Assembly (NCBI GenBank): GCA_020974905.1
Contig: CP087563.1
Span: 4,898,001-4,962,000, forward strand
Length of the DNA stretch: 64,000 nt
Direction: 5' to 3'
DNA from: Planctomycetes bacterium syqfu
GTDB taxonomy: Bacteria > Planctomycetota > Phycisphaerae > Phycisphaerales > Phycisphaeraceae
Positions 1 to 64,000 of the stretch are shown here, piece by piece; the stretch's first letter is position 1, and each line of letters opens with the position of its first letter. The notes below the pieces were generated by a model that searched no databases, was not told the DNA's origin, and saw only the letters and a program-made list of their open reading frames with translations. The position numbers and the translations under genes were made by a program.

Positions 1-4
1 CACG

Positions 5-670
5 TTGGCTATCTCAGCAAGTTCACATCCGTTGATTCAGATGTGCGACCAGTTTGAACAACGCTGGGGCCGAACGGTGGATCACAACCTTTTCGATGTC
101 CAACAGGTCATAGACTGGGTTGGACTGATGCTTGAAGACAGCAGCGAGGTATGGTTTCGGCGAAATGACTTTCGCTTAGAAAAAGTTGCGCTTAAAGATC
201 AGCAGGTGATCATGGTGACCTACCGCATAAACCTGCGTCAACTGCGGTGTATCATGATGCAGATCGGTGAACCTGTCAGAGCGCGACGGGCCTTGCCGTT
301 GGATGACTATCATCTGCGTCGGTTCATGCGACTGATTGTACTTGAGCTGATTCGCATGCTCAATGATTCGCGTTTGTCGCGTGACAGCTTTCTCTCAGCC
401 CCTTTGTCTCCGCGCGAAGCACAGACGGCGCGTTACCTGCTTAATGGTTATACCGAAAAGCAGATCGCCAAGCTGATGTATCTGAGTCCACATACGGTGC
501 ACACCTACATCAAAGCGGTGTATCGCCTGTTTGGTGTCTCCAGCCGCGCGGAGTTCACTGCGTTGTTTATCAGTCATATGCCCATGGAACATTATTTCAA
601 ACTTGGGCCGTTTGCTTCGATGAGTGAGAAGGACAACGAAGACCTGTTTGTTGAATCAATGTTTCATTGA
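5..670 (+). CDS. LuxR-type HTH transcriptional regulator, 5' end uncertain
   Basis: The C-terminal part of this protein (about residues 132-190) is a LuxR/GerE helix-turn-helix, seen in the stretch LSPREAQTARYLLNGY, then EKQIAKLMYLSPHTVHTYIK and a final RAEFTAL helix. This fold binds promoter DNA. The N-terminal 130 residues show no receiver signature (no acidic pair, no phospho-Asp context) and I do not recognise them. The first start in view is a TTG at base 5, and the frame stays open to the window edge, so the true start is probably upstream and the entry may be a fragment. No partner gene is visible, so the signal sensed is unknown. The HTH is clear; the regulatory target is not known. 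Confidence 0.8.
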   Translation: MAISASSHPLIQMCDQFEQRWGRTVDHNLFDVQQVIDWVGLMLEDSSEVWFRRNDFRLEKVALKDQQVIMVTYRINLRQLRCIMMQIGEPVRARRALPLDDYHLRRFMRLIVLELIRMLNDSRLSRDSFLSAPLSPREAQTARYLLNGYTEKQIAKLMYLSPHTVHTYIKAVYRLFGVSSRAEFTALFISHMPMEHYFKLGPFASMSEKDNEDLFVESMFH

Positions 671-722
671 TGCTGATCTGACGGGGTACCTTTTCTTTGT
701 GGGTTTCTTTCAATGGATCACC

Positions 723-760
723 TTGCAGTGCTAGCGGTCAAGTGGATACACTGATCAACC
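723..760 (+). promoter_or_regulatory. Probable leaderless promoter of the M42 peptidase gene
   Basis: TTGCAG at 723-728 and TACACT at 747-752 are separated by 18 bases. The ATG lies 8 bases after the -10 hexamer and no Shine-Dalgarno precedes it. The predicted start of transcription therefore falls at or next to the start codon. Confidence 0.5.
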
Positions 761-1804
761 ATGAAACTACTCGAAAAACTCTGCGTCACGCCGGGCGTGC
801 CGGGTCGCGAAGACCGGGTCGCAAAACTCATCCAATCCGAGGCCAAGGGCTTGTTCGACAAGTTCACCACCGATGCCATGGGCACGCTCATTGCGTATCG
901 CAAGGCGCGGCCTGCCAAGGGCAAGAAAGGGCCAAAGAATCGCAAGAAGATCATGCTTTCCTGTCACATGGACCAGATAGGTTTTCTGGTGCGTCATATT
1001 GATGAGAAGGGATTCCTTCGTGTTAACGCAGTTGGTGGATTTGATACACGAAACCTCTTCGCCCGTTTGGTGACCGTCTGCACGAAACACGGCGACCTGC
1101 CGGGCGTGATGAATCCCGGTGGCAAGCCGGTGCACATCGCATCGCCTGAAGACCGCAAGAAGGTGCCGGAAATTGAAGAGCTCATCATCGACTTGGGCAT
1201 GACGGCAGACGAAGTCAATGACAAAGTCCAGATCGGCGATATGGTCGTGATCAAAGCACCGTTCACCGAAGTGGGCAACATGATCGTCAGCCAATGCCTG
1301 GACAACCGCATTGCCTGCTGGCTTGGGATTCGCTCAATCGAAAATCTCAAGCATCATGACTGTGATATTTATGTTGCCTTCACCGTGCAGGAAGAAGTCG
1401 GATGTCGCGGTGCGGGTCCGGCAGCAGCACAGATCAAGCCCGACATTGCAATCACACTCGACACCACGCTTTGCTGCGATACCCCCGGCGTCCCCGGTGA
1501 TCTGGCCATCACCAAAGCAGGCGACGGCGCAGGCTTGATGGTCATGGACTCAGGCAGCATCACTGACCTCAAACTTCTTGAAGAGTTCGAAGCAGTGGGC
1601 AAGAAAAAGAAGATCAAGACCCAGCGCACCATTCTTCCCCGTGGTGGTACGGATTCCCTTGCCATCCAACGCAAGGGCGAAGGCTATCGTGTGATGACGT
1701 TGGTCTGCGGTACCCGCTACATCCACACCGTCACCGAGACGATCAACAAGGACGACCTCTTTGCATGTCGCGATCTGTTGACGGCGTATTTGGCGCAAGC
1801 GTGA
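761..1804 (+). CDS. M42 family metallo-aminopeptidase
   Basis: A 347-residue M42 family (glutamyl/deblocking aminopeptidase, formerly 'endoglucanase M') enzyme of usual length. It should be cytoplasmic and remove N-terminal residues from peptides using two divalent metals. The expected ligands are visible: His69 and Asp71 in SCHMDQIGF, bridging Asp181 in CLDNRIA, the Glu211-Glu212 pair in VQEEVGCRG (catalytic base and ligand), Asp234 in ITLDTT, and His322 in RYIHTVTE. The GGTDSLA segment typical of the family is also present. There is no signal peptide. The start is an ATG without a Shine-Dalgarno but directly behind a -10-like element. It stands alone and ends in a strong hairpin terminator. 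Substrate range cannot be told from sequence. Confidence 0.92.
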   Translation: MKLLEKLCVTPGVPGREDRVAKLIQSEAKGLFDKFTTDAMGTLIAYRKARPAKGKKGPKNRKKIMLSCHMDQIGFLVRHIDEKGFLRVNAVGGFDTRNLFARLVTVCTKHGDLPGVMNPGGKPVHIASPEDRKKVPEIEELIIDLGMTADEVNDKVQIGDMVVIKAPFTEVGNMIVSQCLDNRIACWLGIRSIENLKHHDCDIYVAFTVQEEVGCRGAGPAAAQIKPDIAITLDTTLCCDTPGVPGDLAITKAGDGAGLMVMDSGSITDLKLLEEFEAVGKKKKIKTQRTILPRGGTDSLAIQRKGEGYRVMTLVCGTRYIHTVTETINKDDLFACRDLLTAYLAQA

Positions 1805-1828
1805 CCAACACCATGAATTGAAAATATG

Positions 1829-1866
1829 ACAACCGCCTATCGTTGATGATGGGCGGTTGTTTTTTG
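1829..1866. terminator. Intrinsic terminator, probably bidirectional
   Basis: A perfect 9-bp stem (1829-1837 with 1852-1860) is followed by a run of seven T on the plus strand. It lies just after the M42 gene and also downstream of the opposing prepilin-like gene, so it probably serves both. Confidence 0.85.
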
Positions 1867-1886
1867 TATTTATAAACAGCCTTGGA

Positions 1887-2687
1887 TTAAGGCTGATCTT
1901 GGAAGAAGGAACTTGGTTTGGGTGAATTGCCGACACACGCCATACCTGCATTATCGAATGCGCTGTCGCCGTTACTACCATCCAAAGGGTTAAACAGATG
2001 ATCGTTTGTGTTCCGGGTCAGATAGTATTCTGTTGAATCAATCGTCGCATCGGTTTCAAAAGTCACGTGACCATCATTAAAACCAACATGTCCCTGCCAA
2101 TGGGTGATGCCTGCTGACGGATTGGTATGAACGCTTTTGTAGATGTTGTCTTTGAACGTTGCCCGAGGTGCGACGGTGCAGATTGCCCGGTCACTGATCA
2201 CGACGGCTTTGTTGTTAAACGTATCTCGCCATTCATATCGCGTTGTGTGATTCGGCATATCAGCATCCAATGGAAGATACAGCAACGCGTAGGAATAGTT
2301 GATATCACTGCCGGCGCCTGTATTGGTATAGCTGACTGCTGTGGCTGATGTTTCAAAGGGGTTGATGATGTATTCCGGTGTGAAGAAATGGTCATCTAAC
2401 AGAATGCTCAGTCGCAGGCCGACGTCCAGGTCTGCCTCATCAATGTATGAATCACCATTGGTGTCAAAAGGCTTGCCCAGGTGATTCACGCCGGGATAGT
2501 ACGTGTTGTTGCATGGTGAATACAGCATATGTGCATGATAGATTGATCGAATCTGATTGGCGTTTTGTGTTCGTCGTACGTTGTGGCGTACTTTTGCCAG
2601 TACAGGTATCGCAATACCGATCAGAACCGCGATGATGCCGATGACAACCAATAATTCAGTAACAGTAAAAGCCCGGAATTGATTCAT
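1887..2687 (-). CDS. Prepilin-type N-terminal cleavage/methylation protein with EF-hand loop
   Basis: The first residues, MNQFRAFTVTELLVVIGIIA, form a type IV prepilin signal: the short leader is normally cut before the Phe, with Glu at +5 and a long hydrophobic helix after it. This is the class of pseudopilin-like proteins very abundant in planctomycetes. The C-terminal part contains GHVGFNDGHVTF, close to the H-x9-DG motif of that group. About residues 75-87 read DTNGDSYIDEADL, a textbook calcium-binding EF-hand/dockerin loop. The start at 2687 is chosen because it gives a proper short prepilin leader; earlier in-frame starts (2711, or TTG at 2738) would add residues without a clear Shine-Dalgarno. 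It is expected to be membrane-anchored and then exported by a type II/IV pilus-like machine. Its role is unknown. Confidence 0.82.
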   Translation of the reverse strand: MNQFRAFTVTELLVVIGIIAVLIGIAIPVLAKVRHNVRRTQNANQIRSIYHAHMLYSPCNNTYYPGVNHLGKPFDTNGDSYIDEADLDVGLRLSILLDDHFFTPEYIINPFETSATAVSYTNTGAGSDINYSYALLYLPLDADMPNHTTRYEWRDTFNNKAVVISDRAICTVAPRATFKDNIYKSVHTNPSAGITHWQGHVGFNDGHVTFETDATIDSTEYYLTRNTNDHLFNPLDGSNGDSAFDNAGMACVGNSPKPSSFFQDQP

Positions 2688-2756
2688 GATGTTATCTACT
2701 TTGATTGACATGATAAGTCGATAACAGGATTGAACCAAGGTAAATGATCAATAAAA

Positions 2757-2792
2757 AACCCCGCGGGAAGGTTGAGGTATTACTTCCCGCGG
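2757..2792 (-). terminator. Intrinsic terminator of the small 71-residue gene
   Basis: A perfect 10-bp GC-rich stem (2761-2770 with 2783-2792) is followed on the minus strand by a T-rich run (bases 2753-2758 read as T). It lies just past the stop of the gene at 2857-3072. Confidence 0.8.
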
Positions 2793-2856
2793 TTATCGTT
2801 TCAGGACGCAGCGATGGGTTGGCGTCCTGTGATGCATTGGACCACGACAAGGTCAT

Positions 2857-3072
2857 TTACACAGCCAGAGCAAACTCGTGACGTAACCTGTCGCGCAGGT
2901 CACGCAGCTGCCCAGCCCGTGCGCGCAGCGCGTCTCGCAGAACTGCACGGTCGGTGTGCCGCACCTCGCTGGGGATGTCGGCCAGCTCATGATCAAGCAA
3001 CTCAAGCAGAATCTCCGCCTCGTCGTGGTCCAATTCCATGGCTCGGGTATGTGTGGTCCGGGGGTGTGTCAT
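2857..3072 (-). CDS. Small conserved-type hypothetical protein (71 aa)
   Basis: A short, charged, wholly helical-looking protein with the pattern ELDHDEAEILLELLDHEL and later HTDRAVLRDALRARA. It resembles small uncharacterised bacterial proteins made of two or three helices, but I cannot name a function. The start at 3072 is supported by AGGAG eight bases upstream, and a hairpin terminator follows the stop, so the unit looks like a real monocistronic gene. There is no signal peptide, membrane segment or metal motif. A TATAAT on the minus strand at 3144-3149 may be its promoter. Its GC-rich coding sequence contrasts with the AT-rich GIY-YIG gene just upstream. Confidence 0.6.
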   Translation of the reverse strand: MTHPRTTHTRAMELDHDEAEILLELLDHELADIPSEVRHTDRAVLRDALRARAGQLRDLRDRLRHEFALAV

Positions 3073-3143
3073 GTCAACGTCTCCTTTGATTCCAGAACGA
3101 ATCGCCCAAGAGACAAAACACAGATGGGTGTCTGACTACTTTT

Positions 3144-3172
3144 ATTATACCGGCGACCCAATTAGCACAAAG
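3144..3172 (-). promoter_or_regulatory. Candidate promoter for the 71-residue gene
   Basis: A perfect TATAAT reads on the minus strand at 3149-3144. The best -35-like match 16-18 bases further up (around 3166-3172) is poor. It would give a 5' untranslated region of about 65 bases. Confidence 0.35.
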
Positions 3173-3195
3173 AGAAATACAGCGAATATTTCTGA

Positions 3196-3609
3196 TTATG
3201 TATATCCGTTGAATGGCGGATTGTTGGCTGTGATTGCATGATCTTCAACTGCAATCGACAAGCCATGATGTCCAAGTTCAAGCCAGGCAATTGTTGTTGT
3301 TTTCAGCCAATCTGTGATGAGTTGTTCATCATCAGTCTGAAGGTGTTTGGATACTTTTCGCCTTAACGTAGATGAACGTTTTCGAGGGCCTAAATGCTGA
3401 GAACAGATACGAGTTCTTAAGTTTGATGATTTTCCGATATACAGAATTTCATTATCTTTTCGAATGATGTAGACGCCAGATGTATTGCCTACAGCATTGC
3501 GTTCGATTTCATTAAGAGAAATTGAACTTTGGCTCAGCAATTCTTTCGTCCAGTATGAGCATGCTTTGTCAAAGTACTCACAATGAGATTGAAGAATGGC
3601 GTGGTCCAT
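3196..3609 (-). CDS. GIY-YIG nuclease-domain protein
   Basis: A 137-residue protein whose central and C-terminal part is a GIY-YIG endonuclease domain. It shows SGVYIIRKDNEILYIGKSSN at residues 44-63 (GVY ... YIG), then the Arg in NLRTRI (about residue 65), the metal-ligand Glu in AVEDHAI (about residue 122) and the conserved Asn in ANNPPFN (about residue 130). These cover the expected catalytic set. The family includes UvrC-like, homing and restriction nucleases; this compact form is an orphan with no methylase or repair partner beside it. The start at 3609 is preferred over 3621 because GGGGGA lies a few bases upstream of it. The gene is more AT-rich than its neighbours, suggesting recent acquisition. 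Confidence 0.75.
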   Translation of the reverse strand: MDHAILQSHCEYFDKACSYWTKELLSQSSISLNEIERNAVGNTSGVYIIRKDNEILYIGKSSNLRTRICSQHLGPRKRSSTLRRKVSKHLQTDDEQLITDWLKTTTIAWLELGHHGLSIAVEDHAITANNPPFNGYT

Positions 3610-3636
3610 TTTGTCCCCCATGAAATTGAAATGAAA

Positions 3637-5055
3637 TCAGATTTCAACCGTGTGTTGATACGACGGGATTTTGATATTCATGTGCGGGTAGCGTTCGTGG
3701 AGAATCTTTTCCAACACTTCTGCAGATTCCAGTTCGCCATGCGTGAGGAACACGCGATGCGGGGTCGGGTCCATCACTGCTAACCAGTTGAGCAAATCTT
3801 CCTGATCACCGTGACCACTAAAGCCGTGGATTTGTTCGATGCGTGCATTGACCGGCCACATCTCGCCGTGAATGCGGACTTCCTTTTCGCCCTGGACCAG
3901 CCGTCGACCGAGTGTGCCCTGGGCCTGGAATCCGACGAAGAGGATGGTGCTGTTGGGATCGGTGATGTTGTTTTTGAGGTGATGCTTGATGCGGCCGGCG
4001 GTACACATGCCCGAAGACGACATGATGATCGATGGCGTGGTCCGCAGCTTAATGGCCTTGGACTCTTCGACGTTGCGCACCAGCGTCAAGCCCGGGAATC
4101 GCAGTGGCGGTTCGTGCTTGTCGAACATCGCAACCGTTTCGTCATCCATGTAACCGCGGTATCGCTTGAAGATCTCCGTGGCATCCACTGCCATGGGACT
4201 GTCCATGAACACGGGCACATCGGGGATACGGTCAGCGTATGCCAACTCGCTGATGTGGTACATCAACTCCTGGGCACGCTCGATGGCAAAGGTGGGGATG
4301 ATCACATTGCCCCCACGCTTGAATGTGTCATTGATGATCCGTTCAAGCTGCACGTCCACCGGCCCGGCATCGCGATGGTTGCGGTCCCCGTAGGTCGATT
4401 CCATGACAACAATCTCAGCGGTGTCGATCTTGCCCGGGTCACGGATCAGGGGTTTACCGTGTTGCCCGATGTCACCCGAAAAGACGACCTTGCGGATTTC
4501 GTCGCCGTGGTCAGGATCCTTGATCTCAAATAACAGCGAGGCGGACCCGAGAATATGGCCGGCTTCAATGAAAGTCAGCGTGACATTTTCGTTAAGCGTC
4601 AACGGCTTGTCGTAGGGATAACCTTTAAGCAGGGGAACCGTCCGCTGAGCCTGTTCGACGGTGTACAACGGCACAACGGGGTGCGGACCCTTGTGGCCTT
4701 TGCGACGGTGTCGCTTGAGTTTGTACTTGGCGTCTTCTTCCTGAATCCGACCTGAGTCGAGCATAACCAACGCGGCCAACTCCACGGTGGGTTCGGTGGC
4801 CAGGATCGGTTTGTCGGTAAAGCCTTGATCCACCAGTCTGGGCAACGTACCCACGTGATCCAGGTGAGCATGCGTCAGAACCACCGCATCCAGCTTGGCG
4901 GGGTCGAATGGGAAGGCGTCCCAGTTACGGGACAGATAATCACGTTCCTGAAACAGTCCACAATCAATGAGCAACTTCAAACCGCCGGCTTCCAGGAGAT
5001 ACCTTGAGCCAGTGACTTGTTTGGAGGCGCCGAGAAAGGTGATCTTTATTGCCAT
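3637..5055 (-). CDS. MBL-fold beta-CASP RNA-processing nuclease (CPSF73-like)
   Basis: A 472-residue metallo-beta-lactamase/beta-CASP protein, the group that contains CPSF73-like RNases (COG1236 type). It shows the zinc motif THAHLDHVG near residue 60, GHILGSAS, the SGDIGQ Asp, then the beta-CASP signatures MESTYGDR, SSSGMCTAGRI and HGFSGHGDQ, and a final LTHGE. This order is what is expected for a complete RNA-directed hydrolase. No signal peptide is present, so it should act on cytoplasmic RNA. The start at 5055 (MAIKITFLGA) begins right at the first beta-strand of the fold; an upstream extension to 5106 exists but adds unrelated residues. It reads toward the GIY-YIG gene with only 27 bases between them. 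Confidence 0.88.
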   Translation of the reverse strand: MAIKITFLGASKQVTGSRYLLEAGGLKLLIDCGLFQERDYLSRNWDAFPFDPAKLDAVVLTHAHLDHVGTLPRLVDQGFTDKPILATEPTVELAALVMLDSGRIQEEDAKYKLKRHRRKGHKGPHPVVPLYTVEQAQRTVPLLKGYPYDKPLTLNENVTLTFIEAGHILGSASLLFEIKDPDHGDEIRKVVFSGDIGQHGKPLIRDPGKIDTAEIVVMESTYGDRNHRDAGPVDVQLERIINDTFKRGGNVIIPTFAIERAQELMYHISELAYADRIPDVPVFMDSPMAVDATEIFKRYRGYMDDETVAMFDKHEPPLRFPGLTLVRNVEESKAIKLRTTPSIIMSSSGMCTAGRIKHHLKNNITDPNSTILFVGFQAQGTLGRRLVQGEKEVRIHGEMWPVNARIEQIHGFSGHGDQEDLLNWLAVMDPTPHRVFLTHGELESAEVLEKILHERYPHMNIKIPSYQHTVEI

Positions 5056-5189
5056 AACGGTGTCATTGATAAGAACTTGACGTGCATAGTAATGGTTTCT
5101 GAACACGATTCAAAGCGGATTTGATCTTTTGAGCAAAAAAACATGCCGAAGATGGCCGAATGGTTATCCATTTTGACATGTTCGTAAAG

Positions 5190-5290
5190 TCGACCTGTTA
5201 GTGGGTCGATGTAAAAACAGAGAATCTGGGTAACTTTGGGCAAGCAGGCAAACCTGATCGCCCGAGAGACGCACAGATTTGGGGAGAAAA
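5190..5290 (+). ncRNA. Candidate structured 5' leader of the HTH-receiver gene
   Basis: Two hairpins precede the gene at 5294. The first pairs 5190-5195 with 5204-5209 (6 bp). The second is nested: 5223-5228 pairs with 5274-5279, 5238-5241 with 5260-5263, and 5245-5248 with 5253-5256 around a CAAA loop. It leaves two large purine-rich internal loops. The Shine-Dalgarno GGGGAG begins two bases after the outer stem, so folding could affect translation. I do not recognise an Rfam class. It is a prediction from pairing only. Confidence 0.35.
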
Positions 5291-5293
5291 ATC

Positions 5294-5887
5294 ATGGTAA
5301 GTAGTGACAATGGCGACCTCGCCGACAAGCAGGTCTATACCACCGGTGAAGCTGCCGATATCTGCAAGATTTCGCAGCAAACCATCATCCGATGCTTCGA
5401 CAAGGGCAAGCTCAAGGGATTCCGCGTCCCAGGCAGCAAGTTCCGTCGGATTCCGCGCGAAGAGCTCATTCGTTTCATGCGCGAAAATGACATTCCCACC
5501 GAACAGCTCGAAGGCTCACGCAAGCGTCTGCTTATCGTTGATGACGATGAACAGATTCGTGAATTGTTCGTGGACATGCTCAGCGATGATGACCGCTTCA
5601 CCATCAAGACAGCCTCGACCGGCTATGACGCGGGTATTCTCACCGAACAGTTCAAACCTGACCTGATGATCCTGGACTACATGCTGCCGGACATTAACGG
5701 CAATGTGGTCTGCAAGACCGTCCGCGAAAATCCCAACGTCGCTGGCATGAAGATCATCATCGTCTCAGGTGTGGCTGATCAGCGTGAAGTCCAGCAGCTC
5801 ATGGCCGCCGGTGCCGATGCCTTCGTCAAGAAGCCGTTCTCCATCGATGAGTTGCTCAACCGCATCGGCGAATTGCTGGGCGTTTGA
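5294..5887 (+). CDS. Excisionase-like HTH fused to response-regulator receiver
   Basis: A 197-residue fusion. Residues about 10-65 are a MerR/excisionase-type winged helix-turn-helix (YTTGEAADICKISQQTIIRC followed by GFRVPGSKFRRIPREEL). Residues about 75-195 are a complete CheY-like receiver: acidic pocket in LLIVDDDEQ, phospho-Asp in LMILDYMLP, the Ser in IIIVSGV and the Lys in FVKKPFS. The order is inverted relative to normal response regulators, with DNA binding first. The family is found in several bacterial lineages as an orphan regulator. The ATG at 5294 has GGGGAG seven bases upstream. It is followed after 70 bases by an HDOD-histidine kinase on the same strand, a natural phosphodonor candidate (inference). 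Confidence 0.85.
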   Translation: MVSSDNGDLADKQVYTTGEAADICKISQQTIIRCFDKGKLKGFRVPGSKFRRIPREELIRFMRENDIPTEQLEGSRKRLLIVDDDEQIRELFVDMLSDDDRFTIKTASTGYDAGILTEQFKPDLMILDYMLPDINGNVVCKTVRENPNVAGMKIIIVSGVADQREVQQLMAAGADAFVKKPFSIDELLNRIGELLGV

Positions 5888-5957
5888 GACAGCCTTTGAT
5901 GTGATCAACACGCACCGTTGTGACACCCTGGACTTTCCGAGGATGCTTCCGGGGTAG

Positions 5958-8234
5958 ATGTCTTGGAGAAGACAACCATTGACTGCTAACAGTGACCAAT
6001 CCCGATCCGCACACATCGAACTGATTCTCCGTCAGGTCGAAGCCTTGCCCACTCTCCCCGCCGTGGCTATGCGGATTCTGTCGCTCACTGCCAATGATCA
6101 ATCGCACATTCAGGAAGTCGTGGACTTGATCACCACGGACCCGGCACTGACTGCCAAGGTGCTCTCGCTTTGTCGTGCAGCGGACCTTGGCATTCGTCAT
6201 GAAGTGATGACCGTCGAACGTGCGGTGACCTTGCTGGGGTTCAATGCCATCCGCAATGCGGTGCTGTCCATGAAAGTGTTCGACACCTTTGGCAGTAACG
6301 GTCAACCCCAATCCGAAAACCCATCACAAAGTCGTTTCGACCGGCCCGGATTCTGGCGGCATAGTGTCGCCGTCGCCGTTGCCGCCGAGAACATCGCCCG
6401 CGCCCATCCGGATATCCGTGACATCTCACCCTCGGACGCCTTTGTCTGTGGCTTGCTGCATGACATGGGTAAACTCGCGCTGGATATGCTGCTTCCCAAG
6501 AGTTACGACCGTGTCATCGAACTGACCGAACTCAACCAGGGCAACATCGCTGAGCTCGAACGCCGCATTGTTGGCATTGATCATCACACTGCTGGTAAAC
6601 GCCTTGCTGAACAGTGGCGCCTGCCACATAAACTCCAGGACTGTATCTGGCTTCACGGTGCGGACTATGCAACGCTGCCCCAACTTGAACACAAACGACT
6701 GGTCGGACTCATCAGCCTGGCGGACCTGATCGTGCGCCGTCAGCATCTTGGTTTTTCAGGCAATTTCAACGTCAAGGAATCAACCGCCAAACTCGCTGAA
6801 GAACTTGGGCTGCATGTTGAACTCGTTGAAGACATTGAAAAATCATTGCTCGAAGAAGTCGAGCGCCGCTCAGAAGTTTTAGGACTTGGCGAAGCGCCGA
6901 CCCGCGAGCTTTATCACGAATCCATCCAACGCGCTAACGAGGAACTGGGCCGACTCAACTCCGCGCTGGAGCGACGCTCGCGCATTGCTGTCTCGCAGGC
7001 TCGGATTCTCGAAGCGGTGACCCAATTCCATGCTGAAGCCGTCCCCGGTCGCAGTGTGCCTGACGTGGTGCAAGCGGTTGCGCGGAATGCCCGACATGTG
7101 CTTGATGAAGGTTTCATGGCCATGATCTGGCAGCCGCAATCAGGTGATGCGCAACACAAATGGATGGTGATGCAATTTGGCTTTAACGCCCGCCCGATGC
7201 ATTCGGAATTGATCGCGCCGCCGCCCCATGCGCCGAATCTCGATGAACTGGATCCGACGGGACCTGCTGCCATGAACCTGGTGAGCATTATCCCATGGGT
7301 GAGTGATTATCTGATCGAAGCGCCGGATGTGCGCAAGATTCAGATGCTCCCCTTGAGTTGTGGTTGGGGGACCGCCGCGTTAATGCTTCATGACCGCACC
7401 AATCTCCCACAGTGGCAGCATCTTTCCGCGTTAACCAGCACGTGGGGCGCCGCCATCGCAGCCGTATCACAGCACGAAGGCGCACGCCGCCTGGGTGAAC
7501 AACTTGCCCAAGCGAATCTCGCGTTGGCCGATGCACAGGATGCACTCTTGCGGAATGAGTCGATGGCAAGACTCGGTGAGATGGCCGCCGGCGCTGCCCA
7601 TGAAATGAACAATCCGTTGGCCGTGATCTCCGGGCGAAGCCAGTTACTGGTTCGTGAATTACCCGAAGGTTCCACGCCACGAAAACATGCTCAGACCATT
7701 GTCGAGCAATCGCATCGGCTCAGTAATCTGATCACAGCATTAAAGCTCTTTACCGAGCCGGCGCAACCCAACAAGGAAACAGCCAATCTCGGGGATTTGC
7801 TTGATCATGCCATCAATCAGGTCAAACACAAACTTGATAAGTTGGCAGATGAAATTCAGGTGGACATCAGTCTGCCGGAGTCTTTGCCAGCCGTTGCTGT
7901 GGACGTTCAACAGATCGAGCAAGCCATCTGTGAGTTGATCCTCAACGCGGTGGAAGCGGATGGGAAGCATCATGCCAGTATCAAGGCCATGCTCAGTGAT
8001 GACCGACGGTCATTGAATTTGGAAGTGACCGATAACGGACCGGGTATGGATGCACACACATTGCAACATGCCATGGACCCCTTCTTCTCAGCAAAACCCG
8101 CTGGACGCCAGATGGGGATGGGCCTGACGCGCGCCCGACAGTTGATCGCTGCACACGGCGGTCAGGTTGGGTTATGCAGCGCACTAGACAAAGGTACGAC
8201 AGTAACTTTGTCATTGCCACTCGATTTGAGTTGA
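5958..8234 (+). CDS. HDOD domain / GAF-like / histidine kinase sensor protein
   Basis: A 758-residue soluble sensor kinase. The N-terminal third (about residues 20-220) is an HDOD domain, a degenerate HD phosphohydrolase relative used as a signalling module (VEALPTLPAVAMRIL ... LLHDMGKLALD). A coiled coil and GAF-like region follow (about 305-510). A HisKA dimerisation helix carries the phospho-His (MAAGAAHEMNNPLAVI, about residue 545). The HATPase_c domain has N-box NAVEADG, G1 DNGPGMD and G2 GMGLTRARQL. There is no membrane segment, so it senses a cytoplasmic signal. The start could be ATG 5958 or TTG 5979; the latter has GGAG ten bases upstream. HDOD fused directly to a kinase is a less common arrangement. 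Confidence 0.88.
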   Translation: MSWRRQPLTANSDQSRSAHIELILRQVEALPTLPAVAMRILSLTANDQSHIQEVVDLITTDPALTAKVLSLCRAADLGIRHEVMTVERAVTLLGFNAIRNAVLSMKVFDTFGSNGQPQSENPSQSRFDRPGFWRHSVAVAVAAENIARAHPDIRDISPSDAFVCGLLHDMGKLALDMLLPKSYDRVIELTELNQGNIAELERRIVGIDHHTAGKRLAEQWRLPHKLQDCIWLHGADYATLPQLEHKRLVGLISLADLIVRRQHLGFSGNFNVKESTAKLAEELGLHVELVEDIEKSLLEEVERRSEVLGLGEAPTRELYHESIQRANEELGRLNSALERRSRIAVSQARILEAVTQFHAEAVPGRSVPDVVQAVARNARHVLDEGFMAMIWQPQSGDAQHKWMVMQFGFNARPMHSELIAPPPHAPNLDELDPTGPAAMNLVSIIPWVSDYLIEAPDVRKIQMLPLSCGWGTAALMLHDRTNLPQWQHLSALTSTWGAAIAAVSQHEGARRLGEQLAQANLALADAQDALLRNESMARLGEMAAGAAHEMNNPLAVISGRSQLLVRELPEGSTPRKHAQTIVEQSHRLSNLITALKLFTEPAQPNKETANLGDLLDHAINQVKHKLDKLADEIQVDISLPESLPAVAVDVQQIEQAICELILNAVEADGKHHASIKAMLSDDRRSLNLEVTDNGPGMDAHTLQHAMDPFFSAKPAGRQMGMGLTRARQLIAAHGGQVGLCSALDKGTTVTLSLPLDLS

Positions 8235-8359
8235 AAATTAACCGATAGACACCTGTGGAGGAAAGACCCGAGGGGGGAAACGGATCGCGAGATTCGGCCC
8301 GGGTTTCCCTGGAATCGTGATGGGATTGAGACCCCCATCGACTCGGTTCCGGGGGTGAG

Positions 8360-9556
8360 ATGCACAGACTTTTGTTCAAGGATGTGCAGGAGAAAGTTTT
8401 GACCAGCGAACACCCAAACTCTGCGGATCATTCATCGCAGCACAAGGCCGCTGACGCCGTGTCGCCATCACCGACTGCAAAGTCGCGTCGCAAACCGGCG
8501 AGTTGGCGGGCCTTGCTCGTGGATGTTGACCCACAAGCACACGCGCAGCTTCAGTCTTCACTGAAGCAGATTGCTGCCTGTAAGCTTCAAGCGGTCAGTG
8601 ATATCAATCAGGCCATGGAAGACCTGTCACAGCATCGCTATGACGTGGTCATTGCCTGTGCGGATCAGAATGAAGCTGCCACGCTTGAAGTGCTCAAGCA
8701 GATTCAAGCCAAACACCCCACCACCGAATCCATTCTCATCAGCAAGGAACTGCCCTCAGCGGACATGCTTTTTAAAGCGATGCGCAGTGGTGCTTCGGAT
8801 GTGCTTTGCATGCCCCTTAACGGTGATGAATTGATGTCGCGTTTGAAGTTGGCCCACAACCGTGCGGTCTCCAAACGTCGTGAACGTCGCAAAATCCGCA
8901 AGCTTCAAAAAACCTGTGACAAACTCACGCAGGCTCACCAGGATGTCAGCCGACAGGTGGATGTGCTGTGTAATGACCTGGTGACCGCGTATCACGATCT
9001 GGCTTCGCAGATGCACGAAACCGTTCAGAACAACGACTTTTTGTCCTACGTGGGCAATGAGCTTGATCTGGAACACGTGCTTCGTCGCACGCTTGAATAC
9101 GTACTTGAAAAAGCAGGCCCGACCAATGCTGCCTTGTTCCTGCCTGCCATGGCTGATGAATACTCACTGGGGGGTTACGTGAACCTTGATGGCTCGCGTG
9201 AATCGACCACCATGATTTTGCAGCATCTTGCTGATGTCGTTGCCCCGAAGATGGCAGAGCGTGAAAACGTCCTGCACATCACCGACAACGAAACCATGGG
9301 TAAATGGATCGGTGCCGACGCTGCGTATCTCGAAGATGCTCACGTGTTGGCCGTCCGCTGTCAGCATGAAGAGGAAACGCTTGCCGTGTTGATCGCTTTT
9401 CGTGATCAGTCCACGCCGTTTGTCCCTGAGATGGTTCAGACGTTTGAAGCGATCTCTACCTTGCTCGCTGAACAACTCTCGCGCGTCATACGCATCCATC
9501 ACCGCCACCTGCCACATAGTGTTGAAGGTGATGACGAACCGGCGTTTGGGTTCTGA
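8360..9556 (+). CDS. Degenerate receiver plus coiled coil plus GAF-like domain protein
   Basis: A 398-residue protein. Residues about 48-165 have the fold pattern of a response-regulator receiver (ALLVDVDPQAHAQLQ ... ESILISKELPSADMLFKAMR), but the phospho-acceptor position is Cys100 (YDVVIACADQN) and the conserved Lys is replaced by Met151 (VLCMPLN). It should therefore not be phosphorylated in the normal way. A basic, then coiled-coil linker (170-225) leads to a GAF-like domain (about 230-375). There is no DNA-binding or kinase domain, so it probably acts as a scaffold or sensing partner for a nearby kinase. The upstream segment GGGGGTGAG serves as a ribosome-binding site for ATG 8360. It lies 125 bases behind the HDOD kinase and may share its transcript. 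Confidence 0.75.
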   Translation: MHRLLFKDVQEKVLTSEHPNSADHSSQHKAADAVSPSPTAKSRRKPASWRALLVDVDPQAHAQLQSSLKQIAACKLQAVSDINQAMEDLSQHRYDVVIACADQNEAATLEVLKQIQAKHPTTESILISKELPSADMLFKAMRSGASDVLCMPLNGDELMSRLKLAHNRAVSKRRERRKIRKLQKTCDKLTQAHQDVSRQVDVLCNDLVTAYHDLASQMHETVQNNDFLSYVGNELDLEHVLRRTLEYVLEKAGPTNAALFLPAMADEYSLGGYVNLDGSRESTTMILQHLADVVAPKMAERENVLHITDNETMGKWIGADAAYLEDAHVLAVRCQHEEETLAVLIAFRDQSTPFVPEMVQTFEAISTLLAEQLSRVIRIHHRHLPHSVEGDDEPAFGF

Positions 9557-9570
9557 GATATCTTGTTGTC

Positions 9571-9685
9571 AAGACAAGTAACCACAGATGAACGCAGATA
9601 AACACAGATGTTCCGATTCGGAGCGTCTGTTTTTTTATGTCTTTATTTGTGTTCATCCGTGTGTATCTGTGGTTAAAAATGTCTT
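9571..9685. repeat. Long imperfect inverted repeat, family A copy 1
   Basis: The left arm at 9571-9610 and right arm at 9647-9685 are near reverse complements built on the word CCACAGATGAAC and ACACAGAT, with AAGACA at the outer ends. The internal segment is about 35 bases. It fills the gap between the pseudo-receiver gene and argH. A second copy of the same arms lies just after argH. Confidence 0.8.
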
Positions 9686-9727
9686 GAACACATGTGCGTG
9701 ATTTCTACCAAAGAATCTGAAAAACAG

Positions 9728-9740
9728 TAAACTATCGCTC
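9728..9740 (+). promoter_or_regulatory. -10-like element directly before argH (possible leaderless start)
   Basis: TAAACT at 9728-9733 ends seven bases before the argH ATG. No Shine-Dalgarno is present and no convincing -35 can be seen. Confidence 0.35.
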
Positions 9741-11204
9741 ATGCCTACCAAAAAGAAAACCAATCAGAATACATCGTCTACTTCCGCCGCCAAACCTTGG
9801 GAACATGCCAAGAGTGGGGCGGGGTCTGCCCATGATCCGCTTGCTGCGCGCTTCGTCGAATCCATCAGCTATGACACCCGCATGTACAAGCAGGACATCA
9901 TTGGCTCGGTCGCTCATGCCACCATGCTCGCTGAAGTCGGCCTGATCACCAAGAAGGAACTGTCACAGATCAAACGGGGTCTGAACGAGATCAAGAAAGA
10001 GATCGACGAACAGGGTCAGAGTTGGCCGGGTTGGAAAGTCGAACTTGAAGATGTGCACATGTGTGTTGAAGCTGCGCTGATCGCCAAGGTCGGTGATGCA
10101 GGCCGCAAGCTTCACACCGGTCGCAGCCGCAATGACCAGGTTGCGTTGGACCTGAAACTTTGGATTGAAGACGCCGCTGCGGATTTGGATAAGCAGTTTA
10201 CCGCGCTGTTTAAAGCCTTCGTCCAACTGGCAAAACGTGATGGCAAGATCGTCATGCCGTCCTACACGCATCTGCAACGCGCCCAACCGATCTGTGTGGG
10301 TGGTGAACTCGTTGCATGGCTCTCAGCAATGGATCGCTGTCAGCAGCGCATCACCGCATTGCGCAATGTCAACAAGCAAAACCCGTTGGGCTCCGGCGCC
10401 ATTGCCGGTTCGGGCTTGCCGTTGGATCGCTCGATCACCGCAGGTTTACTTGGTGTCGGGCCGGCGACCCCCAACAGCATCGACGGGACGGCATCACGCG
10501 ATGCGGCACTGGACATGGTCTACTCACTGGCCATGATCAGCCAAACGCTTTCACGTCTTGCTGAGCAATGGATCATCTACATGTCCGAGGAGTTTGGCTT
10601 TTTGAAAATCGGTGAGGCCTACACCACGGGTTCATCCATGATGCCTCAGAAACGTAACCCCGATATGCTCGAACTCATTCGCGGGCGTTGTGGCAATGTT
10701 TATGGGAATCTCGTTGCCATGCTCACCATGGTCAAGGGTACGCCTATCGCCTACAACCGCGATCTCCAGGAAGACAAGCGTCATCTCTTTGCAGCATTCG
10801 ACATGGTCACTGACTGTTTGGAAATGACGACGCGCATCGTCAAGTCTGCCAGGTTCCAGGAAAAACGAATCAACGAACGTCTGCATCGTGGCTTCCTTGA
10901 TGCCACCGCGTTGGCGGATTATCTGGTCACACGCAACGTCCCCTTCCGCACGGCACACCAAGTTGTCGGTGCGTTGGTTCGCGAATGTGAATCGCGCAAT
11001 CTCGATCAACTCTCGGACTTGCCGTTGGATGACTTCAACAAAGCCTGCAAGGATGCGGGGCAAAAGGCAGACACCTGCAGTGCGGAAATTTATTCATGGC
11101 TTGGTCCGGCCAACGTCGTCAAGCGCTACCAAAGCTATGGCAACAGTGGTCTGAGCGGTTTTACCCAACAGATCAAGGCATGGGAAAAACGATTGAAGAA
11201 ATAA
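9741..11204 (+). CDS. argH: Argininosuccinate lyase
   Basis: Argininosuccinate lyase splits argininosuccinate into arginine and fumarate, the last step of arginine synthesis, as a cytoplasmic homotetramer. The fumarase/aspartase signature GSSMMPQKRNPDM is intact. So are the substrate and catalytic segments HTGRSRNDQVALD and the His in SYTHLQRAQPI. At 487 residues it is a little longer than usual (about 460) because of a low-complexity, Lys/Thr/Ser-rich N-terminal tail of about 25 residues before the WEHAKSGAG start of the conserved region. No other arginine gene is in the window. It is flanked on both sides by copies of the same inverted repeat. The ATG has no Shine-Dalgarno but sits seven bases behind a -10-like hexamer. 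Confidence 0.95.
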   Translation: MPTKKKTNQNTSSTSAAKPWEHAKSGAGSAHDPLAARFVESISYDTRMYKQDIIGSVAHATMLAEVGLITKKELSQIKRGLNEIKKEIDEQGQSWPGWKVELEDVHMCVEAALIAKVGDAGRKLHTGRSRNDQVALDLKLWIEDAAADLDKQFTALFKAFVQLAKRDGKIVMPSYTHLQRAQPICVGGELVAWLSAMDRCQQRITALRNVNKQNPLGSGAIAGSGLPLDRSITAGLLGVGPATPNSIDGTASRDAALDMVYSLAMISQTLSRLAEQWIIYMSEEFGFLKIGEAYTTGSSMMPQKRNPDMLELIRGRCGNVYGNLVAMLTMVKGTPIAYNRDLQEDKRHLFAAFDMVTDCLEMTTRIVKSARFQEKRINERLHRGFLDATALADYLVTRNVPFRTAHQVVGALVRECESRNLDQLSDLPLDDFNKACKDAGQKADTCSAEIYSWLGPANVVKRYQSYGNSGLSGFTQQIKAWEKRLKK

Positions 11205-11210
11205 AGCAAT

Positions 11211-11349
11211 TAACCACAGATGAATACAGATAAACACAGATGATCAGTTTGTCACCTTGGCAATTTTCTTACCCAATCCTGAATCTGTGTCTTGATCTTT
11301 TTTCTTATCTGTGTTCATCTGTGTTCATCTGTGGTTACATGTCTTGATC
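11211..11349. repeat. Long imperfect inverted repeat, family A copy 2
   Basis: The left arm at 11211-11243 and right arm at 11305-11337 are near reverse complements with the same CCACAGATGAA and ACACAGAT words as the copy before argH, and the same GTCTTGA outside the right arm. The internal segment is about 60 bases. Together the two copies bracket argH. Confidence 0.8.
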
Positions 11350-11371
11350 ACAGGTGAGTGGAGTAAGCACC

Positions 11372-13075
11372 ATGTTGATCCTCACCGTCATTCAAGGTCC
11401 GGACAAGGGCAGGCGATTTGAACTTCCGGATGATGAACCGCAGATCATCGGGCGGTCCAGTGAATCGCTGCCGCTGTTGGATCAGACCATCTCCCGTCGC
11501 CATGCTGAACTCACACCCGACGAAGGCAAGTGGTACATCAACGATCAGGAGTCGGCTAACGGCACGTTTGTGAATGGCCACCGCGTCACGCGTCCAAGAC
11601 TGCTTCAGCCCGGTGACCAGGTGCGCACGGGTTTGACGCTTTTCGTCTATGGCTCCAATGCGGTTCCTGCCAAGAAGACCGACAGCATTCGCATGTTCAA
11701 GTCCAACGAGATGGATGCAAACGTCGAGTCGACTGCAAGCAGTGACGAGTCCATGATCATGGCGGTAGCTGAACCCTCCGAAGCAGCGGTGGTTCAACTG
11801 AAAGTCATTTATGAAATGACGCAACTCATCGGCTCGGTCGTCGAAGAAGAAGACCTGCTCAAAGGCATCATGGATTTGATTTTTGATTACTTCCAGGCAG
11901 ACCGCGGGTTTATTCTGCTTGATGACAAAGTCTCGCGACATCCAGTGCCGGCCGTGGTTCGTCATCGTGATCCAAAGAAAAATCAGGACCCCGAATCCAT
12001 CCCCGTCAGCCGCACGATTGTCCAGCATGTCATGGATAAAGGCGAAGGCGTGCTCTCAAGTAACGCCATGGCAGACAGCCGTTTTGCAGCCGGTGACAGT
12101 GTGCAGGGCTTGGGGATTCACTCCGCGTTATGTGTGCCGATCAAGTACAAGGATCGACTCTTTGGTGTGATTCATATTGATTCGCAGATCGCCAACTACA
12201 CGTTCACGGATGACCAGCTTCGCCTACTCACTGCCATTGGTGTGCACACCGGTTTGGCGCTAGCGAATGCGGAGTTGTATGCCGACCGGTTAAGGCAGGA
12301 ACGCCTTGCTGCCGTGGGTCAGACAGTGGCCTCACTGTCACATTCGATTAAGAATATTCTCCAGGGGATGCGTGGTGGTGCAGACGTGGTTGAGCTTGGT
12401 TTCCGCAAGAACTCCATGAAGGTGGTGGGGGGCGGTTGGTCAATTGTCTCGCGTAATCTTGAGCGCATTTACGAATTGACCATGAACATGCTCGCTTACT
12501 CCAAGCAGCGCAAGCCGGAGTTGGAAATGACCAACATCGCGCCGCTGATGGAAGAGATCGTTCAACTGATGCAAGGTCAGTTCGACAACAAGAAGGTTGC
12601 GCTGATCACCGACTTTGCCCAGGACATCCCACCTGTTCCGATTGATATCAATGGGATTCATCAAGCAGTGTTGAATCTGCTCAATAACGCGCTCGATGCC
12701 GTGCCTGAGAATGACGGCGCGGTGGTGTTGCATACCAGTTATGACGATCAGCTCTCCAAGGTGAAAATCGCGGTGACGGATAACGGCGAAGGCATTGATC
12801 AAGAGCGCATCAAGCGTTTGTTCCAGCCGTTTAACTCCAGCAAGGGGCTGAAGGGCACTGGTCTTGGTTTGGTGGTAACGCGAAAAATCGTGCAGGAACA
12901 TGGGGGCACGGTGGAAGTTGAATCCAAACCCGATGACGGTTCGACGTTCACGATTCTGCTGCCGTGCACGGTTGATGAAATCCCGTCGCTTGCTGATACG
13001 CAGGAACCGTCGGTGGGGACGTATGATCCGGATGAAGATCTGCTTGATCTTGAAAGCGACATGGCGCGCGATTGA
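11372..13075 (+). CDS. FHA-GAF sensor histidine kinase
   Basis: A 567-residue cytoplasmic kinase. The N-terminal FHA domain (residues 1-95) has the phosphothreonine-binding pattern IIGRSSES ... ISRRHAEL ... ANGTFVNG. A GAF domain follows (about 155-310). The phospho-His helix is SLSHSIKNILQG (about residue 327). The ATP-binding domain has N-box LNLLNNALDAV, G1 DNGEGID and G2 GTGLGLVV, and an acidic tail closes the protein. FHA plus GAF plus kinase suggests that it is recruited to a threonine-phosphorylated partner, which fits a lineage rich in Ser/Thr kinases (inference). The ATG at 11372 is preferred to GTG 11354 because GGAG lies eight bases before it. No response regulator is adjacent, so it is an orphan kinase. 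Confidence 0.9.
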   Translation: MLILTVIQGPDKGRRFELPDDEPQIIGRSSESLPLLDQTISRRHAELTPDEGKWYINDQESANGTFVNGHRVTRPRLLQPGDQVRTGLTLFVYGSNAVPAKKTDSIRMFKSNEMDANVESTASSDESMIMAVAEPSEAAVVQLKVIYEMTQLIGSVVEEEDLLKGIMDLIFDYFQADRGFILLDDKVSRHPVPAVVRHRDPKKNQDPESIPVSRTIVQHVMDKGEGVLSSNAMADSRFAAGDSVQGLGIHSALCVPIKYKDRLFGVIHIDSQIANYTFTDDQLRLLTAIGVHTGLALANAELYADRLRQERLAAVGQTVASLSHSIKNILQGMRGGADVVELGFRKNSMKVVGGGWSIVSRNLERIYELTMNMLAYSKQRKPELEMTNIAPLMEEIVQLMQGQFDNKKVALITDFAQDIPPVPIDINGIHQAVLNLLNNALDAVPENDGAVVLHTSYDDQLSKVKIAVTDNGEGIDQERIKRLFQPFNSSKGLKGTGLGLVVTRKIVQEHGGTVEVESKPDDGSTFTILLPCTVDEIPSLADTQEPSVGTYDPDEDLLDLESDMARD

Positions 13076-13331
13076 TGTGTGATTCATACAATCGCATCAA
13101 GACCGTGGATGCCCCAAAGCCGTGTCACTCCAGTGGCACGGGTTATCTTGGTTATCTTCGTGCGCATGTTCACAATTGTTCATGCAATGACACAGTTATC
13201 ATGTGATGCTGCGTATCATGATTTACAGTACATATTTCAAATCACAAATTTTCCTAGGCGCTTGGCGTTGCTTAATTACAATACAGTAAACCCTCCTACA
13301 GCCTCCACACGCACCGCCTCGGACCAGACGC

Positions 13332-14204
13332 ATGACCATTAAAATCATTGAAGCAGTTGCCTTGTTCATTCTCGTGATCCTGTCGCTATTCATTTGGCAA
13401 CGGAGTTTCACGCAGAACATCAAACGCCTGGTCTATCGTCTGCTGCGATTGGTCTTGACCTATGTTGCGGGCTACTTTGCATTCAAATGGGTTTTGTCGC
13501 ACGGACATGGCCCAATCATCGCTGGACTTGGTGCGACAGTCGCGGGCTTTGTCACGCTGTTTATCCTCGGGTTGGTCCTTAAGCCCAAGCCTGAAGACGA
13601 AAATGCGCATCGTTCGTTGCCCAATGCCATGTTGCAAAAGTTGGGTAATCTCCTGCTCATCGCACTGCTTTGGATCTCAGCGGTGATCGTTGTGGATCTT
13701 GCAACCACACTTCTAGAAAACACGAAAATGCGCAGCACCATTTACGAAAATTCCATCGTCATGCGCCGCTTTATGGATTGGCATGAGACCACCGAAGCCG
13801 AGTTTGATATCAGTGATAATCCCTTGCTCCAGACATTGCAGAAGACACGTCAATGGTTATACGACAAGGCCGGTTTTGGACATCTGCTTGAGCAGGTCGA
13901 TGCGATCAGCCAGATTCAGTCTATGCCCGATGATCAGCGAAATGCATTGATTAATCAGGATGAGAATCTGCAGCAACTGCTGAACAATCCCGATATGCAG
14001 GCGGTCATTCACAATGCTGAGATTCGTGAATTGATTGAAAAGGCAGGCACCGGTGATGCGGCGGCCTTGATGCAACTCAGTAAACATCCCGACATCAACA
14101 AGCTCTTTGCCAATGCTGAACTCCGTCAGCAGATCATGAGCATTAATCCCAAAGAACTTATGCAACAGAAAGAACAGTTGCAGCGACAGTTCTCCGGGCA
14201 GTGA
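13332..14204 (+). CDS. CvpA-like multi-span membrane protein with long cytoplasmic tail
   Basis: A 290-residue protein with about four hydrophobic segments (residues 5-25, 37-60, 62-82 and 107-127) in the layout of CvpA/colicin V production-like proteins, followed by a soluble, Gln- and Asn-rich C-terminal half (150-290). The tail holds repeated short segments of the form LLNNPDMQAV, LSKHPDINKL and IRELIEK, which may be small helical repeats. I cannot assign a function beyond an inner-membrane location. The family assignment rests on topology rather than a decisive motif. It is a single gene with 127 bases on its right before a DNA-protection gene. The preceding 256 bases (13076-13331) hold only a TACAAT at 13277-13282 as a possible promoter. 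Confidence 0.6.
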   Translation: MTIKIIEAVALFILVILSLFIWQRSFTQNIKRLVYRLLRLVLTYVAGYFAFKWVLSHGHGPIIAGLGATVAGFVTLFILGLVLKPKPEDENAHRSLPNAMLQKLGNLLLIALLWISAVIVVDLATTLLENTKMRSTIYENSIVMRRFMDWHETTEAEFDISDNPLLQTLQKTRQWLYDKAGFGHLLEQVDAISQIQSMPDDQRNALINQDENLQQLLNNPDMQAVIHNAEIRELIEKAGTGDAAALMQLSKHPDINKLFANAELRQQIMSINPKELMQQKEQLQRQFSGQ

Positions 14205-14253
14205 GTCTGCCTACGTGTTGAGAAATTCGACCCGTCAGATTCGCTTCACTCAT

Positions 14254-14290
14254 CTGGCGGCTTGTGTTGGACCCGTTACAATCACGCATC
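14254..14290 (+). promoter_or_regulatory. Probable leaderless promoter of the SRAP gene
   Basis: CTGGCG at 14254-14259 and TACAAT at 14277-14282 are 17 bases apart, and the ATG follows eight bases after the hexamer. No Shine-Dalgarno is visible. Confidence 0.5.
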
Positions 14291-15028
14291 ATGTGTGGAC
14301 GCTATTTTCTATCTCTGGTTGAACAGCAACTCGCCGACTTCGCCGAATACGTGTCGGAGATGATGAGGTTATCGCCTGGTATCAATCCATTAAGATTTGT
14401 TGGACTTTCGGGTATCCAGCCGCGGTATAACATCGCGCCATCTCAGCCGGTATTAGCGGTGATCTCGGATGAGATGACCCATGAAAAGAAACTGACGTAT
14501 CTGAGTTGGGGGCTTGTCCCACGTTGGGCAAAAGACCCTGCGATTGGCAACAAGCTTATTAACGCACGCAGCGAAACGGTGACGGAAAAACCGTCTTTCA
14601 AAGATGCCTATCGCTATCGCCGGTGTTTGGTTTTAGCCAACGGTTATTACGAATGGGACCAACGAACCAGGCAGCCCTATGCGATCACCGTACCCGACAT
14701 GCCGACGTTTGCGATGGCCGGTTTGTGGGAGTATTGGGCGGACCCGGCGGGCGGTGGTTCGGAGATTGCAAGTTGCTCGATCATGACGACGGAGGCGACG
14801 GGTTGGTTATATGACATGCACCCGCGCATGCCTGTGATTCTCACGCCGGATACTTACCGTTTGTGGTTGAATCACGATCATGAGGTCTTGCCGTTGGTCG
14901 GGACGTTACTTGAGTCTTACCCCAGTGACCTGATGCAGAAACGCGCGGTGAGTCGGTATGTCAATCGCGTGGGCAATGAGGGGCCACGGTGTCTTGATCC
15001 GGGGGAGGAGCAGGGGACATTGTTTTAG
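14291..15028 (+). CDS. SOS response-associated peptidase-like protein (SRAP, YedK/HMCES family)
   Basis: A 245-residue SRAP protein. The family forms a covalent thiazolidine bond with abasic sites in single-stranded DNA through the amino-terminal Cys2. This start gives MCGRYFLS, so Cys2 is in the right place after Met removal; the longer frame from 14264 would bury it and is rejected. Other family residues are visible: INARSETVTEKPSF, the Glu in ANGYYEWDQ, and the His in DMHPRMPVIL. The length is normal. It lies 83 bases before a DNA methyltransferase, making a small DNA-care pair, though each has its own promoter-like element. No LexA box could be identified with confidence. Confidence 0.92.
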   Translation: MCGRYFLSLVEQQLADFAEYVSEMMRLSPGINPLRFVGLSGIQPRYNIAPSQPVLAVISDEMTHEKKLTYLSWGLVPRWAKDPAIGNKLINARSETVTEKPSFKDAYRYRRCLVLANGYYEWDQRTRQPYAITVPDMPTFAMAGLWEYWADPAGGGSEIASCSIMTTEATGWLYDMHPRMPVILTPDTYRLWLNHDHEVLPLVGTLLESYPSDLMQKRAVSRYVNRVGNEGPRCLDPGEEQGTLF

Positions 15029-15075
15029 CGCCGGAAGTTTCCGTCGGTAGTTCGCGCTAAGCCGCTCGCAGTTTT

Positions 15076-15111
15076 TTGGCGCGACGGTTCAAAATGCGCT
15101 ACAATCTGGGG
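15076..15111 (+). promoter_or_regulatory. Probable leaderless promoter of the methyltransferase gene
   Basis: TTGGCG at 15076-15081 and TACAAT at 15100-15105 are 18 bases apart, with the ATG six bases after the hexamer. The nearby GGGG is too close to the ATG to act as a ribosome-binding site. Confidence 0.5.
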
Positions 15112-16059
15112 ATGACAAAGAAACCTTCCACACTCCCGGTTAATGACATTGTGACCGGTGACTGTATCCAGACGATGAACCGTTGGCCTGAGGCATCGAT
15201 CGACTTGATCTTCGCGGACCCGCCGTACAACATCGGCTATCAATATGATCACTACGAAGACAAGCGAGACGATCATGAGTATGTGCAGTGGACGCAGGAT
15301 TGGATCGGCGCCTGCGCGCGATTGCTTAAGCCGTCGGGGAGTTTTTACATTCTCATTGGTGACGAATACGCAGCAGAGACGCGAATGTATCTCAAGGAAC
15401 TTGAGCGTGAGAAGAAGCTGGTGATGCGCAACTGGATCATCTGGCATTACACGTTTGGGCAGAATTGCAAGATCAAATTCAACCGCTCGCATGCCCATCT
15501 GTTTTATTGTGTGGGCTCGGAGATCTTTGGTTGTAAGGATGTGACCAAAAATCCGCCGTTCACGTTCAACCGTCTGGACATCGCGATACCTTCCGCCAGA
15601 CAGACGACGTACAAGGACAAGCGTGCCAACAGCACCGGGAAGTTGCCTGACGATACGTGGTATCTGCGACCTCAGAATGCGATGGCCGATGATGTGAGCA
15701 AATACTTCGGTCCCGATGAGGACACGTGGTATGAACCGCGTCTGTGTGGCACGTTCAAAGAGCGTCAGCAGTGGCATCCCTGCCAGCTTCCCGAATCACT
15801 GCTGACGCGCATCGTCAAGCTTTCAAGTAATGCCGGCGACCTGGTGTTCGACCCATTTACCGGTAGTGGGACGACATTAGCGGTCGCACATAAACTCGAA
15901 CGCAAATGGTTGGGTTGTGAACTCAGCGAACAGTATGCAGCCAAAGCCAAAAAAAGGATTACCACGGTTTTGGATGAGGTTGAATTACCCAAGGCAGCTA
16001 AGCGGCCGGGTAAAAAGAAAACAGTGAACACCGATCAGGATTCGGGGTTGTTCGAGTAA
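15112..16059 (+). CDS. DNA methyltransferase, beta-type order (N6-adenine or N4-cytosine)
   Basis: A 315-residue amino-methyltransferase. Motif IV DPPYNIGYQ lies at residues 36-44. The AdoMet-binding motif I FDPFTGSGTT comes near the C-terminal end, followed by LGCELSEQY. This permuted order marks the beta class, which holds solitary adenine methylases such as CcrM-like enzymes and many restriction-modification methylases. No restriction endonuclease lies beside it, so it is probably a solitary methylase. The target sequence cannot be read from the protein. Compared with CcrM it lacks an obvious extra C-terminal domain and ends in a basic Lys-rich tail. The start at 15112 sits immediately behind a good promoter-like pair; 15094 and 15076 are possible but less well supported. 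Confidence 0.88.
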   Translation: MTKKPSTLPVNDIVTGDCIQTMNRWPEASIDLIFADPPYNIGYQYDHYEDKRDDHEYVQWTQDWIGACARLLKPSGSFYILIGDEYAAETRMYLKELEREKKLVMRNWIIWHYTFGQNCKIKFNRSHAHLFYCVGSEIFGCKDVTKNPPFTFNRLDIAIPSARQTTYKDKRANSTGKLPDDTWYLRPQNAMADDVSKYFGPDEDTWYEPRLCGTFKERQQWHPCQLPESLLTRIVKLSSNAGDLVFDPFTGSGTTLAVAHKLERKWLGCELSEQYAAKAKKRITTVLDEVELPKAAKRPGKKKTVNTDQDSGLFE

Positions 16060-16158
16060 ACCGCAAAATATCCACGAGTGAACAGTGATCGCGGAATATT
16101 GTGGATCAGATGTTGATTATTATCGGTAGTTATGCTGGGTTTTTGGTGATAACCCGGG

Positions 16159-16171
16159 TAAAATATACGAC
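16159..16171 (+). promoter_or_regulatory. -10-like element before a 16-codon leader frame
   Basis: TAAAAT at 16159-16164 ends seven bases before an ATG at 16172, the same geometry as the other leaderless candidates in this window. Confidence 0.35.
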
Positions 16172-16222
16172 ATGTGGGCGGGGGCCGACATGTGGAGAGG
16201 CAAAAGGAGTTTGCCGTTTTAA
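16172..16222 (+). CDS. Possible 16-residue leader peptide
   Basis: ATG 16172 opens a short frame encoding MWAGADMWRGKRSLPF and stops at TAA 16220-16222. It sits seven bases after a -10-like element and six bases before a strong GGAGG Shine-Dalgarno that belongs to the following gene. It is out of frame with that gene. Two Trp codons and basic residues are notable, but nothing proves translation. It may simply be chance. Confidence 0.25.
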   Translation: MWAGADMWRGKRSLPF

Positions 16223-16545
16223 TCGCAGGAGGCGATCCCATCAAAATTGACCCTTACATTCAACCCGCCTCGACCACCGGTAGAGCCGGCACGTTTGATC
16301 AGGCTGTGCAGCGCTATGAACAGGCGCACGCTCAGAAGTCTGTAACGTCGGTTAAGCCTCAAGAGGATGTTGTTGAAATCTCCAGCCTGGGTCGGTTACT
16401 CAGTCGTGAAGACCAGGCACAGGGCGTTCGGATGGCTTTGGTTGAAAAAGTCAAAGCCGAGATCGCGCTGGGGGCATACGACAAACCCGAGAAGGTCGAT
16501 CAGGTTCTCAACCGTCTGCACGAGGATCTGAACAAGCTCCAATAA
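16174..16545 (+). CDS. FlgM-like (anti-sigma-28) small protein; start unclear
   Basis: The C-terminal half (VRMALVEKVKAEIALGAYDK and the following helix) resembles FlgM, the anti-sigma factor that holds the flagellar sigma-28 until the hook is finished. The similarity is short, so the call is tentative. Two starts are possible. GTG at 16174 gives 123 residues. Alternatively the strong GGAGG at 16228-16232 points to a rare start at ATC 16240 or ATT 16246, giving a protein beginning near IKIDPYIQPAS and about 100 residues long. The segment between the two starts is not typical of FlgM, which favours the later start. No other flagellar gene is in the window. Ending at 16545, it is followed by a gene-free stretch with an inverted repeat. 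Confidence 0.55.
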   Translation: MGGGRHVERQKEFAVLIAGGDPIKIDPYIQPASTTGRAGTFDQAVQRYEQAHAQKSVTSVKPQEDVVEISSLGRLLSREDQAQGVRMALVEKVKAEIALGAYDKPEKVDQVLNRLHEDLNKLQ

Positions 16546-16671
16546 TTTTTACCAAGCGAGCAAGGCAAACCTGACCGTGATTCAGGTTGCCACTATCCTG
16601 CGCGCGGCCATTGAGAACACGCCTGTATGACCCGTCAGCCTGCCTTTGGGTTAAGCAGTAAACGTGTTGAA

Positions 16672-16767
16672 AAGGGATTAGTGATTCGTGATTAAGGGAA
16701 GGCAAAAAGACAACAATAAGCCAAGAAATTTCCAGCTAACAACCCTAATCCCAAATCTCTTATCCCT
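16672..16767. repeat. Inverted repeat, family C copy 1
   Basis: The left arm 16672-16698 (AGGGATTAGTGATT and similar words) and right arm 16741-16767 (CCCTAATCCCAAAT and similar words) are near reverse complements. Just inside the left arm is GGCAAAAAGACA, which recurs in the copy at 44363-44464 as GACAAAAAGACA. Confidence 0.7.
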
Positions 16768-16864
16768 GGCCAAAACAGGCAATCTTCTTTATCCCAAACT
16801 CAGGTCGTCAGGTCGGATGCCTTTGATGGTTTGTTCATTCGAACATGATTTCAATTGGCAAATA

Positions 16865-16899
16865 AAAACACCCACGTTCATCATGGACATGGGTGTTTT
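16865..16899. terminator. Intrinsic terminator of the CheY-like gene
   Basis: A 10-bp perfect stem (16865-16874 with 16890-16899) is rich in T/A at both outer sides. It lies just past the stop of the minus-strand gene that ends at 16921 and could also work on the plus strand. Confidence 0.75.
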
Positions 16900-16920
16900 G
16901 TTTTGTCTTTGTTATCGTTT

Positions 16921-17307
16921 TCAGGCTGCGGATTTGCGAGCTTGTTCGACCATGTCGTTGATGTAAACCGTCAATTGGCGGGTGTCAATGGGTTTGGGCA
17001 CAAAGCGGTCCACGCCGTTGGCCAGAAGATCCTTGACTTCATGGGTTTGAACAAAACCGCTGACCATGATGATGGGGGTTTGTGAAAAGTGCTCATGTTC
17101 ACGCAAATACTTGACCAGGACATCACCATGCATGCGTGGCATTTGCATGTCGGTGATCATGACATCCACATGGGGATTGTCTTCAAGTATTTCAACTGCA
17201 CGTTGGCCATCACTTGCAACAATACAATGATGCCCGAGCTTGCTGACCAGTTGAGTCAGCAACATGCGGATTGTTTTATCATCATCAACGACCAGAATGT
17301 TGCTCAT
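16921..17307 (-). CDS. CheY-like single-domain response regulator
   Basis: A 128-residue stand-alone receiver domain. The acidic pocket is in LVVDDDKTIR (residues 5-14), the phospho-Asp in VMITDMQMPRMHG (about residue 54), the Ser in IIMVSGF and the Lys in FVPKPID. All catalytic residues are present, so it should be phosphorylated. It has no output domain, so it probably relays phosphate or binds a partner such as a motor or kinase. The ATG at 17307 has GGAG nine bases upstream; an in-frame TTG two codons earlier is less likely. It is 210 bases downstream of gpsA on the same strand with no obvious functional link. Confidence 0.9.
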   Translation of the reverse strand: MSNILVVDDDKTIRMLLTQLVSKLGHHCIVASDGQRAVEILEDNPHVDVMITDMQMPRMHGDVLVKYLREHEHFSQTPIIMVSGFVQTHEVKDLLANGVDRFVPKPIDTRQLTVYINDMVEQARKSAA

Positions 17308-17523
17308 AGTCAATATCTCCGGTATTGGACCAGGCCCGGGATGCGAATCATCTTCCTGGATAATCGGTCAAAAAACAGGTTGAATTGAGAGAATGTGGAA
17401 GTTTGATATCACAAAAGTTGATGCTCCACGCCGATAACACAGCGTGACTTTCACGTGCCATAACAGAAAGCGTTGTCAGCTCAACGTGATTGATGATTCT
17501 GTGCGTTGATCCATGTTGGACGT

Positions 17524-18549
17524 TTAGACTTGTTCAGGTTTCAACTGCCGACTCATCAATTGGCTGATGGCAGAGATTGGATCGAGATTTTCAAACAGCA
17601 CACGGTTAATCGCTTCGGTGATGGGCATTTCCACGTTGTACTGTTTGGCCAACTGCATGACGGCTTGCGTGGTGGGGATGCCTTCGACGACGTCGTTGGA
17701 TGAGTCGAGGATTTGTTGGCTGGTCATGCCCTGCCCGAGTTTTTCACCACAGCTACGGTTGCGTCCTGTCGGACTGAAGCAGGTGGTGGCAAGATCACCG
17801 ACGCCGGCAATGCCAAAGAAGGTGTCATGCTCCGCCCCCATGGCGGTTCCCAGTCGAAGGATCTCCGCCAAGCCGCGTGCCAACAGCGCGCTCTTGGCGT
17901 TGTTGCCAGCCTGGAGTCCGTCGAGGATACCGGCTGCCAGGGCGATGACGTTTTTCGTCGCACCAGCAAGCTCAACGCCAAGTAAGTCGGTGAGGGTGTA
18001 AACACGGAAGAAGTTGCTGGTAAAGGTTTGCTGCAGGTCACATGCAAAGGCTTCATCTTCGCTGGCAGCAATCACCGTTGCAGGCAGACACTTGGCCAAC
18101 TCTTCAGCAATCGTCGGACCACTGATCGCGCCGATCGGACCGACCGGGGCGCCTGCTTTTGTCAGCGTGTCGGTGATGATCTGTGTTGGACGCAATAAGG
18201 TTCCAATTTCAATGCCCTTGGCCATAGAGACGATGGGCGTGGGTTGCTTCAGAGATGAGGCCAACCGCTCCCAGACACTGCGGACATGTTGCGTGGGCAC
18301 GGTGGAGACGAGTAATTCACTGCCATGCAGCGCTTCATTGATGTCTGCTGTGATATGGATTTCCTGTGGCAAATCAAAGCCGGGCAAATGTCGTTTGTTC
18401 TGTCGCGTCTGGATTAATGCGGTGACCGAGGTTTCAAAAGCACCCCAGAGTGTGACGTCGATTCCCTGGCTTTGGAGCATCAAAGCTGAGACGGTGCCCA
18501 TGGAGCCGGTTCCGATAATGCTGACTTTTTTAATTCCCATGAGCGGCAT
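17524..18549 (-). CDS. gpsA: Glycerol-3-phosphate dehydrogenase [NAD(P)+]
   Basis: The enzyme reduces dihydroxyacetone phosphate to sn-glycerol-3-phosphate, the backbone for phospholipids, in the cytoplasm. The Rossmann motif IIGTGSMGT is at the N-terminus. The family stretch VSMAKGIE, the catalytic Lys in AGATKNVIALAAGI and the conserved GLQAGNNAKSALL and GIAGVGDL segments are present. The length of 338-341 residues is typical. The start is either 18549 (MPLMGIKK) or 18540 (MGIKK); neither has a strong Shine-Dalgarno. It diverges from the polysaccharide cluster on its right, with about 300 bases between start codons. Confidence 0.94.
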   Translation of the reverse strand: MPLMGIKKVSIIGTGSMGTVSALMLQSQGIDVTLWGAFETSVTALIQTRQNKRHLPGFDLPQEIHITADINEALHGSELLVSTVPTQHVRSVWERLASSLKQPTPIVSMAKGIEIGTLLRPTQIITDTLTKAGAPVGPIGAISGPTIAEELAKCLPATVIAASEDEAFACDLQQTFTSNFFRVYTLTDLLGVELAGATKNVIALAAGILDGLQAGNNAKSALLARGLAEILRLGTAMGAEHDTFFGIAGVGDLATTCFSPTGRNRSCGEKLGQGMTSQQILDSSNDVVEGIPTTQAVMQLAKQYNVEMPITEAINRVLFENLDPISAISQLMSRQLKPEQV

Positions 18550-18616
18550 TGTGGTCCGATAGTTCGGTTGATGCAAGGCGGCAAGTTAAACATTGGTGTA
18601 ATTGGGTCGATTCATC

Positions 18617-18638
18617 GCGCAAGAATTGCGCTTTTATT
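18617..18638 (+). terminator. Small hairpin with T-run in the divergent gpsA/export-gene interval
   Basis: A 6-bp perfect stem (18617-18622 with 18626-18631), a GAA loop and a TTTTATT tail look like an intrinsic terminator on the plus strand. It lies between divergent genes, so it would only stop antisense or upstream transcripts, or act in a leader. Confidence 0.4.
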
Positions 18639-18851
18639 GGTCTTTGTCAGGAAGGTCCTGATAAAAGGTAATGAAAAGTGTTGAATCCATCCGATATGCC
18701 ATAACAGTCAGGTATGGTCGAGAGTGACCCGGAATCCGACCTGACGACGCAAATGGCATCATGTGCTAGTGGGATAGTGGTCTGTGCTTGTAAGTCAGGA
18801 GGACGAGCAGCATAGGTCAGATGTCAAGGGCGTAGAGGAATCGTTGTGTGA

Positions 18852-20363
18852 ATGCGCAACGTTATGGATGACGGAAAAGCCATGAGTAACAAGCTTGCAA
18901 GGAAGCGATTGAGCGTATTGGGATGGCTTGGCAGTGGGGCGGCCGCAGTGATGCTGCTGGTCATGGGTCTAGGCTGCGAGTTTGACAGTTACATGGACCC
19001 CTCTGTTGTCGGGCGATGGGAACGGACACCGGTGATTCTGCCGATTCTGGACCAGCTGGACATCATTGATGAACCACCGTCCAAGGCACCGGGGACGACA
19101 CCTGTTAAGTCCGAAGACCTGATCCCTGAGATCGAAGAATATGTCATTGGCCCTGGTGACCTGATCACCTTCACGATTTTTGAACTGGTGGTTCCCAATG
19201 TGGAATCCGTTCAGACGCGTCGTGTTGATGAATTGGGTTACGTGCGTCTGCCTTTGATTGGTGCGATGAAAGTTGCGGGTTTAAAGCCCAGCCGACTTGA
19301 AAAGGCTGTGTCCCAGAAACTTTCCGATAAGGACATTCTCAAGGATGCCACCGTCAGCGTCATCGTTCAGGAAGGTCGTCAGAAGACCTACTCCGTTATT
19401 GGTGAACCGCAGGTCGCAGGCACGGGTATTGGTACCTACACCATCCCGCACACCAACTTCCGTCTGCTTGAAGCCATGGCCCTTGCCCGTGGTATCCCCG
19501 GACGGATCAAAACCATTTACGTCATCCGTGCCCCAACGATGATGGCATCCCTGCCTGAAGTGTTGCTCGGTAAGGATCTGCCTTCCTCGGATGTGCATCC
19601 TTCTGACAATGCTCGCTCCGAACGTGCAGTGGATCTCATTGATCAGTTACTCTCAGGTATCGACACCACCGGCAGCACGCAGGTGGCCTCAGCCAACGGT
19701 GGCGTTTCCGTCGCCCAGGCTTCCAGTGATGATCAGCAGTGGGTGCATGTCGATGGCAAGTGGGTCAAGATTGATGCTCCGCAAAATGCCAGCAACATGA
19801 CCATGACTCCGTCGAATAATGCCGTCTATGTTGATGACTCGGTTCGTACCTATGATCCCAACGATACCGCCAGCATGCTTGCAGACACCCGTATCATCGA
19901 AGTGCCTTACGACAAGCTGCTCACCGGTGAACTCAAGTACAACATCGTCATTCGTGCAGGCGACGTCATCCGCGTCCCCGCCCCGGTGATTGGTAATGTC
20001 TACATCGGTGGTGCCATTCAGCGTCCAGGTACCTACGCCCTGCCGGGTGACAAGGATTTGACCCTCAAGCAGTTGATCTTTGCTGCTGGTAACTTGGCTC
20101 CTAACGCCATCCCCGAACGTGTCGACCTGATCCGTCGTGTGGGTGACAATCAGGAAGCCACCGTCCGCATCAACCTGCGTGAAATCTTCCATGGCGTCGA
20201 ACCGGACTTCTACCTCAAGCCCAACGACACCCTGAACATCGGCACCAACTGGATCGCCTCACCTTTAGCGGTCATTCGTAACGGCTTCCGCATGACCTAC
20301 GGCTTTGGCTTCATCGTCGACCGTAACTTCGACGACAAGGTCTTCGGATTCCAGTCCAACTAA
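18852..20363 (+). CDS. Wza-like polysaccharide export lipoprotein
   Basis: An outer-membrane-type polysaccharide export protein of about 500 residues. A hydrophobic signal ends in a lipobox (MGLGC, Cys at about residue 42 from this start). Then follow a poly-export domain (IGPGDLITFTIFEL ... DELGYVRLPLIGAMKVAG), a first SLBB-like beta-grasp segment (YSVIGEPQVAGTGIGTY) and a second one near the C-terminus (VYIGGAIQRPGTYALPG). A low-complexity linker separates them. It should form or belong to the outer-membrane channel of an exopolysaccharide machine. The start may be ATG 18852, 18864 or 18882; 18882 gives the most normal signal peptide, while 18852 has GAGGA further upstream. It is the first gene of the exopolysaccharide/exosortase cluster. 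Confidence 0.9.
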   Translation: MRNVMDDGKAMSNKLARKRLSVLGWLGSGAAAVMLLVMGLGCEFDSYMDPSVVGRWERTPVILPILDQLDIIDEPPSKAPGTTPVKSEDLIPEIEEYVIGPGDLITFTIFELVVPNVESVQTRRVDELGYVRLPLIGAMKVAGLKPSRLEKAVSQKLSDKDILKDATVSVIVQEGRQKTYSVIGEPQVAGTGIGTYTIPHTNFRLLEAMALARGIPGRIKTIYVIRAPTMMASLPEVLLGKDLPSSDVHPSDNARSERAVDLIDQLLSGIDTTGSTQVASANGGVSVAQASSDDQQWVHVDGKWVKIDAPQNASNMTMTPSNNAVYVDDSVRTYDPNDTASMLADTRIIEVPYDKLLTGELKYNIVIRAGDVIRVPAPVIGNVYIGGAIQRPGTYALPGDKDLTLKQLIFAAGNLAPNAIPERVDLIRRVGDNQEATVRINLREIFHGVEPDFYLKPNDTLNIGTNWIASPLAVIRNGFRMTYGFGFIVDRNFDDKVFGFQSN

Positions 20364-20406
20364 TATCATCCGACGCAAGTCGGTCACAATCTGATACCAA
20401 TAACAG

Positions 20407-20437
20407 CACCCTCGGTTGATATCGAGGGTGTTGTTTT
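20407..20437 (+). terminator. Intrinsic terminator after the export lipoprotein gene
   Basis: An 8-bp perfect GC-rich stem (20407-20414 with 20423-20430) is followed by TTGTTTTT. It implies that the next gene, the exosortase, has its own promoter. Confidence 0.82.
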
Positions 20438-20439
20438 TC

Positions 20440-20986
20440 ATTGGTCACAACAAGTTCAATAAACCGTTCAAACACTTGCGCGCCTTCATGTCTTGGGACT
20501 TGTGCACGGGGTGTTAACCTGTTGCCCTTTGGATTGTGGTATGGCCAACGGTCCGCGGATTAACATCCGGTGCTCAATAAAACGACGACTGACATATTAA
20601 ACAGACACAAATCCTGAAGTATTATCCCGGACCTTTCTGTTCCACTATTTCCGGTTGTAACGATTAATCTGCAAGAACTTATCAAACTTCACGGCTTGGA
20701 CTTCAACCGCGCCAGCAATAGACCGATAGCTATGACAGATTCCCTGCACTGCCATCCACTTTGGATCGGGGAGTCTTAACAACCTGGCAGCGTGGTCGCG
20801 GCGATTGATACCTAAGTTTCCCTGTGCATAAGCATGGGCAGACACCACGCTGACATTATTGCAACGGACGATTCAATGGATCGGTCCTCATGATTCATAT
20901 GTCGCACGCGCGCTGGGTTTGATGGGGCAGTTACAACTGACGGGGAGGTTGCTGACACCATGTAGGAGTTGGCTCAAACACGACGG
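20440..20986. other. Long gene-poor interval before the exosortase gene
   Basis: About 550 bases with no gene I can support. A 67-codon minus-strand frame (20645-20848) has no recognisable motif and no Shine-Dalgarno. The stretch is likely to hold the promoter and a long untranslated leader of the exosortase operon. No clear -35/-10 pair stood out. Confidence 0.4.
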
Positions 20987-22987
20987 ATGACAAGCACCAC
21001 CGCCACCACATCCTGGAAGTCCGCGACACTTGCGCCTTGGCAACGCTGGGGCACCTGGCTGTGGATCGGATTGCTCGGCGGATTGTTTATCCTGCTTTTC
21101 CGCAATTTCCTGTTTCGCATGTTTCTCATTGCCACCGATCGCTGGGAAGGTGATTGGTCGCATGCCATCGTGATTCCCTTTATCGCGATTTACTACATCT
21201 ACCAACATCGCTTTGCATTGCTCAAACGCCAACGGCAAGTCTGGTGGCCGGGATTGGCGGTCATGTTCCTTGGCATCTTCAGCTACAGCTGGTGGATTTA
21301 TCCCGGGCGCAATGACATGTTCCAAGGCTATAGCATGATCATCGCGCTCTTTGGCATGGTCCTGTTTCTCTTTGGAATCAAGCGCTTTGGCATCCTCTGG
21401 TTCCCGGTGATGTACCTGACGTTGGCGGTGAAAGTCTCCGACCGCATCTGGGAGCAAATTGCCTGGCAACTCCAACTCATTGCTGCCAAGTCGGCTGCGA
21501 TCGCGCTGAACTTCATCGGTGCGTTTATGAATCTCGACGCGTCAGTCGATGGTTCGACAATCAAGATTTCATTCCTGCGTAATGCCGTCTGGGTGACCGA
21601 ATCATTGAATGTCGCTGAAGCCTGCTCGGGGCTGCGGATGCTTGCTGCGTTTGTCGCGTTGGGGGTTGCCGTTGCGTTTCTGGCAGACCGCAGTTGGTGG
21701 CAGCGTCTGGTGATGGTCAGCCTGACCGTTCCCATTGCTGTGATGGTCAACGTCGGACGCGTGACCACGCTGGGCATACTCCAAACCGTCAACAAACAAT
21801 GGGCTGCTGGTGACGTGCACACTTTCGTGGGCATGCTCATGCTCATCCCCGCGCTGCTCTCATTCCTGCTCATCGGCTGGGTGCTTGATCGCATCATCAT
21901 CAAAGCCGATGAACCCCAGCAGGCAACTGAACAACCAACGCAACAACACGAACCCCCCGCCCGTGTCGACCCGCTGCAACTTGGGATGTATATCCTTGCC
22001 GGTGGGTTGCTGGCATTACTCGTTGGTGCCAGTTATGGCCTGTTTTTCGCCTGTTTCCGACCGAACCTGCTGGGAGATTGGCTTAGCCGTCCCATGATCA
22101 TCGGCATTATGGTTCTCACTGTGATTGGTATTGCTGCAGGCATTGTTATGCTTCGTCGCAAACTCAATAACGTGTTGCCAAGTGTCCGACATCAGGCTGC
22201 CCAGGCGATTTGTGCAGGTGTTCTGGCTTGTGCTTTAGCGGGTCTGACATTCATCGTCGGATCCACCAAGGCAGTGCTGATCAAGAAACCGGTGCCGATG
22301 CGGTTACCGTTGGTGGGCATCCCTCAGAAGCTGGGTCATTGGGAAATGATCAATGACGAACGACTCAGCGACGAAGTGCTCGAAGAGCTACGCACGAAGT
22401 TCTACATTTCACGCCAGTACCGTGATACCTCGATGCAGTTGACTGATCCAGGCTCGACGATTCGGTTTCATGTTGCCTATTACACGGGGACACCCGACAC
22501 CGTACCGCATGTGCCGGAGCGATGTTTTGTTGCTGCAGGTTTGACGCCGCGTGGTAAACAGGTGATCGATCTGAACCTCAGCAAAACGCATTACAAGACA
22601 CACACCGATGGCACGATTACGGCCTTGTCAGAATTGGCCGATCAACCGGTGCGGATCCCTGCACTGCAGATTCCCGCGACGATGTTTACCTATGGTCAAT
22701 CGTCGGGTGACAGTGCCGATGCGAATGTGATTTACTTTTTTGCCGCCAATGGCAAGTTCCTGCCGACGCCGGATCACGTGCGTTTTCAGGGCTTTTCGCT
22801 GACGGATGAATACAGCTATTACTGCAAGATTGAAGTTGGCGTGAACCTGGTCGGAGACAAGGATCTGGCTGTAAGGCGTGTTAACGACTTTTTATCTGAC
22901 TTTTTGCCACAGGTCATGGCTTGCCTGCCTGATTGGGTCGATGTAACCGAGGGACACTGGCCCCCAAACGAGAATGGTGCGCCCTGA
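20987..22987 (+). CDS. Exosortase fused to EpsI-type domain (exosortase/EpsI)
   Basis: A 666-residue inner-membrane protein with about ten hydrophobic segments. Its N-terminal two thirds are an exosortase, the protease-transpeptidase proposed to cut PEP-CTERM-like sorting tails and link proteins to exopolysaccharide. The catalytic Cys213 is in AEACSGLRML, Arg258 in VNVGRVTTLG and His278 in DVHTFVGML. The last 200 residues (after about residue 430) are an EpsI/DUF3485-like periplasmic domain (VPHVPERCFVAAG). The fusion of the two is known in several lineages. ATG 20987 has only a weak GACGG before it; in-frame TTG 20969 is the alternative. It lies in an exopolysaccharide gene set, as expected. 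No protein with an obvious PEP-CTERM tail is encoded in this window. Confidence 0.9.
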   Translation: MTSTTATTSWKSATLAPWQRWGTWLWIGLLGGLFILLFRNFLFRMFLIATDRWEGDWSHAIVIPFIAIYYIYQHRFALLKRQRQVWWPGLAVMFLGIFSYSWWIYPGRNDMFQGYSMIIALFGMVLFLFGIKRFGILWFPVMYLTLAVKVSDRIWEQIAWQLQLIAAKSAAIALNFIGAFMNLDASVDGSTIKISFLRNAVWVTESLNVAEACSGLRMLAAFVALGVAVAFLADRSWWQRLVMVSLTVPIAVMVNVGRVTTLGILQTVNKQWAAGDVHTFVGMLMLIPALLSFLLIGWVLDRIIIKADEPQQATEQPTQQHEPPARVDPLQLGMYILAGGLLALLVGASYGLFFACFRPNLLGDWLSRPMIIGIMVLTVIGIAAGIVMLRRKLNNVLPSVRHQAAQAICAGVLACALAGLTFIVGSTKAVLIKKPVPMRLPLVGIPQKLGHWEMINDERLSDEVLEELRTKFYISRQYRDTSMQLTDPGSTIRFHVAYYTGTPDTVPHVPERCFVAAGLTPRGKQVIDLNLSKTHYKTHTDGTITALSELADQPVRIPALQIPATMFTYGQSSGDSADANVIYFFAANGKFLPTPDHVRFQGFSLTDEYSYYCKIEVGVNLVGDKDLAVRRVNDFLSDFLPQVMACLPDWVDVTEGHWPPNENGAP

Positions 22988-23052
22988 ATGTGTTGGTTAT
23001 TGGAACGTAAAGTGGTTCGAAGCAAGACTCCGAAGGATGGAGGAACAGACAA

Positions 23053-26000
23053 ATGTCTGGACGTGTGAATACCAAGTTCGTCGTGGGACTCAGTGCCACG
23101 CTCATCATTATTATTGTCGGCCTTGTGGGGGTTTGGTACACATTGGTGCGTACCGATCCAGCAGAGTACATCGCTCGCGCCGACGCGATGCTGGCACAGG
23201 GACAGTACGCGCAGGCCGTGGACTTCTACCGCAAAGCGCGATCCGGCCGGCCGCATAGTGTCGAACTGATGCTCAAGCAAGCCCAGGCCATGGAGCAGAT
23301 CACCGTCACCGACTCCCGCCAGGCACGCAGCGCTATCGGTCAATTACTTGAACTTTATAAGGGTGTCCTCGATGTCGATTCACGTAACGACACGGCGATG
23401 CGTCATCTCGCGGATATCTATATGAAGATCGGTCGGGAATTGGGCGACCTCGACGCTTGGGATCAACTATTTAAGATCACCAACACGGCTGTCCTCAGTG
23501 ATGCCAACAACATCGTTGCCCGTCAATACCGTGGCATTGCCCAGGTCAATCGCATGCTGGCAGTGAACGTCAGTGATCGCGATGTGCAGACGGCATGGGA
23601 AGACCTTGAGCAGGCACACCAGGCAGACCTTGATGATCCGGATATCACGCATCACATGGCGCTCTGGCATGTGATCCAGTACAAAGATATGAGTTCGCTG
23701 GCCGGAAACCCGATCAAAGCGTCCGAGCACCAGAAACAGGCGATTGCTCTGTCGGATCAATTGCTAGCCAAGTATCCCGACGAACCGCGCATCAAGGTGT
23801 ACAAACTGCGCGTGCTCTCTGAAATGCGCATGCGTGACGAAGCTCAGGCGTTGGCGATGCAGTTGGAAAAACAGCTGTCCAATGATGAAGCCTCCGCGGA
23901 CCTGGTTCTGGAAGTTGCCCGACAGTTGGCGTCCCGTGCCTCAAGTACCAGCCGCCAGGTGAAGATGGATGAAACCTCTCTACGTCGAGCTGAAAAACTT
24001 GTTGATGTCTCGGCCAAGGCCAATCCGGCGGACCTGCGTTTGGCTTTGCTGCAAGGTCAGATTCTCACCGTGATGGGTAAGTATGACGAAGCCACCAGCG
24101 TCTTTGGTGATGCTGCTCATAAGACCTACAAAGCGCTGCCGCTGGTTGCGTATCAGTCCGCCCAACTGCGTCGCGCTGCTGCGGTGCAGTATGCTGATCT
24201 TAAACTTCGTCAAGCCGATGGCATGGAAGGCGCTTCCCGTGATGCCGCCTTGGATGATGTGGAAAAACTCATCGAAGACATGCGTGCAGAGACTGGCGAA
24301 AGTGCCTACGTGAGCATGCTCACCGGCAAGCTCCATCTCACCCGAGGGGATTGGGGTAAAGCGCTTAAAGAACTTGACTCGGCGTCGGCACAATTCAATG
24401 ACCGTAAACCCGACATCCTGTTGCTTTCGGCATCGGCCTGTGCGCAACTCGGTGAACTTGGCGCAGCGGTTGAACGTCTGGAAACCCTGCTGAAAGTCCG
24501 TGGTGATTACCTGCCGGCACGCATTGAGTTGGCCAAGCTGCAACTGCGCTTATCTCAACCCGATCAAGCCAAGCAGCAGATTGATGTGATCGTCCGCGAA
24601 GAAGGTGGTCAACCCAGCGAGCAGACGCAGAAGCTTTTAGCCATCTACTATGCTCAGACCGATCAGACCGACAAAGCCATCGCAGCCTACCAGCAGCTTG
24701 ATCCGGCAAACGACTTGCAGGTCGCCTTGTCACTGGCGCGTCTGCAGGCTTCGCATGGTCAGCGTCAACAGGCTGTGAATCTCCTGACGCAGCATTTCAA
24801 CAAGGCGCCCAAGAACCTTTCGATCCTGCGTGAACTCGTGGGCATCGTTGACAATGCCCAGGCACTTGAGCCTTACTTCAATAACGCCCAGGCTGCCGGT
24901 GCCGACCCCAATGCGTTGGTGCTGCTTAAGAGTAAACTCACCGACAAGTCGGGCATGTCTGCGATCAACGCGGTCAACAAGATTGTCAATGACATTGATG
25001 ATCCGTTCACCCGTGCGATGAGTCAGTACACCTTGAACATGCGCCTGGGTAAGGAAGATCTTGCCAACGTCGCGTTGCGTGAAGCTGCCAGTCTCAAGCC
25101 GGATCACCCGCGTGTGATGGAGGCGATGTTTGTTAAGGCCATTTCGGATAAGAACTGGGACAAGGCACAGGAGTTGGCAAGCAAGGCCAAGTCCAACAAT
25201 GCTGACCTTGCTGATGGCAGCCTCTTTGCTGGTCGTCTTGAACTGGCTCGCGGGCAGACCGCCAATGCCGTGGTGCTTTTGACGCGTGGTATGAAACAAC
25301 GCCCGGTGTACTCCGAAGGTTGGCGTTGGTTGGCTGAGGCGCAACGCGCGATCGGTGATACGTCTGCTGCGATCCGCTCCTACCAGGAGTCCATCCGTCA
25401 GCGTCCGGACAACCTGCGTTCATTCGAAGGATTGGCTGATGCCTATGATGCGATTTCGCGTCGTGATCAGGCTTTGCAGACCTGGCGTCAGGTGTATCAG
25501 ATCGCACCGGGTAACCGTGTGTACCGAGAAAAATATCTGTCTTACGAACAACGTCAAGGTGATCCGAATAAGGCTTTGGAAGTGCGCATGAATATCGCAC
25601 GTACCGAGCCTGATGATCTGGGGAACCTGCGTGGTGTTGCTGTGCTGCTTGCTCATCTGAAGCAGATGGACAAGGCCCGTCAGGTCTGTCAGCAGCTCTT
25701 TGCCAAGGACCCGTCAGATCGCGCCAACTACGGAGCCTATGCCGCGGTGCTGGCGATTGACAATCAACTTGATCAGGCTCGCGGTGTGCTTGACAACTAC
25801 ATCAAGCAGAAAGCCGATCAGGCAGAAGCCGAAGATTACATGCTCTATGCCCGGTTCCTGATGAGTGTCGGACAAACCAAGCAAGCCTACGAGCAGTATC
25901 GCAATGCGATCAAGTTGGATAAGACGCCTGACATGCAGGCCAGCCGAGAGTTGGCGGACGCGCTGTTTGGTGATGCACGGTTTGCCCAGGCCGCTGAGAT

Positions 26001-27519
26001 TTACCAGCGTGTGTGGGAACGGGATCGCCAGGACGGTCGCGTGGGTTATCGACTGGTTGAAACACTCCAGCGAAACAGTCAATTTGATCAGGCCCGCCAG
26101 GTACTCGAAAGGTTGGAAGATGCCATTGGCAAGTCCGCTACGTCATTACTGCTCAAGGCTCAGATTGCCCAGAACCAGAATCAGACCACCCAGGCAATGG
26201 ACTATTTGAATCAGGCAGTGGACATGACGCCGGATGATGCGATGGTTTACTACCAGCGTGCTTCGATGTTGCTGGCAGATACCAATTATGAAAACCAAGT
26301 GATCTCCGATTTGCGCAAGGTGTTGGAGCTTGACCCCAACTTCACGGCTGCTCATCGGATGCTCGCCCAGATTCATCTGCGTCATGACAGCTTCGATCAG
26401 GCCGTTAATGAATATGAGTCGGTGCTGGCGCAGAATCCCAATGACGTGAACACGCGTATTGAGTTGCTTCAGATGTATATCAATGCCAATGACCTGTTGG
26501 CAGCCAAGACTTTGTTATCGGATGCAACGCGTCGTCATCCGGATCAGGCGCGCTGGCCGCGTCTGCAGGCTGACATTGCCATCCGTGAACGCAATCACCG
26601 TCAGGCTGCCAAATATCTGCTTCAGGCATTCGAGCTTGAACCGCGTGTGAATGTACTCGCTGCGATGGGTCTGGAAATGATTCAGGCAGGTGCAGCAGGT
26701 ATGGCGATCACCAAAATCGAAGAAAACCCGCAAATGCTGGCCGATAACGTGCAATTGCGTGCGATTCTGGGACGTGCCCATTACAAGTTGGGCAAACGCG
26801 CCCAGGGCAAAGCCGAGTTCGTCGCCGCGTTGCGTGGCGCCAACTCGTTGGGCCAGGTCATTGATGTATGTGATCAACTCGTCGCGGTGGAGGGTGTTGA
26901 GTCTACGCAACAGATGCTCGAAGGCTTCACCGGCGCTAAGTCCGATATCTGGTTGCAGGTGGCTATTGCACGAACTTTGATCGGCGCGTCGAAATATCAA
27001 GAAGCGGTTAACCGTCTTAATCGGATCAAACCGCAGATCAGTGACAAAGAAAAATCGGAATTCAGTGGCCTGCTCTCACTGGCGCTTCACAATAGCGGCA
27101 AGTTTGAGGAAGCGGCCAGTGTTTACAAGCAGGTGCTTTCGGAGAATCCCGACAGCTTTGCAGCGTTGAATAATCTCGCTTATCTGCTTGCCACGAACTT
27201 GAACCGTCCCGCTGAGGCACTGCCTTATGCTCAGCGGGCCGCAGAGTCCGCTCCCAATGACCCGCAGGTGCTCGACACTCTGGGTTGGGTGCAGTTTCTG
27301 GCAGGGCATCAGGACGAAGCCGAGGCTACGTTACGCAGAAGTGTCCGTATACGACCCTTCACCGCCAACACGTATCACCTGGCTGAAGTCATGATCAAGG
27401 ACGGACAAACGCGTTATGCCACAGAATTACTGGACATGGCCCGACAGTTCGCCCAGCAAAGTGCCGATAAACAGATGTTAGACAAGGTAAACATTCGTCT
27501 CAAAGAAGTGACGCAATAA
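23053..27519 (+). CDS. Very large TPR-repeat protein of the exosortase/exopolysaccharide cluster
   Basis: A 1488-residue protein with one N-terminal membrane segment (residues 8-30, FVVGLSATLIIIIVGLVGVW) and then nearly continuous tetratricopeptide repeats to the end. Examples of the repeat are MLAQGQYAQAVDFYRKA, GRLELARGQTANAVVL and LALHNSGKFEEAASVYKQVL. Such long TPR proteins accompany exosortase and polysaccharide genes (PrsT/PEP-CTERM TPR type) and are thought to act as periplasmic or membrane scaffolds. It has a strong GGAGGA ribosome-binding site eight bases before the ATG. It is 65 bases behind the exosortase gene and 24 bases ahead of the chain-length gene, so all three are probably co-transcribed. 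Confidence 0.88.
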   Translation: MSGRVNTKFVVGLSATLIIIIVGLVGVWYTLVRTDPAEYIARADAMLAQGQYAQAVDFYRKARSGRPHSVELMLKQAQAMEQITVTDSRQARSAIGQLLELYKGVLDVDSRNDTAMRHLADIYMKIGRELGDLDAWDQLFKITNTAVLSDANNIVARQYRGIAQVNRMLAVNVSDRDVQTAWEDLEQAHQADLDDPDITHHMALWHVIQYKDMSSLAGNPIKASEHQKQAIALSDQLLAKYPDEPRIKVYKLRVLSEMRMRDEAQALAMQLEKQLSNDEASADLVLEVARQLASRASSTSRQVKMDETSLRRAEKLVDVSAKANPADLRLALLQGQILTVMGKYDEATSVFGDAAHKTYKALPLVAYQSAQLRRAAAVQYADLKLRQADGMEGASRDAALDDVEKLIEDMRAETGESAYVSMLTGKLHLTRGDWGKALKELDSASAQFNDRKPDILLLSASACAQLGELGAAVERLETLLKVRGDYLPARIELAKLQLRLSQPDQAKQQIDVIVREEGGQPSEQTQKLLAIYYAQTDQTDKAIAAYQQLDPANDLQVALSLARLQASHGQRQQAVNLLTQHFNKAPKNLSILRELVGIVDNAQALEPYFNNAQAAGADPNALVLLKSKLTDKSGMSAINAVNKIVNDIDDPFTRAMSQYTLNMRLGKEDLANVALREAASLKPDHPRVMEAMFVKAISDKNWDKAQELASKAKSNNADLADGSLFAGRLELARGQTANAVVLLTRGMKQRPVYSEGWRWLAEAQRAIGDTSAAIRSYQESIRQRPDNLRSFEGLADAYDAISRRDQALQTWRQVYQIAPGNRVYREKYLSYEQRQGDPNKALEVRMNIARTEPDDLGNLRGVAVLLAHLKQMDKARQVCQQLFAKDPSDRANYGAYAAVLAIDNQLDQARGVLDNYIKQKADQAEAEDYMLYARFLMSVGQTKQAYEQYRNAIKLDKTPDMQASRELADALFGDARFAQAAEIYQRVWERDRQDGRVGYRLVETLQRNSQFDQARQVLERLEDAIGKSATSLLLKAQIAQNQNQTTQAMDYLNQAVDMTPDDAMVYYQRASMLLADTNYENQVISDLRKVLELDPNFTAAHRMLAQIHLRHDSFDQAVNEYESVLAQNPNDVNTRIELLQMYINANDLLAAKTLLSDATRRHPDQARWPRLQADIAIRERNHRQAAKYLLQAFELEPRVNVLAAMGLEMIQAGAAGMAITKIEENPQMLADNVQLRAILGRAHYKLGKRAQGKAEFVAALRGANSLGQVIDVCDQLVAVEGVESTQQMLEGFTGAKSDIWLQVAIARTLIGASKYQEAVNRLNRIKPQISDKEKSEFSGLLSLALHNSGKFEEAASVYKQVLSENPDSFAALNNLAYLLATNLNRPAEALPYAQRAAESAPNDPQVLDTLGWVQFLAGHQDEAEATLRRSVRIRPFTANTYHLAEVMIKDGQTRYATELLDMARQFAQQSADKQMLDKVNIRLKEVTQ

Positions 27520-27543
27520 CCCATTGAGAGGGGGTTAGACCAT

Positions 27544-29868
27544 ATGACAGCCAATCCGTTAACACCACCATCATCCGTCGTGGCCGTGCAGGCACCCGCT
27601 GCCAGCGCAAACACGCGATTCACGCCACTGGACCCGATCCGTGTGCTTCAGCAGTATGCCTGGTTTCTTGCCGGTGTCCTGATCGTGAGCCTGTTCCTCG
27701 GCGGGGTGCTGTACGTCTTCTTCAAGACCACCAGCCCGCAGTACACCTCCGAAGCCCAATTGCTCGTCTCCGGTACGCTCAACAGTGCCTATGAAGAACC
27801 TTCCGTCGGTGGCTCGCTCAAGCAGCAGCGCCTTGACGTGTTGTCTGCGTTCATCAAGAACCAGGTCATCACCATCAAGTCCGATGAGGTGATTAACAAT
27901 GCTATGAAGAAATCGGAAGTACAGGACACCTCGTACTATCGCGATTACAAGAGTAACAAGGATGAAACCCTCCAGAAGGTCAAGTCACAGCTCTCAGTGG
28001 CTCAGATCGTCGGTTCAACGTTGATCCAGCTTAAACTCACCGGCTCCAATGCCAGTGACCTCCAGCCGATGCTCAATGCCATTGTCAGTGCGCACTTGGA
28101 TGCATATGACAACGCCAAACGCACCAACTCCTCTGACGTGCGTAAGGTCTTCGTGGAAGAACAGAAAAAAGCTGAAGACGAATTTATGCAGATTCAGCAG
28201 CAGCTTAAACTCTTCCGTGAAGAGCATGATCTGTCAACCCTCGAATCTGCCAATAACGAAGCGAACCTTACCTACAATCAGCTTGCTCAGCAGGCCTCGA
28301 CGATTGCTGTGAAGCTTCAGACTTCGCGTGAAATTTATCGTTCCCTCAAGAGTGCCCACGAAGAAGGTCGCATCGCCATCGGTCCGGATGAACTGGCCAA
28401 GGTCGAAGCCGATCCCGCCATTGCAACGCGTGATGAACGCATTCGTGGTCTTCGTGAAACGCTTGACGTTTACCGTCACCGTTTTGGTCCTGAACACCGC
28501 GCTGTGTTGGAACTCGAACGCACCATTGAAGCCATTCTTGTCGAACGCAAGAGCGAAGTGGATAACCTGCTCCGCGAGCGTCAGGCTGTGGCTTTGGACC
28601 AAGCTCAGAAGGCTGTCGCAGCTTTCGAAGGTCAGCTTGCTGGCATGGAACCTGCCTTGCAGGAAGCCCGCGCCAAGCTGCGTGATCTGACTGAAAAAAT
28701 GGCTGAGTATCACCTGATTGCTGACAAGGCCAAGAGTGCTTCATCACGTCGGGCCAAGGCTCAGAAACTGCTTGACGATATTCAGGTCAAGAACAGCCGT
28801 CCGGACAACCGTGGTGTCGAACCGTCACTGGCTGCCACCGCACCGCGTCTGACTTTCCCGACCATCTCGGGCATTGTGGTGACCGTGGTCATCCTCTGCG
28901 AAGGTCTTGCCCTGGTGTTCATCTTCGTCAAGGAACTTCTGGATCAGCGTATCAAGAGTCCGACGGACATCATGCTCATCCCGCACACCAAGGTGCTCGG
29001 CGTCATTCCCGACTCGGAATACGACGACGAAATTGGTGGCAACATGGAAAACCTGGTCCAACGCGATCCCACGGGTCTGGTTGCCGAAAGCTTCCGCCAG
29101 GTTCGCACGGGCATTCTCTCTGCAGTGCAGGGTTCGGGTCAGCGTGTGTTCATGATTGCCGGCCCGCAGCCTGACAGTGGTGTGAGTAGCATCGTCAACA
29201 ACCTTGCCCTGAGCCTGGCTCACGACAACCGCAAGGTGCTGGTCATCGACGCCAACTTCCGTCGCCCGGCATTGCACAAGATGTTCGGTGCCATGGGTAG
29301 CAGCGGCTTGGCTGAAGTGCTTCGTGGTAGCGCCACATTGGACAATGCCATCGTGCACATGGTCGATCCGACCGTCGATGTTCTGACGGCTGGCAGCTCG
29401 GCTTCGGCAGCACCGGAACTCTTTGAAAGTCGCACGTTCACGCAGATGCTCGATGAGTGTCGTCAGCGTTACGATGTGATTCTCATCGACACCCCGCCTG
29501 CACTGATCACCAGCGAAGCTCAGATCCTCAGCAAGCATGTCGACGGTATCGCCATCGTCGTCCGTGCCGCACGCGATCAGCGTGGCATGGTTGCCCGTAT
29601 GGTCCGCCAGTTGGAAGGCTCCAATGCGGTGATGCTCGGTGTGATCCTCAATGCCGTGCGTACCACTGCCGGCGGTTACTTCTCCAAGAACTTCAAGATG
29701 TTCCGCAAGTATCGTCGCGGTGCCAACGGCTCGCTGGATATGGAGCAGGACTTCCATACTGAGGAAGTCGACCGCGTGGTTCCTGAGAAGAAGGACAAGA
29801 AGTCGGAAGGCCGCTTTGATTCGCTTCGCGATGATGATGACGACGACAATCTGGGTCTGCCCAAGTAA
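27544..29868 (+). CDS. Wzz/Wzc-like polysaccharide co-polymerase with degenerate BY-kinase domain
   Basis: A 774-residue chain-length/co-polymerase protein. There is a membrane segment at about 40-62, a Wzz domain, a long coiled coil (about 200-410), and a second membrane segment near 440-465. A cytoplasmic ParA/BY-kinase-like domain follows (about 530-720). In that domain the Walker A loop reads GPQPDSGVSS, with Val in place of the essential Lys, and Walker A' reads VIDANFRRP with Asn for the second Asp; Walker B (ILIDTPP) is kept. The C-terminus is Lys/Asp-rich with no tyrosine cluster. Tyrosine autokinase activity is therefore doubtful and a structural role more likely. It is placed between the TPR gene and the initiating transferase, as in other exopolysaccharide operons. 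Confidence 0.88.
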   Translation: MTANPLTPPSSVVAVQAPAASANTRFTPLDPIRVLQQYAWFLAGVLIVSLFLGGVLYVFFKTTSPQYTSEAQLLVSGTLNSAYEEPSVGGSLKQQRLDVLSAFIKNQVITIKSDEVINNAMKKSEVQDTSYYRDYKSNKDETLQKVKSQLSVAQIVGSTLIQLKLTGSNASDLQPMLNAIVSAHLDAYDNAKRTNSSDVRKVFVEEQKKAEDEFMQIQQQLKLFREEHDLSTLESANNEANLTYNQLAQQASTIAVKLQTSREIYRSLKSAHEEGRIAIGPDELAKVEADPAIATRDERIRGLRETLDVYRHRFGPEHRAVLELERTIEAILVERKSEVDNLLRERQAVALDQAQKAVAAFEGQLAGMEPALQEARAKLRDLTEKMAEYHLIADKAKSASSRRAKAQKLLDDIQVKNSRPDNRGVEPSLAATAPRLTFPTISGIVVTVVILCEGLALVFIFVKELLDQRIKSPTDIMLIPHTKVLGVIPDSEYDDEIGGNMENLVQRDPTGLVAESFRQVRTGILSAVQGSGQRVFMIAGPQPDSGVSSIVNNLALSLAHDNRKVLVIDANFRRPALHKMFGAMGSSGLAEVLRGSATLDNAIVHMVDPTVDVLTAGSSASAAPELFESRTFTQMLDECRQRYDVILIDTPPALITSEAQILSKHVDGIAIVVRAARDQRGMVARMVRQLEGSNAVMLGVILNAVRTTAGGYFSKNFKMFRKYRRGANGSLDMEQDFHTEEVDRVVPEKKDKKSEGRFDSLRDDDDDDNLGLPK

Positions 29869-29981
29869 AACGGATTAAGTCGCTCCGATAACCGGACGAT
29901 GCAAACATTGAGATAACACTGTCATTGGGCAACTGGGGTTTGGACCTCTGAACTTCAAAAGCCCATGACACATAAAACATG

Positions 29982-30031
29982 TCGGGTCGTGGTTGGCCAG
30001 TTGAATCATCACCTGTCTGACCACGACCCGA
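29982..30031 (+). promoter_or_regulatory. Perfect 12-bp hairpin in the leader of the WecA-like gene
   Basis: Bases 29982-29993 are perfectly complementary to 30020-30031, with a 26-base loop. It ends about 15 bases before the GGAGG ribosome-binding site of the next gene and has no T-run, so it is not a simple terminator. It could be an RNA-stability element, an attenuator or a protein-binding palindrome. Confidence 0.5.
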
Positions 30032-30062
30032 ATCATTCCACCAGCCCTTGGAGGGGCGAAAG

Positions 30063-31472
30063 ATGGCAAGCGTGGTGCAGGACTTCCTGCATAGTATTTG
30101 GTTTGTGGCCACGACAGATGGCAAGGACACCATGACCGCCAGCAGTGTGTTGGCGCCGTACATGGCTGTGTTCTTCGTTGCCTTCTTTGTCAGCTTCATT
30201 GCCACACCGATCATGCGCTGGCTGGCCATCCGCAATGGTGTGGTCGATTGGCCGGACTTCAAACGTAAAGTACATCTCCAACCCGTCGCCTATCTCGGTG
30301 GCATTGCCATCTTCCTGGGTTGGTTAGCAGGGACGCTGATGTGTTTCGTTCTCGAGCCGCATGACCCGCGCGTCATCGAGCTTGGGATGACTCACGTTAA
30401 ATTCCCCTTTGCCATTGTCATCGGCGGTGCGGTCATTGCTTTGACCGGCGTCATTGATGACGTCTATGGTGTATCCCCGCGAGTGAAAATTGGTGGTCAA
30501 CTCTTTGCAGCAGCGGCCTTGGCGACACAGGATGTCGGCACGGAACTCGTTGCTGACACCTTCGTCTCACTGGGCATTGCTTTCCCGCATAGTGATATTG
30601 TTGCCTACATTCTCGGTGCGATCTTCATTGCCGTACTGGTGGTTGGCGGATGTAACTCCGTGAACCTGCTTGACGGGATGGACGGTCTTGCCAGCGGTGT
30701 GACGGCGATCGCGACGACGGGTTTCCTGGTGATCTCACTGATCGTAGCCATCGGCATGAGTAACCCTGGTGGTGACCCACCCGGCATTGATTTGATCACC
30801 TCACCGGTGCGTATTGTGATGTGTTTAGCGATACTCGGGACGTTGATGGGGTTCCTGCCGTACAACTTCAATCCCGCCAACATTTTTATGGGTGATGCCG
30901 GCTCATTGCTGCTGGGTTACCTGAGTGTGTCGACGATTCTGCTTCTGTCCCATGCACCGGGTCCCGGTCCTGCGTTGGTAATGGCAGCGTTGGTTGTCTT
31001 TGCCATGCCGTTTACCGATACCGTCCTGGCGATCACCCGTCGGAAGATGGCTGGTAAGCCCATTTTCAGCCCCGACAAAGCGCATCTGCATCATCAACTC
31101 CGCAAGTCCGGCCTGACAGTCAAGCAGACCGTGTTGGCGATGTATGCCCTGTGTCTTGGGTTTGCCACCATCGGCTGCATGATGGTGTTCCTGCGTTGGC
31201 GATATGTCCTTGCGATCTTTTTCGTGCTTTTCGCGTTCATTGCGGTGACAGCGATCAAGAGTGCCCAGAACAAGGTGATCCAGGCAACCATCGACCCGGG
31301 TTCGCGGAAGGATGACGAAATTCCCATCGACGTGCCTTTGGATGAGACCGGCCAGATCCCGCGCCGCGGTGCCAAGACGCACATGCCCAATGCTCAGCGT
31401 CCCACTGCATCGGTTGATGGCCGCAGTGATACCCACGCCCCGACCGCTTCAGATGTCATTGCTGACTCCTGA
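30063..31472 (+). CDS. WecA/TagO-like undecaprenyl-phosphate sugar-1-phosphate transferase
   Basis: A 469-residue polytopic member of the MraY/WecA family that loads the first sugar-1-phosphate (often GlcNAc-1-P) on undecaprenyl phosphate at the inner membrane, starting polysaccharide synthesis. About eleven hydrophobic helices are visible. Hallmarks are the DD pair in GVIDDVYGV, the catalytic NLLDGMDGLASG, FMGDAGS and the cytoplasmic His motif KAHLHHQLRKSG. The last 70 residues are a polar tail not needed for the family. ATG 30063 has GGAGG eight bases upstream. It is the last gene of the polysaccharide cluster and follows the co-polymerase gene by 194 bases. The sugar used cannot be deduced. 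Confidence 0.92.
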   Translation: MASVVQDFLHSIWFVATTDGKDTMTASSVLAPYMAVFFVAFFVSFIATPIMRWLAIRNGVVDWPDFKRKVHLQPVAYLGGIAIFLGWLAGTLMCFVLEPHDPRVIELGMTHVKFPFAIVIGGAVIALTGVIDDVYGVSPRVKIGGQLFAAAALATQDVGTELVADTFVSLGIAFPHSDIVAYILGAIFIAVLVVGGCNSVNLLDGMDGLASGVTAIATTGFLVISLIVAIGMSNPGGDPPGIDLITSPVRIVMCLAILGTLMGFLPYNFNPANIFMGDAGSLLLGYLSVSTILLLSHAPGPGPALVMAALVVFAMPFTDTVLAITRRKMAGKPIFSPDKAHLHHQLRKSGLTVKQTVLAMYALCLGFATIGCMMVFLRWRYVLAIFFVLFAFIAVTAIKSAQNKVIQATIDPGSRKDDEIPIDVPLDETGQIPRRGAKTHMPNAQRPTASVDGRSDTHAPTASDVIADS

Positions 31473-31853
31473 GCAGCCATTTCTTCGTTTCCATGATTGG
31501 TTCTGATGACGTTGTCATGGAGTGGTCAAATTTTTTGATCACAACCTGATGGCCCGGCACCGTCGTTTCCTTACACATTCCGACATTTCCGTTGCTGGAT
31601 GACAGTGTACTTGTCTTGCATTTTCTTGCGATTTGTGTTGATGAGTCATGCCAACAAACGTTTACTGATGGATGAAATAACAATTTAATCGTTGTGTATT
31701 GATAATTGAATACAGGATATTCATTAAGGCAACAATTGCTTATAACTCGTTGGTAGCAGATGTTTTTGAATACAATTTGGCAAGTTTTCATGTTGTTAAG
31801 GGTATTTGTGCAAAGTGTGCAAGCATGGACTTTTGCGCATGTTCATTTGTCGC
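31473..31853. other. AT-rich gene-free interval before the LacI-type gene
   Basis: About 380 bases without a gene. It includes an imperfect hairpin around 31520-31550 (GTGGTCAAA with TTGATCAC) that may end the polysaccharide transcript. It then turns strongly AT-rich towards the regulator gene. A small palindrome GAATA-n5-TATTC at about 31710-31724 could be an operator, but the support is weak. Confidence 0.4.
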
Positions 31854-31866
31854 TATGCTATGGATT
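31854..31866 (+). promoter_or_regulatory. -10-like element directly before the LacI-type gene
   Basis: TATGCT at 31854-31859 ends seven bases before ATG 31867. TTTTGC at 31831-31836 could be the -35 with 17 bases between. No Shine-Dalgarno is present. Confidence 0.4.
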
Positions 31867-32961
31867 ATGCCCAGAGTTACATTGAAGGATGTCGCACAGC
31901 AGGCCGGGTGTTCGCCGGGGGTGGTCTCCGCTGTGCTTAACAAGTCAAAAGGCAATATTGGTGTCGCCCAGGCCACGCGCGAGCGTGTTCTGGAAGTCGC
32001 CAAAGTGCTCAAATATCGCCCCAATCATGCTGCCCGAGCGTTGGCAAGACGGCGGACAATGACCCTCGGCCTGGCCTTTGCGCCGGGGATCACCGTCAAG
32101 GCCGGGGCGCTCTTCCAGATGCGCATGATCCAGGGAATCGAGACGGTTTGTCACGAGCACGGCTATGACATTCTGCTAGTCCAGGGCAATCAGAGTGACA
32201 GTGTTGAATCCGCTTTATTGCGACTGGCACCCGACCGTGTTGACGGGCTGATTATGATCCTCCGCAATCAGCTTAACGAACACTACATGGACATCGTCCA
32301 AGATCTCAAGCATGTGGTGAGTATCGGTCATACCATTGATGGGGACACCTATCCCGCCGTGCTCTATGACAACGACGGGGCGATGACGTTGGCGATTGAT
32401 CATCTCATTACCCAACAGGCTTCGCGGATTGGTTTTCTGGGGGAATGTCGCAGTCAACCGCATGGGGACAATCTTGCTCGTCGTAACGCGTTTCGCCAGA
32501 TTCTCATGGATCGGCAGATGACGGTCAATGACCAGTGGATTCACTGCCGGGACATGCGTGCTGATGTCAGCAGTCAACCCTGGGCCGGTGATGCATTCCG
32601 TGAAGGCTACTTTGGTGCCCGGTACATTTTCGAACACGCTGACACCAAACCTGATGCGCTGGTGGGGTACAACGATTTAGCCATTGCCGGCGCGTTGCGT
32701 TATCTCACCGAAGTTGGCTTCAAGTGTCCACAAGATTGCATGCTCATCGGTGTTGACGATTCAGAATTCTGCACCACCTCAACGCCGACGCTATCGACTA
32801 TCAGTCAACCGCTTGAAGCCATGGGGCAGCAGGCTGCAACCATGCTCCTGCAGATGATCGAACAGGAGGCCCAGAACTTCGAAGCCAGTCCCGTGACCAC
32901 ACAGGTCCTCGAACCCAAACTCATCGCAAGAGAGTCGACGGGCGTGGGGATGGTGATGTGA
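31867..32961 (+). CDS. LacI-family transcriptional regulator
   Basis: A 364-residue regulator. The N-terminal LacI HTH reads MPRVTLKDVAQQAGCSPGVV, followed by the hinge helix (KYRPNHAARALARRR). The rest is a periplasmic-binding-protein-like sugar-sensing domain (GLAFAPGI ... DGLIMIL ... PDALVGYNDLAIAGAL ... LSTISQPLEAMG). ATG 31867 puts the HTH at the very N-terminus, as in the family; the open frame upstream is AT-rich and not protein-like. It probably controls nearby glycan genes, the GH2 beta-galactosidase and sialate esterase, from which it is now separated by an AT-rich two-gene cassette (inference). The effector is unknown. Confidence 0.93.
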   Translation: MPRVTLKDVAQQAGCSPGVVSAVLNKSKGNIGVAQATRERVLEVAKVLKYRPNHAARALARRRTMTLGLAFAPGITVKAGALFQMRMIQGIETVCHEHGYDILLVQGNQSDSVESALLRLAPDRVDGLIMILRNQLNEHYMDIVQDLKHVVSIGHTIDGDTYPAVLYDNDGAMTLAIDHLITQQASRIGFLGECRSQPHGDNLARRNAFRQILMDRQMTVNDQWIHCRDMRADVSSQPWAGDAFREGYFGARYIFEHADTKPDALVGYNDLAIAGALRYLTEVGFKCPQDCMLIGVDDSEFCTTSTPTLSTISQPLEAMGQQAATMLLQMIEQEAQNFEASPVTTQVLEPKLIARESTGVGMVM

Positions 32962-33039
32962 GTGTGCTTGCTGTAATTATTTGATGTATGTAAGATTAAA
33001 ATCCAGACGTTTGATGCATAATTCTTGGGGGAGTCTGAT

Positions 33040-34449
33040 ATGTCTAATGATAACCATAGGCCATGCTTTGAAGTTCGCGATCCCATCTATGGGTTTGTTA
33101 AATTGAGCAAGGCCGAATGGGCTATTGTCAACTGTCCATCTTTTCAGCGGCTCCGCGATATTAGACAACTTGCAATGGGATATATGGTTTATCCTGGCGC
33201 GAACCATACTCGATTTGAGCATTCGATTGGTTGCCTGCATCTATCAACTTTAATGTTTGATGCACTTGTTGAGAGATGTAGTGATATTTTAGCCAGTGAA
33301 TTTCAATTATCATCCCAGTCAAATGGAGTTGGAAGGGCAAGGCAATTATTACGTTTGGCTGCATTATTGCATGATGTTGGCCATCCTCCTTTTTCACACA
33401 GTGGAGAAGAGTTGTTGCCTTTTAAAGAAGCAGATAATCCAGACGGTGGCCAATACACTCATGAAGATTTTTCCGCATTAATCATACAGAGGACTGAAAT
33501 TGCTAAAGAGATTGAGCACTATTTTGGTCCCAGTGGTATTACCGTGAATGAAGTGGTTGCAATTGCGACTGATTTTGGACAAATTGAAGGATTTAAATCC
33601 CGTGCGGACCATCAATTTTTACATGAATTACTTACTGGCGAATTAGGTAGTGACCGTATCGACTATTTACTTCGTGATGCATATCACTCAGGACAAAAAT
33701 CCGGAGAGTTTGATTATCGACGTCTCGTAAGTTCTGTTACTTTGGTTCCACCTTTGGAAGAGATTGAAGATGTTTTTCGAATTGGTTTTGATTCCGGGGG
33801 ATGGCTTGTTGCAGAACAAATGATTGTTTCTCGTTATTTGATGTACCAATCACTTTACTTTCATAAAACAAAGCGTATTTATGAAATCCATATGGAAGTT
33901 TTTATGAAGTATTGGGTACAGCAAGAAGGATATGGAAGCACCTTGCCTAGTGAATTGGTGAAATATTTATCAATTTCGGATAGTGATATTATTTCCGGCT
34001 TACATTCTGCATCGGTCAACGAATCTCATTTAGGACATGAGATTGCTAAGAGATTCCAAAAGCGTGGACATTTTCGTCTGGCCAAAGAAATCATTTTGGC
34101 TGATAATTTGCAATCGGGTACTTCATCAGATCGAAGATTGCCGTGTGTAACAAGATTTTCAAAATTAGCTCAAGATGTTAAGGAAAAGTTTGGTGATCAG
34201 GCTATAATATGTGATGCACCCAATCATTCTGCAACTAAGATTTTTGGTGATGCATCTAAAATTTTGGTCGCATTGGATGGGAAATCGCGATTTCTTGATG
34301 ATATATCAGAAATTGTTAAGGGGATGTCTTCTAAAATTTGGCGAGGCAGAATTTACTCGGATTCAGATCAAGTTTCCGATGTTAAGCAATGGTGTGAAGA
34401 TTGGCTTGTACAAGAGCCAACCACCAATTACACACAAGGAGGTGAATGA
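33040..34449 (+). CDS. HD-domain phosphohydrolase (SAMHD1/YwfO-like, COG1078 type)
   Basis: A 469-residue HD phosphohydrolase of the deoxynucleotide triphosphohydrolase-like group. Metal-binding residues are visible: His61 in HTRFEHSIG, the His111-Asp112 pair in LLHDVGHPPFSHSGEE with additional His115 and His120, and an Asp in GSDRIDYLLRD (residues 205-208). This is the SAMHD1/dGTPase-type arrangement, so hydrolysis of a nucleotide is the best guess; the substrate is unknown. GGGGGAG six bases before ATG 33040 fixes the start. The gene is much more AT-rich than its flanks and overlaps the following gene by one base, sharing a perfect Shine-Dalgarno. It is probably horizontally acquired. Roles could include nucleotide control, anti-phage defence or a toxin-antitoxin-like module. 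Confidence 0.85.
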   Translation: MSNDNHRPCFEVRDPIYGFVKLSKAEWAIVNCPSFQRLRDIRQLAMGYMVYPGANHTRFEHSIGCLHLSTLMFDALVERCSDILASEFQLSSQSNGVGRARQLLRLAALLHDVGHPPFSHSGEELLPFKEADNPDGGQYTHEDFSALIIQRTEIAKEIEHYFGPSGITVNEVVAIATDFGQIEGFKSRADHQFLHELLTGELGSDRIDYLLRDAYHSGQKSGEFDYRRLVSSVTLVPPLEEIEDVFRIGFDSGGWLVAEQMIVSRYLMYQSLYFHKTKRIYEIHMEVFMKYWVQQEGYGSTLPSELVKYLSISDSDIISGLHSASVNESHLGHEIAKRFQKRGHFRLAKEIILADNLQSGTSSDRRLPCVTRFSKLAQDVKEKFGDQAIICDAPNHSATKIFGDASKILVALDGKSRFLDDISEIVKGMSSKIWRGRIYSDSDQVSDVKQWCEDWLVQEPTTNYTQGGE

Positions 34450-34970
34450 TGCAGACAAAAGCCGATTGGATTGCATCCGCTGTCGATGTTTTACGAAAAA
34501 ATGGTAGTTGGACTGGACGTATTCATGTTCATAAATTGATTTTTGTTTGTGATGTTCTTGGACTGGCGAATTCTCCTTTTAACTTTGAGTTATACCAATA
34601 TGGTCCATATTCTCGAGAAATTGACAGTGAGATATCAATTATGGAAGCTTTTGGCGGTCTTAATAAAGAGTTTCCACAAGCAGGGTATGGTCCTAAGTAT
34701 TGTGTCGATTTCAATTCGGGGTTTTATTCTGCGAGTCCATTAACTGGAAATGATGCAATTGCAATGGAAAAAATCGCAAAGGCTTTTGGTGGTGCAAAAT
34801 CATCAGAACTTGAGTTGATTGCTACATGTTTGTGGGTTGAAAACTTGGAGCATGAAACTGATGACAATCAAATTGTCAATAGAGTTCATGAAATTAAGCC
34901 TAAGTACGATAAGAAAACTATTGAAGAGCATTTACATAAAACACGTGAATTAGTTCGAAAGGTATCTTAA
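34449..34970 (+). CDS. YwgA-like / Panacea (DUF4065)-like small protein coupled to the HD gene
   Basis: A 173-residue soluble protein. The N-terminal region reads RIHVHKLIFVCDVLG and FNFELYQYGPYSREID, the 'K-L-x-F ... F-x-x-Y-x-Y-G-P-Y-S' pattern seen in YwgA-family and SocA/DUF4065-type proteins. In Bacillus subtilis I recall ywgA lying next to ywfO, which encodes an HD protein of the same group as the neighbour here; that comparison is from memory. The start could be either codon of ATGATG at 34446; the second lies six bases after a perfect AAGGAGGTGA, the only such site I saw in the window, and is preferred. The frame overlaps the stop of the HD gene, implying translational coupling and a joint function. 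DUF4065-type proteins often act as antitoxins, so a regulatory role is possible. Confidence 0.65.
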   Translation: MQTKADWIASAVDVLRKNGSWTGRIHVHKLIFVCDVLGLANSPFNFELYQYGPYSREIDSEISIMEAFGGLNKEFPQAGYGPKYCVDFNSGFYSASPLTGNDAIAMEKIAKAFGGAKSSELELIATCLWVENLEHETDDNQIVNRVHEIKPKYDKKTIEEHLHKTRELVRKVS

Positions 34971-34999
34971 GCGTAATTTTTGCTATATTTTTCAAGAGT

Positions 35000-36991
<1,992 letters not shown>

Positions 36992-37115
36992 CGTGTGTTC
37001 CTTTGACTGTGGATTTAAATTAATTCGGTGGAGATTTTCAGAACAGTGAAGTTAAAGTTTAACGGATATCGCTTGCCCGACAACCAAACGAAATGACATC
37101 CGTGACCAAATATGA

Positions 37116-40706
<3,591 letters not shown>

Positions 40707-40734
40707 TAGCGAAAACACAATTAAAATTTCAAGC

Positions 40735-40768
40735 AAAAAGCCCGATGTCAAAATCGGGCTTTTTTTTC
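40735..40768 (+). terminator. Strong intrinsic terminator after the beta-galactosidase gene
   Basis: A perfect 12-bp stem (40735-40746 with 40753-40764) is followed by a run of T, with a 6-base loop. Confidence 0.92.
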
Positions 40769-40842
40769 TTGAAAACTCGGCAATAAAGAAGACAATTGAA
40801 TCGTTTTATCCGGGACTATCTTCTTTTAACCAAGGGGTGAAC

Positions 40843-42012
40843 ATGATTGATTCCGCCACCACCTCCGAGCTGTTTGTCTGCACCACCCGGACGATTGATT
40901 CTGCTTTGGCTTCGGACCAGTACATGGTATTGGTCCCGCAACCGGACATGGTCAATGCCATGGAAGGCGAGGTCACCGAGATTGCCCGGCAGATGTACCG
41001 TCGGGTTGCCAACGAACTCTATGCTTCGGGATACCGGATTTTCTGCGAGCGCATCTTTGCCATCGCCCCGCTGATGGATCAGGTACTCGAAGGTCGACAG
41101 ATTGCCCTTGGACAATGGGCTGACACCGTGCCCCCGACGGCAATCGTTGTTGAGGAGGGTTTGCTCGGCGGATTTGCTGGCATCCAGATTCACGCGGTCA
41201 AGGCACCCATGCCCCCGATCGTGATCCGTCGCCCGGATGACAACCGCACCATGATCGGACGTCAGCTGAATATCCGTGGTGATAAATGGCTGATGCTCAA
41301 CGGGCTTTTCGGTGATGTCAATGCGTCGCCTGCGGACCAGACGGCTACCGTCTTTCATGATGCAACCGAGATTCTGAAAATGACCGACGGTTCGTTCGAC
41401 TCGGTCGCTCGGACATGGTTGTGGCTGAAGCAGGTCTGCGATTGGTATGACGATTTAAATCGCGTCCGCACCAACTGCTTTATCGAACATGAACTTATCG
41501 ACCCGGTAACCAAACGCAGCAAACGTCTGCCTGCAAGCACTGGCATCGGACTTTACGGGCAAAATGGTGCAGCCATCACCATGGACCTTATCGCACTGCC
41601 CGGTCGTGAAGACGAAATCCAATACATCGAAGCAGGCGGTGATCAGAAGTCGGCCTACGAGTACGGCTCGGCATTCAGTCGCGCTGCTGTCGCCCCCATG
41701 CCCGGCGGGAATACCGTCCTGATCTCCGGCACGGCTGCGATCAACCCCGCAGGTGAGACCGAAGACGTCAACAGCATTGAAGGTCAGGTCGACAAAACCG
41801 TGGCCCATGTGCAGTCACTGCTTAAGGATTTAAACAGTGATGATGAACACGTGACCTTTGCCCTGGTCTACTGCAAGACACCTGACGTTCAGCGGTATTT
41901 CCTGACCAGGTATCTCAATACCCTGCCTTGGCCGATGATCACGATGATCGGCGATGTCTGCCGCCCCGAGTTGCTCTTTGAGGTCGAATTGACCGCCAGT
42001 CAGAAGGGATGA
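40843..42012 (+). CDS. Tandem RidA/YjgF-like (chorismatase-type fold) protein, function unknown
   Basis: A 389-residue protein. The C-terminal part (about 255-389: FSRAAVAPMPGGNTVLISGT, then GQVDKTVAHVQSLLKDL and a final short strand) looks like a RidA/YjgF domain. The N-terminal half (YRIFCERIFA ... GGFAGIQIHAVKAP) looks like a second, more divergent copy. This double layout occurs in chorismatase-like proteins (FkbO/Hyg5) and in uncharacterised relatives. I cannot see the residues needed to call a chorismatase. RidA proteins normally quench reactive imines, but the longer form may do something else. ATG 40843 is preceded by AAGGGGTGA. It has no signal peptide and stands after a strong terminator. 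The following exported-protein gene starts 148 bases away, behind an inverted repeat. Confidence 0.6.
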   Translation: MIDSATTSELFVCTTRTIDSALASDQYMVLVPQPDMVNAMEGEVTEIARQMYRRVANELYASGYRIFCERIFAIAPLMDQVLEGRQIALGQWADTVPPTAIVVEEGLLGGFAGIQIHAVKAPMPPIVIRRPDDNRTMIGRQLNIRGDKWLMLNGLFGDVNASPADQTATVFHDATEILKMTDGSFDSVARTWLWLKQVCDWYDDLNRVRTNCFIEHELIDPVTKRSKRLPASTGIGLYGQNGAAITMDLIALPGREDEIQYIEAGGDQKSAYEYGSAFSRAAVAPMPGGNTVLISGTAAINPAGETEDVNSIEGQVDKTVAHVQSLLKDLNSDDEHVTFALVYCKTPDVQRYFLTRYLNTLPWPMITMIGDVCRPELLFEVELTASQKG

Positions 42013-42040
42013 GATGATGCGCGATCATCGCCGATGGCTT

Positions 42041-42123
42041 TTACCACAGAGTCACAAAGTCACAGAGAAGAAAATGAGTCTTGCTTTTCTCTGTGTTACT
42101 CAAAATCTCTGTGTCTCTATGGT
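42041..42123. repeat. Inverted repeat, family B copy 1
   Basis: The left arm 42041-42068 (words CCACAGAGTCACA, CACAGAG) and the right arm 42086-42123 (words CTCTGTGTTACTC, CTCTGTGTCTCTATGGT) are near reverse complements. Just inside the left arm is AGAAGAAAATG. The right arm is in frame with the gene that follows. Confidence 0.75.
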
Positions 42124-42160
42124 CCAACGATTGAAGTTGGCATTGTCCATGAGGCTTTCC

Positions 42161-44359
42161 ATGAATCCGAAAATGAGACTGCATTGGCAGCTTGCATTGT
42201 TCATGACAATATTGATGACGGGGGTTTGCTTCGCTCAGTCGCCGGAGATTTATTTCGACCGCGATATCATGCCGATTTTCAGTCAGGCCGGATGTAATGC
42301 TGCGGGGTGTCATGGCACGCAGGTCGGGCAGGATGGTTTTGCGCTCTCCCTTTTTGGCGGCGAACCCCAGTCGGACTTCATGGCCATCACGCATGCTGCT
42401 GACGGACGCCGGATCAATCGCGTGGAACCGGAGCAGTCACTGTTGCTACTCAAGGCGACCGGCCAGGTTCAGCATGCATCGGATCGCAAACTCAATCCCA
42501 AATCACTTGAGTACATGCAACTGCTCGGCTGGATCAAACAGGGCGCAACCCGTGATCCGGAAAAACAACCCAAACTCCAAAAGCTGGCGGTCACCCCCGA
42601 TCAGTTGATCACCGAAAAGGGACACAAGCAATACATCGCTGTCACCGCGCAGTACTCCGTCGGTGATGCGTTGGATGTGACGCCCAACTGTCGTTACACC
42701 TCCACCGATGAGAAAGTCGTCACCGTCGACAAACTCGGTGGCATGACCATCACCGGCTACGGGCAGGCATGGATCACCGTCACCTACATGGGCAAGACGT
42801 CATTGATTCAAGTCATCGTCCCCCAACCTCTCCGCAGTGAATTCCCCAAAGTCGCACCGAATAACCAGGTTGATGATCTGGTCTTTGCTCAGTTGCAGGC
42901 TTTGGGGATCCCGCCAGCAAAACTCTGTACGGATGCGGTTTTTGTTCGTCGTGTGTATCTGGATGTCACCGGCAGGCTGCCCGCCGAAGAACAAGCCAAA
43001 CAGTTCCTTGCTGACACCGATCCTGCCAAACGCAGCAAGCTTATTGACACGTTGCTGGCTTCCGATGCCTTTGCGGACTTTGCATCGCTCAAGTGGTCGG
43101 ACCTGCTGCGAATCAAGAGTGAGTTTCCTTCCAATCTCTGGCCTAACGCGGTGCAGGCGTATTACCAGTGGGTCCGTTCGAGCATCATTGCCAATAAACC
43201 CTATGACCAGTTTGTCCGCGAGTTACTCGTGAGTGCTGGCAGCAACTTCCGTGATCCGACTTGTAACTACTACCGTGCTGTTGCTGACCGTGATCCACAG
43301 GGCTTTGCAGAACAGACCGCCCAGGTCTTCATGGGGGCGCGTCTGAGTTGCGTGCGTTGTCATGCACATCCCACCGAGAGTTGGTCACCTACTGACAACA
43401 AGCAGATGGCAGCGTTCTTTGCCAACGTGAAGTTCAAGAACACTCAGGAATGGAAAGAGCAGATCGTCTACCTGCAGACATGGAATCGTCTGAAGGATGC
43501 AGCAGGTAAAGAGGTCGATCTGGTCCCATTGGGCGGTGAGAAGATTGATGTTCCCAAAGGTGCCAAAGACACGCGTGAAGCTTTTGTGGATTGGTTGACG
43601 GATCCGAGCAATCCCTGGTTTGCAAAGAACATCGTCAACCGCGTCTGGTATTGGCTTAATGGTCGGGGCATCATTCACGAACCGGATGATATCCGCCCGT
43701 CCAACCCGCCGAGCAATCCCAGGTTGCTTGCGTATCTCGAAAAGCAGCTTGTCGAAAATCACTACGATTTAAAGCATATTTACCGTCTGATACTCAACAG
43801 CCGGACGTATCAGCTTTCTTCCATCACCACGCAGGCCAATAGCTGGGACACGCAGATGTTCTCGCATTACATGCCAAGACGTTTGACCGCTGAACAGATG
43901 ATGGATGCGATTAATCAGGTGACACAGACGGATGATGATTTTGTCAGCCGCATCCCCGAACCGTTCACCAAACTGCCACAGGGCACGCGTGCTGTGCAGC
44001 TTGCCGATGGCAGTATCGGCCTGCCGATTCTCCAGCTTTTTGGTCGCCCGTCGCGTGACAGCAGCTATGAATCCGAACGCTGCAATGACACGTCCATGAG
44101 TCAGGCGTTGTACATGATTAATGCTGAAGAGATCTCACGCAAGATTTCACGTAGCCCGTATCTGAAGCAACTACTCAAGACGCAGAGCGATCAGGACGTG
44201 ATCAGCGGGGTTTACATGACAGCATTCAGTCATCAACCCAGTGAAGAAAAAATGCAACAACTCCTGGACTATTTCAAGCAGGTTGAAAACCGCCGAGATG
44301 CGATCAGTGACCTGCTCTGGGCTGTACTCAATAGTCGCGAGTTTATGTTTAATCATTAA
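42161..44359 (+). CDS. Exported DUF1549/DUF1553 protein with cytochrome-like N-terminus
   Basis: A 732-residue planctomycete-type protein. A signal peptide (MNPKMRLHWQLALF ... GVCFAQ) comes first, then a haem-like region with CNAAGCHG (C-x4-C-H, the form usual in this group), a bacterial Ig-like (Big_2) segment near residues 150-240, then DUF1549 (VRRVYLDVTGRLPAEEQAKQ). A CVRCH haem motif lies in between, and DUF1553 forms the C-terminal part. The function of these paralogous proteins is unknown; they nearly always come with a DUF1501 protein. Start 42161 has GAGG six bases upstream. The frame is open far upstream through an inverted repeat, and earlier ATGs (42014, 42074, 42149) exist but would add a non-signal-like N-terminus. 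Confidence 0.88.
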   Translation: MNPKMRLHWQLALFMTILMTGVCFAQSPEIYFDRDIMPIFSQAGCNAAGCHGTQVGQDGFALSLFGGEPQSDFMAITHAADGRRINRVEPEQSLLLLKATGQVQHASDRKLNPKSLEYMQLLGWIKQGATRDPEKQPKLQKLAVTPDQLITEKGHKQYIAVTAQYSVGDALDVTPNCRYTSTDEKVVTVDKLGGMTITGYGQAWITVTYMGKTSLIQVIVPQPLRSEFPKVAPNNQVDDLVFAQLQALGIPPAKLCTDAVFVRRVYLDVTGRLPAEEQAKQFLADTDPAKRSKLIDTLLASDAFADFASLKWSDLLRIKSEFPSNLWPNAVQAYYQWVRSSIIANKPYDQFVRELLVSAGSNFRDPTCNYYRAVADRDPQGFAEQTAQVFMGARLSCVRCHAHPTESWSPTDNKQMAAFFANVKFKNTQEWKEQIVYLQTWNRLKDAAGKEVDLVPLGGEKIDVPKGAKDTREAFVDWLTDPSNPWFAKNIVNRVWYWLNGRGIIHEPDDIRPSNPPSNPRLLAYLEKQLVENHYDLKHIYRLILNSRTYQLSSITTQANSWDTQMFSHYMPRRLTAEQMMDAINQVTQTDDDFVSRIPEPFTKLPQGTRAVQLADGSIGLPILQLFGRPSRDSSYESERCNDTSMSQALYMINAEEISRKISRSPYLKQLLKTQSDQDVISGVYMTAFSHQPSEEKMQQLLDYFKQVENRRDAISDLLWAVLNSREFMFNH

Positions 44360-44362
44360 GGA

Positions 44363-44464
44363 CAGGGATAGTGATTAGGGATTTGGGATTAGGGATTAGG
44401 GAAAGACAAAAAGACATCAAGAATCCTGATGCATTAAAACCCTAATCACAAATCACGATTCCCT
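44363..44464. repeat. Inverted repeat, family C copy 2
   Basis: The left arm 44363-44401 (repeated GGGATTAGGG-type words) and right arm 44437-44464 (CCCTAATCACAAATC-type words) pair imperfectly. Just inside the left arm is AAAGACAAAAAGACA, shared with the copy at 16672-16767. It lies between two cotranscribed-looking genes. Confidence 0.75.
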
Positions 44465-44486
44465 CCGAGCGAAGCGAGGAACAACC

Positions 44487-45866
44487 ATGCTCGACTTTTT
44501 AGATCGTCACCTGACACATGATTGTGAAGGGATCAGCCGACGCAGTTTTCTGACGGTCGGTGCGGCTACGGCAACGGGGCTGACACTCTCAGGCTTTCTT
44601 GCTGCACGCCAGGCACAGGCTGCTGCTGATCTGGCATCAGGCAAGATCGTCAACAAAGCCCCCAAGGCCAAGAGCGTCATCCAACTCTGGATGGGCGGCG
44701 GTCCCTGTCATCTGGACACCTTCGATCCCAAACCCGAAGCCGGTGAAGACTATGCAGGAACCTACCGCAAACCGCTGGAGACCAACGTCAAAGGCATGCG
44801 GATTAACGAGAAGTTTGAGCACATGGCCAAGTGTGCAGACAAGTATGCCATCATCCGTTCGATGACGCATCACACCAACGGCCACGAAACCGCTACCTAC
44901 ATGATGCAGACCGGCACGCCTCCCGGTGGTGAACTGGTTTACCCAACCTACGGCGCGGTCGTCTCCATGAAAAAAGGTGAAGCAAACGATTCGAACCTCC
45001 CACCCTACATCATGGTCCCCACGCCCATCGGCCGCATCTCTGCTTCGGGTTTCCTCGGTGCCAACTACGCACCTTTCAGCACCGGCGGTGATCCCAACAG
45101 CAAGGACTTTCGTGTCGGCGGGATCGTTCCTCCCAAAGGCATGACCGAAGGACGCATGTCCCAACGTCAATCACTGTTGGAGATGGTCGACGACTTTGCC
45201 CGTGAGCTTGAAGGTTCACCAGCGATTGATGCGATGAGTGAACACCAGAAGCAGGCATATGGCTTGATTCTCGGTGATGCCAAGAAGGCCTTTGATATCA
45301 GTGAAGAGTCCGACGAAACGCGTGACCGATATGGTCGCAACAAGTTCGGGCAATCCTGTTTGCTGGCGCGTCGTCTGGTGGAACATGGCGTGCCGTTTGT
45401 CACCGTGAACAGTGGTGGCTGGGACACGCATAAGAAACACTTTGAGTTGATGGATCAGAAACTCCCACCGTTGGATCAGGCATTTGCTGCATTGCTTCAA
45501 GACCTGTCTGAACGTGGCCTTCTCGATAGCACCGTCGTTGTCTGGGGCGGTGAGTTTGGTCGTCGGCCCAAGATCTCGCGTGAACCACCATGGAACGGCG
45601 GACGCCAACACTTCTGCACCTGCTTCAATGCCGTCGTCGCAGGTGGCGGATTTGCAGGCGGCCAGGTCGTCGGTTCAAGTGACCGTCGCGGCGAAACCGT
45701 GCGCGATCGCCCGGTCTACCCGTGGGACCTGACCTCCAGTATTTACCAACTCCTGGGTATCGACCCCAGCGGTCAACTGCCACACCCCCATGGCTGTGTC
45801 GCTTACGTCACACCCTCAACCGGTGGCAAGGTGCAATCCGGCGGACTGCTCCAGGAGATTATGTAA
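44487..45866 (+). CDS. Tat-exported DUF1501 protein
   Basis: A 459-residue DUF1501 protein, an alkaline-phosphatase/sulfatase-fold family of unknown activity. The N-terminus carries a twin-arginine signal (ISRRSFLTVGAA, Arg18-Arg19) and then a hydrophobic stretch to AAR QAQA, so it should be folded before export. Family blocks seen are IQLWMGGGPCHLDTFDPKP, MTHHTNGHETATYMM, NSGGWDTHKKH and VVVWGGEFGRRPKI; the His and Asp residues in them likely bind metal. It almost always pairs with a DUF1549/DUF1553 protein, as here, 127 bases after it. Some family members bind metals, but no reaction is established. The hairpin-like CTCCGAGCGAAGCGAGG just before the ATG is part of the inter-gene repeat region. 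Confidence 0.9.
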   Translation: MLDFLDRHLTHDCEGISRRSFLTVGAATATGLTLSGFLAARQAQAAADLASGKIVNKAPKAKSVIQLWMGGGPCHLDTFDPKPEAGEDYAGTYRKPLETNVKGMRINEKFEHMAKCADKYAIIRSMTHHTNGHETATYMMQTGTPPGGELVYPTYGAVVSMKKGEANDSNLPPYIMVPTPIGRISASGFLGANYAPFSTGGDPNSKDFRVGGIVPPKGMTEGRMSQRQSLLEMVDDFARELEGSPAIDAMSEHQKQAYGLILGDAKKAFDISEESDETRDRYGRNKFGQSCLLARRLVEHGVPFVTVNSGGWDTHKKHFELMDQKLPPLDQAFAALLQDLSERGLLDSTVVVWGGEFGRRPKISREPPWNGGRQHFCTCFNAVVAGGGFAGGQVVGSSDRRGETVRDRPVYPWDLTSSIYQLLGIDPSGQLPHPHGCVAYVTPSTGGKVQSGGLLQEIM

Positions 45867-45897
45867 CTCACACACTGCTATCTGGCTCGATGGCATC

Positions 45898-46010
45898 AAC
45901 CACAGAGTCACAGAGACACAGAGAAGAAAATGCTATATACGACTCATCACGCCAAATTCAATTTACCTCAACTCTGTTTGCTGGCTCTGTGCCTCTGTGT
46001 CTCTGTGGTT
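45898..46010. repeat. Inverted repeat, family B copy 2 (right arm inside a coding frame)
   Basis: Bases 45898-45923 and 45985-46010 are reverse complements with two mismatches in 26. The internal part again contains AGAAGAAAATG, as in copy 1. The right arm reads in frame as ALCLCVSVV in the WD40 gene. Confidence 0.9.
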
Positions 46011-47174
46011 CATCCATTGAGATTACATGCCCAGACACTCAGCTTCCCTGCCACACAAGCAGAGCAGCAGTATGTGATTCAAACAACCTTGCAGACGCGA
46101 TTGAATCTCCGCAGTGTTTGTTTTTCAGCCGATGGTAAGACACTTTATGTCGGAGCCTACAAACACGTGCTTGTCTGGTCACTGAGCGATGCCAAACTCG
46201 CAGCAACATTCACCGATTCCGCTCTGAGCAACATGGTCACCGCCATGTCGCTTTGCAATGATGGTAAAACGCTGGCAGTCAGTGCTGCGACTCCGGGAAG
46301 CAGCACCTCACCCATCGTGCTCTTTGATACCAACACCAACAAGAAGTCCGCGACGCTGCAGCAAGCCGGTGACACCGTTCAATGCATGCTCGCGACAAAG
46401 GCTGGCAAGCAACTGTTCGTCGGAACCTACGATGGGCAGTTGACCCTCTGGGATGTCCAAGCGCAGAAAGTCGAAAAAGAGTTCGCTCAGCAGGGTTCTG
46501 CGATCACGGATATTACTGCTGATGACAAGGAAAACTGGATCGCCGTCTGCAACCATGCAGGGCAGGTCGAAGTGTTTGATGCAGCGGATAAGTATCTGAG
46601 CATCTTGAGTACGACACTTGACGATGCTGCGCGTGCGTTGTTTTTTGAGAACGGTAAAACAAGCAATCTCGCGGCCGCCGTTGCAGGTGATAAGGAAGCA
46701 GCTGTCCGACTGATCAATACCAAGAATCCGAGAAACAAACGCAAATTCACCAACACACCCGCCATGCCGTTGGCCATGTGTCAGGCAGAGAACAAGGCCG
46801 TCTATCTTGCGGGTTCGGATGGGACAATCCTCTCCTGGCAACGCATGAACAAGACGGACAAAACTTTCAAAGCACACACCGATTGGGTGACAGGCATGGC
46901 ACTAAGTCCCGATGGCAAACTGCTTGCCTCGGTGAGTCTGGATGGGACCACGCGACTGTGGGACCCGAAGGAAGGTTTGCTCTTAGCCACCTTGTTACAA
47001 CTCCAACCGCAGTCCGATGCCTGGTTGATGATCACCAGCCAGGGGACTTTCAATGCATCATCGCCGGACGTGGTGACGTTTTACAATCAAGCTGATTCGC
47101 TGCAGGCCGGACTTAAAAGCCAGTGGCAGTCACCAGAAAAAGTCAGCCAACACCTTGGCTTTAACGCCAAGTGA
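45930..47174 (+). CDS. Exported WD40-repeat protein
   Basis: A 414-residue beta-propeller protein. After a signal-like segment (LCLLALCLCVSVVHP, probable cleavage near LHAQ) come about six or seven WD40-like blades: LNLRSVCFSADGKTLYVGAY, VQCMLATKAGKQLFVGTYDG, VTGMALSPDGKLLASVSLDG and others. It should be a periplasmic scaffold, perhaps for the adjacent DUF1501/DUF1549 proteins. The only sensible start, ATG 45930, lies inside a long inverted repeat, and the repeat's right arm encodes the hydrophobic core of the signal peptide; the next in-frame ATG is about 100 codons further on, inside the propeller. It overlaps the following gene's upstream region by a few bases. Confidence 0.82.
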   Translation: MLYTTHHAKFNLPQLCLLALCLCVSVVHPLRLHAQTLSFPATQAEQQYVIQTTLQTRLNLRSVCFSADGKTLYVGAYKHVLVWSLSDAKLAATFTDSALSNMVTAMSLCNDGKTLAVSAATPGSSTSPIVLFDTNTNKKSATLQQAGDTVQCMLATKAGKQLFVGTYDGQLTLWDVQAQKVEKEFAQQGSAITDITADDKENWIAVCNHAGQVEVFDAADKYLSILSTTLDDAARALFFENGKTSNLAAAVAGDKEAAVRLINTKNPRNKRKFTNTPAMPLAMCQAENKAVYLAGSDGTILSWQRMNKTDKTFKAHTDWVTGMALSPDGKLLASVSLDGTTRLWDPKEGLLLATLLQLQPQSDAWLMITSQGTFNASSPDVVTFYNQADSLQAGLKSQWQSPEKVSQHLGFNAK

Positions 47175-47188
47175 GAAGGATCACCGTC

Positions 47189-49291
47189 ATGATCAAATTA
47201 TCAAAGACCGCTTATGTGCGTTTGGCAGTCCTGCTTATCGCAACAATGGCTTTACCCGCCTGGGCGCAGAAGAAAGTCGAACAGGCCACGCTTGATCCGC
47301 ATATTGCACACCTTTTCCCCGCAGGGGGGCAGGTGGGGACGACGGTCAATGTCAGCGTTGCGGGTCAGAGCTTTAACAACATCACAGCCATCCGCGTGAC
47401 CGGTGAAGATATCACCGCGGAGTTACTTGAGCGTGTGAGTGATGAGTCATTACGTGTGACGGTTAAGCTTGGCGATAAGGCCAAGCCGGGGATGCATGAT
47501 TTTCGCGTGATCTCTGAAAATGGTATCTCAAATCGGTTCCGCTTTTTTGTGGATCAGTACCCGGAAGTCATCGAAGACAAGGCTGACGCTCAGACCAAGG
47601 CATCGATGGAGATTGATCTGGCGGACGCCCAGGCATTACCAGCTCTGCCGGTGGTGGTGAACGGTCGGGTCTTTGGTGCGGATCGTGATATTTACAGCTT
47701 TGATGCCCGCGCCGGACAGACATTGGTTTTTGATATTCAGGCGCGTGCGATTCTCCCCTTTGTTGCGGACGCCGTGCCCGGTTGGTTTCAAGCCTGTGTG
47801 ACATTACTTGATGCCAAGGGGCAGACGGTCGCCTATGCCGATGACAATCAGTTTAATCCTGACCCGCGTTTGATCCACACGTTTACTGCTGATGGTAAGT
47901 ATTACCTGGAGATTCACGATGCACTTTTCCGTGGTCGTGAAGATTGGGTGTATCGCATTCGCATGGGGGAAATCCCGACGATCACACACATTTACCCGCT
48001 GGGTGGAACCCGCAATGAGCAGCAGGTTTTTGAGTTGCATGGCGTGCATCTGCCACAGCAGACGGTGACGATGAGCCTGTCGGAACAGTCGGACATGATG
48101 GGTTGCGTACAGGTCACCGATGAGCAGGGGCATGTGAGTAACACCATGCCGATCATGATCAACGACATGCCCAGCATCAATGAAGTCGAGCCCAACAACT
48201 ACAACGGCAAAGCGCAGAAGGTTGATTGGCCGGTGTGTGTCAACGGTCGCATTGATCAGCCCGGCGATACCGATACCTTTGCCATCTTCACCACGAAGGA
48301 TAATCAGGAGTTGGTGATTGATGTCTATGCCCGTCGTCTGGATTCACCGATGGATAGCAATCTCGACATCATGCAGGGCAATGGGCGTTGGCTTAAGGGC
48401 AATGATGATCAGGTGGATGAATCGTTCCCGTTGATCACGCATCATGCAGACAGTCGGATGGTTTACAACTTCCGTCGCAAGGGCAAGTACTTTTTCCGCA
48501 TTCGTGAGACGCAGGGCAAAGGGGGGCCGGAGTATGCATACCGCGTGGTGGTCAGTGAGCCGCAGCAGGACTTTGCATTACGCCTCATGCCGATCAACCG
48601 TAGTATTGCACCAGGTGGAACCGCCGAACTCACCGCACAGGTGATCCGTGCCCCGGGCTTTGATGCGCCAGTGGACTTGACGTTCGGTAATCTGCCTCAA
48701 GGTATGGTGGTCCGTGGTGCACAGATTCCCAAGGGTGAGGACGTGGTCCGTTTCACCATCACCGCGCCGCAGTCCATTGAAGGAACCTTGCTTTCACCGA
48801 CACTCACCGGCACGGCCAAAGTCAACGACCAAACTATTTCACGTGTTGCCCAACCGGCCCAGGAAGTCATGCAGGCGTTCATCTACAAACACCGCCCGGT
48901 GACCGAAGAATTGTTATTGGCTGTGAGTGAGCCACAGTATTTCACGGTGTCGCTGGCCAATGCTGATTTACCTGTGTTGGAAGTCGAAGCAGGGGGTGTG
49001 GTGGATGTGGACTTTGCGCTTAACCGCATCGGCAAAGCCAAACGTCCGGTTCGTCTGGTCGGCTACAATCCGCCAAAAGGTTGGGGCGTCCGCCCGGGAA
49101 CCATCAAGCCTGATCAATCCAGCGGTACCGTGAAAATCACAGCCAGCAAATGGGCCAAGCCCGGTGACCAGGTGAATATTATCGTCCATGGTGAAATGAA
49201 CATGGGCAAGAAAAAGCAGCGTATCGACATCCCTGCTCCGGTGATCTGCCTGCGTGTTGTTCAGTCGAAGGAAGCTGACAAGGACAAGTAA
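47189..49291 (+). CDS. Exported PPC-domain (bacterial pre-peptidase C-terminal-like) protein
   Basis: A 700-residue secreted protein. It has a signal peptide (MIKLSKTAYVRLAVLLIATM, cut near PAWAQ) and an Ig-like/IPT-type domain (HLFPAGGQVGTTVNVSVAGQ). Two or more PPC-like beta-sandwich domains follow (ADRDIYSFDARAGQTLVFDI; NGRIDQPGDTDTFAIF), then C-terminal Ig-like domains. No protease or other catalytic domain is present, so it is likely a structural or binding protein in the periplasm or on the surface. ATG 47189 has AAGGA upstream. The gene starts 14 bases after the WD40 stop, making these two very likely one operon with the DUF1501 gene. Such sets are common in planctomycetes. Confidence 0.85.
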   Translation: MIKLSKTAYVRLAVLLIATMALPAWAQKKVEQATLDPHIAHLFPAGGQVGTTVNVSVAGQSFNNITAIRVTGEDITAELLERVSDESLRVTVKLGDKAKPGMHDFRVISENGISNRFRFFVDQYPEVIEDKADAQTKASMEIDLADAQALPALPVVVNGRVFGADRDIYSFDARAGQTLVFDIQARAILPFVADAVPGWFQACVTLLDAKGQTVAYADDNQFNPDPRLIHTFTADGKYYLEIHDALFRGREDWVYRIRMGEIPTITHIYPLGGTRNEQQVFELHGVHLPQQTVTMSLSEQSDMMGCVQVTDEQGHVSNTMPIMINDMPSINEVEPNNYNGKAQKVDWPVCVNGRIDQPGDTDTFAIFTTKDNQELVIDVYARRLDSPMDSNLDIMQGNGRWLKGNDDQVDESFPLITHHADSRMVYNFRRKGKYFFRIRETQGKGGPEYAYRVVVSEPQQDFALRLMPINRSIAPGGTAELTAQVIRAPGFDAPVDLTFGNLPQGMVVRGAQIPKGEDVVRFTITAPQSIEGTLLSPTLTGTAKVNDQTISRVAQPAQEVMQAFIYKHRPVTEELLLAVSEPQYFTVSLANADLPVLEVEAGGVVDVDFALNRIGKAKRPVRLVGYNPPKGWGVRPGTIKPDQSSGTVKITASKWAKPGDQVNIIVHGEMNMGKKKQRIDIPAPVICLRVVQSKEADKDK

Positions 49292-49554
49292 GTTATTCAG
49301 AGCAGCATTCAAATCATTTCAGTTTGTTTTAGCGATCACATTTAAATTGCCATGTCACGGATTACATCGTCCATTGATGATGTGTTTTGTTATTCCATGT
49401 GTATCCATCATGGCGGTAGTTATCGCGCCACAAACCGGTTGGCTATCGGAATTGCGGAAAAGTCATATCAAGATTGGTGTGAATATTGCCGATGTCACAG
49501 ACATTCCAGATTGGCTGGTTGTATTCGCTTTGGACCGATAACAGTTAGGTTCTG

Positions 49555-50793
49555 ATGGGAATGAATGTCCTGGTTGTTGAAGATGATCGTGTGACACGCA
49601 TGCTCCAGCAGCGGTATCTGAGTGACTGGGGTTATACGGTCCATACTGCTGTCGATGGACAGCAGGCATACGAATTTATCACTCAGGATGAATTGCCAAC
49701 CCCGTTGATCATTCTTCTGGACTGGGTGATGCCCCAACGTGACGGACTTGAAATTCTACAGGCGCTTGAATCATCAAAGCATCAGTTTGGCGTCTACGTC
49801 ATCATGGTGACCAGTAAACGTCAGGGCGAGGAAATCGCGGTTGCTTTGGAGAATGGGGCAGATGACTATCTGCGCAAGCCGTTTCACCCGCGTGAACTTG
49901 AAGCGCGCATCAATGTCGGTGTTCGAACCTTGCAAAACGAAGCGCAACTCATTGAGCAGAATCGCCTGTTGGATCGGTTCGGTAATGAGATGCATCAGAT
50001 TGCAGAAGAGCGTGCCAAGCAACTGGTCCACGCAGACCGCATGGCAACACTCGGTGTGATGTCCGCTGGGATTGCCCATGAGATCAATAACTCCTCGGCT
50101 TTCATTTCCGGTAATGTGCAAACGCTGGCCAAAGTCTGGGAACGGCTGCTTAATGAGATCAACACGATGCTCAATTTAAATCCGCAGGCGGTTCCCGATA
50201 AACAGCTTTTTGAGTTTGTCATGAATGAAGTCCCGGACATGCTTGATGGCATGCGCATTGGCGTCAGTCGTATTCACAGCATTGTCAAAGGACTTTCTGA
50301 ATATTCACGCGATGACCGTGGTGATATGGCACAGATTGATTTACCCAAGTGCATCGATGACGCACTGGTGATCTGTTCCAATAAAACCAAACGCATCAAG
50401 CAAATCAATGTCATTCCCAATTCGGTGAATGGTCGCATCGAAGGCATCGGCAGTCAGATCGAACAGGTGCTTGTGAACCTGGTGGGTAACGCAGCCGATG
50501 CCCTGGAGAATATTGCTGATAGTCACATTGAAATTGAAATCAAGCAGCAAAACAATTGTGCACAGATTACCGTCACGGATAACGGGTCGGGGGTCAGTGA
50601 GGAAGTGGCAGATCGTATCTTCGATCCCTTTTTTACAACCAAAGGCGTTGGCAAAGGAACTGGATTGGGGCTTGCGATCTGTTCCAAGATTATGACCAAT
50701 CATAACGGACGCTTATACGTGGATCACAGCTATACAGATGGAGCGCGTTTTGTTCTGGAATTACCCGTTGAGGAATGGAAGGCAGCGGCATGA
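49555..50793 (+). CDS. Receiver-histidine kinase hybrid (REC-HisKA-HATPase)
   Basis: A 412-residue soluble hybrid. An N-terminal receiver has acidic residues in [10 protein letters not shown], the phospho-Asp in [11 protein letters not shown] and the Lys in [12 protein letters not shown] coiled linker follows, then the phospho-His helix [20 protein letters not shown], and the ATPase domain with [18 protein letters not shown] and [10 protein letters not shown]. Having the receiver first suggests that it is itself switched on by an upstream kinase and then phosphorylates the next protein. It overlaps the start of the following receiver gene by four bases (ATGA), so the two are translationally coupled. 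The 264 bases before it hold no gene. ATG 49555 or 49561 may be used. Confidence 0.9.
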
Positions 50794-51227
50794 ATATTTC
50801 ACTGCTGATTGTTGATGATGAAGAGCAGATTCGTCAGATGCTATGTCGGCATTTTCGGCTGATGGGCTATGAAGTCCACATGGCGCAAGATGGCGCCAAG
50901 GCCATCGAGGTGCTTGAGTCCGTGAAAATCGACATCGTGATCTCTGACATTCTCATGCCCAATAAAACCGGGATTGATCTATTGCGTTACATCAAACAAA
51001 ACAGCCAGATGATTCATGTGATCATGATCAGTGGCTATGTCTGCCTGGAAAATGCCATGACCTGTATGCGTCTTGGAGCTCAAACCATCATCTTCAAACC
51101 CCTGGAGGATATGACGGAACTGGAGAATTCAGTTAACCGAGCAGTGGAAAATATCAATCACTGGTTAAAGGTACTCAAGGAACTGCAATCTCGTAAACCA
51201 GGGATGGTGGGCCATGACTCAAGATAA
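50790..51227 (+). CDS. CheY-like response regulator with short helical tail
   Basis: A 145-residue receiver: LLIVDDEEQIRQ (acidic pocket), phospho-Asp in DIVISDILMPNKTG, Ser in VIMISGYV, and the Lys in IIFKPLEDM. All key residues are intact. The short C-terminal extension is helical and basic, without a recognisable DNA-binding domain. The ATG at 50790 overlaps the stop of the kinase gene and the end overlaps the CheA-like gene by 14 bases, so it belongs to a three-gene signalling operon. It is the probable phosphate acceptor of one or both kinases (inference). Confidence 0.9.
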   Translation: MNISLLIVDDEEQIRQMLCRHFRLMGYEVHMAQDGAKAIEVLESVKIDIVISDILMPNKTGIDLLRYIKQNSQMIHVIMISGYVCLENAMTCMRLGAQTIIFKPLEDMTELENSVNRAVENINHWLKVLKELQSRKPGMVGHDSR

Positions 51228-53433
51228 CACGCCGTCAATCAATATCGACGACAGTCTGGTCCAGGAGTTCATCGACGAATCGCTGGATATGTTGTCGTCT
51301 CTGGATTCCCGCTTCATTGAGCTTGAAGAGCAACCCGGGGAACTGTCGATCATCGAAGCGATCTTCCGCCCGGTGCACTCCATCAAAGGCAACTCCGGCT
51401 TTTTCGGGTTTGTGCATGTCAAACATCTGGCTCATGAACTTGAAACCCTGCTGGACCTGATGCGTAAAAGTAAGCTGGGGGTCAGTTCTGATGTCATCAA
51501 CATACTGCTTGATGGTATGGATTCACTGCGATCCATGCTCGCACGTGTCAAGCAGGGCGAAGGCGAACTGCCCGACGGTGATGAATCCGTCCAAGCCATC
51601 ATTGACCGTGCCAAGGCCGTAGCCAACGGGGACGATCCCAAGCTCGCATGGCAGGAGGTCGCCAAGGCGTTGGACAAACTCTCCCCGCAGATCTCTGATC
51701 TGGACGAAGGAGTCGTGGAATCTTTCGCATCACTTTCCAAACTGCTTGACAAGCTCAACCCCAATAAGCTGAGCACGTCTGACGCCAACGCAGATACTGC
51801 TGTACAAGGCAGAGACGGTCGGCAGAAATTGCTCGACATCGTGACATTGCTCAAGAACAAACCCGATGACGAAGCGCAGATCGCCGAGTTCCAGGAGATG
51901 TTGCATAAGTCCCACACAGATACCGATGATGCCAATGCCCGTCAGGTGATTGATGAACTGCTTGAAACACTTGATGTCTTCGTGGGGACCATCGGTCTGG
52001 ATGAATTAGCCATTGCTGTGCTTGAGGAAAAACTCAACACCATTGACCAATCCGCTATCCCATCCGGTGATGCACCTGCTGCCGTTGATAAATCTGCAGA
52101 TAACCAGGAACCTGTTGCTCAACAAATGACCGAAGAAAAACAGCCTGAACAACAAGCTGGTGAACAATCACCTGAATCATCGGAGAAAAAAGCGTCCGGC
52201 AAATCCAACAAGTCGCATGATTCCAACAAAACCATGCGCGTCAGTGAAGCCTACATTGACAAGTTTCTTGAATATGTCGGTGAACTCATCGTCGTCGGAG
52301 ACATGTATTCCAATGTCTATAACCAGATGATTCTCAGTCAGGCCGAACGCAAACTCATCAACACGCTCAAGCGAACCAACGACACGTTCAGCTCATTGAG
52401 TCAGCAACTGCAGAACAGCATCATGTCCATTCGCTGCGTTCCCGTGGGGACACTGCTTCAGAAAGTCCCGCGCCTTGTCCGTGATGTCGCTCGTATGTCC
52501 GGCAAGGAAATCGAAGTCAGTGTCACCGGTGACAAGGTGGAAATGGATAAAAGCCTCGTTGACCTGCTTGATGCACCGTTGGTTCACATGGTGCGTAATG
52601 CTGCTGATCATGGTATTGAAAAACCTGATGATCGCATTGCTGCAGGTAAATCCAAGCAAGGTCATATCAGTGTCGACATCACCGAGTCCGACTCGCGTAT
52701 CATGCTTGCTATTACCGATGATGGTGGCGGTATCCGACTGGATAAGATCAAGGCCAAGGCAGAGTCCATTGGCTTGATTGCGCCTGGTGCAGCACTGGAT
52801 GAAGAAGCGTTAATCAATTGTCTCTTTGCTTCGGGTGTCTCCACTGCTGAGCAGATCACCGATGTCTCAGGACGTGGAGTTGGCATGGACGTCGTCAAAC
52901 GCATGATTGACGAAGCAGGTGGTAGCATCAGCATTCAAACCAAGCTGGGGCAAGGCACAACCTTCACCGTCGAATTGCCCAAGTCCGTCACCACGCAGAT
53001 CATGTCTGCCTACCTGCTTGAAGTTGCAGGACAGAAATATGCCTTGCCACTTAACTGCATTCAGGAGACGGTCTGTATCGACCCACAGACAGTCAACACC
53101 GTCATGCAGCACGGCCAACTGACATACCACAATGACTCAGCCTATCCCTTGGTAGAACTCAAGAAAATTCTCGATATCCCCCACCGTCTGAGCAAGAAAG
53201 TCTCGGAGGACGAACGACAGATTCTTGTTTTGGTTCGTAATGAGCAGTCGACCGTTGCGGTCAAAATTGATGATGTCCTGGGCATTCAACAGATCGTTCT
53301 GTGTAAGATCGATGGTATGGAAGACGGGAACGAACTCATTCAGGGCGGTGCACAAATGGGTGATGGGACGATCGTGCTGATCCTCAATCCGGATATTCTT
53401 CACGATCAATCCTGCATTGAAAGACTCAGTTAA
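51214..53433 (+). CDS. CheA-like histidine kinase
   Basis: A 739-residue CheA-family kinase. The N-terminal Hpt domain carries His55 in VHSIKGNSGFFGF. A long acidic, low-complexity linker runs to about residue 335. The dimerisation helices follow (RVSEAYIDKFLEYVGELIVV), then the CheA-type ATPase domain (VRNAADHGIEKPDDR, DDGGGIR, GRGVGMDVV) and a C-terminal CheW-like domain (IMSAYLLEVAGQKYALPL). It phosphorylates its own Hpt and then a receiver. No chemoreceptor, CheW, CheR or CheB gene lies near, so it may work in a non-chemotaxis pathway with the two receiver proteins encoded just before it. It ends in a strong terminator. Confidence 0.92.
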   Translation: MTQDNTPSINIDDSLVQEFIDESLDMLSSLDSRFIELEEQPGELSIIEAIFRPVHSIKGNSGFFGFVHVKHLAHELETLLDLMRKSKLGVSSDVINILLDGMDSLRSMLARVKQGEGELPDGDESVQAIIDRAKAVANGDDPKLAWQEVAKALDKLSPQISDLDEGVVESFASLSKLLDKLNPNKLSTSDANADTAVQGRDGRQKLLDIVTLLKNKPDDEAQIAEFQEMLHKSHTDTDDANARQVIDELLETLDVFVGTIGLDELAIAVLEEKLNTIDQSAIPSGDAPAAVDKSADNQEPVAQQMTEEKQPEQQAGEQSPESSEKKASGKSNKSHDSNKTMRVSEAYIDKFLEYVGELIVVGDMYSNVYNQMILSQAERKLINTLKRTNDTFSSLSQQLQNSIMSIRCVPVGTLLQKVPRLVRDVARMSGKEIEVSVTGDKVEMDKSLVDLLDAPLVHMVRNAADHGIEKPDDRIAAGKSKQGHISVDITESDSRIMLAITDDGGGIRLDKIKAKAESIGLIAPGAALDEEALINCLFASGVSTAEQITDVSGRGVGMDVVKRMIDEAGGSISIQTKLGQGTTFTVELPKSVTTQIMSAYLLEVAGQKYALPLNCIQETVCIDPQTVNTVMQHGQLTYHNDSAYPLVELKKILDIPHRLSKKVSEDERQILVLVRNEQSTVAVKIDDVLGIQQIVLCKIDGMEDGNELIQGGAQMGDGTIVLILNPDILHDQSCIERLS

Positions 53434-53460
53434 GATATTAAACCGAATGATCATTCCAAG

Positions 53461-53502
53461 ATAGCCCAGAGACCTGTTGATGAGGGTCTCTGGGCTATTT
53501 GT
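53461..53502 (+). terminator. Strong intrinsic terminator of the CheA-like operon
   Basis: A perfect 14-bp stem (53461-53474 with 53485-53498) has a 10-base loop and only a short T tail (TTTGTGTT). Confidence 0.85.
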
Positions 53503-53528
53503 GTTGAAAAAAAACCACGAGTCTCTTG

Positions 53529-53578
53529 GCCCCCGGTCCGTTCCCCCCGGATATTCCCCGGAACTCCCCGGTCCCCCG
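53529..53578 (-). promoter_or_regulatory. G-quadruplex-forming tract (G-rich on the minus strand)
   Basis: On the plus strand five C-runs of 5, 6, 4, 4 and 5 bases (53530-53534, 53543-53548, 53556-53559, 53566-53569 and 53573-53577) are separated by 8, 7, 6 and 3 bases. The minus strand therefore has five G-runs of at least four, enough for a G-quadruplex. It lies downstream of the zinc-ribbon gene and would be in that gene's 3' RNA. Confidence 0.6.
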
Positions 53579-53664
53579 GAACTTCTTGAATTCCCCGAAT
53601 TTTTGGCGAACCCCGGTCATTCAATGATCCCGGATCGAGACTCGCGGTTGAGCATGGATACGTC

Positions 53665-54042
53665 TTACGACATGCGCGGTTTGCCAAACCAATCCTTGAG
53701 TTTATCAAGAACCGTCGTGTCTTTGAGGTCGGAAAACTCACCCGCATCCAGATACACACCCCCGCATCCCGGACACTGCTCGTACCAGATATGCGGCTGT
53801 TGGTGATCGACCATCTGACTCATCCTGTGCAGACATTTCGGACAATCGAATTCTCCTTGCTGGTTATGCACTTCCCCCACGGAAGGGCTCCCGTTATCGA
53901 TACTTTCCGAACCTTTCTCGGTGATGAGTTTTTCCCGTTCCATCAGATCAAACCAAATTCCTTTGCATCCTTCGCACCGCTCAACCGTCACGTTGGCGTG
54001 AGTGATCGACTGCATTGGACTGTGACATTTGGGGCATTTCAT
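53665..54042 (-). CDS. TFIIB-type zinc-ribbon protein (two zinc fingers)
   Basis: A 125-residue protein with two zf-TFIIB-like zinc ribbons: MKCPKCHS...ERCEGCKGIWFD at the N-terminus and FDCPKCLHRM...EQCPGCGGVYLDAGE in the second half. Each has the CxxC...CxxC cysteine set. Such proteins are common in bacteria, usually of unknown function, and may bind nucleic acid or protein. The start at 54042 begins directly with the first zinc ribbon and has AGGAA six bases upstream; the open frame to 54153 would add an unlikely Cys/Trp-rich segment. It diverges from an ECF sigma factor gene 78 bases away. Its 3' side faces the G-rich tract. No membrane segment is seen. Confidence 0.85.
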   Translation of the reverse strand: MKCPKCHSPMQSITHANVTVERCEGCKGIWFDLMEREKLITEKGSESIDNGSPSVGEVHNQQGEFDCPKCLHRMSQMVDHQQPHIWYEQCPGCGGVYLDAGEFSDLKDTTVLDKLKDWFGKPRMS

Positions 54043-54107
54043 AGCCGTTTCCTTTCGAGATGAAGTATAAGCGCACAACATGCAACAGAGACGGGAATAT
54101 GCGAAAG

Positions 54108-54120
54108 TATAATCGCAGCA
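54108..54120 (+). promoter_or_regulatory. Perfect -10 (TATAAT) directly before the sigma-factor gene
   Basis: TATAAT at 54108-54113 ends seven bases before ATG 54121. No Shine-Dalgarno is present and the -35 is poor (TGCAAC at 54081-54086 is too far). It fits a leaderless start. Confidence 0.55.
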
Positions 54121-54819
54121 ATGGGACATGTTGATCCAGAATTGCCAAAACAACCTACTTATAAAAAATCATTTCATGTACTAAACCCATCGGCCGCAGA
54201 TTACACTCATAGGTACATGACTTCTGCAAGCAGCCCAATATCCTCTTTGTCAGGAATCTCAGTCGCCGCGTCCAACAAGACCGTACTGCGAAGATCGGAT
54301 GATGTCTTGCTATCGGCTAAGACGGGAGACAAACAGGCACAGACAATCCTCATGCATCACATGCAGGACGTCTGGTATCGCTTTGCATTGGCCAATGTGG
54401 ACCGGTCGGACCTTGCGATGGAAGTGGTCCAGGAGACGGCAGTACGTGTTTTGGAAAAGCTCAAGCGTTTTGATGAACAATCGACTTTCAAAACGTGGTC
54501 ACTTGGCATTGCACTGAATGTCTGTCGTGAACTCAAACGACAATCAGCGCGTCAGAAACGATGGTCGCGTTTGCGACTGACTAGTTTTCGACACCGTGAT
54601 AATTCACATACTGATGCGCTGGAGCAGGAAGAATATGCTGATTTGCTTCACCAATACATTGCCACGCTTTCGGATCGGCAACGTGAAGTCATCAGTCTGC
54701 GCTATTTTGAGCACTGTACCACGAAACAGACCGCAGTGATCATGAATGTTTCAGAAGGAACAGTTAAAGCAACATTATCCCAAGCCATCGCGCAACTGCG
54801 AAGTAAATGGAATGATTGA
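54121..54819 (+). CDS. ECF-type RNA polymerase sigma factor
   Basis: A 232-residue sigma-70 family factor of the extracytoplasmic-function class. Region 2 includes DLAMEVVQETAVRVLEKLKR and the promoter-melting FDEQSTFKTWSLGIALNVCR. Region 4 is a helix-turn-helix (LSDRQREVISLRYFEHCTTK, then SEGTVKATLSQAI). The N-terminal 50 residues are Ser/Thr-rich and not part of the fold. ATG 54121 is supported by a perfect -10 box seven bases upstream; ATG 54217 would remove 32 residues and is possible. The downstream gene for a membrane protein is almost overlapping, the usual layout of a sigma factor and its anti-sigma factor. Its regulon cannot be read here. Confidence 0.9.
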   Translation: MGHVDPELPKQPTYKKSFHVLNPSAADYTHRYMTSASSPISSLSGISVAASNKTVLRRSDDVLLSAKTGDKQAQTILMHHMQDVWYRFALANVDRSDLAMEVVQETAVRVLEKLKRFDEQSTFKTWSLGIALNVCRELKRQSARQKRWSRLRLTSFRHRDNSHTDALEQEEYADLLHQYIATLSDRQREVISLRYFEHCTTKQTAVIMNVSEGTVKATLSQAIAQLRSKWND

Positions 54820-54820
54820 T

Positions 54821-55240
54821 ATGTCTGATAAACCCATCACAACCCAGCAAGTTCGGCAAGCCTATGACGGTTTGAAGTATCCTGGTGATCTGGCTACCGA
54901 TATCGTGCACCGTCAAACCAAACCGCCAAGACGCAAATGGCCAAGACGTTTGGCGATCGCCGCTGTGATGGCATTGGGGCTGTTCGTGGGTTTAGCTATT
55001 TTGTCCGAACGTCAGCAAAATCCATTTAACATCTCGCGCCATATGAATATCAGTCTCAAGGATGGCTTGTCACTACCGACCGCGATCCCGAGTATGTCAC
55101 TGCCTACACTTCCCCGTGGCATGTCCCTTTCCCCGCAAGTTTCCGGGCATCTGCCAATGGTTGGCTCAATGCCCTCAACGTTAAACGATGCATCGAAATC
55201 AGATCAACATCAAACCACCAACAAGGAGTTAGCCATATGA
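54821..55240 (+). CDS. Single-span membrane protein, candidate anti-sigma factor
   Basis: A 139-residue protein with a basic N-terminal cytoplasmic part (RQTKPPRRKWPRR), one hydrophobic segment (LAIAAVMALGLFVGLAIL, about residues 44-61) and a Ser/Pro/Met-rich outer part. Its position directly behind an ECF sigma gene and its topology fit an anti-sigma factor, but no zinc-binding or DUF3520-like motif is visible, so this is inference. The start may be ATG 54821 or 54812 (overlapping the sigma-factor stop). Its stop overlaps the start of the next gene by four bases (ATGA), so the three genes should be translated together. Confidence 0.6.
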   Translation: MSDKPITTQQVRQAYDGLKYPGDLATDIVHRQTKPPRRKWPRRLAIAAVMALGLFVGLAILSERQQNPFNISRHMNISLKDGLSLPTAIPSMSLPTLPRGMSLSPQVSGHLPMVGSMPSTLNDASKSDQHQTTNKELAI

Positions 55241-55704
55241 AAGAACACAACAACAATCGTAAATATCAACTCTGCATCATCGGACTTCTGGGCGTGATCG
55301 TCGGCATGGCCATCAGTCAGTTCAAGTCCAATGACGCGCAGGCAGACAACCAGCATATCTATGCACAGTATCAATCACCCAATGACAGCATGTTTCAGAC
55401 GGTTGCTGATAAGCCAAAAATCACCGGCGATCAGTTGGCCTTGTTCCAGAACATATTCAGTCTTATCAAGGAATACACTGCAGTCGTGGATGATCCGACC
55501 GCATGCTCGGTTGCAGCCATCATGGGCATCGACGACAACACATCCAGCAAGGAAGAAGCGATCCTGATACTCGAAGATACGCTCCAGGCCACACGCAGTG
55601 ATGAAGTCCGCCGAGCCATCCGCATGAAACTCATGGAGCTTTACAACAAGACCGGCCAAACCAGTAAAACCCAACAAATGATGCGTCAGCTGATCGTGCA
55701 GTAA
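55237..55704 (+). CDS. Small signal-anchored hypothetical protein of the sigma-factor operon
   Basis: A 155-residue protein with an N-terminal hydrophobic anchor (LCIIGLLGVIVGMAISQF, about residues 11-28) and a helical, soluble outer domain with ITGDQLALFQNIFSLI and the final helices VRRAIRMKLMELYNK. I do not recognise it. AAGGAG precedes the ATG by eight bases and the frame overlaps the previous gene. As the third member of a sigma/anti-sigma-like unit, it might sense or modulate the pathway outside the cytoplasm. A terminator follows its stop. Confidence 0.55.
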   Translation: MKEHNNNRKYQLCIIGLLGVIVGMAISQFKSNDAQADNQHIYAQYQSPNDSMFQTVADKPKITGDQLALFQNIFSLIKEYTAVVDDPTACSVAAIMGIDDNTSSKEEAILILEDTLQATRSDEVRRAIRMKLMELYNKTGQTSKTQQMMRQLIVQ

Positions 55705-55735
55705 CTCAGAACGAATATACAACTCAAACATACAT

Positions 55736-55763
55736 AGCCCGGTCATCTTGGCCGGGTTTTTCA
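55736..55763 (+). terminator. Intrinsic terminator after the sigma-factor operon
   Basis: A stem of about 5-7 bp (55738-55742 with 55752-55756, extended by G/U-type pairing) is followed by five T. The helicase gene on the opposite strand ends about 130 bases further on. Confidence 0.65.
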
Positions 55764-55887
55764 TGCGCGGTATGGATGGTGATGTAATTTTCGTTGTGAT
55801 GTGAATTGATCTTCATATCCCGTTATTCCCGGGCAGTTGGGAATGACGAATAGGTTTATCAAGTGAAATGTAAAAGTTGGAAATACT

Positions 55888-58296
55888 TTAATCCACAGCT
55901 GTCCCTGCCTGGGTCAGCGTTTCGTCCGTCGACATCGGATCAACTTCACGACAACTCGTGGTGAGAATGTCGATGAGTTCCTTGAGTTCGGCATGCCAGG
56001 CATCTTCGAGCATGCCATGCGGGGTGATCTGCATGAACTCTTCGCAGAGCAGAATCATACGCAGCAGGTGTCGGAAAATCACGCCTTCCTGTTTGGCAAG
56101 ATCGTGTGTCTGAATGTAGTCGTTGAAGTTGCCACCCATGTTCACCAGATCGCCAACACACCACACTGCGGTGATCGGCACCTTGCCTGCATACTTGACC
56201 TTACTGCGGAAGAACTCAGCCATCTTCTCTGCTAACGGGATCGGGAACTTGGGCGTTTCGCCGTAGGCCAAGTCCTGATCATGTGGCCTTGGCGGGTAGA
56301 GTTCTTCCTGCGTGTAAAGTCCAGCTTGAATCAATGCAGGGTCCACCAACTCCGTTGCGAGATTGCCCGGCGGTAAATGTTCGTAATGGGGCACGCGGAC
56401 TTTTCGCGCGACCGAGCCGGGCATCTCCAGCAACGATTCCATGATCTGCACGCGCTCATGCTTGTCCGACTGTCCAAGATAGTCGAGTAAAAACGCTCCA
56501 TATAAAGGCTGAACCGCACGAAAGACGAGCATTTCCTTCAAACGTGGTGTCGGATGCGCATGCGTCGGTTTATAGTCGGCATAGAGTTTGGAAGTCAGTG
56601 ATTTGGACTTCTTCTTTTTCTCTTTGGTAGGTTCCGGTGCAGGAGCTGTGCCTTTACCAAGTCCTGTACCCAGACTCAGTGATGCCATGAGGTCTTCGAC
56701 GGATTGCGGCTTGTCAGTCGCTTCTTTTTTCTTATCCGTTACATCGGACTTGTTATCCTCATTGTCCTGCTCATCCTGTGATGGTGGTGGCGGATCAAGT
56801 GTGACAAAGCCCTGTTCATGCAGTGTCACCAACATCGCTGTGAGATGATCCTGACACGCATCAATCTCAGGTAACGGCATCAGTCGCTTACTGACCGCAT
56901 CTCGCAGGAAGGTGATATCCGGTGAGTCGTTAAGCAGGAATGCCAACAGTCGCCAGGGCAGATGTCCCTTGGATTCGAGCTTGCCGGGCTCTGCGATCTG
57001 GAGCTTTTCGAATTGGGGTTCGGACCAGTAGCTAAACCCTTCGCGACGCTTGGGGGTTTTCTTTTCCAGCTTCTTGCGCATCGCGCGCATCTTGGGATCT
57101 TTGCTGTCTTCGGGGATCTGTTCGATCTTTTCCTTGTGACGCAGAATTTTGACATCATCTTCATGCGCGACCGCATAGACATGTCCCTGCGTATCAAACT
57201 GTGGGCGGCCTGCACGTCCGAACATCTGATGCGCACTGCTTGCTGCGATGAGTTTCTTGCGGTCTTTAGGGCCTTTGAGTAACTCGGTGAGTACCACGGA
57301 GCGTGCTGGTAAGTTCATGCCTGCTGCAAGCGTTTCGGTGCACACACAAATCGAGAGCAGTTTTTTTTGGAAGAGTTCTTCGACCAGTCGACGATGTTTG
57401 GGCAGTAAACCTGCATGATGCACACCAATCCCGCGCAGGAGAATGCGTTTGAGTTTTGGGCCGACACCGCCACTAAAGTCCACTTCTTCCAAGGCGTCAG
57501 CAAGTTGTTTTTGCTGATCACCCTGGAGCATGTCTTTGCCACGTAATAACTCTGCAGTGTTCCAGCATTTTTCGCGGTCAAAGCAGAACACCAGTGCGGG
57601 CGTGCGCTTGGTGTCTTCATCACCCTGACTCATGTTTGCAAGTAGATCGGGGAGCAGTTCATTTTCCCAGTGATAGGTTAAGGGGACTTTACGCTCCGTG
57701 CCGTTGACCCATTGCAGATCACGTTTGTGAGATCGTTTGAGCCACGCCAGAAACTCCATGCCGTTACCCACGGTCGCTGAGAGCAGCATCAATCGGACAT
57801 TGCTCGGCAGCATTGCAAGGCTCAACTCCCAGACGATCCCGCGTTCGGGGTCCGCAAAGGAATGAAACTCATCCATGACCACACAGGCCACATCCGTGAA
57901 GTCAAAACTGTCCGGCGTATGTAGACGGTTGAGCAGAATTTCCGCAACGACGACTTTGATCGGCGCATCAGGATTAATCGAACGATTGCCGGTGACAAGG
58001 CCGACCATGTTGCGGTTAAAGCCCCATTTTTCCGCAGCCTCCTGCACCTCCTCGAACTTCTGCTCGGTGAGTGCGATCAGTGGCGTGGTGTAGTAAGCCT
58101 GCTTACCGGTCTGCAACGCTTCGTACAATGCAGCTTCGGCGATAAGCGTCTTACCCGTTCCCGTTGGTGCCGTCACGAGGACGCCCTGATCCGAAGCAAA
58201 ATAAGCCATCAACGCCTCCTCCTGCACCGGATACGGTTCGTAGGGGAGTTGATCGAGGTAGTTCAATAAGATGTCGTCACGGGATAAATCGGGCAT
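55888..58296 (-). CDS. Ski2-like DEAD/DExH-box RNA helicase
   Basis: An 802-residue helicase. Motif I APTGTGKT is at residues 43-50, motif II DEFH in VVMDEFHSFADPERG (about 143), motif III SAT in LMLLSATVGN, and motifs V/VI in LAAGMNLPARSVV and QMFGRAGRPQFD. This order and the 'FGRAGRPxFD' motif are typical of Ski2/Mtr4-like RNA helicases, which unwind RNA for decay; the bacterial relatives are less studied. After the helicase core (about residue 400) comes an extended C-terminal region with a charged linker (about 515-580, rich in Asp, Glu, Lys and Pro) and further helical domains. AGGATA at 58305-58310 reads TATCCT on the minus strand, eight bases before the ATG. It may pair with the beta-CASP RNase in RNA turnover (inference). 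Confidence 0.88.
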   Translation of the reverse strand: MPDLSRDDILLNYLDQLPYEPYPVQEEALMAYFASDQGVLVTAPTGTGKTLIAEAALYEALQTGKQAYYTTPLIALTEQKFEEVQEAAEKWGFNRNMVGLVTGNRSINPDAPIKVVVAEILLNRLHTPDSFDFTDVACVVMDEFHSFADPERGIVWELSLAMLPSNVRLMLLSATVGNGMEFLAWLKRSHKRDLQWVNGTERKVPLTYHWENELLPDLLANMSQGDEDTKRTPALVFCFDREKCWNTAELLRGKDMLQGDQQKQLADALEEVDFSGGVGPKLKRILLRGIGVHHAGLLPKHRRLVEELFQKKLLSICVCTETLAAGMNLPARSVVLTELLKGPKDRKKLIAASSAHQMFGRAGRPQFDTQGHVYAVAHEDDVKILRHKEKIEQIPEDSKDPKMRAMRKKLEKKTPKRREGFSYWSEPQFEKLQIAEPGKLESKGHLPWRLLAFLLNDSPDITFLRDAVSKRLMPLPEIDACQDHLTAMLVTLHEQGFVTLDPPPPSQDEQDNEDNKSDVTDKKKEATDKPQSVEDLMASLSLGTGLGKGTAPAPEPTKEKKKKSKSLTSKLYADYKPTHAHPTPRLKEMLVFRAVQPLYGAFLLDYLGQSDKHERVQIMESLLEMPGSVARKVRVPHYEHLPPGNLATELVDPALIQAGLYTQEELYPPRPHDQDLAYGETPKFPIPLAEKMAEFFRSKVKYAGKVPITAVWCVGDLVNMGGNFNDYIQTHDLAKQEGVIFRHLLRMILLCEEFMQITPHGMLEDAWHAELKELIDILTTSCREVDPMSTDETLTQAGTAVD

Positions 58297-58310
58297 AGGG
58301 GGACAGGATA
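58297..58310 (-). promoter_or_regulatory. -10-like element directly before the helicase gene
   Basis: Read on the minus strand, TATCCT (58310-58305) ends eight bases before the ATG (58296). The G/C-rich spacer has no purine-rich Shine-Dalgarno. Confidence 0.4.
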
Positions 58311-58346
58311 GCGGAGATGAAAGAAGTCGGCGAACTCAGGTGTAAA

Positions 58347-59015
58347 TCAATATGCTTCTTTGACAGGTTGGCCATTGTCTGTTTTATAGCGTATCCGCTT
58401 TCCGTAATCTGATCTGATTAATGGATCTTCACCTATGATTTTTCGTCTTTCAACGTGCCGATTGACAATTCCCCAATGCTCCATACTTACACCATATTCT
58501 GATTTGTCAGTTTCAACATCAATTGGATTGTGATCCAAAGTCAATTGTGCAACGAATTCATTGAGGTTGTCTTTATATTTACCAAGATCGCTTATTTTAA
58601 TGACACAGCCCACAATAAATTTTCTTTTATGAGTGTATTTATCGTAATATGAAACTCCAAGAGCGCAATATGTTTTCGGTGTATTGTCTCCATCATCTCT
58701 TACTACTGCCACTTGAGAGGCTTTTATTGCCTTTTTAATTAATTTACGTTCAGCCCGCCTATCGTGCTTCTCTATTGGTTGGCCTGTGAAATATTCAGCA
58801 TTATAATATTCGGCATATTTATAATCAGCAGACAACCAAATGTCTCCTGCTTTAAACGACATATTATCACCACCCCCTGCCGAGGCAATACCAGACAACG
58901 TCGAGGTAATTGCTGGCAAGAATAATATCCCGACAAGAAAACAAAGACATAAACTTAAAAACATAAACACAGCAATGATTGCTATCAATAATGAGACATT
59001 CTTCTTGAATTGCAT
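58347..59015 (-). CDS. AT-rich membrane-anchored hypothetical protein
   Basis: A 222-residue protein with one long N-terminal hydrophobic segment (about residues 8-35: LLIAIIAVFMFLSLCLCF and more), a Gly/Ser-rich stretch, and a soluble Lys/Tyr/Asp-rich domain (about 50-222) with several Tyr- and Trp-containing strands. I do not recognise the domain. GGAGG lies six bases before ATG 59015, a clear start. It is markedly more AT-rich than the genes on both sides, which is consistent with transfer. It lies alone between the helicase and pyruvate dehydrogenase E2 genes; the region upstream (59040-59300) holds hairpins and the E2 terminator. Confidence 0.6.
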   Translation of the reverse strand: MQFKKNVSLLIAIIAVFMFLSLCLCFLVGILFLPAITSTLSGIASAGGGDNMSFKAGDIWLSADYKYAEYYNAEYFTGQPIEKHDRRAERKLIKKAIKASQVAVVRDDGDNTPKTYCALGVSYYDKYTHKRKFIVGCVIKISDLGKYKDNLNEFVAQLTLDHNPIDVETDKSEYGVSMEHWGIVNRHVERRKIIGEDPLIRSDYGKRIRYKTDNGQPVKEAY

Positions 59016-59131
59016 TCTAATCCTCCGGAACACTTTTCGTATTTTACACAAAACCACGAGATGAAGGTTCATTCCGCGGTTTTTTGTTTTGTGTGACAGT
59101 TTGGAATGTCGTTTGTCTTTGGTTGTTCGAC

Positions 59132-59153
59132 CCCTGGGGTTGAAACCCCAGGG
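59132..59153. repeat. GC-rich 8-bp palindrome
   Basis: CCCTGGGG (59132-59139) pairs with CCCCAGGG (59146-59153) around TTGAAA. It lies in the 300-base interval between the AT-rich gene and the E2 gene and resembles small dispersed palindromes seen in many genomes. Confidence 0.5.
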
Positions 59154-59249
59154 CTTTAGTTCCAGTGGCGGGGCGTTGTTGGTGGGGGTGAGGTTGAGGC
59201 ATGGAGTTGGTGGGGTTTGTTATGCGCGATCTATGCTGCATAGAACCAT

Positions 59250-59296
59250 AAAAAAAACGCAGATTGAAGCGTTCACTTCGATCTGCGTTTTTTTTA
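59250..59296 (-). terminator. Intrinsic terminator of the pyruvate dehydrogenase E2 gene
   Basis: A long stem (59250-59264 with 59281-59295) includes a second inner pairing (GAAG with CTTC). It is flanked on the minus strand by seven T. It begins 20 bases after the E2 stop. Confidence 0.88.
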
Positions 59297-59315
59297 TGTT
59301 GTTATTTTATTTTGT

Positions 59316-60665
59316 TTACAGACCCATCAGCAGCTTGCCGGGGTTTTCGAGGCAGCTCTTGATGTCGTTGAGGTAGCGGGCTGCGGCGCCGCCGTCGACG
59401 AGACGGTGGTCGTAGCTTAAGCTCAGTGGCATCATCAGACGCGGGACGATGTTGCCGTCCTTGGTGACGATCGGCATCATGCGGCTGCGACCGACGAGCA
59501 GGATGGCGACTTCCGGGGGGTTGATGACCGGGGTGGAGTATGTGCCACCGATGGCGCCGAGGTTAGAGATGGTGAAGGTTGAGCCACGCAGGTCTTCAAT
59601 GCCGAACTTGTTGGCACGGATGTTCTCGACGATGGTTGCCATCTCTTCGGTAATCTCTGCGATGTTCAGGGCATCGGCATTACGCAGCGAGGGGACAACC
59701 AGACCGCGGTCGGTGTCGACTGCAATGCCGATGTTGATGTACTGCTTGTAGATGACTTCGCCGGCTTCCATGTCGACGGATGCGTTGATGGAGGGGTTCT
59801 TGCGAAGTGCCATCGCGCAGGCTTTGATCAGGAAGGGCATGGTGGTGAGCTTGAGGCCCTGAGCTGAAAACTCGTCCTTGGAATCCTGACGCATGGCTTC
59901 GAGGTCGGTGATGTCCGCGTCATCGAAGTTGGTGACGTGGGGGATGGTGGTCTTGGACTGGACCATGGTCTTGGCAATGGTCTGACGAATCTTGGCCATC
60001 TTGTCACGGGTGATCGGGCCATAGGAATCGTTGGACGCTTCGCCGGGGGTGTCCATGGCTTTCTTGCGTTCGATGACGGGGGCCATGGATCGGGCTGCAG
60101 CGATGATGTCTTCACGTGTGACGCGACCGCCTTCGCCGGAGCCTGCGATGTTATTGAGGGAGACACCCAGTTCACGGGCCAGGCGACGTGTTGCCGGCCC
60201 TGCGGGGACGCCTGCAGCGGACTTGGGGGCGACCTTGCGTTGCGAAGGTGCCGGTGCCGGTGCGGGGGCCGACTTCTTGGGTGCCGGTTTTTCCTCAGCC
60301 TTGGGTTGAGCTGCTTCTTCTTCAGCCGGAGCTTCAGCGGTTTCTTCGGCGTCTTCTTCTTCTGCCGGTGCATCTTCCTGTGCAGGTTCTTCAGCGGGAG
60401 CTTCTTCTTCGCCGTCACTTCCGGGGGCTTCACCGTCATTGAGTTCGAGGATGGCCTGGCCGACCTTCACGGTGTCACCGGCTTTGACCATGATTTTGCC
60501 CACGGTGCCAGCGGAGGGTGAAGGCACTTCGACCATGGCCTTATCGGTTTCGATTTCCAGGAGGGGTTGATCTGCGGAGACAGATTCGCCTTCGGAGACC
60601 AGGATGTTGACGACGTCGCCACCTTCAATGTTTTCGCCTAAGTCAGGCAGTGTGAATTCGGCCAT
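59316..60665 (-). CDS. aceF: Dihydrolipoamide acetyltransferase (pyruvate dehydrogenase E2)
   Basis: The E2 component transfers the acetyl group from E1 to CoA through a swinging lipoyl arm. At 449 residues it has one lipoyl domain (residues 1-80, lipoyl-Lys in IETDKAMVEVP), then an extreme Ala/Pro/Glu-rich linker (about 83-165). A peripheral-subunit-binding domain follows (ATRRLARELGVSLNNIAGSG), and the catalytic acyltransferase domain ends in SYDHRLVDGG with the His and Asp of the active site. E. coli has three lipoyl domains; one is enough in many bacteria. ATG 60665 has AGGA nine bases upstream. The E1 gene lies just upstream on the same strand (123 bases), and E3 lies before E1. Confidence 0.94.
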   Translation of the reverse strand: MAEFTLPDLGENIEGGDVVNILVSEGESVSADQPLLEIETDKAMVEVPSPSAGTVGKIMVKAGDTVKVGQAILELNDGEAPGSDGEEEAPAEEPAQEDAPAEEEDAEETAEAPAEEEAAQPKAEEKPAPKKSAPAPAPAPSQRKVAPKSAAGVPAGPATRRLARELGVSLNNIAGSGEGGRVTREDIIAAARSMAPVIERKKAMDTPGEASNDSYGPITRDKMAKIRQTIAKTMVQSKTTIPHVTNFDDADITDLEAMRQDSKDEFSAQGLKLTTMPFLIKACAMALRKNPSINASVDMEAGEVIYKQYINIGIAVDTDRGLVVPSLRNADALNIAEITEEMATIVENIRANKFGIEDLRGSTFTISNLGAIGGTYSTPVINPPEVAILLVGRSRMMPIVTKDGNIVPRLMMPLSLSYDHRLVDGGAAARYLNDIKSCLENPGKLLMGL

Positions 60666-60788
60666 TTCGATTTGTCCTTCAATACTCAGTCGTTGACTGT
60701 TTGCTAATTCTATTTTCAATACGCTTGTTTTGCGTATCAAGCTTCTATCTGTATTCGACCCGTGACCCGGGAGGATCACGGCTTTGGA

Positions 60789-63470
60789 TTACACCGTAAA
60801 GGGATTGGGCTTGTCGGCGTCGATGCCCAGGTCCTTGACGGCTTTGGCAGCGATCTTCTTGTCGAGTTTACCATCACGGGCGAGCTTGTAGAGCGTGGCC
60901 ACGACGATGCATTCTGCATCAACTTCAAAGAAGCGACGCAAAGCTTCGCGGGTTTCACTGCGACCAAAGCCGTCGGTGCCCAAAACGTACATGCCGTTCT
61001 TGATCCAGGGCAGAAGCTGCTCGGGCACCGCGCGGACGTAATCGCTGGCTGCGATGATCGGGCCTTCTTCGCCTTCAAGGACCTGCTCGATGTAGCTGAT
61101 CTTGGGGGCCTGGTCTGCGTGGAGCATGTTCCAGCGTTCGCAGTCCACTGCGTCACGACGCAGTTCGTTGTAGCTGGTGACGGACCAGACCTTGGACGAG
61201 ACGTTGTACTTGTCAGCCAGGATGTCCTGGGCCTTGAGCACTTCGTTGAGGATGGCACCTGAGCCGAAAAGCTGGACGTTTGTCTTGGACTTCTTGGCCT
61301 TGGTTTCCTTGAATGGGTAGATGCCCTTGACGATGCCTTCCTCGACACCTTCGGGCATGTCGGGATGGACGTAGTTTTCGTTTTCGAGGGTGATGTAGTA
61401 AATCCAGTCTTCGTTGTTTTCGTACATCCGTTTCATGCCATCGAAGACGATGACGTTGGTTTCGTACGCGAAGGCCGGGTCGTATGCCTTGACGGTGGGG
61501 AAGGCGATGGCATTGAGGATGGAGTGACCGTCCTGATGCTGAAGGCCTTCACCGTTAAGGGTCGTGCGACCGGCGGTGCCACCGAGCATAAAGCCACGGG
61601 CACGCATGTCGCAGGCCGCCCAGATCAGGTCACCGATGCGCTGGAAGCCGAACATGGAGTAGTAGATGAAGAAGGGGATCATGGCCACGCCGTGAGACGT
61701 GTGGCTGGTGCCTGCAGCGATGAAGCTGGACATGGCGCCGGCTTCGGTGATGCCTTCTTCGAAAATCTGCCCGTCCTGTGCTTCCTTGTAGTAAAGCATG
61801 GTGTCCGAGTCGACCGGCTCGTAGTGCTGTCCGGCGTGAGCATAGATACCGACCTGGCGGAAGAGGGCTTCCATGCCGAAGGTACGGGATTCGTCGGGAA
61901 CAATGGGGACGATGTGCTTGCCGATGTTCTTGTCGCGGAGGAGCTTGGTGAACAAACGGACAAAGCCCATGGTGGTGGACAGTTCGCGGTCACCGCTACC
62001 CTTGAGGAAGTCGCGGAAGTCATCGAGTTGGGGCATTTGCAGTTGCTCAGCACGTTGGCGACGTTCGGGTACCGGGCCACCCATGGCTTCGCGGCGTTCC
62101 TTGAGATATTTTGCTTCGTGGCTGTCTGCCGGCGGGACATAGAACGGAGCATCTGCCACGTCCTTGTCGGAGATCGGAATGCCGAAGCGTGTGCGGAACT
62201 CGCGGAGTTCTTCTTCGTTGAGTTTCTTCTGCTGGTGGGTGATGTTCTTGCCTTCACCGGCTTCGCCCAGGCCATAACCCTTGACGGTCTTGGCGAGGAT
62301 GACGGTGGGCATGCCCTTGGTCTCGGTGGCTGCTTTGTATGCAGCGTAGACCTTGTCCGGGTCGTGACCACCACGGCGGAGTTTGATGAGGTCTTCATCA
62401 GAAAGGTGCTCGACGAGTTTGGCCACTTCGGGATACTTGCCAAAGAAGTGCTCGCGGATGTACTCACCACTGCTGACGGTATATTTCTGGTATTGACCGT
62501 CGACGACTTCACCCATGCGCTTGACGAGTTGGCCGGTCTTGTCCTGGGCGAGAATCGGGTCCCAGTCATCACCCCAGATAACCTTGATGACGTTCCAGCC
62601 GGCACCGCGGAAGATGCCTTCGAGTTCCTGAATCATCTTGCCGTTGCCACGGACCGGGCCGTCAAGGCGTTGGAGGTTACAGTTGATGACCCAGACGAGA
62701 TTGTCGAGTTTTTCGCGGCTTGCCAGCGTGATGGCGCCCAGTGTTTCCGGTTCATCGCATTCACCGTCACCCAGAAACGCCCAGACCTTGGCACCCTTGT
62801 CTTCTGCTAACCCGCGGTCATAGAGATATTCCATGAAGCGGGCGCGGTAGATGGACATGATCGGGCCAAGACCCATGGACACCGTGGGATATTCCCAGAA
62901 GTTGGGCATCAACCACGGGTGGGGATAGCTCGATAAGCCGGGCTCAGGTTGGAGTTCACGGCGGAAGTTTTCCAAGTGTTGATCGCTGATACGTCCTTCG
63001 ACATACGCACGGGCATAGACACCGGGGGAGGCGTGACCCTGGAAGTAGACGACGTCGCCACCGCATTCGTGATCCTTGCCACGGAAGAAGTGGTTGAAAC
63101 CGACTTCCAGAAGTGTGGCTGAGGATGCGAAGGTGGAGATATGTCCGCCGACGGCACCGGGCTTCTTGTTGGCTTTGACAACCATGGCCATGGCGTTCCA
63201 GCGGATGATGCTCTTGATGCGGCGTTCGAGTTCACGGTTCCCCGGATACTTGGGTTGCTTGTTGCGGGGGATGGTGTTGATGTAGGGCGTGGTCTGCGTG
63301 TAAGGCAGTTCGATGCCCAGACGCTGAGCGTTTTCATCAAGGATGGACAGCAGATATTGGACACGTGCCGGGCCTTTGTCCTTGAGGACGTACTCCAGTG
63401 ATTCAAGCCACTCGGAGGTTTCTGCGGGATCGACATCAACGTCTTGTGTTCTTGCGAGGTCTTTTGCCAT
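60789..63470 (-). CDS. aceE: Pyruvate dehydrogenase E1 component, homodimeric type
   Basis: The 893-residue AceE-type E1 oxidatively decarboxylates pyruvate with thiamine diphosphate, feeding the acetyl group to E2. The ThDP motif is FLGDGECDEPETLGAI followed by VINCNLQRLDGPV. The length matches E. coli AceE (about 887 residues), and the conserved blocks SSYPHPWLMP and GGHISTFASSATLLEVGFNH are visible. The homodimeric form, as opposed to the alpha2beta2 type, is a useful lineage hint. It follows lpd and precedes the E2 gene on the same strand, but a 110-base inverted repeat separates it from lpd. No regulator (PdhR-like) is visible. Confidence 0.95.
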   Translation of the reverse strand: MAKDLARTQDVDVDPAETSEWLESLEYVLKDKGPARVQYLLSILDENAQRLGIELPYTQTTPYINTIPRNKQPKYPGNRELERRIKSIIRWNAMAMVVKANKKPGAVGGHISTFASSATLLEVGFNHFFRGKDHECGGDVVYFQGHASPGVYARAYVEGRISDQHLENFRRELQPEPGLSSYPHPWLMPNFWEYPTVSMGLGPIMSIYRARFMEYLYDRGLAEDKGAKVWAFLGDGECDEPETLGAITLASREKLDNLVWVINCNLQRLDGPVRGNGKMIQELEGIFRGAGWNVIKVIWGDDWDPILAQDKTGQLVKRMGEVVDGQYQKYTVSSGEYIREHFFGKYPEVAKLVEHLSDEDLIKLRRGGHDPDKVYAAYKAATETKGMPTVILAKTVKGYGLGEAGEGKNITHQQKKLNEEELREFRTRFGIPISDKDVADAPFYVPPADSHEAKYLKERREAMGGPVPERRQRAEQLQMPQLDDFRDFLKGSGDRELSTTMGFVRLFTKLLRDKNIGKHIVPIVPDESRTFGMEALFRQVGIYAHAGQHYEPVDSDTMLYYKEAQDGQIFEEGITEAGAMSSFIAAGTSHTSHGVAMIPFFIYYSMFGFQRIGDLIWAACDMRARGFMLGGTAGRTTLNGEGLQHQDGHSILNAIAFPTVKAYDPAFAYETNVIVFDGMKRMYENNEDWIYYITLENENYVHPDMPEGVEEGIVKGIYPFKETKAKKSKTNVQLFGSGAILNEVLKAQDILADKYNVSSKVWSVTSYNELRRDAVDCERWNMLHADQAPKISYIEQVLEGEEGPIIAASDYVRAVPEQLLPWIKNGMYVLGTDGFGRSETREALRRFFEVDAECIVVATLYKLARDGKLDKKIAAKAVKDLGIDADKPNPFTV

Positions 63471-63480
63471 GGGTATTAAT

Positions 63481-63592
63481 CGGGGTTTGGGGTTTAGGGT
63501 TTGGGGTGTAGGGTTTGCAGGCTGAGGTTGTGTTGGTTTGAGGTCTTTAATGTCTTGACCCTAAACCCCACACCCTAAACCCCAAACCCCGG
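63481..63592. repeat. Long inverted repeat, family D (GGGTTTAGGGTTT-type)
   Basis: The left arm 63481-63517 and right arm 63558-63592 are nearly perfect reverse complements over more than 30 bases, built of the unit GGGTTTAGGGTTTGGGG. The internal part is about 40 bases. It lies between lpdA and aceE. Confidence 0.9.
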
Positions 63593-63595
63593 TTT

Positions 63596-64000
63596 TCATT
63601 TCTTCGGACGACGGGGGCGGTAAATTTCCGTGGCCACGCCGTGGTGTGCGTCGCCTGCGTGCGGCAGGGTTTCACTCATGGTCGGGTGCGGGTGGATACA
63701 CTCGGTCATGTCATGCACAACAGCACCCATCTCGATGGCCAAGGTGGCTTCACCGATGAGTTCTCCAGCTCCACTACCGACGATACCCACACCCAGCACG
63801 CGGTCGGTACCCGGTTCGATGATCATCTTGGTCAAGCCGTCGGGCCGACCCATCGCCTGAGCGCGACCCGATGCACCCCATGGGTACACAGCGATTTCCA
63901 CGTCGATGCCCTGTTCCTTGGCTTGACGTTCGGTGATGCCCGCCCAAGCCAGTTCCGGGTCGGTGAAGACCACAGCGGGGATGGCCTGTGCGTCGAAGGT
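63596..64000 (-). CDS. lpdA: Dihydrolipoyl dehydrogenase (E3), N-terminal part beyond the window
   Basis: The 134 C-terminal residues of a dihydrolipoyl dehydrogenase, the FAD flavoprotein that re-oxidises the lipoyl arm. The frame continues past base 64000. The dimer-interface domain is clear: [30 protein letters not shown], and the active-site [11 protein letters not shown] with the His and Glu that form the proton relay. It ends in a basic tail. It should be the first gene of the pyruvate dehydrogenase set on this strand; whether it is cotranscribed across the 110-base hairpin repeat before aceE is unknown. Confidence 0.93.

Follow-up and report, generated by a model that had tools for sequence, protein, structure and literature searches.

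A palindrome at the 5' end of a WD40 gene

The window analysed here is a stretch of 64,000 nucleotides, bases 4898001-4962000 of a genome (G000) that consists of a single contig of 7.38 Mb. Within it, a DUF1501 gene is followed by a WD40 gene and then by a gene with a PPC domain, and a palindrome spans the 5' end of the WD40 gene (Table 1). As the original prediction had stated, its arms at 45898-45923 (aaccacagagtcacagagacacagag) and 45985-46010 (ctctgtgcctctgtgtctctgtggtt) are complementary with two mismatches; around ATG 45930 the pairing can be extended to 29 nt at 90%. The proposed in-frame reading was likewise correct, ALCLCVSVV being codons 19-27 of the ORF of 414 amino acids that this ATG opens. 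The start codon had been located inside the repeat; it does lie within the palindrome, between the arms, but is part of neither arm.

Table 1. Coordinates of the palindromes and of the genes and leaders next to them, in window positions.
Feature	Position	Strand	Remark
Family-C (ACAGATG) palindrome	9582..9672	+	not entered by the open frame of any downstream gene
Family-C (ACAGATG) palindrome	11214..11334	+	not entered by the open frame of any downstream gene
Family-B copy	42041..42123	+	in frame with PSCyt2/PSD1 gene, probably unused as signal peptide
Likely true PSCyt2/PSD1 signal peptide	42161..42235	+	3' of the repeat; by eye
DUF1501 gene	44487..45866	+	upstream gene, stop ~33 bp 5' of the repeat; twin-arginine type leader by eye
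Left arm of family-B (CACAGAG) palindrome	45898..45923	+	5' untranslated for the WD40 gene
Palindrome loop	45924..45984	+	contains start codon (45930-45932) and n-region codons
Right arm	45985..46010	+	codes LCLCVSVV, which forms the h-region (hydrophobic core) of the predicted signal peptide
Predicted signal-peptide codons 1-34	45930..46031	+	MLYTTHHAKFNLPQLCLLALCLCVSVVHPLRLHA; orthologue comparison, cut before QTLSFPAT by eye
WD40 beta-propeller protein gene	45930..47174	+	

Two in-frame start codons, ATG 45930 and TTG 45978, lie 5' of the right arm and keep the hydrophobic leader, which is lost if translation starts at GTG 46005, inside the arm, or at TTG 46017. The 12-residue hydropathy of the core is 3.03, compared with 2.22-2.81 in leaders without repeats. 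The n-region has a net charge of +1, and with the cut placed by eye the residues before it are LHA, followed by QT. Folding of the RNA of this copy predicts a strong hairpin (-50.4 kcal/mol, z -5) whose loop contains the start codon; this long hairpin could hamper translation. Searching the window against Rfam at gathering scores returned no match.

Dispersal of the palindrome

For comparison we used three congeneric MAGs (Phycisphaeraceae/Phycisphaerales), NAT22 (G001), NORP295 (G002) and UBA7800 (G003), and as a distant relative PL23b_bin.82 (G041) from another family of the same order. The palindrome is one copy of a dispersed family, family B, whose typical member consists of ACCACAGAGNCACAGAGNCACAGAG, a short variable loop and CTCTGTGNCTCTGTGNCTCTGTGGT. 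With up to two mismatches, the half-site CTCTGTGNCTCTGTGG occurs 114 + 116 times in the 7.38 Mb genome, versus 12 + 22 times for the reversed control; at up to three mismatches the window holds 10 sites (shuffles: mean 1.82, largest 7). Half-sites with at most one mismatch numbered 113 + 112 in NAT22 (control 3 + 1) and 170 + 153 in UBA7800 (control 3 + 4). Exact 24-mers were present in 10 of 46 genomes, with 19 to 91 in the window's genome, NAT22, UBA7800, PL23b_bin.82 and a member of another genus of the family (G014), and one to three in each of the five others; NORP295 had none. A related family, family C, is represented by 104 + 99 half-sites in the window's genome (control 1 + 3). The internal ATG, noted at first in two copies, is not a family trait: loops were highly variable among the copies compared.

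We then surveyed 159 family-B copies, those of the window's genome from the first 100 places listed and those of NAT22 and UBA7800 from 40 regions each plus the orthologue loci; genes were called by our own codon-usage method and signal peptides judged by eye. No copy fell inside a called gene body. Tandem genes flanked 100 copies, convergent genes 26 and divergent genes 18, and 15 were unplaceable. Copies lay a median of 31.5 bp from gene 3' ends, compared with 89 bp from the coding bodies at 5' ends, and in 73 of the 100 tandem pairs the copy lay nearer the 3' end of the upstream gene. At orthologous sites the arms were preserved while loops and nearby bases often changed, even where the flanking genes are ~90% identical, although some pairs (L051/L180, L034/L178) were near-identical throughout.

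This placement behind genes, together with conserved arms around loops that turn over, is what would be expected if the palindrome were kept for a function at gene ends, as a terminator, a stabiliser of mRNA ends or a protein-binding site, with any coding use secondary and the state of the arms reflecting that function or conversion. We give such a role somewhat less than even odds. It does not compete with use as a signal peptide at 45930, and it leaves unexplained the solitary arm within the leader of a NAT22 gene described below.

Identity of the arms between the window's genome and UBA7800 was considered as proof of coding selection and set aside, since orthologous copies in non-coding DNA also retain their arms between species; arm identity does not by itself show such selection. 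In three intergenic pairs (L045/L179, L048/L117, L056/L189) the arms are near consensus and the loops differ, with flanking genes ~90% identical, a pattern that suggests re-insertion or arm-directed conversion.

Hydrophobic reading of the arms

Right arms read LCASVSLW, SVPLCLCG or LCLCVSVV; left arms are strongly hydrophilic. Among 271 arms, 81 had no stop in any of the three frames and a mean hydropathy that stayed at 1.0 or above even in the least hydrophobic one, compared with 283 of 92,164 background 26-mers. Arms are not always open in all three frames, as only 104 of the 271 were, because an A spacer creates TGA. The arm consists of CTCTGTG units, and these give hydrophobic residues in every frame, apart from the TGA that arises in one frame with an A as spacer base. 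The 12-residue hydropathy of repeat-made cores ranged from 2.02 to 3.03. Since the element is palindromic, its structure implies that a hydrophobic arm would face the next gene downstream in either orientation of insertion. These two properties would be what enables a copy to take over a signal peptide.

The WD40 leader in related genomes

A comparison of orthologues had been proposed as a check on the coding role of the arm. NAT22 and UBA7800 carry the repeat at the orthologous site, with the arm in the identical frame. The leader is MLYTTHHAKFNLPQLCLLALCLCVSVVHPLRLHA in the window's genome, MRYTTHHAKFNLPQLCLLALCLCVTVVHPLRTHA in NAT22, with its core from the orthologous repeat (LALCLCVTVVHPLRTHA), and MLDQRYSKLLQSSLRFLTLCLCVSVVNSNRLKA in UBA7800, again with the core from the orthologous repeat (FLTLCLCVSVVNSNRLKA); in each case QTLSFPAT follows. 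In NORP295, MIKNGFNRYFLICVYSGVLCLTVVNCLSPLSTLHA precedes the same QTLSFPAT. The left arm is not recognisable at this locus and the core, LCLTVVNCLSPLSTLHA, is still hydrophobic; the right part of the leader looks like a decayed arm of family B or of family C.

A repeat-free orthologue with an unrelated signal peptide had been named as evidence that would count against the repeat. PL23b_bin.82 has one, with an ordinary leader (MKHIITSLMVLLVIGAACA), in a genome that holds family B elsewhere (9 + 10 exact 24-mers). With 36% identity and a host from a different family of the order, this orthologue does not refute the role of the repeat, and its unrelated leader fits replacement.

Between the window's genome and NAT22, the 34 signal-peptide codons differ by four synonymous and four nonsynonymous changes. 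The resulting dN/dS of 0.32 is not significantly below 1 (Fisher P=0.11), so that selection on the signal peptide is suggested but not proven. Synonymous divergence was 0.17 in these codons versus 0.50 in the mature part, which suggests that the leader DNA is also held for some other reason, for example conservation at the DNA level or gene conversion. We discarded the idea that conservation at WD40 is due to a conserved mRNA hairpin: the left arm is shorter in UBA7800 and not recognisable in NORP295, and a TCT to ACT change in the NAT22 arm has no partner change.

Based on these comparisons, our preferred reading, to which we assign a probability of roughly 80%, is that a copy of a MITE-like palindrome landed at the 5' end of the WD40 gene, whose product would be exported, and captured the signal peptide of that gene. 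One copy of an element that is normally intergenic and dispersed would have been inserted there; the loop would have come to supply the start codon and n-region, the gene-proximal arm the hydrophobic core and the old gene the cleavage region. The resulting peptide would export the WD40 protein, and an older signal peptide would have been replaced by the insertion.

A scan for relatives of the WD40 protein gave ten loci, namely the three congeners, PL23b_bin.82, an Acidobacteria MAG (L256) and five partial matches; no relative was found in the viral contigs scanned. The Acidobacteria relative (L256:4850-5210) matches WD40 residues 7-409 at 30% identity. Its leader, VSCLCVFVSLCLCVEPTFSLAAG, is read from the right arm of a CACAAAG/CACGAAG palindrome, a different unit, which lies 3' of what appears from the sequence to be the end of a DUF1501 gene. 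The case is weaker, no more than a hint, as its start would necessarily be TTG or GTG.

Repeat-built leaders of other genes

A second case concerns a DsbD-like gene (DsbD_TM and thioredoxin-like domains above the Pfam cut-off). In the window's genome, its repeat yields MAFTTESQSYGVQDRVRNHFSFYLCVTVTLWLILSSLNSPKANA followed by QNLF, with the arm in a frame that differs from that of the WD40 gene and the left arm translated too. A repeat is likewise read through in frame in NAT22 and looks decayed in UBA7800, and in NORP295 no repeat was seen and the leader (MTRRFMIVLLSMLFYGVMPLAMA) is ordinary. An upstream ATG common to these genomes could be the true start; the arm is included with either start.

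Further cases lie in a gene cluster, B-A-D, in which B has no Pfam family and A is prenyltransferase/squalene-cyclase-like. The cluster came to attention because the survey flagged A and B of NAT22; among the members in the window's genome only D was unexpected. The start of gene B of NAT22 is at an ATGA overlap; its leader, MIKHLLRHFEIFSVSLCLCGSAILLRPATA followed by EDLP, is read from a solitary family-B right arm, here in the third frame, and gene A of NAT22 takes its core from a complete family-B copy. In the window's genome, each of the three genes (B, A and D) starts within a family-C copy (arm ATCTGTG units) that contains a nested third repeat, whose ATGTCAAT provides the start codon. 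Family-C arms were also found at gene A of NORP295 and gene B of UBA7800. Gene A of UBA7800 has a family-B copy just 5' and a family-C-like core; in its gene D a left arm gives the start and n-region, not the core. The leader of gene D in NAT22 crosses three kinds of repeat, and genes B and D of NORP295 have no clear arm within the leader. Most of the twelve gene-by-species cases appear to have a repeat-built leader, and the repeat used varies by species. In 19 further regions, picked mainly for solitary arms, we found no additional leader case.

Judged by these sequences, the same takeover appears to have occurred at at least four genes besides the WD40 gene, the DsbD-like gene and the three neighbours, involving two repeat families and all three frames; insertion would then have been repeated within the genus.

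An origin without insertion, whether by convergence of T-rich hydrophobic signal-peptide codons on the repeat sequence or by gene conversion that copied repeat sequence over them, strikes us as unlikely. It would accommodate the DsbD repeat tract, where only 106 of 179 columns are identical between the window's genome and NAT22 while the flanks reach 88-95%, and the occupation of the same gene by different families in different species. Two-armed palindromes, as found at WD40, DsbD, A, B and D in the window's genome, would however not be made by convergence of a signal peptide; conversion may have acted.

Two observations concern the nested repeats themselves. In the leader of NAT22 gene D (L121 ~812-1190, minus strand), a CCCGC..GCGGGAATGACG inverted repeat, AATCCGAAAT units and a ATCTGTGG arm are nested. 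At L219:507-2741 (G000:C1 ~4817406-4819640), three successive genes each start in a composite repeat, in which a GAGCACC palindrome is nested within an ACAGATG one; the nested palindrome is itself dispersed, with 51 matches in the genome, some of which are both strands of one place.

Frequency of co-option

The 159 surveyed copies gave 141 pairs of a copy and a downstream gene, and in 37 of these the frame of the gene was open into the repeat. Judged by eye, seven of the 159 copies, from three genomes of the genus, are used as signal peptides: WD40 in all three genomes, the DsbD-like gene in two, and A and B in NAT22. Among them, WD40 of the window's genome was the starting find, and WD40 of NAT22 and UBA7800 and the DsbD-like gene of NAT22 were fetched as known orthologues; DsbD of the window's genome and A and B of NAT22 were found unprompted. 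The other 30 open-frame copies seem to lie before genes of cytosolic or membrane proteins that start downstream, with RimO, HisD and an ABC ATPase among the products identified, or before genes of exported proteins whose leader is separate from the repeat. For family C, 24 copies formed 15 pairs, of which four were open and three gave signal peptides. In G014, 23 copies formed 16 pairs with five open frames, and none of the 23 served as a signal peptide.

The copy at 42041-42123 is probably not used either. As had been noted, GAAGAAAATG occupies the corresponding internal position of this copy, which is in frame with the ORF at 42014-44359, reading MSLAFLCVTQNLCVSMV. That it also supplies a secretion signal could not be upheld: a complete separate leader, MNPKMRLHWQLALFMTILMTGVCFA, lies downstream in the same genome, and the PSCyt2/PSD1 orthologues of NAT22 and UBA7800 lack the repeat within the 260 bp before the mature part, where they have hydrophobic leaders of their own. 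We therefore did not count this copy as a signal peptide. The broader idea of a repeat that supplies start codons and secretion signals is thus supported at 45930, by its orthologues, is not supported at 42041 and applies generally to a minority of copies only. With seven of 159 copies in the genus and none of 23 in G014, this is occasional co-option and not the job of the repeat.

Arms are poor in stop codons and open frames are common, mostly before genes that seem to start downstream, and most 5'-end REPs of three species are treated as untranslated in the REP work (available text of PMC3733652); nevertheless it is quite improbable that the WD40 copy is only 5' untranslated or intergenic sequence, with translation beginning after it, the protein cytosolic or otherwise exported and the open frame a matter of luck, given that neither GTG 46005 nor TTG 46017 leaves a signal peptide and that a hydrophobic leader directly precedes the mature part in all four genomes of the genus and in PL23b_bin.82. 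The arm at the cytosolic RimO is in differing frames in the window's genome and NAT22, and the WD40 frame is the same in three genomes; this control is weak, as a signal peptide would tolerate a change of frame too.

Sources of export signals

Signal peptides are thought to be easily replaced, and the origin of new ones is rarely seen. In the planctomycete studied here, several secreted proteins appear to owe their signal peptides to pieces of a short, scattered palindromic repeat, suggesting that export tags can be built repeatedly from non-coding repeats. We regard the phenomenon as real and unusual: a dispersed palindrome apparently serves as a secretion signal, recurrently in one genus, with good comparative support. 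One natural source of signal peptides thus seems to be visible, with sister species providing before-and-after pictures, and the origin of a targeting signal becomes directly testable. For annotation the finding carries a warning in both directions. Trimming repeat-derived N-termini as mis-called starts would make exported proteins look cytosolic; conversely, keeping every repeat-derived N-terminus would be wrong for most genes.

Relation to known repeats

Rickettsia palindromic elements (RPE; RPE-1 in R. conorii) are also dispersed palindromes that are read in frame within proteins (available text of PMC3733652). Here, the repeat has an open frame that continues into conserved genes at WD40, DsbD-like, A, B and D and would be translated with them. 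The RPE peptide, however, is an addition to a protein, placed within the ORF or at one of its ends, whereas here the arm itself would form the core of a signal peptide.

Like family B, REP/RAYT elements are short palindromes, mostly intergenic and mostly behind genes, sometimes paired or in the N-termini of ORFs, and the accessible part of the same paper considers many N-terminal REPs as possibly extragenic and not codogenic; the term 'signal peptide' is absent from the paper (PMC3733652). REPs carry a GTAG or CGTC tag, but family-B arms begin with ACCACAGAG, and neither tag was found at the ends of a 24-copy alignment, which runs ACCACAGAG...CTCTGTGGT. The window's genome has six PF01797 matches to RAYT-type genes, none within 2 kb of a family-B copy among those listed, which cover part of the 230 half-sites.

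MITEs such as NEMIS, ERIC and RUP are described in the available text as 70-300 bp long and non-coding, with terminal inverted repeats and often adjoining coding sequences (PMC3733652). Family B is likewise short, non-coding, multicopy and dispersed, with inverted repeats. It differs in that its arms consist of phased 8-10 bp units and that its putative full-length relatives encode GxxExxY proteins, not a classical transposase. Among the titles and abstract openings returned by a literature search that was in part too broad, none dealt with bacterial signal peptides derived from repeats.

Palindromes and GxxExxY elements

Some arms enclose a gene for a GxxExxY protein (TIGR04256, PF13366 PD-(D/E)XK). 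In the window's genome, NAT22 and UBA7800, all nine GxxExxY genes lie within inverted repeats of short phased units of the CACAGAG/ACAGATG kind (two with CACAGAG arms, one with ACAGATG and the others with related units), with scores of 15-41.5 compared with a maximum of 12 at 200 control positions. Most of the palindromes surveyed are, by contrast, too short to contain that gene. The portion of the published text on GxxExxY available to us mentions no such repeat. The gene was present in 70 of 149 genomes across the phylum Planctomycetota. We fetched 30 loci and skipped six near contig ends; an inverted repeat (score >12) was found at 19 of the remaining 24 and was absent at five, versus none of 144 controls taken from the same loci. 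The flanks of these genes (L287-L295, L297-L324) are made of phased 8-10 bp units, with the unit family differing between genes.

Taken together, these loci seem to represent a large class of elements that bear a nuclease gene and have MITE-like offspring, and the short palindromes may be non-autonomous relatives of GxxExxY PD-(D/E)XK elements, which would then be their source and are the candidate mobilising partner. That GxxExxY drives the spread of the palindromes is a guess, but the tie between the two offers a lead on how the repeats spread. The chances seem to us evenly balanced that GxxExxY-related palindromes are recurring donors of secretion signals, such that an insertion upstream of an exported protein can swap its signal peptide in one step.

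Two copies in the window's genome (L042:3025-3109 and L043:3002-3086, at 2.84 and 3.13 Mb) are identical together with 15 flanking bases and have neighbour genes of similar size, perhaps the result of a recent duplication of a larger segment.
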